A stretch of DNA of 64,000 bases. Origin: Syncephalis fuscata. Lineage: Eukaryota > Zoopagomycota > Zoopagomycetes > Zoopagales > Piptocephalidaceae. The notes beneath the pieces are model-generated. The model saw only the letters and a program-made list of their open reading frames with translations, was not told where the DNA came from and made no database searches. The DNA is taken from NCBI GenBank assembly GCA_025786725.1, contig JAHLTZ010000015.1, positions 186,001 through 250,000 of the forward strand. Reading direction: 5' to 3'. The position numbers and the translations under genes were made by a program. Of the stretch, positions 1 through 64,000 are shown piece after piece (positions within the stretch are counted from its first letter, which is position 1; each line of letters opens with the position of its first letter).

Positions 1-779
1 ACGATTCTAATTGATATTATTTAATATAATAACTGAATTAGAACAATGGTTATATACCTTAATGATTTCTACAATAGACATGACCAGAATACCGAATAAA
101 AATCCATTGTACTGAAAATGAATATGTACTGATAAAGTTAGGGATTATTATGCCATACTCTAGCGAATTAGCAATACAAGGATATGATCTATAATGAGTA
201 GCCCAACATTAAGAAAAACACCTGCGGCCATTACAACGCGTTCCTGCTTAGTACGCCATGCAACCTCTTTGACAAATCTATAATCAAATAGGTCTACATT
301 ATTTATTGTTTACACTGACCCGGAGGCACACTTACCGATGCAGAGCATAGCACAATAGGCCATCAGTTGCGATAACTGTTAGTCGTTGGTATAATACGCA
401 CTCCCAGCTCTGATATGGTGCAGCCGAAATGGTTGTAATACGAGGGTCAACCCATGGCGTGACCAGCGATAGTATATACTCAAACCAAGCAAAAAAAGGT
501 GGATAATCAAGTGTCCATTCACTCGTATCCTACTTGCATTAATAAAATGGAATTACGACTAAAGTAAGCTGCTTACCTCGTAGTACCACTTAGATATAGG
601 TAATGTATGAGTAATGGCAAGCCAATTCCGATGAACGTCAAAATCTGTCGAGCGACTAGGCTATAGTTAAATATACTGCCCAATACCATGTATTCAAATA
701 GCGTAACTTACTAGGATGGAATAAGAAATAGTTTAAGCAGCGTGCCTGCAATTGCCACGTGCAGAAACGCAGAGGCCAT
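1..779 (-). CDS. ALG8: ALG8-type dolichyl-phosphate-glucose alpha-1,3-glucosyltransferase, 5' part
   Basis: ER membrane glucosyltransferase that adds the second glucose to the lipid-linked oligosaccharide for N-glycosylation. Exons read on the minus strand are 779-712, 655-577, 529-336, 277-186, 125-58 and 6-1; the 3' end lies outside the window. The exons join in frame. Family signatures are visible: [20 protein letters not shown], then [26 protein letters not shown] and finally [19 protein letters not shown]. The first exon encodes a hydrophobic segment starting [12 protein letters not shown], the expected N-terminal membrane helix. The ALG6 paralogue is similar, but [15 protein letters not shown] followed by the QR..VI.TD segment fits ALG8 better. 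The exon 4/exon 5 junction only works with an AT-AC intron (separate entry). Confidence 0.9.
126..185 (-). other. U12-type AT-AC intron in ALG8
   Basis: On the minus strand this 60-nt intron starts ATATCCTT, the canonical U12 AT-AC donor, and ends CAGTAC. A U12-like branch motif (TCCCTAAC) lies about 11 nt before the end. Splicing here restores DHIHFQYNG, a conserved ALG8 stretch. No GT-AG choice in this interval keeps the conserved frame. Confidence 0.8.
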
Positions 780-1436
780 GTTTATACTGTGGCAACAAGA
801 AAGTGTAATGAAGTGATGGTGAAGATAGTTTAACTAATACGCGACTGTTGCGTGTGTAAAGAAGGACAGACAAATAGAGATCATTACTAACGGAGTTTTA
901 TTTTAAACACCAGCTACTGACTATTTAGAGCAATACTAATTTATTGTAAGCTAATGTGGCCATTGTATGGCATTACAGTAGCTGTAAAACCTATTGATTT
1001 GATACTAGTATATCTATGTAGATGCTGTATGTCTATTGTATAAATAGCATTGTACCATAATAATAATAATAGTAGTAGTAGTTATAACATGTTGATTTTA
1101 TAAAAAATAGTAATCATTAGTGAAATACGCACAAATATATTCATTATAAATGTTAGTCTCTTATCTGTCTAGCTTTTTAGTAATAACCATTAACATGTTG
1201 TAAAAATAATAATTTGATTTAAAAAAACAATGTTTAATAGTTTATGAACAAAGTAAACAACAATATCAACCCTTCTAATCGACAGCATCTTGTTATTGCA
1301 TATTGGTTACTAGGAAGACTGATGAATAATAGCATTGTATCTTCTGGTGTAATAGCAGAGTTTGTACTAGAAACCGCGACTTGAAAGGCCTAGATAACGT
1401 TGATTGCTTCATGGATGGTTGAAGTAGCAGAGAGGT
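780..1436. other. Intergenic, AT-rich, with a trinucleotide run
   Basis: No coding signal was found. A short imperfect run of ATA then GTA triplets lies at about 1056-1081. This is the 5' flank of ALG8 and the 3' flank of the metallothionein-like gene. Confidence 0.5.
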
Positions 1437-1528
1437 TTATTTTCCGCAGTTGCAGGTGGTGCCGCACTTGCAAGCATCACCGCAGCGCAGCCGCTGCATT
1501 CTGGATCGGCCTTGATGATTGGAAGCAT
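1437..1528 (-). pseudogene. Short metallothionein-like gene with a one-base frame break
   Basis: From an ATG at 1528 the minus strand reads MLPIIKADPECSGC, then needs one extra base near 1486-1490 to continue as GCGDACKCGTTCNCGK and a TAA stop at 1437-1439. The joined product would be about 30 aa with Cys-X-Cys pairs typical of small fungal copper metallothioneins. In the literal frame the Cys motif is lost after SGC. A TATA box lies upstream (1671-1678). The break has the same sense as others in this window and may be a sequencing deletion, in which case the gene is functional. The alternative is a 19-aa product from an internal ATG at about 1499. Confidence 0.6.
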
Positions 1529-1670
1529 GATAACTGGAATCGGTGACTTGTGTGTTGGATAGCTTGCTGGTGCAAGTAAGAACAGCAGTGTGGTACTGAA
1601 AAGTAGAAAGCTGAAAAGATAGTGTGTGTGGTGCGATGGGTAAGTGCAGCTAGATGGGCATTATCTGGCC

Positions 1671-1678
1671 CTTTTATA
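1671..1678 (-). promoter_or_regulatory. TATA box of the metallothionein-like gene
   Basis: TATAAAAG on the minus strand, about 143 nt upstream of the metallothionein-like ATG. A short leader of about 115 nt is inferred. Confidence 0.5.
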
Positions 1679-1699
1679 TTCCATGCGCCAAAACTGCTC

Positions 1700-2689
1700 T
1701 ATATGGTTTCTAGAAATAGCTGACCACAATACGTCATTGCCAATGGTTAGAATGGCGTAAAAGTAAACTTGATACAAATCCATAGCATTCCCGTGGTATG
1801 CGCGATTTTTGCCCACAATAAAATGAGATGATGCCTTCCGGTATCGTGTAACGCAGGTGACTTGAACGGTGGATTGCAGTCAAGCATCAGTTCAAGTCAT
1901 CGAAAACGACACGATACCAGATGGCACACCTCAATTTACTCATGCAGAAATCGCGTGTACATCATCGCATGGGACCAGCGTCTTGTCGTATGGTATTTTA
2001 TCATGTGCTTCTTAGGAGCTAAATCATCAGATCCAAGGCATATTTCTTTGAATGGGATAGTTATCCTGCGTCAATTTGAATAGCATTGATCTCTATTGTG
2101 CTTCTTGCTCAGTATTGGTAGATAACCATTCCGTCTATACATTTCAATGCAACAAAAAGAAAATCGTCCGAAATCATGCTCTGATTGGTTATGGACACTT
2201 CCATTAATAGAAGCTCTACCGCTACCTGCTCAGTTGGGTATTTGTGCAACGATAGTGGAGTTTGATGATTTTGGTAGATTACAATAGATGGTATCAAGGC
2301 TTCTGCAACTTTGTCCCAAGATAGTTATGAACCACGTTTGCCTAAATTGATATTACATGCAAATGTAGATGAACTTGCAGCATCCTGCTATTGCTTACCA
2401 TATCTTGTATAGTATTGCACGTTGCTTTGTTATACGTGAATGCACTTATTTGTATTGACAACAATAATAACAAGCATTTTTGAATAATTAAAGAAAGCGA
2501 GTAATGCATTACAATTGCAGCAATCAAATCTTGCATCCAATTCCAATCTATTATTATATTTATTATTTGTCACCTGTAAACTTTTCATTAACGACTAGCA
2601 GTATTAGACTCGATTTCTTTTATTGCTTATAATTTATTTTAACTTTTATTATCATTTGAAAATTAAATGACTGCATTGATTATTCACAT
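1700..2689. other. Intergenic, no supported gene
   Basis: The short open frames here show no signal peptide, domain or plausible exon chain. The stretch becomes very AT-rich towards the edge of the inverted repeat at 2690. Confidence 0.5.
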
Positions 2690-2723
2690 ATCTAAACTAC
2701 ATATTCTTTCTATTGAACATAGA

Positions 2724-2783
2724 ACTGGATAATGAGTAATATCAATGATTAAAATACTCATCATTGTAGATTCATTATCCAGT
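2724..2783. repeat. 60-bp hairpin with 12-bp perfect terminal inverted repeats (arm A)
   Basis: ACTGGATAATGA at the left end is mirrored by TCATTATCCAGT at the right end, with a partly self-complementary interior (GAGTA/TACTC). It sits 34 bp inside the outer edge of the repeat arm and recurs at 48140-48199 in arm B. It could be a tiny MITE remnant or a rearrangement-prone palindrome. Confidence 0.6.
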
Positions 2784-4144
2784 ATACATAGATATCCAGT
2801 ACACCTATATCATTAACAATGTATGCCTATACTATTATGTATCATTTCGTGTTATTCTAAACTTATTTTATGTATTACATATTCCAACACTCCTCACTTG
2901 CTTAGCCATAGTGCTTTCTGTTATTTTACATTTTAGTGCTAATAAATTACTAACAACAAGAGGGAAAAGTGGTTGTATTTCCAGATTACAATTAACAATA
3001 TACACTTAGTATGAAATCCAAAACAATAAACGCTGTAATCACTGATACAATAACTGATGCGTAATAGATATGCATGCAAAGAGCTTGCACAATTTATAAA
3101 GCGGCCAGCCAACATTACTACGTAAACAGCTAGATTATTGTCGGATAGTACTACAGTGATATGAAGTGTATGTATGGTGCATTGCAGTACTAAACTGCTA
3201 CTTGTATACCGAAATTAGCATGAAAACAAATATTTGTGTAGTATCAATAAAAAACAGCACACATAGTGACTATATCTGACTGAGCTGGTTTGATGGCGTA
3301 GTACGGCGTCACTGGACTACTTTATGTTCAAACAGGCGATGAAAGCAATAAACAACTCCAGTATCTTATTATAAAAATGTCATTATGCAACAACCAATAA
3401 TTAATTTTAGCAGCTGGCTGTTAAGATATAGTTGTATTAATGGCCGATAGTACAGCGTTATATATAGGCTGTTTATTTTATAGCCAATCTACAATACTAA
3501 ATTAAACGCATGAAAACTAATCAGTATATCTTTATGGCTTTATACATTACAAATGCTCTATACAGAACGATGGATACCTGTAAAGCAATACACGTTTAAT
3601 GCACTAGTGTTCCTGTCACATTGATGTTATGCGCTGTTTGGAACACCTGTAAATATTGAGGATTGATATTATCAGCGAAAGCAATAATAAAGGCATAGCA
3701 ATACATTGTTGCTATTTCTAGAACCAATAAATTTAGTATACATCGCATAGGCGAATTGTGTAACAATATAATACACATTGATAGGTGCATTTTTATCGCA
3801 TGTGTGTTAGTTGTTAAATTGTCATTTCATATGTATAAATGCCCAGAAAATAAAACAAAACTATGCTGCATGTTAGCACATTATTGATATATTGGTATAC
3901 ATATGCCTGAAGTTACCATGTGGATGCACCGTTATTGGTTCACATGCACATTAATGGTATAGCTCATACATACACCGTGCTGAAATACCAGCATAGTCGT
4001 GTATTTAAATAGTCCATACAATACATGCAACTGACTAGTGGCTTATCATCACATTCTACTCGTCGAACACTCACTATCATCTACTTTCTACTAGCCGTGC
4101 TATATCGCCTATTCACTTGTTTGTCTCAACAATTCAATATCACC

Positions 4145-5896
4145 ATGAAGCTTTCTATTGCCGTCGTTTGCACCATTCTTGTGGCTTTTGTAGCCAGTAC
4201 AGCCATGGTGGATGCCAGTCCAAATAGATTTATAGGCGTATGTTACAATTATAATATTTATTTATTTAGTTAACTAAAGTACAGCGGATAAGTCTAAATA
4301 AAATTCATAAGTATTACAATATAATATTTATTTATTTAGCCAACTAAATATACCTTTGCTGTTAATTTGGCTTTACTAGATGGTAAGTAATGCTGTATAT
4401 TAACTGAATCCATATTAAACATACGAAATGCACCGTGGATGTTTAACAACTTGTATTAATAGAGGGTAAGTGGCATTTTAACTAAATTAACTACATATTA
4501 ATTATGTATCGTGTATTGTGTGGTTTGAACAATTTGTATTATAGTTGGTAAGTGACATTTTATATTAACCGACTATTTACTAATCATATGTCATTCATTG
4601 TATGTGCTCAACAATGTATGTTAATAGAAGGTAATTAGCGGCGTATATTAATTAATTAAAGGCTAAGTTATAGCACACACTGTACGTGTTTAATGACTTG
4701 TATTAATAGAAGGTAAGTAGGATTGTAGATTAAATGAATACATACTAAATATATGCCATGTACTGTGTGTAACTGATAATTCTATTGATAGCATGTAAGT
4801 GCCATTGTATAGCAGTCGAAATACGCTAACCATCCAATATATGCTGTGTCTAACTAATACTCTGCATCAATAGCGAGTAAGTGGCATTGTATATTAATTG
4901 CATATGCACTAAAACATGATATACACTGCCTATTTAATGTACTTGTACTAACAGGATGTAAGTCGGATTGTATATCAATTAAATGTGCACTAAACATATG
5001 CCATACACTGTGTCTGTTTAATGACTTGCATTAATAGGGAGTAAGTGGCATTGTATATTGGTTAACAATATGCTAAACATATAATATGCACTGTGCGTGT
5101 TTACTAATAATGTGAATAGAGTGTACGTAACATTGTGTATTAACTAGCCATTCATTAAACATATGCCATGCTTGGTGTGCTTAATAATTTGCGTTAATAG
5201 ATAGTAAGTAACATTATACATTAACCAACTATTTTTTAAACATATTTCATGCAATGTATGTGTTGATAATTTATACTACTAATTAGTAGGTAATATTGTA
5301 TATTAATTAACTAGTTATTAAACATATGCCATGTATTGTGTGTTCAATATCTGTGTTAATAGTTGGTAAGTAGAATGAGCATTAATCAAGTATTTTCTAA
5401 GCATATGCTATATGTATTTTATATTTAACAATTTGTGTTAATAGCTGGTAAGTGGCATTGTAAAATACTTGACTATTTATTCAATATATGTCATGCACTG
5501 TGCATGTTTAATAATTTATACTAATAGAAAGTAAGTAATATTGCACATAATTTGCTATACGCTAATTATATGACATAATATGTACATTTATGAACATAGA
5601 ATAACCGGCACTTTCAAGACATCAGCATTGGTACTACAACTACATTTGCTAGTTTAATGCACTTTAGGTATATGTTCGGTAAAGGACAAGACCATTTGAC
5701 AACTGCCGTTCAGTCTATTTATATCGCAAGTCCCAACCAATGCTTGGTTTATTCATATTTAGCCATTGATCCTATTGTATTACTAGCAAACTTGCATTCA
5801 TCTATGTCTATTCAGCTATGCAAATTTGAAGTAATAAACACATGGCTTTATTTTATTATATGTAATCAAATTGCTATGTCTAATTATTATTTATGA
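4145..5896 (+). CDS. Secreted peptide gene with tandem 3-nt micro-exons, copy A
   Basis: Exon 1 (4145-4237) encodes a clear signal peptide, MKLSIAVVCTILVAFVASTA, then MVDASPNRFIG. A GTATGT donor follows. Fifteen 3-nt micro-exons then lie between TAG acceptors and GTAAGT-like donors: ATG 4380, AGG 4463, TTG 4545, AAG 4628, AAG 4710, CAT 4792, CGA 4874, GAT 4955, GGA 5038, AGT 5120, ATA 5201, TAG 5287, TTG 5363, CTG 5445, AAA 5528. The last exon starts at 5600. In phase 0 the twelfth unit is a stop; if it is skipped, a further 98-residue frame runs to 5896. In phase 1, as in copy B, the array reads HEVEEASRWKYIVAEK and stops five bases into the last exon. No homologue is recognised. The splicing model is inferred; the pattern is seen. 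Confidence 0.65.
4383..5599 (+). repeat. 82-bp tandem array of intron-plus-codon units
   Basis: Start-to-start spacing of the successive 3-nt units is 83, 82, 83, 82, 82, 82, 81, 83, 82, 81, 86, 76, 82 and 83. Each unit begins GTAAGT (variants GTAATT, GTACGT, GTAATA), usually followed by ggcattgtatattaa, has a middle aacatatgccatgcactgtg, and ends ttgtattaatag. The three bases between the end of one unit and the next donor are the most variable part. This argues for repeated intron duplication with the splice sites preserved. Confidence 0.85.
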
Positions 5897-6153
5897 TTTA
5901 TATTTAACAAATAGCAAATCTTAGCCAAATAAAAATATTGAAAACAGACACACATAAATATGTTTTCTTGTCGCCAGCATGCATCATCGTAAGTTTAGTA
6001 ATATTCCCATTCAAGTAACAACTCAATATATAACATTATGTCTATAAGTGTTGACAATATAATTGATTGTATTTATTTGCAGCTGTGCCATGAATAATGT
6101 CTAAATCACTACCATCACATAATCAGAGTGATATCATATTGCCATTAACATAA

Positions 6154-6563
6154 CAGCAACTTTTAATTTTCAATAATTTGATAGTACATTTTACATTTTG
6201 TATTAATGCTGAATGGATTAAACAGCGAAATGCCATTATATAAATAGAAATGATATCAAATTAGTACGATTCAAAATATATTAGTGTCATTGTTTTGTTA
6301 TTACTTTGGCTATAGATATTTTCTAGTAAGTGGCTTTTGTTTATCGTCAAATCTTAATACAAATTCCGTCACTATTTTCTGTGGCACTTTTTCTGCTTCA
6401 CTGCCTGGTACTGTTCTGATCTTTATATCCAAATAAAGCTTTGTTATTATTATTCCATTTTGTTTATGTATTTCCCGCCTTTTCCTTTTAAATTGAAATG
6501 TGATAGAAACACAGCTCTTTATTGGTCATCATTACGCGTTTTAATTATAAAAGTCCCAACACA
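6154..6563. other. Intergenic
   Basis: AT-rich 5' flank of the next gene with no coding evidence. The edge of the inverted repeat is at its left. Confidence 0.5.
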
Positions 6564-7673
6564 ATGTCAACAACCGATAGTAGTTATACATCGGCTAGTA
6601 CGCGATCAAAATTTAGCTTTGTTGATGAGCTGGTGGCAGAGGATATGCCACGGCATATATTTTTAGATAGCCCGGCATATAATACGCGTGCAAAAACAAG
6701 TAGTAGAAGCTCCAGTAGAAGTACTACGCAATCTGAATATAATCATGTTTATTTATTAAATGAACGCGGCTCTAATGCTAATAGAGCCTCGGGACATGGT
6801 CAGAAGCCTTATAAAAGAATGCGAAAGCCCATAAAACTTGATTCAGGCAAATTAAGCGAAAGTTTCTTGGAAAGAGCCGATCGACTACTACAATCTGGTG
6901 GATCATTACTATCGTTGGCTGTTTCTGTCGGGCCTAATTCGTTGGATACAGACAATTTAATAGAGCTACTGAATAACCAGGACAAAAGCAGCTTTAGTCG
7001 AACGTCGAGTAAACAATCGCATCTACAAGCACCGTCATCAAAACAGCAATCTACGAAACACAGCCTTGTCAATGTTTCTCAAGATTCTGGAATTAAAGCT
7101 TATAGCTGGGATATATCACCAAAGCGACAGCCATTAAGGTAAACATCCATAGAACAAGCTATATTATTCAATTGCTTAATGGTAGTTATAGTATGGTTAG
7201 TAAAAGTCGTGGCTTTTCATTTGTAAATAGTCCTTTATTAGCACGACGCTCTCCTCATCTGGTTCGCCATTATGCTGCTATGCACAAACCAGCACGACTA
7301 GTGCTTCTCCCCTCATCGCGTAGCCGTCTAATATCAAGTAGAAATCAAGGTAATTACTAAGAATATAACAAGATAACATCAACTTATATTTATTATAGAA
7401 AATATAAAGCCAAAACAAAAAAGCCCACGTCGACATATTTATCAGTATAAACCACAACCACCCACGCCTTTAGTGTACAAAACATATACGGTAATGACTT
7501 AATGATAAATGAGCATCATAATAGCTATACTAAACGTAACAATAATACTTTAGCATTTTCAATCGCGAAAACGACGACGTATAGACGAAGATGGCACAGT
7601 AACAACAAGTCCATCCATGCCAACATCATATTGGAGGGATAGATCAAGATTTAATTGCATGTTTTACAATTAA
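6564..7673 (+). CDS. Unknown basic, Ser-rich protein
   Basis: Four exons join in frame. Exon 1 runs from MSTTDSSYTSAS (ATG 6564) to about 7138. The others start after TAG acceptors at about 7182, 7399 and 7560, and the stop is TAA at 7671-7673. The product is about 310 aa. It begins with KFSFVDELVAEDMPRHIFLD, has a Ser/Arg-rich stretch and a short hydrophobic helix SGGSLLSLAVSVGP, and ends in a basic tract QSRKRRRIDEDG resembling a nuclear localisation signal. An upstream in-frame ATG at 6522 is possible, but the ATG at 6564 better fits the start of the low-complexity N-terminus. I do not recognise the family; the basic tail suggests a nuclear protein. Confidence 0.7.
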
Positions 7674-7973
7674 AAATAAAATTATTGATTAACTATCTAT
7701 TTATAAAAATAATATTTACCAAGAATAAAGTAAGTATATTAAAGGCTCAACGGATCGCTAAATGGTAATAAAGAAAAGCAATTTAAAAGAAAAATAGCAA
7801 AAGTGCCAGGTGGCAGCAAAAACAAATAGCAACTATGTGCACCATCAAAAACAACATAGATATGCTATAACTGATGGATAGAATAAATGATCCTGCATTT
7901 AAATAGTGTATAGAGGGGATAAGTCGAATAAAATACAACAAAAGAGCACGCCAGCATCGATCTTTTGATCACT
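7674..7973. other. Convergent 3' intergenic
   Basis: Three hundred bases between two converging genes, AT-rich. It presumably holds both polyadenylation regions (AATAAA-like runs near 7674 and 7720). Confidence 0.4.
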
Positions 7974-10330
7974 CTAAGCATTACTGGCTATTTTGCTATC
8001 TCCGTTGTTATTATGGAGACTTGTACAGTCTTGACAGATCCACGAAGTAGGAATTGCTCGTTCACTGATTCTATTGCATTGATAAGTAACAATGTATTTG
8101 TGTGAATAACTAATCACTTACCCAACACAGCGTCTAAATAGATAGATAGACAATAAATAAATCATTGATTCAATTAGAATATTATATTCATATAACTGGC
8201 AATCAGTCAATTAAAGCTTACCCATGGAACCAGTTATGGCAACGCTATAAATGTATATAATTAATAAATGATTATTAAACAACAATAACACTGCTACTTA
8301 CATCGCAATCAAGCATCACTAATCCTGACTGTCCCTCTCTACATACTTGGCAGCATACCTCTTCTTCAGTCAATTGTTGAAGGGGCTCAAATCCAAGTGG
8401 CGGTGGAAGAATGGGAAGTAGCATCGATGAAGGCAGACTATTACGCTTGCCCATAGACATGCCCAATGGTGGATATCCCGGTACATCGCTCTATTAATGT
8501 TATAGTTTAAATATACAATTTTATAGTCGATTAAGCCTTTCTAGCTTACCTTGCTCATACTAGGGCCGGATCCTAAATGATCGTGATTTGCCTCCATGGC
8601 CATTAATGTTGAATTGCGTCGATTAAAGTAGCTACGCTTCATATCCTCATACTCAACATCTCTGCAAGATAATAGAAATTAATAACTAAATACCACTTAT
8701 TAAATTGTCATTAAACTTACACAATTGATTTACGTTTGCGGAACATGGAAATTGGTTCAAACGAACTATCCGTATCACTGCTGGCCAATAGTACAATATC
8801 CTGATTCAGTCGTGGTTCATTCATCTATTATTACTTAGCTATTTGCATTAAACTATTATTTGTGTAACTTACCTCTCTCATAGGTTCCTTTTTATGTTCG
8901 GCATCTAGTAGTGGTTCTTGGTGTAGAAATTCGTCTTGATGTTCTATTACAGCTAGATTACTTTTATTGCTGTGCCTTTCACTACGTGCATCTGGAGTAG
9001 GACTGTTTGATGACGAGGCTGGACCTAAGTTGATAGCAGCAGCAGTATGGGCTTCTGGTGATGGTGCAGCGACTGATTCCGATTTAATCGATGCATCATC
9101 GCTGTCTGTACTAGCTGTCATGCTTCTAGCGGCAGTGGTAGCAGCTACTGGTGGTGGTGTAGGCTGCGGTGCTGAAGAAGGTGTTGGTGGCAGTGTTTCT
9201 TTTTCGTTAGAGGTCGGTGAGACAGATGATGTGCTGGATGAAGAAGCCGAGTGTTGACTACGTTTGCTATTGGCAGGCATGGTAATCTCGGGTACTGCTT
9301 TAATCGACTGTTTGCGGTTATTAGCCACTACAGCATGGCCACCTGGTCCAGGTGTTGGTAGGAGTGATCCAGGTTGCTGTTGCTGTTGCTGTTGTTGTTG
9401 TTGCTGTTGTAAATTGTAATAAGGATTCGAATGTGATGGTAGATGAGACGGATGAGAATAAAAACCTTCGGCTTGTTCCATCGGCAGACGACTCTGAGGT
9501 GACATTGGATGTGAGTGATAATGGTGTGGATGTGAGTGTGAGTGTCCGTGTGGATGATGGCCAGCCATATGAGGATAGCCATAGGGAGAAGGTGGCATAT
9601 GAGCATGGACATTATTAGACGATCCATTGACTGTCGCTGCGGCAGCAGCAGCAGCCATAGCAGCCGCATATTGGTGCTGTTGATGTGACTGTTGTGCTAA
9701 TGGCTGATGTACAACCTGCCGTGAAGGGTGCGAATGCATAGGATGTTGCGCTATTGGATGCGCTTGTGCTTGTGGCGGAGGTTGCTGGTGCTGGTGCTGT
9801 TGTTGTTGTTGTTGTTGTTGTTGTTGTGTAACAGCCATTAATGCATTGCGCAAATTTACGTTTTCTAATTCTACAGTTTCTAATCGTTTTTTAAGTAAAT
9901 CAATGTATTCTTTTGCCTTTTGCATGATTAGCACTGTGGAAGGCTTTTCAAGCTGAAGAGTCGGAATAATATCGCGCAGTTCATTAAGCTTTTCCTTTTG
10001 ATGATGTCGTCGCTAAATTGCCATATTAGTTTATAGTACAATTCAACTATTATCAATTTACCTTTCGTTCTAGTTCATTGTGATTCAGCCTTTTGACCTT
10101 TCTATATATTCAATAAATAACATTAGTATCATAAATATTTATTATCGTTTATGTTGTAAAATGCATTATGCAATTGTTTATCGTCATTTAAATCCATCCA
10201 ATCAGCCCATTTGTTTTAATTCATTACTATAAGTCTTTGCTTATTACTTTAATTATTATACTTACGTTGGCCGTGATAGTCCGGAGCCCAAGTCCTCATC
10301 AAAATCCATAATATCGTATTCTGAACTCAT
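7974..10330 (-). CDS. bHLH-leucine-zipper protein with C-terminal PHD finger
   Basis: Start ATG at 10330 (MSSEYDIMDFDEDLG), stop TAG at 7974-7976, about nine exons whose phases all fit. The bHLH region is assembled from exons 2-3: KRLNHNELERKRRHHQKEK as the basic region with the H..ER.R E-box contacts, then helix 1 LNELRDIIPTL, loop, helix 2 STVLIMQKAKEYIDLLKKR, and a heptad zipper LETVELENVNLRN. It resembles Max/Myc-class factors. A long low-complexity middle follows (poly-Gln, His-rich, poly-Ala, Ser/Thr/Pro). The last four exons give CCQVC ... MLDCDRCHNWFHGRCVG ... WICQDC, a PHD finger, so the protein could bind E-box DNA and a histone tail. The fusion rests on splice inference; two adjacent genes are less likely because no stop or start intervenes. 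Confidence 0.8.
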
Positions 10331-11977
10331 GTTTGCCTAATCGATCGTGTAATGGCGGAGATTAAACCGAGTTGAGAATAGTATGGTAGATCAGTTTAAG
10401 CAATATTCAATAAAACTAAGAATATCGTATACTGGATGCTGTGTAGGAAAAGTAGATAGTAAACTGAATGGATTGGCAATAGTGATGTTCAAGCACAAAC
10501 GACAATGTTTCACCATACATATATTGAGGTGTATGTCGTTGGCACCACGCTGTAAAACGACAGGGCGCTTAGCCAAGGCGTAAATGGTTCAACGAATAGA
10601 AAAATCCCCGGTAAACTAAATGTTGCTACCTAAGCAAATCTAGTTGGAAAGATGCAAAGCAAAAAGCAGAAAGCAATTTCAAAATAGTCCAAGGCTTACT
10701 ATTGTATAAGCAGACTAGGCAGGGCAGCAGTGTGTGAGTGTGCAAAGATGGCAGCTCAGGTATACGTGCAGGCAATATGCAGATAAACAACGAATAGCTG
10801 TATGTGCGTAGGTGTGCGATTTATATAGTCGACGCCACGTGTAGGTAACTATTTTAAAAAATACTATCCAGCAGTGGCGGCAAGGGTCAAGATTCCGGAG
10901 AAGAATAGGATAAAGGAGTGAAGAAAGAAGATGAGGTTTGCAATGCAGTCAGCAATCAATGCAATGTGTTGTAGATAGTTGCTATTGTCGTTGTTGTTGT
11001 TGTTGTTGCTGCTAAAGAGAGAAAGGAGAAGAGTGCAAGTAAGGTGGTGACAGAAGGTAAAAACGTGCCACAACTTCCACAAATAAAATGGAATATATTC
11101 GAACAGTGGCGGAAACAGGGACACCACAAGTTATAGGAATCTGAAGCAACTTTAAAACCGTCAAGAAAGGGGTACGGTCGGCTTTCCACGACAATTGGCA
11201 GTGGAAAAAAGGAAAATATCGCTGGTTTTGTCGAAAACGAAAAACGTGGCGCAAAGTAAAGCAAACTGGAATGAGTTGGAACGAAACGGTCAAGAATGCT
11301 AAAGTAGAAGCTCATCGATTGGTTTTTATCATGTGCATACATGCGTATTTGTATCTGCGCGTAGAAGGGAAGGAGGAGATTTATCGGAGTTGTGTTTGAG
11401 GTGTCGTTGCCGTTTTTTGAAAAATGTCTATTTCCTTTTAAGGCAGCAATATCATAGATTAGGCTATGTATCGCTAAATGGAGCGAAGATGGAATTCCCT
11501 CAGTATCCAGGATATTAGTAGCACTTACATTGTGCGGAGTGGCGATTAGAAACGCAGGTATAGCCTGATAATGAAACGAGTTTAGCCATTTATAAATAGC
11601 AGCCTACAGGTTATTATTGTTTGGCAGTAATTTGAATATCGGACGTTATGGTAGAACTAGTTTATTGTAGTTAGTCGTTCAGCAGTTGATGTAACAAGCA
11701 TGTTGGATGTAAGTAAATAGCTGCTGTATTGAAAGTCATTTAAATTTATATCATAATGATATAGCTATTAGCTGATGATGTCATTTAAATTGTTTTGTAT
11801 GCAACCAACTCTAATGCTAAACATGGTATTCTAATTATTTATATCGATTACATCTACAAAATATTCAATTCAAACAATCTATACTTTACTTTTAAACCAT
11901 TTATTCATACTCATGATGGTATATCTATTTATAAAATAAATATTTTAAAGTAAGAATATTTAATTGTAAGATTGATA
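10331..11977. other. Long 5' flank, no supported gene
   Basis: About 1.6 kb upstream of the bHLH-PHD gene, with a GTT repeat near 10988-11012 and purine-rich tracts. The open frames are low-complexity. It may contain a long leader, but no gene could be supported on either strand. Confidence 0.4.
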
Positions 11978-13876
11978 CTAATTATTTGCTGCATTACTAT
12001 AACGCTTGATCATCCGGGTGAATTTACGAGTCAGTCGTCGATATGATGGATGATTATCCGTAGCATGTTCAAATCTAACCATTGTCTCGCCACCAACAGT
12101 TGTCATTCCACCGAGTGGTGACCGTATCTCCTCTTTAACGAGTTTTGGCGGTCGTGGCCATCGTACACCCAGTACCGACAGAAATATAAGTGCGCGAATC
12201 ATAAAAGCTGTATCAAATAATAGTTCTGCTACAAATAATTTAGTAAACAGAAAACCAAAGGAGTTACTAGCAGGCCATATATTGCGTAATGGAAATGCCA
12301 TATATGTAACGAGACCTAAAGAAGCTACGCATGCCAACTTGTACAGCGCTTTATTATTGGAATAATTGATTTTATGCTAAATAACCTACTTGTATAAACC
12401 TCTTTCGACCCTTGGAGTACTTTTTAAGCCTGTAGGCACTCAGTATAAACCATATCACTGCAGAACAATCTTAGTGCAAATATATTGTGTTGATATTGAA
12501 CAGACTTACCAAATCCGCAAAAAACCACGCAATTAATAAAAGCCACTGGAATTGTAATAAGTTTGTGCATTTCTTTAAGGCTGTAAAGTAAAGTGCGTTC
12601 CGTGCCGTGTTTAATAACAGTTACTATTTCTAAAAAAATTCGTATAATACTCGGTATTATATCAATAACAATAAAGATTCGAAATAGTATAATAGTTCTT
12701 TTTGAAAATAAGTTTTTGCTAATAGTTGACCTAAATAACTGTTAAACACCAATAATTACTTAATTAATCGCCTACCAATGCCAAAATATTATGTCAAACG
12801 GTATTCCTGCAATAAAAATATACAATTTAAGGCTTATTGGCAGATCGTACGTGTTGCGTAAAGCAATCAAGTGGCTCATAAAAGCTTTACAAAACTATAA
12901 GTTATAGTTTTTTAGTCTTTCGTGGTCACTTACAAATACAGTAAATAACGGATATACCAAACGATAACAAAAGTAAATTGTATTTTAGCATTTTCAATGT
13001 TACCAGCATAAAAACCCGAAAACATGCATACAGAAAAGCTAATAATAGCTGTACAAATACAATGAGTATGGCAATAAATAATTACGTTTACTTACTAATA
13101 CAAAGTAAATTAATTCGTGAGTGATATATTTTGCTGACGAAAGTTCAGCATCCCATGGATTAAGTTCTATCGATAGTTTAGTATTACTTTGTAAAACACT
13201 TTATGCTAGCCACCTTGCTCGGCAATATAATGAAAGCTTTTATAGCTACCAGTGTTTGGAAGATCATTCACTAAAGAATCATATTTGCCTATTTTTGCCG
13301 TCTTTATTGATTCTGTTTTTGCGGTTTTATGATACGGTTCAAGATTAAATAATTCAATATTATCATAATATATCATAAAAATTGGCTCCTGAGATCCGGC
13401 TATAATAATCAATTTGATTGTTGGAAATGCTGCTCGCGATAGCTGGCTAATTAAACTGTTTACTGCTTTAATCATCTATGTTACATTAGTTTAAGTGGTT
13501 CTAATGTATTTAGTCTTACATTGTCTCCCTTGCTACACTCAACTGGCAAATCTTTTGAATAGTCTAAAACCAATGCAAATTCCGAATATGCATATGCCTT
13601 TTTAGCTATGTCTTGAAGTTCTTTGTCAAAAGCATCAACTGGTGGAAAGGCACATGGACCGTCCCATTCAACGCTTTTAAATGACCATACAAGTCCAATG
13701 CCTTCATACTGATAGTAGGACTCTCGATCGGGATAATTATCATGCAAGTCATAGGTTTTGTTTCCAGTATTATTTACGATAGTGAGTTTTGCGGCAACAC
13801 AACTCAGCTGTACTGATATACAAATAAACAACAACGGAAATACTAACAATGACTGACGGTAGTCTAAAAGGCGCAT
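11978..13876 (-). CDS. Multi-pass membrane protein with signal peptide and luminal domain, unknown family
   Basis: ATG 13876 begins MRLLDYRQSLLVFPLLFICI, a strong signal peptide. A luminal region of about 200 aa follows, with a glycosylation-like NNTGNKT and the segment WDGPCAFPPVDAFDKEL. Introns start at GTAAGA (phase 0 after KGDN) and GTAGCT (after NDLPNT). Later exons give successive hydrophobic helices (LLLAFLYACFRVFMLVTL, YNLLLLSFGISVIYC, LYIFIAGIPFDIIFWHW, FRIFIVIDIIPSIIRIFLEIV, LITIPVAFINCVVFCGF, LACVASLGLVTYMAF, LFDTAFMIRALIFLSVLGV) and a basic cytosolic tail ending SNAANN. About seven helices suggest a GOST- or GPCR-like topology, but no family motif was recognised. A second ATG at 13957 would spoil the signal peptide. 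Confidence 0.7.
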
Positions 13877-14813
13877 TGTGTAAAATAGAATAAAAGGTAG
13901 TAATGGTGCATGTTGAACGATGCAACGCACTTGCCTGTATATAACTAAAAGACGCATGCTTTCGAGAGCATGTGCATGTATAAACTGGTTTTGTAGCGCA
14001 AGCCTTCGCCTTAATGTGAGTACCGTCTATAAGCACTTGATTTTTATCTCTTTGTAAATATGACTATTTGCGCCAATAGTAGCTATTTATTGAGCAAAAT
14101 AAACGAGTAAATAATTCAATTTTATTATTATATCAATGCATAGTTTGACTATTGATACTGGTGCACTTGTACTATCTAAAAAATAAATATTATTACTTAG
14201 CTAACAAATTGACAAAATGGCCAATTAAATTGAGCTAATAAAGCATCATTGCTCGCTAATAGTAGTCTAATGCTAGTTATTTATTGCGTATACTATTTAG
14301 TTGATTCGTGTCACTAACAGATGTTTACTATACTTTATTATTGAAACACAAATACATGCAACATCGCCAATGACACAAAATTCATGTTCATGTTTCAGAT
14401 TTTTCGGTGCAATGCTGCTCGAAACACAAATGATCCTACGACCAATATTATGGATTTATTTGTAACTAAATTTACCAGAATACATAACTGCGCCAGTTTA
14501 ATTATATTACTATCCAATTACACTGATGGCCAATTGCGGCATTATTCTTTTTATTATTGCTAAAATGAAAATATAAGCCATTAATGATTTCCTTATGGCC
14601 ATGCATGGTGTAATTGAATTGATCATCTTTCTTTACAAATTAGGCATTTATCGTTTGAAGCGTTTCATTAAGTATTTGACAAGCACGAGTTGCAAGTCGC
14701 TCAAGTTATCTTTTTTTGACTTGACCTTTTCTTTTCTATTCATAACGCAAGCCTTTTATTCTATTACGCTCATCACTACTACGCTCTCATACCAAACCTT
14801 GGCAATTTTAGAT
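13877..14813. other. Intergenic, divergent flank
   Basis: AT-rich sequence between a minus-strand membrane-protein gene and a plus-strand secreted-protein gene. No gene supported. Confidence 0.4.
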
Positions 14814-15423
14814 ATGCACTTTCTGTCGGCTGGTCTTGTGTTTGCAAGCCTGGCGGCCAGTTGGCTTGCAATAACTCAAGTTATTGTCGTTTCTGCCTTG
14901 GAAATTACCGACATTCCTATCGCTCCTAATAATCATGCACTTTTCGACGTTAATGATAACGGCCTGCTTCGCGTCTATCCCTGCCTTGGCTTAATGGGCA
15001 CGCCTAGCAGTGTAAAGGCCGTACGCACCAGCAATTCATCACTGACCACGCATACCGCACCATATTTACGGACGCCAATGATCGGATTGTGCGTATCGCC
15101 GATGTCAAGTATACAATACTACGTCACCGACCCTACGAGTTTAAATTTACCGACTACGATGAGAACGGCGTAATTACACGCAAAGGATGCGCTCAGGTAA
15201 TTCATCACTACTTGGCTACGGGCAAACCGCGTTCCATTGAAATTCGAATGGGCGATAAGATGGAAAGTATTGTCATTAAACGCAATCGTATGACGGGAGC
15301 CATTAAGAAAATGCTGTAAACCGTTCTTGGGCTGAGACTACAGTGCTTAAGCCCGATGAGTTTATCGATAATATTTATTTAGAACGCGAGAAAAACAGTG
15401 GAATTATTGTGGCATCTGTTTAA
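14814..15423 (+). pseudogene. Secreted protein gene with two frame breaks
   Basis: The ATG at 14814 starts MHFLSAGLVFASLAASWLAI, a signal peptide, followed by EITDIPIAPNNHALFDVNDN. The coding-like frame then moves by one base near 15000 to read KGRTHQQFITDHAYRTIFTD, ANDRIVRIADVKYTILRHRP, YEFKFTDYDENGVITRKGC and on to IKRNRMTGAIKK. It moves again in the same sense near 15310 to AVNRSWAETTVLKPDEFIDN ... GIIVASV and TAA at 15421-15423. Codons here are GC-richer than the flanks, so the region was or is coding. Short introns at the joins would be below 40 nt and look unlikely. It is either a pseudogene or an intact gene of about 200 aa damaged by two consensus deletions. Family not recognised. Confidence 0.5.
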
Positions 15424-15704
15424 ATTTTACGAATGCACAAATGATACAATATTGTCCAGTCAAGTACAATTTATTTGAAATGACTTTAAATAAAGCTATC
15501 AAACATTATTATTTTCTGCTTTTTGGTGATCATTGTATTTATTAATAATATATAATAATTTAGCTATAATATTATTAGTTACTTTATTTTAAAATTTATT
15601 AATTCATTTTAATATAATATTAAACTGATAAATGAACAAACAGCTTATTGTTATCACTATTATATATTTATTATATTTATTATGTATACAAAATATTATC
15701 ATTG
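15424..15704. other. Convergent 3' intergenic
   Basis: Very AT-rich stretch between the stop of the secreted-protein gene and the stop of CDK8, with several AATAAA-like signals. Confidence 0.4.
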
Positions 15705-17459
15705 TTAATCGACGCGTGCCTTTTTACGCGCAGCATTTGCCGCAGCCAGTAGACTAGCATTGCTCGCTGCATTAGCAATGTTATTAGACGAGCCCACACT
15801 AGTGGTGCCACCATCCTGGCGTTTAGCGGCCAAAGGAGGTAGTGCTTTGACACCTGGCCGTTCTTCTTTAGTCAATTTACGCGTTGGATACTTGAATCCT
15901 TGATTAGCAAATGCACTGTAAATAGTTTAATTAATATTCATTATTTTTTGTTAAATAATGCTTACTTTGAAGCCGGCCGAGGCTCATCCTGAAAGTAAGA
16001 ATGATCCAGCGCTTGTTCAGCTGATATACGCCGTTCTGGATCATATTCAAGCATAAGCCGCAATATGTCGTAGCCTTGATCGCTTTTGGACGAACACGTT
16101 TTCCAATAGGATCGTAACGTATTGTCATGCCTAAAGTACCATTAGTTTTAATGCTAACACTACAATTATCTATCGTCTAACTTACTCGCGTATAGATGCC
16201 AAATTGGGGTATTCAGGCAAGTCAGTTACAGCGGGCCATCGATCAACTGTCGTAACAATAATTATTAATTACTAATGTTCATCCATTATCTACTCTATTT
16301 ACCTGTTGGTGTACCAAGTACTTCGATAATCTTGCTTACTTGGTGCTTTTGGAATGGTGGTGTTTTACGACCATCCATTTTTACTTCTTCACTTTTAAAA
16401 ATCGGTCGAAGTGTAAGTAGTTCGGCAAAAATGCAACCTACTGCCCAAATATCTATTATGACCATAAAATTAACAATTCTGTTTGTTATAATGATTATAG
16501 TGTACGCCATACCAATTGCCGTCGTATAATGCTTAGCTCCTAGTAATAACTCTGGTGCACGATACCATACTGTAACAACTACACGATCACCATCAGCCAA
16601 TGGTAACAATGGTTGTCGATAAACACGAGCCAGCCCAAGATCACCTGCAGTTATAATATTATACTTGTATTAATACATATATATATATATATATCATTAA
16701 CTCTTGAATATCATTACCAATTTTAACAACGCCCTTAGTAGTTACTAGAATATTTGCCTTGATGCTCATTAATTGCATGTACTATTCAATAAATAGCTAC
16801 TTACTGGTTTAAGATCTCGATGTAATATCCAATTGGCGTGCAAGTAGGATAGACCATTCAATAGCTGCCATAGACATGACTTTACCGTCAATTCTGGCAA
16901 TGGCTTACGTTCTTCGTGGCCGTGAAATTGAAGTATTTGCTAATATAGACTCTATTAGCTATTTAACTCTACTCTATTGATCGAATAACCTACCAATAGA
17001 TCATGTTCAGCATATTCTAGAATCATGTAAATAGCATGGTTCTCCGTCAATACTTCACGCAGTGCCATAATGTTAACATGAGATAACTCGCGACACAGCT
17101 ATACACGTAGATAAATAGCTTTGTTATTCTTTACTCTACTAATGCACTTGGTATACAACTAACCGCAATCTCTCTACAGGCTGATTGTGAAATGCCCGTT
17201 GTTACTTGGCCGTTTTCGCCTTCCTTTTCGACTTTAAACGCCTTAATAGCATACTCACTATTATCCGTGCTACATTTCAAACTATAAGCACAAGATAGAC
17301 CAGCAATAGATAAACGCGTATATAGTACCTGTCACGAGATCGCGCCTTGTAAACACGACCATAAGTACCTGAGCTTATAAACCCAAGAATCTCATAGCAA
17401 TTTACTAGCTTTGGCCGGAGCGCATCTCTTCGTGCCTTGTATTTCCGCATCAACTCCAT
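15705..17459 (-). CDS. SSN3: Cyclin-dependent kinase 8 (Mediator kinase)
   Basis: Kinase of the Mediator CDK module, which phosphorylates RNA polymerase II CTD and transcription factors in the nucleus. ATG at 17459 ([17 protein letters not shown]). Motifs in order: glycine loop [18 protein letters not shown]-equivalent EYAIKAFK; the CDK8-type cyclin helix [14 protein letters not shown] (SMSACRE in animals); hinge [32 protein letters not shown] (DMG in animal CDK8); [35 protein letters not shown]; then [34 protein letters not shown] and a basic tail ending KKARVD. Near 16083-16087 the frame needs one more base (expected PKSDQGYD), in a run of A on the coding strand, most likely a consensus error. 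A TA microsatellite lies in the intron near 16680. Confidence 0.93.
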
Positions 17460-17672
17460 AGTTTAATATTATACGATAACACTAGTATAATGAGCACTAC
17501 TGCTACTGCTACTACTACTACTATAAAAAACAACAACAACAATAACAGAGATTACGCTTGTCTTATGTGTATATAAGTGGTGGGCGTGCAAGTACAGGTG
17601 TAAAGAAGTGCAACTCAGACTATCCAAATTGTTCATTTATTCAAATGTTTCCACGCATTCATATAGTTTTAT

Positions 17673-18661
17673 CTAACCAATAATCAATTTCTCTCCATCA
17701 ATGGCATATTGTGGAATTTCAAGGTTAAGTGGAGCTGGTCCCTTGCGAATACGGCCCGAGATATCGTAGTGACTGCCGTGGCAAGGACAGAACCAACCAC
17801 CGTAGTCACCAGCATCGCCGATAGGCACACAGCCAAGATGCGTGCAAATACCCAGCATTACCAGCCATTCTGGCTGCTGGACACGAGCACTATCCGTCTG
17901 TGGATCGCGCAACTCGCTGATGCTGACGGCGTTCGCCTCATCAATCTCGCCGGCCGTACGATGACGAATAAACACCGGCTTGCCACGCCACTTGACGACA
18001 ATGTTCTTGCCTTCGGGAATGGCCGTGAGATCAACCTCGACCTTAGCAAGGGCCAATACATCGGCAGATGCGCTCAAGTTGCTTAGAAAGTCGTGGACAG
18101 TAGCTTTGGCTGCGGCAATTGTCAATACACCCGAAGTGCCGACCATCATATAGGCGAAGGCACGAGACGTGTCGTCACTGGATGCTTTCATATATTCACC
18201 AAAATTTGGTACTTGTGTACTGCCCTCACCTACTGGGCGCGACGCAGACGAGAACGATGACGAGTAGCGTTGTTGAACACCAAACTGGCTAACGGCTAAA
18301 TAAGAGATAGTAAAAGTTAATATACGCGTAAGTTACTTGATTCCAATCTATTACTCTACACTGCCACTACACGCAGATCGATGAGAGAAACAAGTAGGCC
18401 GCAGCATTGACTATACTTTGACAGCCGCTCTCTACTTTCTCCATTGTCTGCATTGAAGGTGCTTTATTTGTCTATTCGGTCTGCAGAATACCTACCCATC
18501 AGAGGAGTGCGATTGCTTAGAAGGCCATCACGATTGATTACCGTGCGGCAGATTTGCGATTTAGTAGGCTTTGTGGCAGCACGCGTCGCATTACGCAGTG
18601 TGGATCCAATAGCCACTGCCGTAGAATTCAAAGCAGTGCGATTAAGTAAAGAAGTCGCCAT
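17673..18661 (-). CDS. RIP1: Rieske iron-sulfur subunit of the cytochrome bc1 complex
   Basis: Complex III subunit that passes electrons from ubiquinol to cytochrome c1 at the inner mitochondrial membrane. Two exons, 18661-18496 and 18295-17673, give 262 aa, the usual family length. Exon 1 encodes MATSLLNRTALNSTAVAIGS, an Arg/Ser/Thr-rich import presequence. Exon 2 begins AVSQFGVQQRYSSSF, then the membrane helix AYMMVGTSGVLTIAAAKATV and hinge. The two cluster loops are intact: CTHLGC and CPCHGSHYD, with the closing Pro loop GPAPLNLEIPQYAI and C-terminus EKLIIG. No frame breaks. Confidence 0.97.
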
Positions 18662-18989
18662 GATGAGCTAGAAGCAAACAAAGCAGGAAAGTAAGAGAGA
18701 AAGGAGAAAGATCGGGCAAAGACGGCACAGTATATGTGTGTGTGTGTGTGGATATGGGTGTTGTGTACATTTAATGTTTTAATACTAGCAAATAAACACT
18801 CTAGCAAAAATACAATATTGATATCGGAACAGGACGGATTTGATGACAATTAATTAATTAATAGCTACGACATAGCATTAAAATCAAAAAAGTATATTGA
18901 ACAGAAATCGGCTTATTCTTTCCTTTAGTTCAACTGTTATTATTGTTGCCACCGTGCTTACCTGTTCTACTTAGAAATACAACTACGCA
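18662..18989. promoter_or_regulatory. Divergent promoter region with a TG run
   Basis: The 328 nt between the divergent Rieske and MetRS starts, both mitochondrial genes. It contains a run of TG dinucleotides near 18735-18750. No individual factor site was identified. Confidence 0.4.
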
Positions 18990-21378
18990 ATGTCACAAAC
19001 AGGCTGGTTGGCATTACGCCGACAACACTGGCGTTTTCAGCATGCCTCGTTATTCTCCTTTACAAAAGCTAGCCCGCCACCAGCCACGACTCCGCCGACA
19101 ATCCCCGTGCGACAGAAGCCGTTCTATGTAACAACACCGATATTTTATGTTAACGCAGGTAAATAACAGACTAGGTAGACAAGGAATGGCACCGGTAATA
19201 TATTCGCTCGGTAGATCCACATATTGGCCATTTATACTCGCTCGTCATGGCCGATACTACAAGACGATATAGACAACTCCACGGCAATAGTACATTGTTG
19301 GCTACCGGTACCGATGAACATGGTCTAAAGGTAATATAACAATACTATTGCTGTTGTTACGAATAGTCAACGTATGGCCTCTGCCTTGTATTAGTCGATA
19401 ACTGTTATCTATGCTTGGTATGGGAAATATCTTATGTCTATAATTGGTTCTATATTAGATTCAACAAGCTGCTCAAAAAGCAGGATTGACTCCGAAATCA
19501 TTATGCGATCAAGTATCAGCTCGATTTAGCGTAAGTCATTATTGACTAATCATTATAATAATCATTATAATAATCATTATAATAATATATAATAAAAGGA
19601 TCTTACCAATAAGGCCGGTGTATTAGGTGAAGACATTATATTTACACGCACTACTGATCCTCTACATATTTGTACTGTAAAGAGACTATGGGTAATGTTG
19701 AATAGTTAATTAACTAGCAGTAATATATTAATACAGTTTAATAATAGAAACGCTTATTGGCAAGTGGCCATATTTATAAGGGATCTCATGAAGGTTGGTA
19801 TGCCGTATCCGATGAAGCCTTTTACCTTCCATCACAAGTCATGCCAGGGAAAGATCCAGTTACGGGTGAATCAATTACGGTAAGATGGGATGATAGTTAA
19901 ATATTAATTAATTCACACCAATCATCACATTTACGTGTATAGGTGTCCATTGATAGTGGACAACGTGTTGAATGGATTAAAGAAGAGAATTACAAGTTTA
20001 GATTATCAGCATTTCGTGAACCATTACGTCGTTGGTTACAGGATAATCCACAGTGTAATGATTGATGACATTTATCATAACAAACAATCTAATTGGTATA
20101 TTAACTAGTAATTCTACCTGCTTCACGATATAATGAAGTATTATCGTATCTTTCACAAGATATACCTGATCTTTCAATTTCTCGGCCACGTAGTCGACTC
20201 TCTTGGGGCATTCCTGTGCCTGGTGATGATGACCATGTTATTTATGTATGGTTAGATGCACTAACCAACTATTTAACCGCAACCTGTTCAACCACTGGTG
20301 GTGATACACCACGACCAGCCAGTGATCCAAGTGCTTGGCCGGCTGATACACATATTGTTGGTAAAGATATTATAAAGTAGGTGTGTGCATCTAGATCATA
20401 TTATAGTCGATTCATTTTATTGTACATAGATTCCATGCTATTTACTGGCCCGCCTTTCTAATGGCAGCCAATCTTCCGTTACCACGACGTATCGTTGCTC
20501 ATGCTCACTGGACCATGGGTAAACAGAAAATGAGTAAAAGTCGTGGTAATGTTGCAGATCCATTTACTCTACTGGATAAATATGGATCTGATGCCATTCG
20601 CTATTTTCTAATGCGGGATGGTGGACTTGCCGATGATAGTGGTAACTATCGATAGACAGTATGGTATATAGCAATTGATTACTAACAATAAGTATTACCA
20701 TAATAGATTATAGCGAGGAATTAGTAAAAAAGCGTTATAAAAAGGAATTACTTGGCCAATTAGGCAATTTGCTATCACGAACTATATCGTCAACTTTATT
20801 ACCTCAAAATTATGTGCCATCACCACCCCATGCCAATCAATTACAAGTAGCCGATAATGAAATACGTAGTTTATTACTAGAACTTCCTCGTTAGTATTAA
20901 TAATGCGCTATAATTACTATTATTTAACTATAAATGTATATAATTAGATATGGTGGCCACTCATTTTGATCAATATGAATTTGGTAAAGGATTAATGTGT
21001 ATTGAACAGGCCGTGGCTCATGTAAGTAACACCTTTAACATACTATTATTTTATATCTATATCTATATCTATATCTATATCTATATCTATTGATAGACCA
21101 ATAAATACTTTACTGATCAAGCACCATGGACATTGGTGGCATCAGAGGCGTTGTCGGATCATCAACGACTGGCCACTATATTATTCCATACACTTGAAAC
21201 ACTACGTATTGCCGGTATACAATTACAACCAGTGATGCCTGATAAAATGAACTATTTATTAAATGGCCTTGGTGTGTCTATGGGTGATCGTCAATGGTCA
21301 AATACACAGCTTATTGGTGAAGAGACTGATCGACGGGCAGTTGTGGCATTTACTACTCCTCTTTTTCCAAAAGTATAA
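18990..21378 (+). CDS. MSM1: Mitochondrial methionyl-tRNA synthetase
   Basis: Class I aminoacyl-tRNA synthetase charging mitochondrial tRNA-Met. ATG 18990 begins [20 protein letters not shown], a positively charged presequence, followed by the catalytic core [20 protein letters not shown] with the HIGH signature. Later: [87 protein letters not shown] (KMSKS loop) and [13 protein letters not shown]. It ends PLFPKV and TAA at 21378 without the extra C-terminal domain of cytosolic enzymes. About ten short introns are present; two hold microsatellites (ATAATC units near 19545-19590, TATATC units near 21050-21092). Confidence 0.94.
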
Positions 21379-21418
21379 TCTTATTAAATCGTTAATATAA
21401 CATATTAGAAATAGTTTA

Positions 21419-23378
21419 TTAAAATAATTGAGTCTGCAATGATACAGCATGACAATCAAGCGTTGATAGATTGACGAGAATAACCATGCCTGTTTCGGCA
21501 AATGATGGTAGAGTAACTACACGTACTCGTTGTCCCTCACTGCCTTCAACTAGTTGTGTATCATATTCAGTTTGATTACCTATAAAGTATATACTAGGAC
21601 ACTCTTCAATAATAAACGGATCTTTATCTGCAAATGGATAACACCCTATTACATAGATGTATTAATTAATTAATAGATCTATTATTGTTATTATTAACCA
21701 TGGCTACTTACATAGTGTATCAGGTGCTGTGGGGGCCATATGTCGCCAAGTTAATGAACTAACGGCGAGATCAAGAGCTGATTTATCTTGCACGTATTTA
21801 CATAGATCAGTTACGGGTTGTCCGGCATTGCCCAATAGTCTATATTTGATAAATATAGTGATAAAATCGATATAGTTTACAATAACTTACAATCTATCTT
21901 GAACACGGCACCAATAAGGATTGGTCACACATTGTAATGTGGAATATTTTGAAGCTTTAGGCAATAGGCCGGGATAGATGGGCTGTTGTGGTAGAGCCAT
22001 AGTAACTGGGTCTAATGAACCTGGTAGAATATCCACATCAATGGATGCACACACTTGTTCTAGAAATAGATCGGCTTGTTGTAATGAATTAGGTGTATCG
22101 GTATTACCGTCTACTATCATTGAATTCTGTCGATTGGCACGTCTCTGATAGTTACATGAATATAAATATAATTGTTATAGCCAAGTATAGAATTACTTAC
22201 AGTTTGCCAATCATCTTGTTCAATGGTTGGGGGCACAACTGTATTACCTGCTAATATGACACGAACTATATTTGTTTGTTCGATTTGATCCTTTAAAGTA
22301 TCAATTAATATTGGTTATACCAGAGTTGTTACTACTTACATGGAGTGAGCCCAATTCTCCTCGTAAATACTGAGCCAATAATTGAGTCTGTAGACTATTT
22401 TCTTTATCTGATCCAATCTGTAATCCACTAACTAATGCTAAATATTTAACTGGTTCATCTTCAGTCGATGTATGTTCCATAGTATCAATAGAAGATGATG
22501 GTGGTGGTAGACCGGCAAAACACATATCTACTATTTCAAATTCACCGAGTGCATTTTCTCTTCCTAATACTGCAGCAATAATACCTATATTTAATTAATT
22601 AATTAAATATTATAAATACAGTTGTTTAAATACTTACCACTAATAGGACGTGTTTATTCAGATATTGCCCCACTAATGCAATACGTCCGAATCATCTTCA
22701 AGCAGTGTCACGTCTTGTTCTCCATAATAATGATCCCGTTGGGATGCTATTGTAACTTTATGCTATTATACACACACCATATATATATAAATAAAAACAG
22801 TATTAACGTTGTCTTATAATCAATACTAGTAATATGACTATTTACCTCTTGGGCAATATCTTCTAATACATTGGGTTTTAACTTCATATCTACATACATG
22901 GTGCCTACAACATAGCATAGTTCACCTGGTTGTACATCAAGTATACGTTCTACTAGAGTAGGCGCATCTAATCATCAACTGTATTAATAGCTTTGCATAA
23001 TACATAATACAACATGTTAGTTACTTTTCATTGAAGACCATCGTTTTTGTGCCTGTGCCGTGACATAAGGTTTTAAACGACTAATCGTTCAAAGTAGATA
23101 TTGGCATATTGTTGTTGATAGGATCGCTGTTTTAACAATAATTGTTCACGCTTCTCGTTACAAGGATCATAGTCTACCGCGTTACGTTGTAGAGTTGAAG
23201 GAGCTGTGGTAGCTGTATCAACACTCGTGTTCGACAGTAGATGGTCTACTGGTCTAGCGTTTATTGTACAAGAAGGAAGAATGAACAATTAGCACTATGC
23301 TGACCAATAGTAATAACCGTAACAAACTTACAATTTAGCTTCAGTAGCCGAGTGAGAGACTTTAGATTCGTGAACCAT
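21419..23378 (-). CDS. POLD2: DNA polymerase delta small (B) subunit
   Basis: Structural subunit (Cdc1/Pol31 family, inactive calcineurin-like fold plus OB fold) of the replicative polymerase delta. ATG at 23378 (MVHESKVSHSATEAK); stop TAA at 21419-21421. Recognisable blocks: QQYANIYFERL and LKPYVTAQAQKRW at the N-terminus; LVERILDVQPGELCYVVGTM then YVDMKLKPNVLEDIAQE; GRIALVGQYLNKHVLLV; VKYLALVSGLQIGSDKENS, the family signature; DILPGSLDPVTMALPQQPIY; and a C-terminal beta region ending SLQTQLF. Two frame breaks, each one base short (near 23081 and 22687, the latter in a G run), interrupt an otherwise conserved gene. They are probably consensus errors. Its stop lies 40 bp from the MetRS stop. 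Confidence 0.9.
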
Positions 23379-23600
23379 CGTAGATAGGAATAAAAAAGAA
23401 GTAAGAAAGTAAAAAGTGCGCGTTCTTTTTTAGACTTTTATGATGCGCGTCATTGATAAAATGCTACACAACTGTTTTTCAACTAAAGCTCAGTCCGTTT
23501 GTTTCTTCATCTATCTATCTTCACACGTTATACTTGTAGCCTTTACATTTCAATAGAATAGCTAGTCTACTGTCTATTTATAGTCAACTATCGCGGCAGT

Positions 23601-25039
23601 ATGTTTGCAAGGAAACGGGCCGAACTGGCGCCCGCCTACCAGGACAAGAATGACAAGTGTCCTATTTGTCGTAGCGAACGCTACATGAATACTACGATGC
23701 GGCTGTTGGTAGGGCCATGCTTTCACACTATGCAAGTCAATAGCGTTGATATACTTGTTATAATACAGCTCATCTAATGACTTTCAATAATAGGTGTGAT
23801 TCGTGTATCGACCGATTGTTCGCGCAAGGACCAGCTCCTTGTCCTGTATGTCATCAAATTCTACGTAAAATGGCATTTGCCGAACCAACATTTGAAGATC
23901 TTGGTGTGGAGAAGGAAGTGCGAATTCGTAAGCGATTAGCCGAAACGTAGGTTACAGCTTTATTAATAATGAGTAAACTGAACAGTAAAGAATATGTTTA
24001 AATGTTATAATGTTTAGATTTAATAAAAGACCTGAAGATTTTGCAACAGCACGTGAATACAACGATTATCTTGAAGATGTAGAGGAGTTAAGTAGGTTAT
24101 TTAAATGATAAGAATAAGGAGATGTTGGACTAAAAATGTATACTATACACCAATCATTGAATAGCGTTCAATATGATTAACGAGGTGGATATCGAAGCTA
24201 CTGAGGCGCGTATTAAAGAATTCCAAGCAGCCAATCAAGATGTAATTCTAGCAAATCATGCCAAATCTGTATGTATAAATTAAAACATATCATTATTATT
24301 ATTAAATAATGAATGATGATAAATAGAAACGAGAAGAAAAGCAGTTTGATCAACAGATGGAGGAAGAACTACAAGCACGTTTACGTGAACGACAAGAAAT
24401 AGAACGAGAGATGACTGAATCAGAACGGTTTAAGAAGAAGGAGAAGGAAGAAATACTGAAAGCATTGGTAAATTGAATGTAGAATGATGCTTGTAAATAA
24501 TAACAATAACAACAAAATAATAATCTAAATTAGGCTACGTCAGAAGAACCGGCAGCAGAAGTGCTTGCTAAACGCACAGCTCTTTCGCTTAAGCGTTCAT
24601 CGATGCGACAAAAAGCAGAAAATGCCCAAAGATTGGCTATTCCACCGGTGGCTTCTTCGCCATTGGCCGATCGTGTTGTTACTGCAATGGATACAGATCG
24701 TACAGTATCATTTCAATTGGACGACACAGAATTTATCCACTTGATCATCTATATGCTGTACCCTTCCTTCCGAAAGCCAATTACGTCGATCCGTATCCTT
24801 TATTGTTGTCTAAACTAGCACTAATGCTAATATAATGCTACAAATATGCTAATTCTGTTATAGCTTAACTTGATGATAGATTTACACACACTGTTTCAAA
24901 TAATGCTGCAGCAAAAGCCGGTGGCTGGACTGTTGATGTACTGCATCAACGTGCTTTAGAATCAGCATTAACTACGTTGTTTTTGCCACCTGTTGTTAAA
25001 AGCACTATGCTTGAGGACAATAATGAAATAAATCAATAA
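23601..25039 (+). CDS. TFB3: TFB3/MAT1, CDK-activating kinase assembly factor of TFIIH
   Basis: RING protein that assembles CDK7-cyclin H and anchors it to TFIIH. ATG 23601 (MFARKRAELAPAYQDKND). A C3HC4 RING follows: CPICRSERYMN ... LLVGPCFHTMCDSCIDRLF ... CPVCHQILRKMAF, then FEDLGVEKEVRIRKRLAETF, NKRPEDFATAREYNDYLEDV and EELTFNMINEVDIEATEARI, which is the MAT1 signature, and a long Glu/Arg/Lys coiled coil. The C-terminus has YPLDHLYAVPFLPKANYVDP, then KAGGWTVDVLHQRALESALT and a stop at 25039. Near 24732-24735 one T appears to be missing (GAATTT before TATCCA) because the conserved C-terminus is in the next frame. The last intron is of U12 type. Confidence 0.93.
24793..24879 (+). other. U12-type GT-AG intron in TFB3
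   Basis: The donor GTATCCTTTA matches the U12 consensus, and the branch motif CTTAACT lies about 11 nt before the final TAG, the correct U12 spacing. Splicing joins NYVDP to FTHTVSNNAAAKAGGW in frame. Confidence 0.8.
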
Positions 25040-25869
25040 AGTATTTTTAAATATAAAAGATAATGATAACTGGATGTAATATGATGTTTATTTGGTTAAT
25101 ACAATCTAATGGTTCGTATATTAGTTGTTCACTTAGTTATATAATAATCGTGTCGATGTTTTAATAAATAATAACAGTTTACATTTTATTGTCCTAAAAG
25201 TGCCTTTATTATAATTTATAGCATCATTTGTATAATGAATGATTTAAGGGACGTGATATTGAATATATGATGAAAATATCAGTTGAACAAAATTTTAAAA
25301 TCGGCAACACTGTTAGTATAATTGGACTCTGGCTGCCGTGCATCCGATTCGTATACGAGCGATATTACAGCTATTCCGCAGATAATTTTTAGAATACTCG
25401 GCAAAACCAATACACAGCCTACTAATGAATAGCTTATTGTTTATGCCGAATAGTATTTCCAATTATAGTATTTTATATTGTAATGTGACATGTAAATTGT
25501 GGAGATCAATTAAACATTTACTACTATTTTTGGAAACCAATTAAGAAAATAACAAAAATAAATTGATTTATAACTATAAACAGCATAATTACTAGTTTAA
25601 ACGATGACATCTCGTGTTGATTTACATAATAATACTAGTAATTAAACCCAGAACATGTGTTTATAATATATTAGCAAATTTGAAACATCCGAAATAAGTA
25701 ACGATCTTTTTGACGCGTGCCATATTAGTATTTTTTTATCGTCATTTAAGTCGACTATAACTATAAAAACGCAGTATAATTTAGACAGTTAGTTTGACAA
25801 ACATTATTCCCATTTATTTTTTAAACCAACAACATTTAGACTTTATTTTACTAGCAATTAGATTTTATT
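25040..25869. other. Intergenic, no supported gene
   Basis: AT-rich 830 nt between TFB3 and a secreted-protein gene in the same direction. No exon chain or RNA gene could be recognised. Confidence 0.4.
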
Positions 25870-27125
25870 ATGCTATTTAACATTAGATCCACGTTTACTG
25901 CGATTTCCGCGCTCCTTTTATTATTAAATGTACGAGATGTTGACTCAAGTCCAACTGCAATAGACACCAACGAAAGTACGTATTAGTAAGACTAGGTTAT
26001 CTTGCTGTATTGATATTTATTTTATTTTTTATAGATGTATTTCTTGGCTCTCGTTTATATCTGCTTGGTGCCCTTGGACAGTCTCGTCTTATTCTGCTCA
26101 AGAGACACGAACCAGTCAATGGCATCCATTACGCAGATGGTGAATTCAACGACAAGCCAGTCCATGTCGTATGCAATGTCAATCCGGATAAAAAAACCAT
26201 TCAATTATGGAAATATACAAGGTAAATATGCGTAACCTTACTGTTTAATTATTAACACCTATGGCTGCAAATATTAGAAACTTTCTGAAACCACTGTTAA
26301 AGACCCTTCATTAATTGCTGGAAAGCAATTTCTTCCTTCCGTCAAGCACACGTTTCCGTTTTTAAAAGGCTCTTGTGCTATTGTTGAATACAGGTGCGAT
26401 GAAAGCCTTCAAATATTCCGTTATGCTACAGCTTTACAGCCCGACTTCATGAGAAAGTCAGAAATGAAAAGACTCTATGGACAGATAAAAAAGGGTATGT
26501 AACAACACTTATACATGGGTTAGCTTAAACTTATCATTGAAATAGGTGTAGACTATTTGGCTAAACTTGGGTTTTTATATAATGATGAGCCCATTGGTAA
26601 GTTGCCTGCCATTTATTATTTGAATATTTAATTAACTGTTATTTAGATATTTGTCTTAATGCTGATATGAACGTTATGCTTAAAGACTTTGGTAAAGCAC
26701 TTAGGCTCGAAATGCCTAAAAATTTGGGTGGCATACTAACAGCCGAACAAGCCGCGAAAAACAATAATGCCATCTTAATTTACCACTCCAAGGTTAAAGG
26801 GTTTTTATCCAAACCACCAACAGAAACAGAAAAAGCTAAAGCTGAATCTGATATGACGGAGATCAGATCTCAAATTCAAATGAATAGAGCCAGCTCTCGA
26901 CGCCGTAGACCCGAAAATCTTAGAGTATTGACAAGAACTGGGTCTGGAGCTATTATATCTTCTTCTTCTTCTTCTTCTTCTCCTGAATCTCCAAGTATTG
27001 AGCCACTTCCACTATATGAACTATTACCTCCACCGTACACCTCAAAACCTTTATCGCCTAATTCACCATCTTCACAGCGTGGTGAACCACCTTCGTATGA
27101 ATCATCTCGCCTTGATCACCAATAA
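25870..27125 (+). CDS. Secreted protein with degenerate kinase-like domain and PPxY tail
   Basis: ATG 25870 gives MLFNIRSTFTAISALLLLLN, a signal peptide, then VRDVDSSPTAIDTNE. Exons (introns GTACGT, GTAAAT, GTATGT, GTAAGT) join in phase. The region GVDYLAKLGFLY, then NDEPIDICLNADMNVMLKDF and GKAL matches the layout of a protein-kinase catalytic loop and DFG segment. The loop Asp and DFG are kept, but the HRD His and Arg and the loop Lys and Asn are replaced, so catalytic activity is doubtful. The N-lobe is too diverged to place a glycine loop or ATP-binding Lys with confidence. The tail has a Ser run (TCT repeats near 26959) and two WW-domain-binding motifs, PPPY and PPSY, odd for an exported protein. 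About 350 aa. Role unknown; an effector-like function is only a guess. Confidence 0.65.
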
Positions 27126-27695
27126 AAAACTATCGTTTGATGGACATCTTATTTCAGAATCTTATCAATCAAATACGTTGACTTTGTAGCATTTTAAAAT
27201 GTAAATAATGTCGTTAGATTTATTAATTTACGCTATAAGCTAGTGTATCTAAACTTTAATTATATTGTGCTGTGCTTATCGATATTGTTAAAATTTTGAT
27301 ATTATGGCCATATTGTTATGATAACGAGGCCAAAAAACACATTAAATGATTGGAAAACATATTACATATAAACGAGCACAAGAATAATAGATATGTTGAA
27401 TATTAGCACTAATAAATAGTAATATTAATCAACACGCTGTATTCTAAGTTTTAAGGTGAATATTAGCAAACACTAAAAGTTAGCATTATAGAATAACAGT
27501 AAAATGTAGTATTACTTAATCATTTAAAATATGGCCTCTGAAATTAGAATTGTAACAATTTAGCAATTATTAATATAACAAAATAGTGTTTCATTTCAGA
27601 AACTTGTTTCTCATTATTTGATCTATTTGTTTTGTTACAGTCACCAATTCATATTGCTCCTATTGATACTACTACTACTACTCATCTTATTCCAA
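27126..27695. other. Intergenic
   Basis: AT-rich, 570 nt. It carries the promoter of the J-domain gene and nothing else that I can support. Confidence 0.4.
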
Positions 27696-28433
27696 ATGAA
27701 TATCGACGAAATACTTGAACAAGTACGTCGTGAACCCGACATTTACGATAACTTGTACGATGTTCTTGGGTGCACGTCGTCAAGTACGGTAGGTAGAGTT
27801 GTTATTACCGCTGTATTTCTACTTATTGTTATGGTAATTTGAATGTAACAACAAACAAAGCAAGAACAAATTACAACAGAATACCGTCAACGTGTATTAA
27901 CTTGTCATCCTGACCGAAACCCGCCAGACGCTGATACAGGTAATTATTGGATAAGCGTGTATATACATATATACATATACATATATAGAGAGAGAAAAGA
28001 CAATACTGTGTGCAAGTAAAGCAATACAATTAAACATTAATTAAACAATTCTATTATATCGTGTATAACTATTACTTTATTAATAAATTGATAGCCCGTA
28101 GAGAATTTGCCCGGTTAACAACTGCTTATGAAATATTAAAGGATAATGATGAGCGTATCCGATATGATCGATGGTATGGAAGTGGTTTGCGCATATCATT
28201 TATTCGTTGGCGCACTATGAGTGAACAGGCTCAGGTAAGTACATTTATATGTATTAATCAATACACTATAATCCTTTATCTAGTCGGTACATTGGCATCA
28301 AGCACCTACACAACCAGTATTGGATAACCGAGCACATGAAGAGATAGTGGTCACATCTAATATACCACCATCATCATCATCAACATCTGAATCTGATCGG
28401 TTATTGGAACAATTTCGACGTTATGAAATATAA
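27696..28433 (+). CDS. DNAJC12: DNAJC12-type J-domain co-chaperone
   Basis: Small J protein that works with Hsp70; in animals it serves aromatic amino acid hydroxylases. ATG 27696 (MNIDEILEQVRREPDIYDNL). The J domain spans roughly residues 14-90: YDVLGCTSSS, then EYRQRVLTCHPDRNP with the essential HPD, and REFARLTTAYEILKDNDERI. The C-terminal part has the DNAJC12-specific SVHWHQAP...PVLD and ends LLEQFRRYEI. The animal protein also ends in a closely similar FRNYEI, which identifies the subfamily. Four exons; TAA at 28431-28433. It converges on SFT2 with 186 nt between stops. Confidence 0.9.
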
Positions 28434-28619
28434 TATTTGTATTAAAATAATCATTATTATTGTTATTAAAACTGTTATCGTATTAAACAGCAATACTTTA
28501 TTAACTTCAAAACCAAATGCTTCTTCTCTTATGTTCTCCACCCATTTACGATCATATGCTATAATGATTATGGCTATAATGCCGATCAATATTACTAATG
28601 GCTAAATGCTAAACACGAT

Positions 28620-29528
28620 CTATCCCAATGACGAGGCGGCGCCACCGACCATTTTACGAATTACAGCACTATTCATTTGATATAATAGCAATAATAATAA
28701 TAATAATAATAAAGCATTAAATATAATATTGACAATATTTGTGTTAAATGACTTACCGGCCGTATGGAATGTAACTGGCACTAAAATCATTATTATTATT
28801 ATACGAGTTAATAATGAGCCATCTATAATAACCATAATAATACATTTTTACACTTACCAATACCAGAAAAGAGCGCAGAATTGAACAATACACAAAATAA
28901 TTGTCAATACGACACTTTTCAACTACAAAAAATAGTTAATATAATCGTGTAACTTCCCCGTGTTCTCCGCGCCTTACCACAATAGCCACAAGTAATGTTC
29001 CAACTAATGCTACCAAGTAGATGATTGTAGCGACCACACGCACTATTGTAAAGTAGTTACAACACGAATAAGCGCTTTTATCATTAGTATATAACATTCA
29101 CTATTTACCTTTAGCAAACATCGTCTTTAATTGACGTAGTGGACCGATAAGAAAGCCCGTACTAACAAATAATGCCATTATCTTATCATTAGCTAATTGA
29201 TACACTATAAATAGATTATGTTACTTACCTGGCTAGCGATAGAATATTGCCTAGTGTATAAAGAATGGCAAATCCTGTGAAATTCAATGTGGCTAGTGAT
29301 AGTGTCGACTATACAAACATAGGTTATTAGACTTTGTCATCTTATTCTACCGAATTGCTTGTACGTTACCAGGATAGTGATGATAAATCCTACAAAGAAG
29401 CATATACCCCAGCCATAGAGTCGCTGCTTCTTTGTCAATGAGCAAAAGTTACAGGCATCGTCCATAATATCGGTCGGTCCGGTGGACGCACCTCTAGACG
29501 AGGATTGAGATGAAAATGGTACTCTCAT
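28620..29528 (-). CDS. SFT2: SFT2-family Golgi membrane protein
   Basis: Small four-helix membrane protein linked to endosome-Golgi fusion. ATG 29528 (MRVPFSSQSSSRGASTGPTD), then CSLTKKQRLYGWGICFFVGF, the family start of helix 1. Helix 2 is SLATLNFTGFAILYTLGNIL. Then come ALFVSTGFLIGPLRQLKTMF with the conserved GP..Q.K, VRVVATIIYLVALVGTLLVA, LTIILCIVQFCALFWY and finally ASYIPYGR, the invariant SYIP end, followed by AVIRKMVGGAASSLG. The SYIPYGR part sits in a 24-nt exon. The N-terminal region is Ser-rich and cytosolic. Its promoter region now abuts a LINE insertion 219 bp upstream of the ATG. Confidence 0.9.
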
Positions 29529-29746
29529 GGTGCTATTGAACCACTACAAATAGACTTGCGCACAGTCTGGGTTACTACTACTGAATGTATAAAGATGGAA
29601 AGGCTTAGAAAGTGTTGCGATGAGCCAAGAAATACGAAGGGCAAGAAGAAGAATAAGAAGAAATACGGTGAACACAACGGTCTCTAATTTCGATACACCA
29701 ATCAAATAAATTCACCTAACAACAATAGACCAATCGTTTTACCTAC

Positions 29747-29763
29747 AAATAAAGAGAGAGATG
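29747..29763. repeat. LINE target-site duplication, left copy
   Basis: AAATAAAGAGAGAGATG, identical to the copy at 36479-36495. The left bases overlap the A-rich tail pattern, so the true duplication could be a few bases shorter. Confidence 0.9.
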
Positions 29764-32700
29764 GATTTGATTTTTGGGACAAAAATTTTTGGTTTTCACG
29801 CGTGAAAAACAAAAGTAAAACTGCACACGTAAAACGAGAAGACACTGTTATAAACACTAGTAAAACTGCTGCTTAAAATAAGACCAATTTATTGAAGAAA
29901 ACGATAATACCAAGAATAATGGATGATATGAAAAAGCATAAATTCATGCTAAAAGTCTGTGATGTGGTACCCATGTCCAACAGCTCAACAGAAGCAGAAA
30001 AGATCGTACAACGGGTGTACAGATCTGTAGATTGCAACGTACTGATCGCCACGCTGAACGACGTTATCTATCTAACCAGCTGGGACAACAATAAAGCTCA
30101 AAGTATTGAATCCACACCTATACCAAACACTGGCGTTAAACCAAGAAGATGCGACACTACCATCAACGCAGCCAGTCCAACGACCGAATACTGCCACGAT
30201 CGATCAATAATGGTGCAGAGGATCCCAAAAAATGCAACCAAGCAAGAAGTAGCAAACGCGCTAAAGGTAGGAGATGATATACCGGATGTACGCATTTTTG
30301 CCCTATACAACGCATCAACAACAACGTACGGTTTCGCTGAATACCACTCAGTAGCTGCAAGAAATCAAGCAATTGAAAGAAAAACTTTTATGATAAACGA
30401 CATGCAGATCTTTGTCGATGAATCAACTCCGAACGAAAGAAGAAGAACCGCAGCTGGCTTCCCCGCCGACGCAGCCCCAGAAGAAGTAAACGACTTTCTA
30501 AAAAGGCAAGGAGCAGCTCGCTTTAAATTTGTAAAAATAAGCGGAAACAGAGAAATTCGTTCGGAGACAAAAGTATTCTTCAACACTGAGGAAGAAGCCA
30601 AATCAGTGGATGGAACCGTCCAACTATTTGGAAATCGGCACGTGATATCCTGGCACTACTACTACGAAGTGTTATGCTTCAAGTGCAGACTGAGTGGCCA
30701 TACACGAGAAGAGTGCAGATGGACCAGATCTGACGAAGAAATAACAAACTTCTACAAGTGGCGGGCTAGCCAGAGCAAAGAAGTACTAGGAAGACGAAGA
30801 GTACGGGTAGCCAACAATGCTACAACTGAATATAAAGCACTGGACCAAATAAGCAGTCGACTAGATAGACTAGAGCGCGGACAGCAAGAGATCAAACAAG
30901 CTACACGTGCCGGACTTGACGACTGCAAAAAAGAAATCAGCGGAAGTAAAGCCGAGATCCAAAGGAACAGTGAAGTAATTCAGCAAATGAACCACCGACT
31001 AAAATACATTCAGTCTGTGAGTAGCCATTTTGGAACAGCTGTAGAAGCAATGAAACGACTGACAGACGAATTTATTCGATCTGAACAAACAAATCTAACG
31101 GTCGGCAACGTGGCTGCAGAAAAAACCAGCCCAATAATTGTCGCGGATGATCAAATGTCCTATTGCAGTGAGGAATCAATCCAGTCCATCTACAGTAACG
31201 CGAACAATACACGCGGTCAACTACCCTACCACGACGACCAGTCAAGCCAACTAGGCTACAGTGTGTCCGACCCCTCCACGTACAACTCAAATGACCAATT
31301 ATCCTATAATGGTGGCCTGTCCAGCCCAACCAGAAATAGTGAGGTCAATGAACAAGGTACGCAGGCGACGCATAATAAATCCCCTCCAACGCTAACAACA
31401 CAGTCTCATCGCACAAATAATACACATGCCACGTCACTATCGGTACCACAACCGTACAACAAGGCCGGAGACGGCCCACAAGCAGCGACTTCCAATACAA
31501 CGAATAACGCGGATACAACAAACGACCAGGAAGACGAACTTTTCCTTGGCGAAAAATCAACGTTCCTTACAAAGCCATTGGAAGACGGTGTGCGGTCGCT
31601 GCGTATAGGACATGTTAATGCTCATTCGTATGTAGATGAAATAAAACAGAATACATTGTTTCACTTCATAAATGATCACATGTTTGATATGTTTGCAATA
31701 ACAGAGACGTGGTTAGACGAGAGAGGAGTGAAAAGACTGAGGTATCCGGCTGAAGTACGTGAAAAATATGTGCACATACATACAGATGCAGGAAAAGACC
31801 ACAGTAGAGGGAACGGTGTAGTGCTGTACATCCATAGGAGATGGGCAAAGAACATGCAGGCATACAACACGCTGGGTAAACACCTAATACACGCGCGGTT
31901 TGCTTTCCGTACTAGAAACTTATCAGTATATGTAATACACTACCCATCAATGAACAGAGCAGTACCTGAATATGCTGAGAGACAAGCAGCAATGGAACAG
32001 TACTTGCAGGAAAATCTGGCGAAAGATGGAAGACAGCATACTGAGTCTATAGTGATGGGTGACTTTAATACAGTTGCCAATAGAGAAATAGACACACATA
32101 GCACGGAAACAGACCACAGCCACTACTCACCACGTCTATTTCATCTACTAGACGCAGCTACTATGATAGATACACTGCGGGTACATTTCCCAACCGATCA
32201 GGTATATACATTCGAGTCTGGAGTGAGAAAATCGCGACTAGACTATATAATGGCATCACAACAACTGGCAACGAGAGTAGTTGGAGTAGGAATAGGCCAT
32301 ATACCGAATTTCAACACTGACCACGCAGCGGTATACGCAGAATTTCAAACTGTAGACCTATTTATGGCAAATAGGAATCGGCAAATTATCGAGCGAAATA
32401 ACGCAAAGATAAAAACAAGCGATCTAACCGACGAAACAGTGGCCAAATTTAGAGCGGAGTTGGATAAAGTAGCAACGGGCCGCATAAGGAAATATCTGCA
32501 GTTGACCAGCTATAGTGATAGTGCCGATATCCACAACATGTTATTGGTAGATGACATATGGAATGATATCGAGAAATGTGTAATGAAAGCAGCAGAAGCC
32601 AAACTGCCACGTATCATAATAAGATTCACTAAGAAGGAATCATTTCCGCGCTGGCCTGAACTGCAAGCAAGTGCAGCGGTGAACGAACTGGTGAAATACA

Positions 32701-35700
32701 GCAGAAGAAATAACGATAGCCAAATCCACGTTATAACCAACAGAGTCAAACGGGCCACCAAAAAGATACTGAGTCTGGAAAGTAGAATAGATAGCGATAC
32801 ATGGGAGGAAATAAAGCAACGACTCATAGAGCCGTGGAATGTACCAGCTGGATATTGGGTCAATCTGAAGACAAGATGGCTGAATCAGGCGAGAAGAAAA
32901 CAGCTTAAACTATCAGCAAACACAGCAGCCAGTGCAACTAAGCGTAGAATGGAACAATTCAGAACCAAGCTCAAAAGAACGCTGACATCAACTCTGGATG
33001 GATATAAAGAACGCTTCAGTCTAACAAATGTGCCAATAAAAGAGGACGGCGTAACCAAACTTGAAGATAGACCAGAAGAAGTACGAAAAAAGGTACAGCT
33101 ATTCTTTAAGGAGTGGTTTGCTGAGCCAATGACAGATGAACGACAGTGGTCGGCAACATGGCGACGTATATACGAACCAAGAGAGTGGTTAAGAAACAGC
33201 TACGACGGCTTGATGGACCCAATCAAATGGGAAGAGTACAGCGAACAACTACAGAAACTGCCTAAAAGGAAAGCAACTGGTCTATCCAATATATCAGCTG
33301 AACTGCTCCAACTGTTACCAGACCACTGGCAAAAACTGATACTAGCGGTAATGAACGCATGTCTAAGGATGAAAGACATACCACAGTCATGGAAAAATGG
33401 CTTAATAATCCCACTGCCAAAAGTAGACCGTCCCAACCCAAGCCTGGATCAACTACGCCCGATAACACTGTTAGAAGTACCTAGGAAGCTATTCTCATCG
33501 ATTATAACGAAAAGACTACAAAGACATGTAGAAAAACCAGGTACACTGGGTGGTAAAAATCACGGATTCACGCCAGGTGCACAAACGGCGGATCTATCAA
33601 TCGTATTCCAAGCAACAGCGGACATAAGTCGATTAATACCAGGAAAGGCAGATATGCTAGTACTCACAACAGATATCCGCCGCGCATACGACTCGGTACC
33701 AATGAGTGGACTAAAGAAGGCACTACAAAGACTATGTATACCCGATGAATACACTGAACTGCTACTGAACATATCAGGGGGCAGGACAACACGCGTGAAC
33801 ACAGCACATGGCAATACCGATCCTTTTGCGCCAGAAAGAGGACTAGACCAAGGAGAAGTCAATGCACCACTACTATGGAAGATATTCTACGACCCTTTGC
33901 TTACCGCACTAGAAGACAACAGCTTCTACGGCATGGAGGCAGGAGAGTTGGTGAACAAGCACTACCCAATGCCGGAGTATATGCAACAAGCACGAACAGC
34001 AACACTAACATATGGTGCGTTTGCCGATGACTTACACCTGGTATCGGGTACATATGAAGGACTGCAAAAGCTGGCAGATATATGCACAGAATTCTTCGAC
34101 ATACACCAGATAGAAGTAGCGGCACACAAATCGCAAATATGGACAAGTGCAAAAACGGCGCCTGAAACCGACCCAATAATTAATCTAGGCAGTGGCGAAA
34201 ATACGGCAATTACCAACGTCCAGAACAGCGCTGCACCGCATAAAATACTTGGATCATATGTCACTCACACTCCAGCTGCGCGCTACAAGGCGATAGAAGA
34301 AATGAATATGGCGATAAACAAATTCATATACATACTAGCGCCGAAAAAACTGTCTACAGAAATATTAGTATATGTATTTAATTCAGTATTAATGCCAGCA
34401 ATAGTACACCGAATACAACACCTACCTATGACAGACGAGCAGCTGAAAATAATGGAGAGGAAATGGAGAGGACTGCTCAAGAAAAAAGCATATGTATGCA
34501 GAAATACGCCAACAGTGCTAGTCAATAACAGCGCATACATCGGGCTGGACTCGCTGAAACTTCGTCGTGACACCAGACTGATAACATCGGCTATCAGAAC
34601 AATAGAAAACGGTGGAAGAGCTGCTAACTTGATGAATGCAGCGCTATGGATGGCCAAATACAGACAACATCTGCCATGCATGCCATGGGAAAGGCCAATG
34701 CAACTGTATAAATCGATAGATTTGATATCCAACACGACCAAGTATCTGGAAGAGTACCAGATAGCAATAAGACCGGCGATAAACGGCATATGGCCCAGTG
34801 AGAGAAGACCAAACGGTACACCACTGAGAATAGCTGCACCTAATATAGCATTTAAAGCTGAACTGAAAAGGAAGCTGGCCAAGCAATCCGTGTACTATAT
34901 GGAAGATGTAATTCGTATGGACAACGAAGATGACATCCTAGACATAAAAGACGAGTGGAAATTAACGGCTAAACAGAGCGATACACTACGTAGAGAAATG
35001 TATGCAGCGATAGAGCGCGACGGAGGAGGAGTCGGAAATGAAATAGCCGGTAACGTCAACACTGATGACCACTTAGCAAAGCCAGCACCACCAGGCGAAC
35101 TAGCCGAGTACAACAGCATATATACAAATGTTAGTGATTATGCAGAAGTACTAGCAAACAGTAAAACACTCACCTGGTACACCGACGGATCGCTTGACTC
35201 GACCAGAACAAAAGGCGGATTTGCGGCGGTATGCGAACATAACGAAGCTATAGATCTAGCTATTAGCGGGCGGATCCACCATAGCGACCTATCATCCACG
35301 TCAACGGAAATACTGGCGCTGGCACATGTAATAGCCACAGTCCCAAAGCAGACGGAGCTGATACTCAAAACAGACTCACAAGCAACGATAGACGGCTGGA
35401 AGAGATATGTTGAAGGAAAAAAGCCAGTACAGCATACAACGACAAACGCCGTACTATGGGACCACTTGCAAGCTGTGACAAAGAACCGGGCCGATATCAC
35501 ACTGGAAAAGGTGAAAGCACACAGCGGCATACGAGGCAACGAAAAAGCAGATCTGCTGGCGAAAGTAGCGGCAGCCAGAGAGGGACCAACGTGGAAGCTA
35601 AACCAAATGGCGGCCAATAAACTACGGTTCCGAATAGTCGACAAAGGGGCTACATCACTGCAAAGCATAGCATATATCATGAAGAAAAAGGAAAAAGATC

Positions 35701-36478
35701 GTATAAGTAAAGAAACGACGAAAGTGCTAAACGATCGTTTCAAAGATATATGCGTATGGCCGGAAGGAGGGGAAGAAGGAAAGGCAGAAGCTGTAAAGTG
35801 GACACAGCAGATTATGGACTACAAAGAGATGAAGAAGGTGAAGGGGAGTAGTATAGTAATGTCCAAGTGGAGGAGTTTCATTACAGCAGTACATACCGCA
35901 TCAGCACCAAGTGGCATTGGAGATGAAGAGGAGGAGAAAGAGTGTGACCTGTCAAGACAGTGCAAACTATGCTCTCATGACGTCGACGTTGAAAAAGTAT
36001 ACGAGAGGATAGAAAAAGAGTGTACAAAAACTGTCAAAAAAATTATCCAATCAGAAGAGTCAGAAGCACCAGTTCTGGACCCCGATAGGATCAAGCAGAT
36101 CAGTAACCAAATTATAATCACCGCCCCCTGGAGATCCAAATCAGGGAAAAATGGACTAATGAATATGACGACAAATCGCGCAATCGACCAATGCGAGGTG
36201 TCGAGCAACAAGAAGAGAAGTCTAAGAAGTGCAATGCTATACTATGGTACGCTAACAACAATGCAACATTGGACGACACACAGAAAAGAATATACAATGC
36301 CAAATAAACTGCAAGGATTAAGATTGCCACTAGCACAGCGACAGCAACAACCACTACCACCCACCCAAATATTAGCCAACTGAGGAGCCACCACATGTCA
36401 TGTGGCAGGCAAGTTCTGCAAAAAGCGGATAGGTCCCACGGACCGTTGCCTCACTCTAGCTAATTATAAAATAAAATA
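29764..36478 (+). mobile_element. Full-length non-LTR retrotransposon (LINE) with APE endonuclease, RT and RNase H
   Basis: About 6.7 kb bounded by 17-bp direct repeats. It has a 128-nt 5' leader, one long open frame, a short 3' UTR with a perfect 5-bp stem hairpin (GGTCC CAC GGACC at 36432-36444), and a short AT-rich tail of repeated TAAAA units, as expected for target-primed reverse transcription. The presence of RNase H and a gag-like zinc knuckle places it near the I/Tad-like groups. The coding frame is uninterrupted and the duplications are identical, so the insertion is recent. It sits in the shared upstream region of SFT2 (-) and the CHY gene (+). Confidence 0.95.
29892..36383 (+). CDS. 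LINE polyprotein: gag-like, endonuclease, reverse transcriptase, RNase H
   Basis: A single 2163-aa frame. An N-terminal RNA-binding-like region leads to a CCHC knuckle at about residues 262-276 (CFKCRLSGHTREEC). A coiled-coil and Ser/Thr-rich linker follow. The APE endonuclease runs from about 570 (LRIGHVNAHS) with MGDFNTV near 720, SRLDYIMAS near 782 and NTDHAAV near 807. The RT spans about 1160-1400: IIPLPKVDRPNPSLDQLRPI, TDIRRAYDSVP, GLDQGEVNAPLLW and the catalytic FADD (about 1376). RNase H from about 1760 shows WYTDGSLD, STEILALAH, KTDSQATIDGW and KAHSGIRGNEKADLL, so the D-E-D-D/H residues are present. A Cys-rich tail (CDLSRQCKLCSHD) ends it. Most RNase H-bearing LINEs split gag and pol into two frames; here they are one. 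Confidence 0.95.
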   Translation: MKKTIIPRIMDDMKKHKFMLKVCDVVPMSNSSTEAEKIVQRVYRSVDCNVLIATLNDVIYLTSWDNNKAQSIESTPIPNTGVKPRRCDTTINAASPTTEYCHDRSIMVQRIPKNATKQEVANALKVGDDIPDVRIFALYNASTTTYGFAEYHSVAARNQAIERKTFMINDMQIFVDESTPNERRRTAAGFPADAAPEEVNDFLKRQGAARFKFVKISGNREIRSETKVFFNTEEEAKSVDGTVQLFGNRHVISWHYYYEVLCFKCRLSGHTREECRWTRSDEEITNFYKWRASQSKEVLGRRRVRVANNATTEYKALDQISSRLDRLERGQQEIKQATRAGLDDCKKEISGSKAEIQRNSEVIQQMNHRLKYIQSVSSHFGTAVEAMKRLTDEFIRSEQTNLTVGNVAAEKTSPIIVADDQMSYCSEESIQSIYSNANNTRGQLPYHDDQSSQLGYSVSDPSTYNSNDQLSYNGGLSSPTRNSEVNEQGTQATHNKSPPTLTTQSHRTNNTHATSLSVPQPYNKAGDGPQAATSNTTNNADTTNDQEDELFLGEKSTFLTKPLEDGVRSLRIGHVNAHSYVDEIKQNTLFHFINDHMFDMFAITETWLDERGVKRLRYPAEVREKYVHIHTDAGKDHSRGNGVVLYIHRRWAKNMQAYNTLGKHLIHARFAFRTRNLSVYVIHYPSMNRAVPEYAERQAAMEQYLQENLAKDGRQHTESIVMGDFNTVANREIDTHSTETDHSHYSPRLFHLLDAATMIDTLRVHFPTDQVYTFESGVRKSRLDYIMASQQLATRVVGVGIGHIPNFNTDHAAVYAEFQTVDLFMANRNRQIIERNNAKIKTSDLTDETVAKFRAELDKVATGRIRKYLQLTSYSDSADIHNMLLVDDIWNDIEKCVMKAAEAKLPRIIIRFTKKESFPRWPELQASAAVNELVKYSRRNNDSQIHVITNRVKRATKKILSLESRIDSDTWEEIKQRLIEPWNVPAGYWVNLKTRWLNQARRKQLKLSANTAASATKRRMEQFRTKLKRTLTSTLDGYKERFSLTNVPIKEDGVTKLEDRPEEVRKKVQLFFKEWFAEPMTDERQWSATWRRIYEPREWLRNSYDGLMDPIKWEEYSEQLQKLPKRKATGLSNISAELLQLLPDHWQKLILAVMNACLRMKDIPQSWKNGLIIPLPKVDRPNPSLDQLRPITLLEVPRKLFSSIITKRLQRHVEKPGTLGGKNHGFTPGAQTADLSIVFQATADISRLIPGKADMLVLTTDIRRAYDSVPMSGLKKALQRLCIPDEYTELLLNISGGRTTRVNTAHGNTDPFAPERGLDQGEVNAPLLWKIFYDPLLTALEDNSFYGMEAGELVNKHYPMPEYMQQARTATLTYGAFADDLHLVSGTYEGLQKLADICTEFFDIHQIEVAAHKSQIWTSAKTAPETDPIINLGSGENTAITNVQNSAAPHKILGSYVTHTPAARYKAIEEMNMAINKFIYILAPKKLSTEILVYVFNSVLMPAIVHRIQHLPMTDEQLKIMERKWRGLLKKKAYVCRNTPTVLVNNSAYIGLDSLKLRRDTRLITSAIRTIENGGRAANLMNAALWMAKYRQHLPCMPWERPMQLYKSIDLISNTTKYLEEYQIAIRPAINGIWPSERRPNGTPLRIAAPNIAFKAELKRKLAKQSVYYMEDVIRMDNEDDILDIKDEWKLTAKQSDTLRREMYAAIERDGGGVGNEIAGNVNTDDHLAKPAPPGELAEYNSIYTNVSDYAEVLANSKTLTWYTDGSLDSTRTKGGFAAVCEHNEAIDLAISGRIHHSDLSSTSTEILALAHVIATVPKQTELILKTDSQATIDGWKRYVEGKKPVQHTTTNAVLWDHLQAVTKNRADITLEKVKAHSGIRGNEKADLLAKVAAAREGPTWKLNQMAANKLRFRIVDKGATSLQSIAYIMKKKEKDRISKETTKVLNDRFKDICVWPEGGEEGKAEAVKWTQQIMDYKEMKKVKGSSIVMSKWRSFITAVHTASAPSGIGDEEEEKECDLSRQCKLCSHDVDVEKVYERIEKECTKTVKKIIQSEESEAPVLDPDRIKQISNQIIITAPWRSKSGKNGLMNMTTNRAIDQCEVSSNKKRSLRSAMLYYGTLTTMQHWTTHRKEYTMPNKLQGLRLPLAQRQQQPLPPTQILAN

Positions 36479-36495
36479 AAATAAAGAGAGAGATG
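36479..36495. repeat. LINE target-site duplication, right copy
   Basis: Identical 17 bases to 29747-29763, immediately after the TAAAA tail of the element. Confidence 0.9.
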
Positions 36496-36646
36496 ATCTA
36501 CTTGTTATCTACTCTATCTATAATAATCTATATTAATTAATCAACCACTGGTCTCATCTTTACCTGTGTTCACTTCATCTTATTCTCCACTTCTCATTTC
36601 TTATATATTTTATTGGACTTATTCGCGTAGGAATTCCTTAACCATC

Positions 36647-37234
36647 ATGTGTAAACATATACTTAATGCACAGGTAGATTGCTATTAATACTAATATACA
36701 AATAATGATGATAAGCGGCTACTGACTCGGTCAATATAGGTTTCGATTCGATCGCCTTGTTGCAAACGTTGGTTCGACTGTCCTCAGTGTCACGCGGAAT
36801 CAAGCGATCATACATTACGTAAAACACTAGAAATGGTCTTTGCCTGTAAAAAGTGCCGTAAAGTATTTCGTAAGGATATGCAGTAAGTAGTTGATAAATA
36901 ATATTGGCAATAGTGTACACTTATAGCTGATAACGTGATTAATATTAGAGAATTCGAGGAAGAAGATGAATATTGTCCGCATTGTGATAATCAGTATATT
37001 ATTCCAGCACAAACAGCTGAAATGGCCAAGGCAGGAGCAAATCTAGTTGAGATTGATCCACGGTAAGTAAAGTTAATACTAACTATTTTAATATCAATTA
37101 ATGGTGTCATTGGTTAACATATTATTATTATTATTATTATTAGAACTATTCATGATGACCGTGTTAGACCACCCACTGAAGAGGAATTGCTAGATCTGCT
37201 TAATGATGGCGATGTTAGTTCAAAATTGGGATAG
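36647..37234 (+). CDS. CHY-type zinc-finger protein
   Basis: A compact zinc-binding protein of roughly 110 aa in four exons. Exon 1 is only MCKHILNAQ. After a GTAGAT intron it continues VSIRSPCCKRWFDCPQCHAE, then HTLRKTLEMVFACKKCRKVF, RKDMQEFEEEDEYCPHCDNQ and YIIPAQ. It ends LLDLLNDGDVSSKLG with TAG at 37232-37234. The CKH..., CC..W..C..C, C..C and CPHC groups fit the CHY finger, also found in yeast Hot13, which maintains redox and zinc state in the mitochondrial intermembrane space. The second half, FACKKCRKVFRKDM, resembles a widespread uncharacterised fungal subgroup. Homologues usually have a short extension before the first CKH, so an upstream exon may be missing; the LINE lies just 151 nt upstream. 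Confidence 0.8.
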
Positions 37235-37441
37235 ATATCAATGCACTACATTTAAATGATAATATTTGATAAATTAATAAATAAAAATGAAATCAAATTG
37301 ATTCGTAATAGTATTTTACTGTTTCTGTATAGTAATGATAGTGACGATAATGTATTATCGATATCATTATTACTATTACTATTATCATAATGCTGTTATT
37401 GCTATTTGGAAATTATATTCATTTTTCTATAGAGAACTGGA

Positions 37442-40400
37442 TTAAGATTGACTCAACAGTGTAATTAGGCTATTTAAACGACTTAATATAGCACTAATCA
37501 CCGCAGTTGCCGAATGGGATATGCCCAGGTCGATGATCCTTGTGTAATAAACAATTTTTACTCGTTCCTCGAGTTCCGGTAATAGTCGACGACAGTGGTC
37601 TTTTATAATTGGATCCTGGTTAAATAGCTGGATTAGTGATTGTAAAAGAGTAATTATAGCGAGTATTTACCTTTACATTAAGATGATTGAGTGCACTCTG
37701 AATCCATAGAATCTGTTGTTGATGTTGCGATGAATGTTGAATGTCCAATCCTATTTGGTGTAATAGTGCTAGTACGATTGGTTGAGATAATGTCGTTGGC
37801 TGGTGAGCGGGAAAGACGGCAGCTGGATTTAATCGTTGCATTAGTAATTCTAACATGGCAGGTTGTTTAGATTCCAATGTCTATTGTGTATTCATTACAT
37901 GTTAATAGTTATATGTTAGCTGGATTCGTTATATACTGCACTATTAATTACCTTTACAATGGCTTCCTCGAAATTATTTGCTGCAATGGCCGCTTCAACT
38001 CCGCCCAAGTAGACATCGTTGGTGAGGGGGGACGTGTAATGAGAGGGTGGATTGGTGGGAGTGGCTCGATTGGTCATTAAAGTTTGTTTTAAATCATTGG
38101 TCATAGCTTGTGTCTACACAAATATTTATGTTGATTGTAAAGCAATGAGTATGGCTAGTATATGTGCTATTAATTACTACTTACTCTATTTACAGTATGA
38201 GGTTCCATAGTGGTGTTATTGCTGTGATTGCTGTTGTGAGAAGTGATCGGTGGAGTGTAGTGAGGAGTATGATGCACTGAAGCTAATTACATATAAATAT
38301 AAATATAAATATAAATACAGATGTGTAAGTAACTATTAAAGGTAATACGCCATGATACTTACGTCGACGAGAGTCAATAGGAGGAGCTGATCTTATAGAA
38401 TCCATTGACTGTTGCCATACAGGTAACATAATATCGCGAATACATGTTTGCATCGTATGTTCTATGACTGGCCGTATTGCAGCTGATGTCGCCTGTTGAA
38501 TTGGCTCTTTAATTGCATTTGCCGATAGTGCTTGTTGTACTTGTTCGGCAACTGTACCATTGATGAGTGTAGTTACCGACTATATTTAATCATTAGTAAA
38601 TATACGACATTTATAATAGCTAGTAACCAATTTACCTGTTCCATTGTATTGGCCATAGAGCGCTCCAAAGCAGGTAGAATACGCTCGCTCATTTCTGCTT
38701 GAATAGTATCTACGACCATATGAGCTAGCGTGTCGTGTAATGTATGGGCCAGATCCGATAATAAAGCTTCAAAGTGTGAAATTTCTGTTGCTAATTGAAC
38801 CTGACGTTCTCGCTCCCATCGTTCCTCTAATTAATGGCTAGAATTAGTACTGAATTCAAATAACATTGATATAACTTACCTCGTTTAGTTAGCTCTTTGT
38901 TAAGTAATTTGCCTACACGAGAAACAACATTATCTTCAAACGAGCGTAGTTGTGCCATTGTTACTGATGCTGCTTCCGCTTCAGATGCCTCAGAACGTGG
39001 CTTAAGTAGCGGTGATCGGAAGGCAGGATGATCACGTATCATCATGTTGCTTTCCATAAGCTTTCCAGCAGCCTTTCCTAACCCAGCATGTGGAAGGCTA
39101 TTACTAGGCGATGATACTGACTTGACACTGCCGCCATTGGCACTTTTTGGTCCTTTTCCTTTACCATGCGAATCTATCGATATGCTACGTGTAGGCTCAA
39201 TTGCTGTCCGACGTGAATTAGCATCGTGATAACGGTTGCTTGTATCGCTACCTCCTGCCTCGTTATATGGAGCTAGTTCGGGTGAACGAGCATCATTTAT
39301 TGCTGAAGTAGCAGGTGCCATATCGGTTGCGCCAGAAGATGATGCTTGCGTTAAAAGCGAGTGTAATAATTCGGCTTCAGTAAGCTGGGTTGCTACTTTA
39401 CTACGATCAAAAATCATTGATGATGTATCTTCGTATAGTTCACCGGCTACTTGGCAACGTTCCCAGCGACGTGGCAATACTGTATGGAAAGGGACGTGGA
39501 ATTGCTGGACTGCACCCGTTTGAATGCAACACAGTGCAAATGTATCGGCTTCTTCAGTACAATCAGGCGCCACTGCCAATGAAACGATAGGATATTCAAG
39601 AGGAAATTCGATCAAATATACAAATTGCGGTGAATCATCCAAACGTACATGGGCACAGTAAAGTGATTCGCGATAACTGTTGCCTAGAGCAAGTGTTTTG
39701 GTCGATGCATCGTAGTTAATGACATTAAAAAAGTTGGCATGATTGCTAGGATCATTCGATACGAATTCCAGCTGTTGTATGCAATGACTGCCATCATGAT
39801 TTAGTAGACGGACAAGCCTATTCTCGTCGGTAGCTACAAGAATACAACGAAGTGCATCGCTAATCTGTCCATCAACCACATTCTCTACAAACTTGGCCGT
39901 AGTTACTGGACGGCCGTCGCATGGTGTAAATACACCCACACAGCTGCCTTCCGTGTCTGATACATGCCATAGTCGTACTGTGCCATCTTCGCTAGCTGTG
40001 ATAATCTCACTGCCATCAGCTGAGAAGCAAAGATCGATAATAGGCTAGATTATTACTTGTTAGCATTTGGTACAGGTTAATTGATCCTATATTACCTTGG
40101 TATGCCCTTTGAGTTGAATGGCGCCTACATTACGTTCACCTTCAATGACATGGGCATCGTCTTTACCGGCCAGCATTACTCGAAGGTTAAATACAAGTAA
40201 ATGTCCACGATCGGCAGCACAAGCAAGAATGTCCGGATTTGAGGGATGCCAAATGGCTCGTCTAAAGCGTGGTTCATTAATATTGGCTGGTGCACCGTCA
40301 AGTTCTAGAATTATACGTGAACTAGTACGTATCAATTAGTAATTATCGTTAGATTAATGCTGGTTCAACCTACGGTATTTCACTATCTCGCTTTGTTGGC

Positions 40401-41743
40401 TGCGGTTCTGAGAACTGCCAGACGCATAGTCGATGGTCGATGCCTACAGTTACAAGTCGTTGTGGATCAGTGCCACCTTGTAGTGCATTAAAAAAGGCCA
40501 AGTCCAGGATTGTATGCTCATGACCGGCAATAAGAGCGCGTGTTCCAAATAGCTGGTGAATAACTCGAAATTTGCCTCCTTTAGTTGCATAGGCAATGAG
40601 CGTTTTAGTTGCGGCAATTGTATTGCCTACATAGAATTTTGGTTCAGTAGGCATAAGTGTAATAGTAGTGACCTCAAGATCTTGAGTAGCCATCATCGCT
40701 AGATTATCTGTCGTTACGTCAATGCATGTGTCGCCACTTGGTAAACGAACACCATTAGGTACACCCTTGGCAAAGTTCTTTTCATTCTGTTCGCGTGTCC
40801 AACGCGCTGTATGCTCTGGTGAATCGTGCAGTGGACCAACCATCATAGGCGAATGATGTCGCTGGACTTGCTGGTCATCGTCGGTAGTAAGTGACAAATT
40901 GGCAGCAGCTGGTGAAAACATAGCTGGAGAAGCGCCATAGCCTGATTGCACTGAAGGTTCAGAGCAAGCATTGTTTGGATCTGGTGTACTTTGTGCCGTA
41001 GCACTTGTATTCGATAAAGATCGCTTTGCTTTAGGCAAAAGATCGAATGGATTAACGTAGGTAAACATCGTTGTTGGTGCTGCTTTTGTAGTCTCGGCAG
41101 CCGTCGTTAAGCTTGTCTCTTGCATCATGGTCGTCGTTATGATCGCTGGCGTTGTAGATGTTGTTGCTGATGTCGATAATGCAGATTGGCTGCCGATACT
41201 TAATGATCTTTCAAGCTGTTCGGCTGTTGTGGGTGTCGCTGGTTCTATTGCCATCTCGGGAGAAATTAATTGGAATGATCTATCCAAGACTGCGGTTGTT
41301 CTACACAGCAATATACACATATTTAATTAGTAAACTGATTTGTACTATTTCTTTTATGACGTCACCCACCTGCTATCGGTACTTTGCGACTTGGTGGTTA
41401 TATGCACTTCCGTGTCATTGGTGCTATTAATGCCATCTAGACCAAGTCCACCAAATAAAACGCTTTTTAACTCGGCCGTTGACGCCTCGTTGACTCTGGC
41501 CTCCGTAGACGCGTTTGCCACTTCGTTGGCTGGCAATTCAGTGCCATCTTCAACCGTAGATTGTCCAGTGCTTATGGATTGTTGTAGCACATTAAGAAGC
41601 GATGCTGCATGGATAGCACCATCTGACACTGCCGTATACGAGCTAGTATTAGTCGAGACTTCATTTTTTGGTGTGCCACGTAGTAGATCTAGTAACGAAA
41701 CAGATGACGCTGTTGGTTGTCCTGCTGGTGCGTTAGGATCCAT
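37442..41743 (-). CDS. EDC4: EDC4/Ge-1-like enhancer of mRNA decapping
   Basis: Large scaffold protein of P-bodies that bridges DCP1 and DCP2. ATG 41743 (MDPNAPAGQPTASSVSLLDL), stop TAA at 37442-37444, about ten exons and roughly 1,200 aa. The N-terminus is Ser/Thr-rich. A WD40 propeller follows, from FYVGNTIAATKTLIAYATKG through TILDLAFFNALQGG, RRAIWHPSNPDILACAADRG, DLCFSADGSEIITASEDGTV and VYLIEFPLEYPIVSLAVAPD. A long low-complexity linker comes next, then an alpha-helical C-terminus typical of Ge-1 (FEDNVVSRVGKLLNKELTKR, then WEREREVQ-type helices and DHCRRLLPELEERVKIV). Divergent from RVB2. EDC4 is absent from budding yeast, which again suggests a non-yeast lineage. Confidence 0.88.
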
Positions 41744-42428
41744 TTTACTTTATAAATCGTCTGGATAGTGATGTTAACGACGATAGTAGAAAAAAGTGAA
41801 TAATGAAAGAGAGAGAGAAAGAGAGAAAGAGAGAGTTAAAGAGAGAAGGAAGGATACTGTATGCGCACAAGTAGGTACAGATCTCGTTGTTACTCTTACT
41901 GAGAGAGTATTCAAAGAGAAGGTTACAGGTAGACAATGACGAGAACTGTTATTGCAACTACAATTACGATTACAACAACTACTGTGGATGTGCTACTGTT
42001 ACTATTGTTGCTATTGCTACTACGACCACGACTACAACAACAATACTAGAAATGTAAAGGGAGAAAAGGATTGATGATGACATCAAATTGAACCATCCAC
42101 CAATGATTTATTTAAAACTAATCTTTGGTAATAGATTGTAGTATTTTAAAGGTCGGTATGCAATATTAAATCATTATTCTCAGTTGATAGCATAATCTAC
42201 GGAATAGCTGATATGTTTCTACGTTGAATGCTTACTTGCTGGTTAATAACCAGTCAATAAATGATTGGCTAATATAAATAAATATAATGTTGAAATAAAA
42301 GAAAATATGACTTTTTACTTTTATTATTGTTTGATTCCTGCGACACTCTCGTAAATAGTCTGTTTCTTACTATTTGCACCTGTTGTAGCCACAAAGTGCT
42401 ATCTAGTAACGCGTAGATCTTTATTGTT
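41744..42428. promoter_or_regulatory. Divergent promoter of EDC4 and RVB2 with a GA-rich tract
   Basis: About 685 nt between the divergent starts. A GA-rich stretch spans about 41803-41850 (repeated GAGAGAAA), and trinucleotide runs of the CTA/ACA type lie near 41950-42050. No single binding site could be assigned. Confidence 0.4.
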
Positions 42429-44506
<2,078 letters not shown>

Positions 44507-44833
44507 ATATTCAATTCTTTAACACTATGACTCATCATAGGTAGATAGTTTCATTTCTATGTGGTGCGTGAACTGATATATCAAAAGTTAAATGGAATAA
44601 ACCACTGTAGCTTATGTTACAAAGATGACATTATACACATACAAATATACTATGGCTATAAAAATTATTCCATAATATATAACACCGTTCTAGAGACATT
44701 ACACTATAATAGATTTATTACCCTATATGTATATATCATCTATTGTAAACACTACCACTATTTATATGATTCTACTTTATACTAGGCACGTTATATTTAT
44801 TATATGCCTTAATTTACTTTATTTATTTCACTA
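44507..44833. other. Short intergenic before repeat arm B
   Basis: AT-rich 3' flank of RVB2 up to the edge of the inverted repeat. No gene supported. Confidence 0.4.
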
Positions 44834-45090
44834 TTATGTTAATGGCAATATGATATCACTCTGATTATGTGATGGTAGTGATTTAGACATTATTCATGGC
44901 ACAGCTGCAAATAAATACAATCAATTATATTGTCAACACTTATAGACATAATGTTATATATTGAGTTGTTACTTGAATGGGAATATTACTAAACTTACGA
45001 TGATGCATGCTGGCGACAAGAAAACATATTTATGTGTGTCTGTTTTCAATATTTTTATTTGGCTGAGATTTGCTATTTGTTAAATATAAA

Positions 45091-46773
45091 TCATAAATAA
45101 TAATTAGACATAGCAATTTGATTACATATAATAAAATAAAGCCATGTGTTTATTACTTCAAATTTGCATAGCTGAATAGACATAGATGAATGCAAGTTTG
45201 CTAGTAATACAATAGGATCAATGGCTAAATATGAATAAACCAAGCATTGGTTGGGACTTGCGATATAAATAGACTGAACGGCAGTTGTCAAATGGTCTTG
45301 TCTTTTACCGAACATATACCTAAAGTGCATTGAACTAGCAAATGTAGTTGTAATACCAATGCTGATGTCTTGAAAGTGCCGGTTATTCTATGTTCATAAA
45401 TGTACATATTATGTTATATAATTAGCGTATAGCAAATTATGTGCAATATTACTTACTTTCTATTAGTATAAATTATTAAACATGCACAGTGCATGACATA
45501 TATTGAATAAATAGTCAAGTATTTCACAATGCCACTTACCAGCTATTAACACAAATTGTTAAATATAAAATACATATAGCATATGCTTAGAAAATACTTG
45601 ATTAATGCTCATTCTACTTACCAACTATTAACACAGATATTGAACACACAATACATGGCATATGTTTAATAACTAGTTAATTAATATACAATATTACCTA
45701 CTAATTAGTAGTATAAATTATCAACACATACATTGCATGAAATATGTTTAAAAAATAGTTGGTTAATGTATAATGTTACTTACTATCTATTAACGCAAAT
45801 TATTAAGCACACCAAGCATGGCATATGTTTAATGAATGGCTAGTTAATACACAATGTTACGTACACTCTATTCACATTATTAGTAAACACGCACAGTGCA
45901 TATTATATGTTTAGCATATTGTTAACCAATATACAATGCCACTTACTCCCTATTAATGCAAGTCATTAAACAGACACAGTGTATGGCATATGTTTAGTGC
46001 ACATTTAATTGATATACAATCCGACTTACATCCTGTTAGTACAAGTACATTAAATAGGCAGTGTATATCATGTTTTAGTGCATATGCAATTAATATACAA
46101 TGCCACTTACTCGCTATTGATGCAGAGTATTAGTTAGACACAGCATATATTGGATGGTTAGCGTATTTCGACTGCTATACAATGGCACTTACATGCTATC
46201 AATAGAATTATCAGTTACACACAGTACATGGCATATATTTAGTGTGTATTCATTTAATCTACAATCCTACTTACCTTCTATTAATACAAGTCATTAAACA
46301 CGTACAGTGTGTGCTATAACTTAGCCTTTAATTAATTAATATACGCCGCTAATTACCTTCTATTAACATACATTGTTGAGCACATACAATGAATGGCATA
46401 TGATTAGTAAATAGTCGATTGATATAAAATGGCACTTACTAGATATAGTACAAATTGTTCAAACCACACAATACACAATACATAATTAATATGTAGCTAA
46501 TTTAGTTAAAATGCCACTTACCCTCTATTAATACAAGTTGTTAAACATCCACGGTGCATTTCGTATGTTTAATATGAATTTAGTTAATATACAGCATTAC
46601 TTACCACCTAATAAAATCAAATTAATAGCAAAAGTATATTTAGTTGGCTAAATAAATAAATATTATAATTGTAACATACGCCTATAAACCCTATTTGGGC
46701 TGGCATCCACCATGGCTGTACTGGCTACAAAAGCCACAAGAATGGTGCAAACGACGGCAATAGAAAGCTTCAT
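45091..46773 (-). CDS. Secreted peptide gene with tandem 3-nt micro-exons, copy B
   Basis: Same architecture as copy A, read from ATG at 46773: an identical signal peptide, then MVDASPNRVYR. Exon 1 (46773-46680) is one base longer than in copy A, so with the GTATGT donor the array is read in phase 1, has no stop, and ends EASRWKYIVAEK followed by a stop codon formed five bases into the last exon (from 45387). Unit 1 is GTG instead of ATG. Unit 3 has lost its TAG acceptor (TATAG changed to TATAT) and is probably skipped. The other units match copy A, including the TAG unit. The downstream open frame to 45091 differs from A by one residue; in phase 1 it would be 3' UTR. Confidence 0.6.
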
Positions 46774-48139
46774 GGTGATATTGAATTGTTGAGACAAACA
46801 AGTAAATAGGCGATATAGCACGGCTAGTAGAAAGTAGATGATAGTGAGTGTTCGACGAGTAGAATGTGATGATAATGCCACTATTCAGTTGCATGTATTG
46901 TATGGACTATTTAAATACACGACTATGCTGGTATTTCAGCACGGTGTATGTATGAGCTATACCATTAATGTGCAATGTGAACCAATAACGGTGCATCCAC
47001 ATGGTAACTTCAGGCATATGTATACCAATATATCAATAATGTGCTAACATACAGCATAGTTTTGTTTTATTTTCTGGGCATTTATACATATGAAATGACA
47101 ATTTAATCAACTAACACACATGCGATAAAAATGCACCTATCAATGTGTATTATATTGTTACACAATTCGCCTATGCAATGTATACTAAATTTATTGGTTC
47201 TAGAAATAGCAACAATGCATTGCTATGCCTTTATTATTGCTTTCGCTGATAATATCAATCCTCAATATTTACAGGTATTCCAAACAGCGCACAACACCAA
47301 TGTGACAGGAACACTAGTGCATTAAACGTGTATTGCTTTACAGGTATCCATCGTTCTGTATAGAGCAGTTGTAATGTATAAAGCCATAAAGATATACTGA
47401 TTAGTTTTCATGCGTTTAATTTAGTATTGTAGATTGGCTATAAAATAAACAGCCTATATATAACGCCGTACTATCGGCCATTAATACAACTATATCGTTA
47501 ACAGCCAGCTGCTAAAATTAATTATTGGTTGTTGCATAATGACATTTTTTGATAATAAGATACTGGAGTTGTTTATTGCTTTCATCGCCTGTTTGAACAT
47601 AAAGTAGTCCAGTGACGCCGTACTACGCCATCAAACCAGGTCAGTCAGATATAGCCACTACGCGTGCTGTTTTTTATTGATACTACACAAATATTTGTTT
47701 TCATGCTAATTTCGGTATACAAGTAGCAGTTTAGTACTGCAATGCACCATACATACACTTCATATCACTGTAGTACTATCTGACAATAATCTAGCTGTAC
47801 GTAGTAATGTTGGCTGGCCGCTTTATAAATTGTGCAAGCTCTTTGCATGCATATCTATTACGCATCAGTTATTGTATCAGTGATTACAGCGTTTATTGTT
47901 TTGGATTTCATACTAAGTGTATATTGTTAATTGTAATCTGGAAATACAACCACTTTTCCCCTCTTGTTGTTAGTAATTTATTAGCACTAAAATGTAAAAT
48001 AACATAAAGCACTATGGCTAAGCAAGTGAAGAGTGTTGAAATATGTAATACATAAAATGGGTTTAGAATAACACGAAATGATACATAATAGTATAGGCAT
48101 ACATTGTTAATGATATAGGTGTACTGGATATCTATGTAT

Positions 48140-48199
48140 ACTGGATAATGAATCTACAATGATGAGTATTTTAATCATTGATATTACTCATTATCCAGT
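48140..48199. repeat. 60-bp hairpin with 12-bp terminal inverted repeats (arm B)
   Basis: Second copy of the element at 2724-2783, in inverted orientation, 34 bp inside the outer edge of arm B. Confidence 0.6.
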
Positions 48200-48233
48200 T
48201 CTATGTTCAATAGAAAGAATATGTAGTTTAGAT

Positions 48234-48617
48234 GTAACCATTTAACCACAAATCATAATAAACAGTTAATAGGTTGCATAATGATGTTAAATGACAAACA
48301 GTATGTTACATGATTAACGCTATACTAATTTTTGAATTAACTTTGAACAACTAATTGTAACTATAAATAATAGCTCTGGTACCAGTCACTTCTGACTATT
48401 GATTAGTTGGTAAATAGGTGATACTGATCTATTACATAACACTATTATTAAATGACAGCTATGAATAAAATGTGAAATAAAAAACTCGCTCAATTTATTT
48501 GTAATTGTATATATTTAAATGCAGTGTTCAATGATGATAAATGAAATGAAGGAAGTACATAATGATAACCATAGTAAGTAATGTGTAATGGTCGTAAGTG
48601 ACAAAAGTAGCCATTGT
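48234..48617. other. Intergenic between repeat arm B and the BRI3-like gene
   Basis: AT-rich; nothing coding seen. It presumably contains the 3' UTR of the minus-strand gene. Confidence 0.4.
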
Positions 48618-49148
48618 CTAAAACACTTGTCCACATTTACGACATTTTAGCTGTTTTGTAACGCAGACTGGGAAGATCCAGCCACATAACACAGCTAGAC
48701 AAAGTGAGCCATTTGTATATTCCTCGCGAACATAATGTTCTCCTGCATCTTTGGGACAACGACCGTATTGTTCTATTGGGAAGCGAGGTGTTCTGGCCTG
48801 CGCCATACGTTGATAGTCCTCGACCGTATATTGGCCGTTTGGACCACTAGGTTGAATGTTATAAGGATCTACGCTGCCCTGCGGTGGTGGTGGCACAACC
48901 GTCAAGTTTTTATCCTTAGCATCAGGCGTTGCGCCATAGTTTTTGTATTTAAAAGCATCGTTTGCATCGGGCATTGCAACCGGCGCCAATGGATAGCCAT
49001 TAGCATCGACCGGTGGCTTTTCATCACCGACCTGCGGCATTGCAACTGGATAAGGAGCAGTTGGCTGTTGTGGCGGCACAGCCGGATAAGTAAACGGTGG
49101 TGGTGGTGGAGGACCACCGTTAGAGGCACCAGGATAACCAGACATCAC
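48618..49148 (-). CDS. BRI3/LITAF-like Pro-rich membrane-anchored zinc protein
   Basis: A single exon of 176 aa. The N-terminal two thirds are Pro-rich (GGPPPPPPFTYPAVPPQQPT), as in endosomal adaptor-binding proteins. The C-terminal part reads GRCPKDAGEHYVREEYTNG, then a hydrophobic stretch SLCLAVLCGWIFPVCV, then KCRKCGQVF at the end. A first Cys followed by a short membrane-inserted hydrophobic segment and a terminal CxxCG is the layout of BRI3 and LITAF-type domains, which act at endosomal and lysosomal membranes. The first zinc knuckle shows a single Cys (CPKDAG), so the match is imperfect. MM at the start leaves a choice of two adjacent ATGs. Confidence 0.6.
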   Translation of the reverse strand: MMSGYPGASNGGPPPPPPFTYPAVPPQQPTAPYPVAMPQVGDEKPPVDANGYPLAPVAMPDANDAFKYKNYGATPDAKDKNLTVVPPPPQGSVDPYNIQPSGPNGQYTVEDYQRMAQARTPRFPIEQYGRCPKDAGEHYVREEYTNGSLCLAVLCGWIFPVCVTKQLKCRKCGQVF

Positions 49149-49468
49149 GAGAAAGAATCGAGAAAGAACGGTGGGTAAACAATGTTATTGTATAAATACT
49201 AAATAGTAATGGTTCAAACCGTCAAATACTGGTGTACTATATAGTGGTTGTAATAAAAAGAATAGCAAGTAAGAAGAGATGGCAAGTGAAAGAGAAGGAG
49301 AAACGGATAGTGTAGTCAATGAAACAACTTTTATATTAAAGCGGCACTTTAATGCCAAGATTGTCAAAGGACACCGACTTTTGACTATTTTACGGGAAAG
49401 TGAATATTCTATAGAAAACTTACTTTTTTCTTTTGTCATGCAGCTCATCAGTCATTGATCATTTTACA
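49149..49468. promoter_or_regulatory. Divergent promoter region
   Basis: The 320 nt between the divergent BRI3-like and Alba-domain genes. No distinct motif assigned. Confidence 0.35.
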
Positions 49469-50281
49469 AGTAAGCATTTACCAAAAGACAACTTGCCACA
49501 TGACATAACCATTTATACATTTGTGATATTGCGCAATAGTGCCTAAACGAAAGCAGGCAGTTTCGTTTCACGACGTGAATGCTATGGAAGAGGTAGAGGC
49601 ACAACAGCCAAGGAAGCGATCGCATAAATACTCGGCCAATAATACTTTTGCAGCAGCGACTCAGGTAACTCATGAGCAACAACAACAGCAACAGTCGTCA
49701 CCATCGTCACCACCATCGCCACCACCGGATCATTCTGTTGTAAATACAACTAATGTACATATAAAATCTGGTGGGCGTATACGTAACTACGCCGAGTATT
49801 GTTTGAAGTGGCTAAAGGTAATTAGCATTAATCTGTGGAATAACAAATAAGCCTTACTGTTTTACATATATACAAACTTATTAATCTGAACCTTAACCAT
49901 AATGTTTATTAATTAATTAAACCGATTTCTTGGCATTAGGATGATGGCGATCGAGCTGTTACACTTCTTGGACAAGCAGCATGTGTTACTAAGGCAGTTA
50001 CCGTAGCTGAACTTGTCAAACGACTAAGCCATGCTGACAACGGTAATACGAATACACTGCAGCCAACTTTAGCCCAACAAACAGAAATTGGACGTGCATC
50101 GTCTTTGCCATATAATAGCCTTGAAAGAGCCGATATGACAAAACTTGCTAATACATCAGTAGCACTGTCATCATCAGCATCTCAAATGGCTATGAACAAT
50201 AATAACCATAACACACGTAATCAGCCTGTCATACGTATTACTTTGACAAAGTTATCTTCAGTAATGACGGCGTCACCTTAA
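49469..50281 (+). CDS. Alba-domain nucleic-acid-binding protein
   Basis: Probably an RNase P/MRP-type (Rpp25/Pop6) or general Alba RNA-binding protein. The frame begins PKRKQAVSFHDVNAMEEVEA directly behind a TAG acceptor. The only fitting start is an ATG split by a 70-nt intron: A at 49469 and TG at 49540-49541. A basic N-terminus and a Gln/Ser/Pro-rich stretch precede the Alba fold: VHIKSGGRIRNYAEYCLKWL, then DDGDRAVTLLGQAACVTKAV and TVAELVKRL. An inserted Asn/Ser-rich loop of about 60 residues separates it from the last strand, PVIRITLTKL. TAA at 50281. The loop is longer than in small Alba proteins. Confidence 0.75.
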
Positions 50282-52277
50282 GTAATACAGTGGTCTGACA
50301 ACGAATCAATGTCTTAAAAGATATACTTTTGATTCACTTTTGTTATCGGCACATATACATTACAACGTATACATCTATATAGTACGTCACAATGTTTTAT
50401 TGCCTTCTTTTTAGCTTGTAATGTGCACGTATACATAAGTGGGTACTAGCACAGTGTTGCATCTGTTTTTCCTTGTCAAATAAATACATAGTAAACTTTG
50501 TTATGACTCATTTGGATAGATTAATATACTTTCCCGATCCATTTCCTTTACATCGTCGATGGTATCTTGTGACTGTTAGGCGTGCGTATTGTGCCACATC
50601 AACATACAAGTTTGTCATAGATAATTATCGAAAGAAACGAGAGAAAAGAAAAGAAAGTATGTCTAATGGTCTATTTAGTTGCGTATAACGAATATATTAA
50701 CATTAGTGGCTATTAGTTCCAAAATGACTATTAAATAGCTAAAGATCACTTTTCATTTTCGCAGTTTTTAATAATTTTCTGACTTTAAGTGTATAGCAAC
50801 AATAGCTATGGTTCTTAATTACACACAAATAGTACGGACATAGCAATCGATATCAATTATTTATTTATTTTTTGTTTCTTTGTTTAATTGCTTATTTACT
50901 TGTTTGTCCATTGATCTATTGGCGTGTTGTATGTGTTTATAAGCGAGTGAGTGTACGTGTGTGCGTGTGTGTGTGTGTGGATATGATAATGGTAAAATCA
51001 AATTACAGCTTTCTATCTTTCTATTTGATAGTTTATCCAAGCGGACTTTGCCTCTTGTTCATTCACTTCGAGTTCTCTCTCTCTCGTTCTTTTCTTCACC
51101 TCACAGTTTATTTACATATCGCCAATTTCTTGTTGGTTATTGACGATAATTAGTCGGACCCGGGCACTGTACGCGTACATCCTAGTCAAGACATTGTGAT
51201 TCCTCTTCTGCAGCCTGCATTCGTGGCGTTACGCCTTGGTTGCCACAAGTTGCAGTGGTTATTTCCTGACGCATAACTTGTTTACATATTTGCATACATC
51301 GTGAATACCCAGTACACTTTTCTTTTTAGTAACGTTATACTTTTATCGCAGCATAAGGTAGGCTTAGCACCTGATGTGTCAATAGTAGCCATAGCGGGCT
51401 TATAAGCCAGTTATGACAATAATGAGCGCTGTGTGTGTATGTATGGGTGGGTGTGTATGTTTTTATGTGTCTATTTATGTATTATATGCGTATATGCACT
51501 GTATTGTGTGTGTGTGTGTGTAAGCAGTAGATGTATGAGCATATGGATGTGGATGTATTTGTGTGGGTACATACTATGTAGTTGTAGTTGATGGGTACTA
51601 AGTGGATGACAGTTCTATTATTGCTGTTTTCTTTCTTCTACTAATTCTACTTGTATTTGTTGATCTCATTATCAACATCATCACATCACCGCCACACTGC
51701 CACTGTCGCCACCAATCTGCACTCTCCAACTCTCACACTTTTGCCACTTTTTCACTTTCTCCCCCTTCACCTTGGTCGCTACCTTTCTAGCCACACCAAT
51801 TACTCACCAGCACCACTACCCTTGCACTTTTACTACCCATATCACTGATTGTTACTGGGCTAGCTGCAAATTGCATCACTGTAATCGCTGCTGTCCATCT
51901 TATTCTGATCTATTCGTATTATCCTCGAGCTTACCCTTTTATGGTTAACGGATAGATTGGCATAATCGTGCATGATCGGTTCTTTATTTTGTCCTTGACC
52001 CATTATTCTTTTACGTTCGCTCGGCTCCAAGTGTATACGTAAGTGTACATGCGATAGCTGGCGTGATTGCGTGAAGCAATAGCTAGAAGTTTGGCAGCGC
52101 ACACCGTTAGTATTGACGTGTATTTTGCCAGTAACCTGCACTGTTGCATGTTCCTTGTTTTGCTGAGTAAAAAGCATATGTACAACGCACGATTATTTTG
52201 TTTTATGCGTGATTGGGACAGTTTATGTTAGATCCTTTTCTACTTTACTTATATATTGTCATTTGTAGGTTAATAGT
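50282..52277. other. 2-kb gap, probable PUF leader and promoter
   Basis: It contains TG-rich runs (near 50955-50978 and 51508-51522), a pyrimidine-rich tract at about 51690-51840, and no convincing exons. Long 5' leaders are common for regulatory genes, so part of this may be transcribed. A TAG just before the PUF ATG could be an acceptor of a leader intron. Confidence 0.4.
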
Positions 52278-55200
52278 ATGGGCAGACCACTAGATACCAG
52301 TAGTAGTAGTAGTAGTTTAGTATTGCCTTCTTCACCAGGGGTGCATACAGCACACCAGCATGCCATCGATGCAGCCAACCATCCACTAGGAACGCAGGCA
52401 AATTCGTCGGCACATGCCTCCACAGCTTCTTTACCAAGTTCTGCTACAGTTACCGGCAGTGGTGAAGACAATGGACTATGGCAGGCTCTAGGCAAGCTAA
52501 ACATTGCTTCTGATGCGACACCAGGAGAGTTGAACGACAGTAACGAAGTGGCTGGCAATGATGGCTTGTCTACATCAGGCGTTGAGGCCGGTCTAACAAT
52601 GCAATCATCGCTTAAAGCATCATTTAGCCAGTCTCGATTTACAGAAGAAGACACGCTTACGACGAATCCACGCTATCTCTCGCACTTTAATGAACCATTC
52701 CTACTGGACGACGAACGAACGGTAGCGCCGTCGTCCGCTGATGCCGTCGGCCAAGAGCTTGGATCTTCTTTTGTTCGTCGCTACATTCAAATGAACGCTA
52801 ATAACGACCATTTTCCTATTTTGGTTCGACGTGATAGCCATCCTGAATTGCTTTCGGCATCGACTGCTGCATTTGATCTATCGCTAGGTAACTTTGATGC
52901 CGATCACGATACAAAGACGGCAAATACTACCAATGCTGCCTGGCCATTAGCCAATGTAAATGGCGATGGTTCGTTTGCTTCACGGCCACAGTCAGCAGCC
53001 TCGACATCGCCATCATCGCAAAAATCGCAATTAGTAGGATCAACAACTACTCAGCAACAACGAAGTGGCGAACATTCAGATGAGCATGGACTAGAGGCAC
53101 GACGACTATCGCATCCACAGTCAACGCAGATGGACTTATTGCTGCAAAAGTCACAAATGCGTTCACCATTACCATCTTCTAATAATGCATGGCTTTCATT
53201 TGGTGGCCCATCTTCAAGCAATGCATCTATTGTCAGTAATTTAAACGACACGACAGCTACTGTGGGCAATACACGCAGTATGTCTAATGGTGTTGACATC
53301 AATGCTGCATACGGTGTACATGCTCCACCTCTTGGCCGTACTAAATCGAGCGATATGATGAACGACTTTAATCGCGTTGGCTACAATCTAATCGACCAGC
53401 AATCCAGCGATGGACTAAATGCTCAATCCAACGACGCATTTATGGTGTCTGGACTGCATACACCTTTTACGCCTACTGAAAATGAACTGGGCCTAACACC
53501 ATTTACTAACGGATTTAATGGATTTGCTTCATCAGTTCAAGTAGAGCGTAACGGTGCCAACGCATCCCCAATGCTTACCAATTCAGGCCTTGAAGATGCA
53601 ATGAGCAATGCTGCATCGACTGATCCACATGCAGACAATGCTCATGTTGTATGTCCTTTTTTCCAGCAAGGCTTTTGTCCACGAGGTGAAATGTGCCCAT
53701 TTAGCCATCAGCTATTGCCACCACACGCCAGTGAGGCTAGTATGGCTGCAATGGCCGGTAATAGCATGCATGGTATCCATGGCAGATCCCATTCGCAACA
53801 AATGTCCAATACTGGTACAGCACAAGTATCACCTTCACTTGGCCAATCAGATGCGGCAACAAGAGCATTGCAAAATGCTAGCCAACATGCCAATATGGCA
53901 TCACGATCAGCCGATATGTTTTCATCTGGCTTGTCATCACAGCCAACTTCAACGGCAGCTGGTCGATCACATATCCAATCAACGCAAACCCAGCAACAGC
54001 AACAGCAGCAGCAAGTATCGCAACAGCAACAACAGCAACAAATGTATACTGCTGCCGCTAATATGTCTCGTCCTATAATGCCAGCAATGAATCCTATTAT
54101 GAACACACCTTATCCATTTGGTGCAATGCCAAACTTTGGTACTCCATTCTATCCAGCCTATCCATTTAATCCAATGTATGCTGCTGCTGCTGCTGCCGCT
54201 GCCGCTGCCAATACTGGATTTCCTTATGGTACAACGGCGTATCCACGCTCACCAGGTGCCAATGGACTAGGTATGCCTAACGGCCATCCAATGCCGATCT
54301 CTCCTGCTTATCCTGGCTTTCCAATGGCCGGTCAAATGCCAATGAATGGCCGACCAGGCTCTAATCAGCCTAATGGTGCTGTGCCGCATGATGGTATTCG
54401 TCCAAGTAGCAGCATGTCGAAAAGTGCCTCACACCATAACGGCAAACGACAAGGCAGTACATCACACGAGCAAGAAGCCAACCGTTATGCCGGATTGGTA
54501 CTTGAAGAAATGACTGGTGAAATCTACAATCTATGCAAGGATCAACACGGCTGCCGATTCTTGCAGCGCAAACTTGAAGAGCAGAAACGTAAAAACGTCA
54601 ATTTAATATTTACTGAAGTATCGCCACATGTTGTCGAGCTGATGACCGATCCATTTGGCAACTATTTATGTCAGAAGCTGATTGAGTTTTGCGCTGATGA
54701 CCAACGTACAGCCATTGTAGAAACGGTGGCTCCCGAGCTGCTTACGATTTCATTGAACATGCATGGCACACGTGCTGTTCAAAAGATGATTGAATTTTTA
54801 TCCAGCCCGCAACAAATACGAGTAGTTGTTGCAGCACTTAAACCAAACGTAGTCACCTTAATCAAAGATTTAAATGGCAATCATGTTATTCAAAAATGTT
54901 TAAACCGACTACTATCTATCGACAATCAGTTTATTTATGATGCAGTGGCAGAGCATTGCGTAGAAGTATCAACGCATCGACATGGCTGCTGTGTATTACA
55001 GCGCTGTATCGACCATGCCTCTGATCACCAACGGGTTCAACTGGCCAATGAGATTACCCAACATGCTCATACTTTGGTTCAGGTAATTATTTAAGACTAA
55101 TTAATTGATTAGTCGACTAGTATTAACCAACTATTTATTTTATAGGACCCATTTGGTAATTATGTTGTACAATATGTACTTGATTTGAACGACCAGCGCT

Positions 55201-56009
55201 TTACAGATGGTATGATTCGACGATTTATTGGCCATGTCAGTACACTTTCTGTACAAAAGTTCAGTTCCAATGTGATTGAAAAGTGCATTCGAATGGCGCA
55301 ATTGGATACACGCAAATATCTTATTAGCGAGCTATTGAATCGCGACCGTTTAGAAAAGTTGCTTCGCGATCCATATGCCAACTATGTTGTACAGACTGCA
55401 CTCGATTATGCCGATCCATTGCAACGATCGCAGCTTGTTGACTGTATTCGCCCACTACTGCCTGCGGTCCGCAACACACCATACGGCAAACGTATCCAAA
55501 GCAAGCTGCAACGCGACCCACTTGCCTCTGGATCTATTACGCCGCCTAATAACGGAGATAGCGGCAACTCTAGTGCCGGTTCAAGTATCATTGACTCGAC
55601 ACCTATGAACGGCCATAGTAAAAGCTCGTCTATCGGCAATGGCAATGTGGCCGGCCTCAACGATAACGGCAGTGGCAGTATTAGCGGCAATAATAGCACT
55701 ACCAATCTGGCTAGCCTTGCCGTAGGCAGTGGTGTTATCGGCTCACGTCCCTCGGCCATTAATACCAACACTAATGGCAACAACGGTAGCGGTAATAATA
55801 ATAATACTAGCAGCAGTACTATGTCTCCGCATCCATCAACGAGTAATAGCAGCGGTGCTGGTATTAATATGCCAATTACCTCTGCACTAGGATTTGGATT
55901 TGCACCTGGTCCATTAACGCCAGGCGCGCATACTGCCAGCACATTTACCAACAGCAATGGCAGCAATCCAATTGGCACCGGTTCTAACTTGTGGTGGCCA
56001 ACTTCCTAA
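52278..56009 (+). CDS. Pumilio-family (PUF) mRNA-binding protein with a CCCH zinc finger
   Basis: Cytoplasmic 3'-UTR-binding repressor. Two exons (52278-55082 and 55146-56009) encode 1222 aa. The N-terminal 730 residues are low-complexity (Ser, Gln, poly-Ala) with a CCCH finger at residues 459-477, C-X7-C-X5-C-X3-H (CPFFQQGFCPRGEMCPFSH). Eight PUF repeats follow from about residue 737: HGCRFLQ, FGNYLCQ, HGTRAVQ, NGNHVIQ, HGCCVLQ, FGNYVVQ, FSSNVIE and YANYVVQ. By the known code, repeats 8-7-6 (NYxxQ, SNxxE, NYxxQ) specify U-G-U, the canonical PUF core. Repeat 5 has Cys-Cys where Cys-Arg is usual. The tail is Asn/Ser/Gly-rich. Close to Puf3/Pumilio-type proteins. Confidence 0.93.
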
Positions 56010-56704
56010 GTGCTATTCTGCAATTCTGCAATTTATTTGTTTAATTACTATCTATGCTTTCTGCTCCTTTACCTTTTCTCTCCTTTCTCCATCTATCTAT
56101 CTATCTTTCTTTCTCGCTTGAACATGTAAGATGTAATTGTGCCGATACCCAACCACTTTCTTTGCATCTTTTCTTGTCACACTGTCTTTTAGTCCGTTTG
56201 ATTTCTTGACTGTTCCACTATGCCACACATACGCACATGCTTTCCTATTACAACATTACACCTTGGTCCTTTCATTATATCATTATTGTTCGCATCTAAA
56301 TTCACTTGTTTGCTATCACCATTCAGCTAAAGACCCTCGCCTTTCCCTTTCTGTTTTCTTTTCATCTTTGTTTCCTACGTGCTGTTGCATTTACAACAGC
56401 TGCTTTTTCTTTTCCAAACTGATTCTCTCTTTCTTTATCAAACCAACCAACCACCATTACATCATTTGTGCTTTTCCATTCAAAGGAACGATTTGCGTTT
56501 GTTAATAACGACGACGACAATGATAATGGTTGCGTACACGCCTGTATACACGTTAAAGTCATCGCTATTATTTGTTTGGGTATACACACACGGGTGAATT
56601 TCAGATTTATTGTGTTTTTGTTATGTTTCATTGGAAGTACCCACAAATCTATTTCATGTGTTTTAATATTGTTAAAATGGTACTGGAATTTAACACAAAT
56701 GTAA
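56010..56704. other. Convergent 3' region of PUF and RRP15
   Basis: T/C-rich sequence of 695 nt, including CTATCTATCTAT near 56090. Probably the long PUF 3' UTR. No gene supported. Confidence 0.4.
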
Positions 56705-57668
56705 CTATACGTGTGCGATAGTTGTAGATTTGCCTTGTTTAAGTCGATCCAAAAAGCTTGCTTTAGATAATTTGGCCAATTGTTCTAATGATAGCCATCA
56801 TCATCATAGTCATATAACCAATGAATTATTATTAGCATGATTTTTACTGTACAAAAGTAGTCCACATGTCTATTCTATTGCCTACCTTTCTCTTTGGCCT
56901 TTGTGGTAGCTACTACCAAGGGTGCCAGTGCTTCATCTCCAGTCTTTTGATGAACACGTACTGCATTAAATAGTTGAATAACTATAATTGCACTGTTAGT
57001 AACTAGTCTAAGCAATGATTAATAAATAGCAAATTACATACCACCTCGTGTAGCCACTTTCTTTAATCTTTTGTCGTAGTCAAGAGTAAGTGCGACCTCG
57101 TCTGGGTCGGTTAAGCGTTGTCGACCTTGTTGTAGCTTTGCATTACGCTCGGCTATCAATACTTTACGTGCTTTACGCTCCAATCGTTCCTCTTCAAGTC
57201 GACGCTCTACAACACGGTTCTTGGCCATTACTGGCACCTATAAAGTATATTCATTAATCATTTCGCTTTGTTATTAATAGTATAGCTACATACCATTGTC
57301 TCATGCTGATTAAGTGACATATTAAGCACACGATCAAGAGCAGCGGCAAACTCTGCCGAATTGTCAACAGCACGAGTACGCTTACGCTCTATAACATCGA
57401 CACGTTAACTATTTCACTTCTATTGAATCTACATAGCTAACGACTTACTTTTCTCTACCATCGCTGCACCATTAATATCATCGCTTGAATCGCTATCATT
57501 TGACTCGTCAAAGCTATCGCTACCTGTATCCTCTTCCTCCTCTTGCTGCTGTAGCTGTTCCACATCCTGCTCTTCTTCTTGTTCGCTCATAGTGGAATCC
57601 TCCATAGCCTCGTCTGATGACACATGGCTTTCCTTCTTTTCCGGTATCCTATTCTTTCGGTTGGCCAT
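56705..57668 (-). CDS. RRP15: RRP15-like ribosome biogenesis protein
   Basis: Nucleolar factor for 60S pre-rRNA processing. ATG 57668 (MANRKNRIPEKKESHVSSDE), with an acidic Glu/Asp/Ser/Gln N-terminus. Then come KRKRTRAVDNSAEFAAALDR, VLNMSLNQHETM, a basic helix VVERRLEEERLERKARKVL, and DPDEVALTLDYDKRLKKVAT followed by RGVIQLFNAVRVHQ, the diagnostic RRP15 segment. The last exon gives LAKLSKASFLDRLKQGKSTT and ends AHV with TAG at 56705-56707. Five exons join in frame. About 240 aa, usual for the family. Confidence 0.88.
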
Positions 57669-60600
57669 TATAGTCAATGCTACGCGTATACTGTATAGAT
57701 TATGTGCGTTACAAACAATAGCAATCAATCGACCTTGAAGCAAAAATGAGATCAATAGTAAGTAATAACTCTTTTTTCTTTTTTTAAATTTGTCTATTTT
57801 TATCTATAATAATTTTTGCGATTTCACAATCCTCCATCAAAACTTAACAACAATGAGCGTCAAATATCAATGGGTGGGCTTAAAAAAGTTCACATTATTT
57901 TGTTGTGGCGTAGCGAAAACAATTACTTATTACTCAACGCTTATTAATGGAGTGTACACTGTGTAAAAGTACTAATATTGCTCGTCAAACTGCTCAAACA
58001 CCACACAGATCCGTTTAGATGGTATTAAACATGATGGTTGGATTTTTAATCTATCTAAGAACATTTTTGTGGCAAATAAAGAATAACAACGGTATCAGTT
58101 ATCAAGTTTAATTTGTATCTGGTCAGTTTTATCGTATGTCGCAGCAACAATCCGCCAACGGTCATTATATTTTTGACAGCTTGTTCACACGTGACCCGCC
58201 CACCCACAATAACCACCCATGGACTCATAATGCGGACATACCAATTGAAGGCTATATACTATTGCTTTGTTTCTTTACCTTTGGTTACTGCCATTCCTTT
58301 ATCTTATTATTGCGACTGGCGATAGCCATTATTGTTATAGCTACGTCTTTTGCCCTACTACCGCCACCACCACTGCCACCGCTATTGTTTGACTTTAAGA
58401 GCAGCGTTACTGCACTTAGTATCGGGTGCGTGGTCCTCCTTATTTTGCTCCTGTCGCGCATTCGTTTCTCCTTAGTCTTTTGTGTGGTGTGGTGTGTGCG
58501 TGCACATGTGTACCTACACTTTATACCAGTTCAGTTTTGTTGCTTCTATTCATTATATTAAGCAGGAAGTCACGTACTTCTATTAGCTTTGTCGTTACTA
58601 ATCAGGGTCTGAATCTGTACGTATTCTACAATCTACAGTAAGTTGCGTAGCTACAGTGAACCACGCGTTCTCCAATGTGTTTAATGGTAATAATATAGCA
58701 GTAATAGCAACAATAATAGTGGTAGCAATATTGTATTTTATTCTATTCTATTCATACTACTATCTGTTTTCCTGCCTTGTAGTTGTATTGATGCGTGTGA
58801 ATGGCGAATCTGTATGTATATAGGCGTGTGTATCTGTGTATATATGGTGTGGGTGGATAAATAATGAGGCATGGATTGAATGCCAAGTTAATATCAGTTT
58901 ATTGACTTGCAAATGCTTGCCTTATTTTTTCGTTGTTTGAATGAAACAAAGCGCAATTGTTGATAGTCTCAATGGCTGTGGATTAATTAGCGCTATTTCT
59001 ATATCAAAGGCGATTGTAGTCATGGAGTGTGATTATGACCGCCGATCTATCCATTGTTGTTTTATGCATTAAGCAGAGGGGATAGAGGTAAACGGAATTC
59101 AAAGGTATGAAGGCCCGCCAATGAAAGCTTGATATGGTAGTAGACATGCTGGGTGTTGTTACTATTATTACTTTCTGTGCCATTGATATGACTATTCATG
59201 TTGCTATTCTATTATTTTTGTACAGTTTAATAGACGTATAAATAGTGTTTAATAATATACCATGGATGAATTATAAACTGTATAGCGAGAAAGCGAGAGA
59301 CAGAGAAATAGTCCAGCCATGGCCATCTGCCCAATCAGTCGGCGTGCTATACCTGATACAGATTTATTTCCAAAGCAGATGTTGGTCACCCAAACTTCCT
59401 TTAAACTTGACCGCTGCCTTCTGTAACAGTAATACCCTACTCTTTTTCCTTACGACGCTAGTGCAGTAGCAATAGCAATAGCAATAACCATAGCCATAGT
59501 TTAACAGTGGCCATAGCAATAGCATCGGTTATCCCTGCTACTTTATAGTATTTGCAATAGCAGTACTAATTGTTAGTAGTCGCGTTAGTTTACTATTCTT
59601 TACTCAGTCGTATTTCGTAGCTATTACTGTTATTTTGCTGCTTTTACTTTTCCCGTTTATTCTTTAAAAACACCGCGCATAATCTGTAAGTATTAAACAC
59701 AACAGAACAGTTACGGCTTGTCCAGATACATAGGCTTGAACGAGGACAACACAATACCTACTCGTCTTCATCTCTGTATGCCTAGCCCCTTTTGCATGCG
59801 TGCATTGTGCTAGTGAATCTAGCAGGTATTGCGCTGTTTTGTCGGCTACTCGGCAAAGAAATTCAAGCTAGTGGTCAATTGTCGTTGACTGTTGCCTATA
59901 CAATCGTGTGTGTGTGTTGTGTGTATGTGTTAGTGGTGTGAGTGTGAGTGGAGTATGCGTGTATGAGTGTGTATGCGTGTGGTACTAGGTGTATTTGCGT
60001 GTATGCGTATTCGCGTATTGTTTTACGTCGTTGCGCTGCAGCTATTTACCTATACGCTCTATCCAACATACTAGCTCTATTGTTATTATTATCAACAGCG
60101 TTTATTATTGTTATTGTTATTATTATCACTCCTACTGCTATTACTGTTGTGCTCGTCGTGGGTATACGCTTCTTTGGGTGGTGTGGGCGCCTCATCTGCG
60201 TCGCCTACCTACCGGCTTATTTCCCCGTGGACTTGCCCCTTTTTTCTCCTGTCTTGCAGAGTGTGCGTGCACTCCTTCCGCCTCAACGCACTTGCACATC
60301 TCGCTGCTTCACACTACTGGATCCTCGGTGGTTCTGCTTGTGTTGCTATTGCTATACATGAGCTTTTTTATTACTACCAGTTCTAACAGAATTCGCAGGT
60401 AACGGTGTCGTATAGCCACCATCACCACCGCACCACCTTCTGCAACCAGTACACCCCTACACCAACTGCTGGGCCGTTGACCAAGCACTTGCGGCCGTCG
60501 TGATTACGGTGGCCTGGACGACAACAGGTGACAGAGCTGTAAGTATTCTCGACACCTTGTCGCTATCTTCCGATACTAACGACAGCAATGTCATCTCGTC

Positions 60601-60997
60601 CGACTCGGTTGCCTTTGTGAACATTTGCTTTATACTGGCATACACCTCTTGGTTACTCTCTATTCTGTATAGTATACACTACAAAAGTACGTTTCATACA
60701 CGCAGCACCGCTTGTCCTTTTGAACTCTAAGAAAAGCAGGCTTGCACTTACACAGCTACATTACGTGTCTAACAAACGACTAACCCGTTGTTTTTGCCGC
60801 TACTTCTTACTTTCTACGTGTATGCACTATCTATTGTACATGTGGCGTGGCTGTTTTTCCTATTCGTTTTATTCTAAATCTAGTTAGTCTTCTGTGGATC
60901 CAATACTTTGCTATTGCGTATCTGTGCGCAGCCCACGCATCTATCGGTGCCACCGCGCCATTCTTTATTTTAACGTCTTTCGGTTGGTTTGCTGTCG
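57669..60997. other. 3.3-kb gap with low-complexity sequence
   Basis: It holds TG-rich runs (near 59907-59950), AGCAAT-type hexamers near 59468-59500 and T-rich blocks. One plus-strand frame (58136-58561, 141 aa) is hydrophobic from T-rich codons. Without homology, introns or a clear signal peptide I do not call it. The stretch may be a long leader of the following gene. Confidence 0.35.
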
Positions 60998-63900
60998 ATG
61001 ACCACATCATCCGTAGCATCAGCCGCAACTACCGTCAACTCTGTTTTAGCAGATACTAGCGTTAACCATTGCACTGCAGGCTCCGTTCTAGAGCGCAGCG
61101 CCAACCCAACTGACGGCGAAGCATCGGCCGTTTCACTCTGTAATATGTCGACTACTTCACACGCTATTGGCGATCGAGGTCATGGTGCGTTACTTACGCC
61201 AGACTACAACGATCGTCGACTAGGTGGACGCAATAACTATTTGCGCAATCCTTCTCCTCTTGGCATGCCTACGGAAGGACCTATTGGCTATCAGCGCAAG
61301 CAAGCCTGCGTTGTTGGCACACGTGTAGACACATCCGATGACGCATTTCGAACTATTAAGTCCGATGATCAAATGCGTGCATCTACTGCTTATCGTGCGT
61401 TGGTAACTCGTTTTTCGGAAGCATGGCGAATGGGCTCACGGCTTGATATGCTACGATGGCGTCCTGATCCGCGCTGGCATCCAGATCAGCCAAAATACGA
61501 ACAAAGCTATTCAGTTGACCAAGAGACTCGGCAGGACTTTGCCACGCCTAATAGCCAGAGACAAAGCTGCCGCAGATCGAAAAGTGCACGTAAGTTAACG
61601 CAATGCAGTCATTGCTAATACTTACATAGCATTGCTGCAGACGCTATGCGGATCGTCCCTGGATATCTAGCGCTAAAGTGCAAATGGAAATTGAAGCAGC
61701 AGTTAATAGCGCAAAGGACCGTCCACGCGAAGTACGGGCTGTTATTTCAGCTGCTCGTCCAGCCACTACTATTACTACAAAGATAGCTGCTCGACCAGAT
61801 ACTAATGCCAGCCAGGTGCATTCTACGATAGAAGTAAGCGTTGTAAACAAGCATATATTATAGCTTGTAGAGCATATAGTGTGAATGCAAATTCCAAATA
61901 GCTATAATTACGTAAATGCAGCCCACTAATGCATATATAACATTTATTTATTAGGCCGAGTTATCAAACCAGCAAAATAATAGTGATCGACGTGACGTCA
62001 ACGTTCAACATTGGAAATTATACGAGATGCACGTGCTATTGCACCACCTCGACGTGCATTTAGCAATACAGATGCCGATTCTACTGGTCCACATTCCTCT
62101 TTGTCAAATAACGACACTATAGATGAGCAAGAGCATTTATCGACTGTAGGAACGTTTAAAATGGCAAAACATAACAGTTTAACCGCTCGAGTTAATCCAG
62201 TACCGCAAGTAGGCGATAAACGACCGCCAACAGAAGAGAATGTATCGACAAGTGCAAAACGCCAACGTTCAACATCACTGTTGGAAAATGGTCATAAAAC
62301 GATAGGTCGATCTACTACAGCCATGAGCAGTAAATTAGACAAGCGAGCCATGGCCCGAGAACAGGATAATACGCTGCTATCAGAAACATCGTCTACCAAT
62401 ACACCCAGTCGTCCAGCACATGTATCGAATTCAACTAAAAATAATGCATTTTTAGAACGTGAAAAGGTAATTAATAGATTATATATACATTTATATCGAC
62501 TAATTAGTTTAAATAACGACTATTTAGTTTGTATTACCAGCCATTCCTGAACCAGTTAGTCCCACCTGGCCAATGGAGTCTATGAAAAGTCCTATACATG
62601 ACACCAATGCACCAGTACAACAAACACCAGCTGTTAAACCACCCACAATAGCATCGACGGAAGAAGAAACGGCCACAACTAATGGTAAAAGTAAGTATTT
62701 AATAATATATTAATAATAATAGCTTATTAATAATAAATAGATCATGCTAATACATCCAAGTCAACACCGGCACATGTTTCTAAACCACCACCACCACGCA
62801 CAACTATTAAAAGTTCTAAACGTACTGTACCAGCAGATCGTGCTAATCGTGGTGGCAAAAGAGCCATTCCTGTGGATCCAGCACTGGCTATTGCCATGGA
62901 ATTGGCATCAGATCGTCCTTTAATACTGGATGAATTTTTTGCACGTAATCCTGATCTGCCTCATACAAGTAAGTTGTGTTGATTAATATTGGATAAATAG
63001 TTATTTATTATTTATTATCTGTTTATTTATAGAATTATTGCCACAGCGAGCCTTTCCTGATCATATCGTTGCATTTGATGGTGATGACACTTTATCGTTG
63101 ACATCGATTAGTACAAATAATCAATCACCTGTACCTATTATTAATAATGATGGTAAGATTATTTATTATTTATTTATATAGGCGCATAGACAAATATTAA
63201 TAATACACATTAATAGTTAAAAATGGCCAATCTAAAAAGTCTAATCCTACTGGCCGTATTATTCGATTACACAAACCTGTTACTGTCGTAGATTCGACAA
63301 TAAAAGCCGAGTGTATAACTGCCACTAAAAATGACGATGCTATGAATGTAGACGCCAAGAACGACAGTAACAATGATGGTAGCATTAATACATCTTCTAA
63401 TGCAAAGACATCAGATAGCAGTGCAGTTACACTAAAGAAGAAAACGACAAAATTATCTATTATTAAGTCTACTGACACTTCTACACCGATCGCTAATGAT
63501 ACAACAGATACAGTAACAGTTACAGCTGTATCAGCATCATTGGCGTCTAAAAAACGCAAGTCAGAAGCTAGTACTTCATCGACTACAGCAACTAAGAAGG
63601 CAGATGTAACTAGTTCAACTAAGTTACAAACACCGTCTAAAGAGTTGACAAAAGATAAATTAACGACCAAAAGTTCAAATAGTACCACTGATGGACGCAG
63701 TGCAAATCCTACAAGCCATACAACAACAGCATCACCATCATCATTATCGGATACTAAATCCAGCAAAACTACATCTTTAACTATTGATACTAAAAATGTA
63801 CCTGTGCTGAATGTAGCACCTACTAGCACTACAGCACCTACCTCAACATCATCTCACAGTCATTCTCGTAGTTCTAACAATAATAACAGTAATAATCGCG

Positions 63901-64000
63901 GATCAAGTCAGTCTACTTCTTCTCGACCAGCAGGTAGAGATAATACTGGTAGTAGTAGCACCAGTATTGGTGGTCAACGTGGCCGATCTCGTAGTCGCAG
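60998..64000 (+). CDS. Large Ser/Thr-rich basic protein, 3' end outside the window
   Basis: ATG 60998 (MTTSSVASAATTVNSVLADT). Exons extend to the window edge with introns near 61589, 61834, 62467, 62690, 62970 and 63153. Conserved-looking blocks include TAYRALVTRFSEAWRMGSRL, DMLRWRPDPRWHPDQPKYEQ, then (after an uncertain frame change near 61545) ARDKAAADRKVH joined to RRYADRPWISSAKVQMEIEA, and ALAIAMELASDRPLILDEFF. The rest is Ser/Thr/Asn/Lys-rich with putative nuclear signals (ASKKRKSEAS) and an RGRSRSRS stretch at the edge. A one-base deficit near 62010 also disturbs the frame. Family not recognised; probably nuclear. Confidence 0.6.

Follow-up and report, generated by a model that had tools for sequence, protein, structure and literature searches.

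Introduction

Can the body of a fungal gene be built from exons of three bases each? The question is raised by positions 4145 to 5896 of the window (the whole 64,000-nucleotide stretch of Syncephalis fuscata DNA analysed here), where a first-pass annotation proposed a tandem array of micro-exons behind a signal peptide. Very short exons are usually regarded as exceptional: rare, and dependent on special help. Syncephalis species are described as mycoparasites (PMC10386755).

Two arrays in the window

The first-pass annotation listed fifteen units of about 82 nt, each with a donor and an acceptor around three bases. All fifteen AG|NNN|GT junctions were found, at 4380 to 5528, with a spacing of 76–86 nt (mean 82.0), and every micro-exon has AG immediately 5′ and GT immediately 3′ of it. 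The donor is GTAAGT in 12 of the 15; the remaining three are GTAATT, GTACGT and GTAATA. The upstream exon had been read as a signal peptide, and it looks like one when judged by eye. A second copy, near-identical, inverted and with an open reading frame, lies at 46773 to 45387. The features of the window are as follows.

2690–6156, plus strand: segmental duplicate arm 1; aligned stretches 98–100% identical to arm 2
4145–4237, plus strand: exon 1, copy 1; start codon and signal peptide MKLSIAVVCTILVAFVASTAMVDASPNRFIG; donor GTATGT at 4238
4238–4379, plus strand: intron 1, copy 1; 142 nt (72 in copy 2), partly a repeated stretch by eye
4380–4382, plus strand: micro-exon 1, copy 1; ATG
4463–4465, plus strand: micro-exon 2, copy 1; AGG
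4545–4547, plus strand: micro-exon 3, copy 1; TTG
4628–4630, plus strand: micro-exon 4, copy 1; AAG; donor GTAATT
4710–4712, plus strand: micro-exon 5, copy 1; AAG
4792–4794, plus strand: micro-exon 6, copy 1; CAT
4874–4876, plus strand: micro-exon 7, copy 1; CGA
4955–4957, plus strand: micro-exon 8, copy 1; GAT
5038–5040, plus strand: micro-exon 9, copy 1; GGA
5120–5122, plus strand: micro-exon 10, copy 1; AGT; donor GTACGT
5201–5203, plus strand: micro-exon 11, copy 1; ATA
5287–5289, plus strand: micro-exon 12, copy 1; TAG; weak donor GTAATA; absent from the final model
5363–5365, plus strand: micro-exon 13, copy 1; TTG
5445–5447, plus strand: micro-exon 14, copy 1; CTG
5528–5530, plus strand: micro-exon 15, copy 1; AAA
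5600–5896, plus strand: terminal exon, copy 1 (end as given by the first-pass annotation); begins AATAACCGG; AATAAA at 5833
44831–48233, minus strand: segmental duplicate arm 2, inverted relative to arm 1
46680–46773, minus strand: exon 1, copy 2; 94 nt, phase 1; signal peptide; donor GTATGT
46605–46607, minus strand: micro-exon, copy 2; GTG
46522–46524, minus strand: micro-exon, copy 2; AGG
46357–46359, minus strand: micro-exon, copy 2; AAG
46275–46277, minus strand: micro-exon, copy 2; AAG
46193–46195, minus strand: micro-exon, copy 2; CAT
46111–46113, minus strand: micro-exon, copy 2; CGA
46030–46032, minus strand: micro-exon, copy 2; GAT
45947–45949, minus strand: micro-exon, copy 2; GGA
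45865–45867, minus strand: micro-exon, copy 2; AGT
45784–45786, minus strand: micro-exon, copy 2; ATA
45698–45700, minus strand: micro-exon, copy 2; TAG; weak donor; absent from the final model
45622–45624, minus strand: micro-exon, copy 2; TTG
45540–45542, minus strand: micro-exon, copy 2; CTG
45457–45459, minus strand: micro-exon, copy 2; AAA
45090–45387 (low end approximate), minus strand: terminal exon, copy 2; begins AATAAC, giving an immediate phase-1 TAA

A further AATAAA stands at 5928, beyond the terminal exon of copy 1. In copy 2 the unit near 46440, after AGG, has lost its acceptor AG. The predicted product of copy 2 is MKLSIAVVCTILVAFVASTAMVDASPNRVYRREEEASRWKYIVAEK, which has 46 amino acids when the weak TAG unit is counted and 45 without it. 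Copy 1 has an exon 1 of 93 nt, 1 nt below the usual 94 of the family described below. In phase 1 the TAG triplet at 5287 is divided between two codons and gives no stop; in the phase set by copy 1's own exon 1, this unit would stop translation if included. Copy 1 may be a decaying copy. All 42 matches to a profile of the intron unit fall within the two arrays, and no intron-like units were found by this profile elsewhere in the 64-kb window. The window also encodes a Rieske protein, which shares 84% identity with Syncephalis pseudoplumigaleata and 83% with S. plumigaleata.

A family of arrays in the genome

The genome (28.95 Mb in 299 contigs) was searched for the unit and for signal peptide exons, as the first-pass annotation had suggested, and both were found in large numbers. 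Array DNA gave at least 112 match pieces, including the window's own two copies, which were grouped into about 40 places; such counts are lower bounds. The start of exon 1 (first 29 bases, up to 3 mismatches) occurs at 207 sites, against 0 in the control, though not all of these carry an array, because single-exon members share the same start. The strict junction pattern GTAAGT-N(65–80)-AG-NNN-GTAAGT occurs 2,948 times, and 12 times in the reversed control, far more often than chance would give. Exon lengths of 3, 4 and 6 nt were counted genome-wide behind AATAG acceptors: there are 2,145 exons of 3 nt (control 0), none of 4 nt (control 2) and one of 6 nt (control 1).

Gene models were built for 24 loci (20 + 4), picked by similarity or length and not at random, from splice signals alone; neither frame nor coding potential was scored. 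When exons could take any length from 1 to 60 nt, 482 of 512 were modelled at 3 nt. In the final models, which permitted longer introns and exons of up to 18 nt, 568 of 591 exons have three bases, and the others have 2 nt (four exons), 6 (four), 9 (four), 10 (one), 12 (three) or 15 (seven). The length is therefore divisible by three in 586 of the 591; the five exceptions, which break the frame or are misparsed, are the 2-nt exons of L048, L051 and L053 (two) and the 10-nt exon of L038. One gene, L054, has 50 three-base exons, and the longest unbroken row, of 45, is in L044 (from model counts and first exons). The strict pattern starts 367 times in the 24 loci, where 568 three-base exons were modelled, so that the genome may hold about 4,560 of them, a figure extrapolated from loci that were not chosen at random. 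The exon 1 start is present in 22 of the 24 loci, with the signal peptide judged by eye.

Four annotated models (P0123, P0124, P0130 and P0131) contain parts that apparently match array intron sequence, and the existing annotation seems to miss arrays or to run into their introns. The annotated paralogue BDF19DRAFT_453325 of S. fuscata matches contig C236 at 100%.

Splice signals and introns

The splice signals had been described as conserved from unit to unit around freely varying triplets, and this holds across the family. Among 533 modelled introns of 70–90 nt, the six donor positions carry 1.69–2.0 bits and the last three acceptor positions 1.76–2.0 bits, values which arise partly by construction, since the models were chosen on those signals. 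The three micro-exon bases, which were not scored in the modelling, carry 0.06, 0.35 and 0.03 bits. The same introns start with GTAAGT in 453 cases and end with AATAG in 406, and their commonest lengths, within the range taken, are 80, 79 and 78 nt. GC donors occur in 8 of the 533, all eight directly after a 3-nt exon. A neighbouring gene in the window, which encodes Pumilio repeats, has an apparent intron of 63 nt (GTAATT...TATAG, between two frame blocks by eye); this looks ordinary, and the array introns thus resemble a normal intron of S. fuscata.

Ten pairs of paralogues were aligned, partly out of register. Changes were counted in 16 of 1,206 donor bases, 3 of 402 acceptor AG bases and 573 of 9,837 bases of the intron bodies, so that the splice sites change least. 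The pairs at first suggested that triplets change at about three times the intron rate, as under diversifying selection; this was not upheld, since the middle of the L044/L053 alignment and the second half of L038/L039 proved to be out of register. Where the introns of two paralogues are 0–1% different, the triplets agree almost throughout. In L044 and L053, units whose introns are 2–8% different carry nearly unrelated triplets, and these two loci dominate the unit-by-unit comparison of triplet and intron divergence. Conversion of introns, selection on triplets and insertion of introns are all candidate causes of the mismatch in L044 and L053.

Reading frame

Exon 1 can be joined to the array chain in 20 of the 24 loci. 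It has 94 nt in 16 of these and 97 in one, so that 17 of 20 leave phase 1; the others have 93 nt (L031, which is copy 1 of the window, and L046) or 96 nt (L047). Exon 1 usually supplies just the first base of its last codon, and the predicted codons therefore straddle neighbouring micro-exons: base 3 of one micro-exon and bases 1 and 2 of the next form a codon. In 14 of the 20 copies, exon 1 carries RR at or close to its end.

If neighbouring micro-exons are joined and translated, the codons that span them cannot be stops. The main test of this used runs of 3-nt exons only. In the 24 loci, none of the 517 phase-1 codons across neighbouring micro-exons is a stop. When the same triplets are paired at distance 2, stops appear in 27 of 471 pairs, and at distances 3, 4, 5 and 6 in 11/436, 12/405, 9/376 and 14/347; if neighbours are read in the opposite order, 14 stops result. 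Shuffling the order of triplets within loci 5,000 times gives a mean of 18.8 stops and a minimum of 8. The result is the same in 15 loci without close duplicates (0/364 for neighbours against 17/335 at distance 2; shuffled mean 13.1, minimum 3), and when distinct triplet pairs are counted once (0/311 in the 24 loci and 0/282 in the 15). A repeat with the plain pattern and no gene models gave 0 stops in 471 neighbours and 22 in 406 control pairs, and adding the longer exons with lengths that are multiples of three gave 0/557 in phase 1.

In the other phases there are 38 stops (phase 2) and 2 (phase 0), the latter against 7.2–8.8 expected from base composition, a deficit that the phase-1 model does not fully account for. 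Concatenated whole models contain stops in 4 of 617 codons in phase 1, 17 of 639 in phase 0 and 44 of 619 in phase 2. Two of the four phase-1 stops are in a 12-nt piece within the terminal exons of L045 and L046, and the other two are in L051, at or after its 2-nt exon. Apparent phase-1 stops in L049 and L043 disappeared once an extra exon was modelled between AG and GT. This exon has 9 nt in L043 and 6 nt in L049; L049 also shows a 15-nt exon with a different AG.

We know of no splicing process that couples the last base of an exon to the first two of the next. The absence of stops at neighbour junctions therefore points to translation, which would couple bases across a 79-nt intron, and it strongly supports the conclusion that neighbouring triplets are joined and translated.

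In phase 1, TAA follows directly after the last junction codon in 17 of the 24 loci, where the terminal exon starts AATAAC, ACTAAC, CATAAC or AATAAT; L047 has AACAAC and six loci end otherwise. The long last exon of the family (5600 to 5896 in copy 1) is for this reason probably 3′ untranslated.

An intronless paralogue

The S. fuscata protein P0122 is encoded by one unbroken frame, at C1:523550–523882, contiguous for all 111 residues. It reads ...RIRRAVEPLAKRA. Its AVEPLAKRA aligns with the AVAPLAKRA of L045 and L054, which is spelled across five junctions: in both loci, RRAVAPLAKRA is made in phase 1 from exon 1, two 3-nt exons, a 15-nt exon and two further exons. The equivalent stretch of L044 reads AVAPLAKRD. 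As annotated, P0134 reads VVPLAKRA. Because P0122 matches the spliced junction residues of L045 and L054, a single preproprotein layout exists both with and without micro-exons.

Seven loci have a modelled 15-nt exon. Its phase-1 reading is PLAK in five of them and LLAK in the other two, L038 and L039, where the phase-0 reading contains TAG. The 15-nt stretch falls out of frame in two loci: L046 has a shifted exon 1, and in L053 the model places a 2-nt exon further upstream. No contiguous relatives of the mature peptides of L052 and L054 were found, in a search without a positive control.

Alternative explanations

The array could be a minisatellite within one long intron, removed when exon 1 is joined to the last exon; its splice-like units would then be by-products of repeat amplification. 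The units are indeed detected as tandem repeats by a repeat finder, and in some loci they are strongly homogenised. A passive repeat, however, gives no reason for neighbours about 79 nt apart to avoid phase-1 stops when triplets two or more apart do not, and the junction residues are spelled out by an intronless paralogue; we regard this explanation as highly improbable. The same applies to the reading of the triplets as whole codons in phase 0, which would give hydrophobic tails rich in Leu, Ala and Val. This was our early favourite, as the triplets resembled stop-free Leu/Val/Ala codons, and it was abandoned when exon 1 proved to be mostly 94 nt and the junction test pointed to phase 1. In its favour, stops make up just 2 of the 568 triplets, T is the middle base in 55%, and the 93-nt exon 1 of copy 1 agrees with phase 0. 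Against it, the count of 568 excludes the TAG triplets of the window copies, which the model dropped; 17 of the 20 copies with a joined exon 1 enter the array in phase 1; the 15-nt exon would contain TAG in two loci; and the intronless paralogue matches phase 1. The junction test and the intronless paralogue strongly support the original proposal of a signal peptide followed by spliced 3-nt exons that make up the gene body; the triplets are not whole codons.

It had also been proposed that single units can be skipped without a change of frame, so that many peptide isoforms would be possible. On a stronger reading, the array is an isoform generator whose units are skipped freely. The arithmetic is correct, since any skip leaves the total length divisible by three, and some units have weak or lost signals. 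Against this, the codons that would be made by skipping one unit include 27 stops in 471, compared with 0 in 517 for neighbours. As these stops have not been removed, single-unit skipping is evidently not under selection. Selection has kept the transcript in which all units are included; free skipping as a conserved device is disfavoured and we consider it unlikely, though some skipping in a minority of transcripts is possible. A further alternative bears on the origin of the arrays and not on their present structure, namely that introner-like elements were inserted repeatedly between the codons of an intronless gene, instead of a unit being duplicated in tandem. Intronless paralogues exist, and the nearly unrelated triplets between similar introns in L044 and L053 would fit this idea, but exact spacing by 3 nt would not be expected from insertion, and in the window the intron-unit profile finds nothing outside the two arrays. 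An origin by insertion is therefore doubtful.

It is concluded that the gene architecture is real and highly unusual, and is well supported by comparative sequence evidence. The genes very probably form a family encoding small preproproteins, predicted to be secreted, in which exon 1 is followed by 3-nt exons that are normally all included, in order and in phase 1.

Predicted products

The model of L052 encodes 84 amino acids over about 40 micro-exons, with six cysteines after the signal peptide, and the predicted product of L039 also has several cysteines. Pro, Ser, Gly or Thr seem abundant in those of L036, L040, L044 and L054. Dibasic sites follow the signal peptide, with AKR after the 15-nt exon in L044, L045 and L054, and by these sites the products fit secreted preproproteins of what we take to be the Kex2 type. 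Secretion, dibasic processing and peptide function are predictions from sequence.

Four family members (P0121 and three predicted products) had no Pfam match above the cut-off; one predicted product has a match below it, with an E-value of 0.091. A profile of ten family members was compared with 5.8 billion proteins and gave 15 matches at E ≤ 1, all from S. fuscata; the search was limited to annotated proteins sharing exact 5-residue words, so that absence elsewhere is weak evidence. Two other Syncephalis species have proteins in this database, yet gave no family match.

Comparison with known systems

The first-pass annotation likened the array to the micro-exon genes (MEGs) of schistosomes. 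These are described as 35 genes with 10–20 exons each, exons of 6–81 bp (mostly 15 bp; the abstract puts the lower end at 3 bp) and introns of 0.1–5 kb (PMC10526429). In both systems a signal peptide is followed by short exons mostly divisible by three, and in both a parasite has a variable family of secreted proteins (predicted in S. fuscata) that is hard to annotate automatically. The S. fuscata arrays do not have MEG-type exon and intron sizes: a gene has as many as 50 exons of 3 bp, the size of nearly all exons, between similar introns of 79 nt, and there are about 200 exon 1 sites, not all with arrays, compared with 35 MEG genes. No relatives among MEG proteins were found in the profile search of 5.8 billion proteins by exact 5-residue words. 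The likeness thus stands as a structural analogy and fails as a relationship between protein families.

The bicycle genes of aphids, putative effectors in insects, have on average about 17 exons, and one large gene has more than 100 microexons (PMC9168663). Like the genes described here, they have many small internal exons, nearly all starting from codon position 2; one-codon exons and homogeneous tandem introns are not mentioned in the part of that account used here. Similarly, the portions cited of the two accounts describe no long tandem rows of 3-bp exons in MEG or bicycle genes (PMC10526429, PMC9168663). In fungi, P450 genes of Phanerochaete contain microexons of 2–10 amino acids, the shortest being 6 bp (PMC1184071). 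These too are very short exons between short introns, but they are described as single microexons in enzyme genes and not as rows of 3-bp exons. Fungal introner-like elements are near-identical spliceosomal introns found in many genomic places, as here; they are reported as dispersed over unrelated genes (PMC4457414, PMC9860276), whereas the S. fuscata introns are in tandem, 3 nt apart. In a scan of the window, 0 of 42 profile matches lie outside the arrays. Tandem genomic duplication has been described as giving rise to an intron from the duplicated stretch, in a single case (PMC4974935), compared with tens of units per gene in S. fuscata.

No fungal genes of this type were found in the literature by title and start of abstract, a scope that leaves out most subscription journals and all preprints. 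The break-up of these genes is more extreme than any we know of. By structure, the architecture would be a variant of micro-exon genes that falls outside every named family.

Proposed mechanism and significance

In the favoured model, exon 1 (usually 94 nt) encodes a signal peptide and a short spacer, its last base opening a new codon. A row of exons, nearly all of exactly 3 nt and as many as 50 in one gene, spells the remaining protein; the introns around them are alike, at about 79 nt, and carry GTAAGT and AATAG. In most copies the stop codon sits right after the last acceptor. We propose intron definition, because a 3-nt exon is too short for two splicing complexes at once: the introns would be taken out one by one, each removal leaving a longer upstream exon, and the full GTAAGT would offset the free exon bases that otherwise pair with U1. 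The peptides may then be secreted and cut at RR or KR, perhaps for attacking host fungi.

The exact 3-nt spacing suggests that the arrays arose by duplication of a unit of intron plus triplet, each adding one codon without a frameshift, and they may lengthen or shorten by single units that keep the frame. We lean towards the view that the codon-sized exons, about 4,500 in the genome by extrapolation, are a recombinational diversification device for the peptides of a parasite. If so, there would be about as many introns as residues in the mature part, or more, the spliceosome would extend the message by three bases at each step, and single-residue units would be gained, lost and exchanged through recombination in the long similar introns.

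For annotation these loci are a warning, as gene models seem to overlook the arrays or extend into their introns. If rows of up to about 45 three-base exons are spliced, an ordinary fungal spliceosome joins exons below its own footprint, repeatedly, in order and in frame, and nature would supply thousands of examples in which to test how far intron definition and sequential splicing can go. The S. fuscata micro-exons have the same codon phase as that described for aphid bicycle genes, and S. fuscata would be another lineage, besides schistosomes and aphids, in which the variable secreted proteins of a parasite are built on micro-exons.

Micro-exon arrays and their splice sites

In two of the 24 modelled micro-exon loci (L044 and L053), the triplets of the array are almost saturated, yet the introns within each array are only a few percent different. 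GC donors are present in 8 of the 533 modelled introns of 70-90 nt from the 24 loci, and read GCAAGT in seven cases. All eight are directly preceded by a 3-nt exon.

Parts of the annotated S. fuscata proteins P0123, P0124, P0130 and P0131 seem to match array introns, with moderate identity, and the current gene models for these four proteins seem to extend into array introns. Visual comparison suggests that P0135 is a paralogue of P0125 whose annotation is in a shifted frame.

Genome matches to array DNA place several arrays at or near the ends of contigs:

C57:783-2422, array
C57:571169-571891, array
C204:6-886, array

This placement possibly reflects a subtelomeric location, or assembly breaks at repeats.

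Single-exon family members, and two features of the window

The family includes single-exon genes, among them those at C1:523550, C157:436190 and C236:180381, as well as others. Their C-termini are diverse, and are Cys-rich in some members.

Two further features lie in the window:

13481-14026, - strand, open frame that may carry a signal sequence, judged by eye
29877-36383, + strand, LINE-type element, 2,168-codon ORF without interruption

A Pfam search of the open frame gave no matches. In the LINE-type ORF, Pfam identifies endonuclease, reverse transcriptase and RNase H domains. The element sits between the inverted micro-exon gene copies 1 and 2, and is a possible agent of duplications or of the intronless paralogues.
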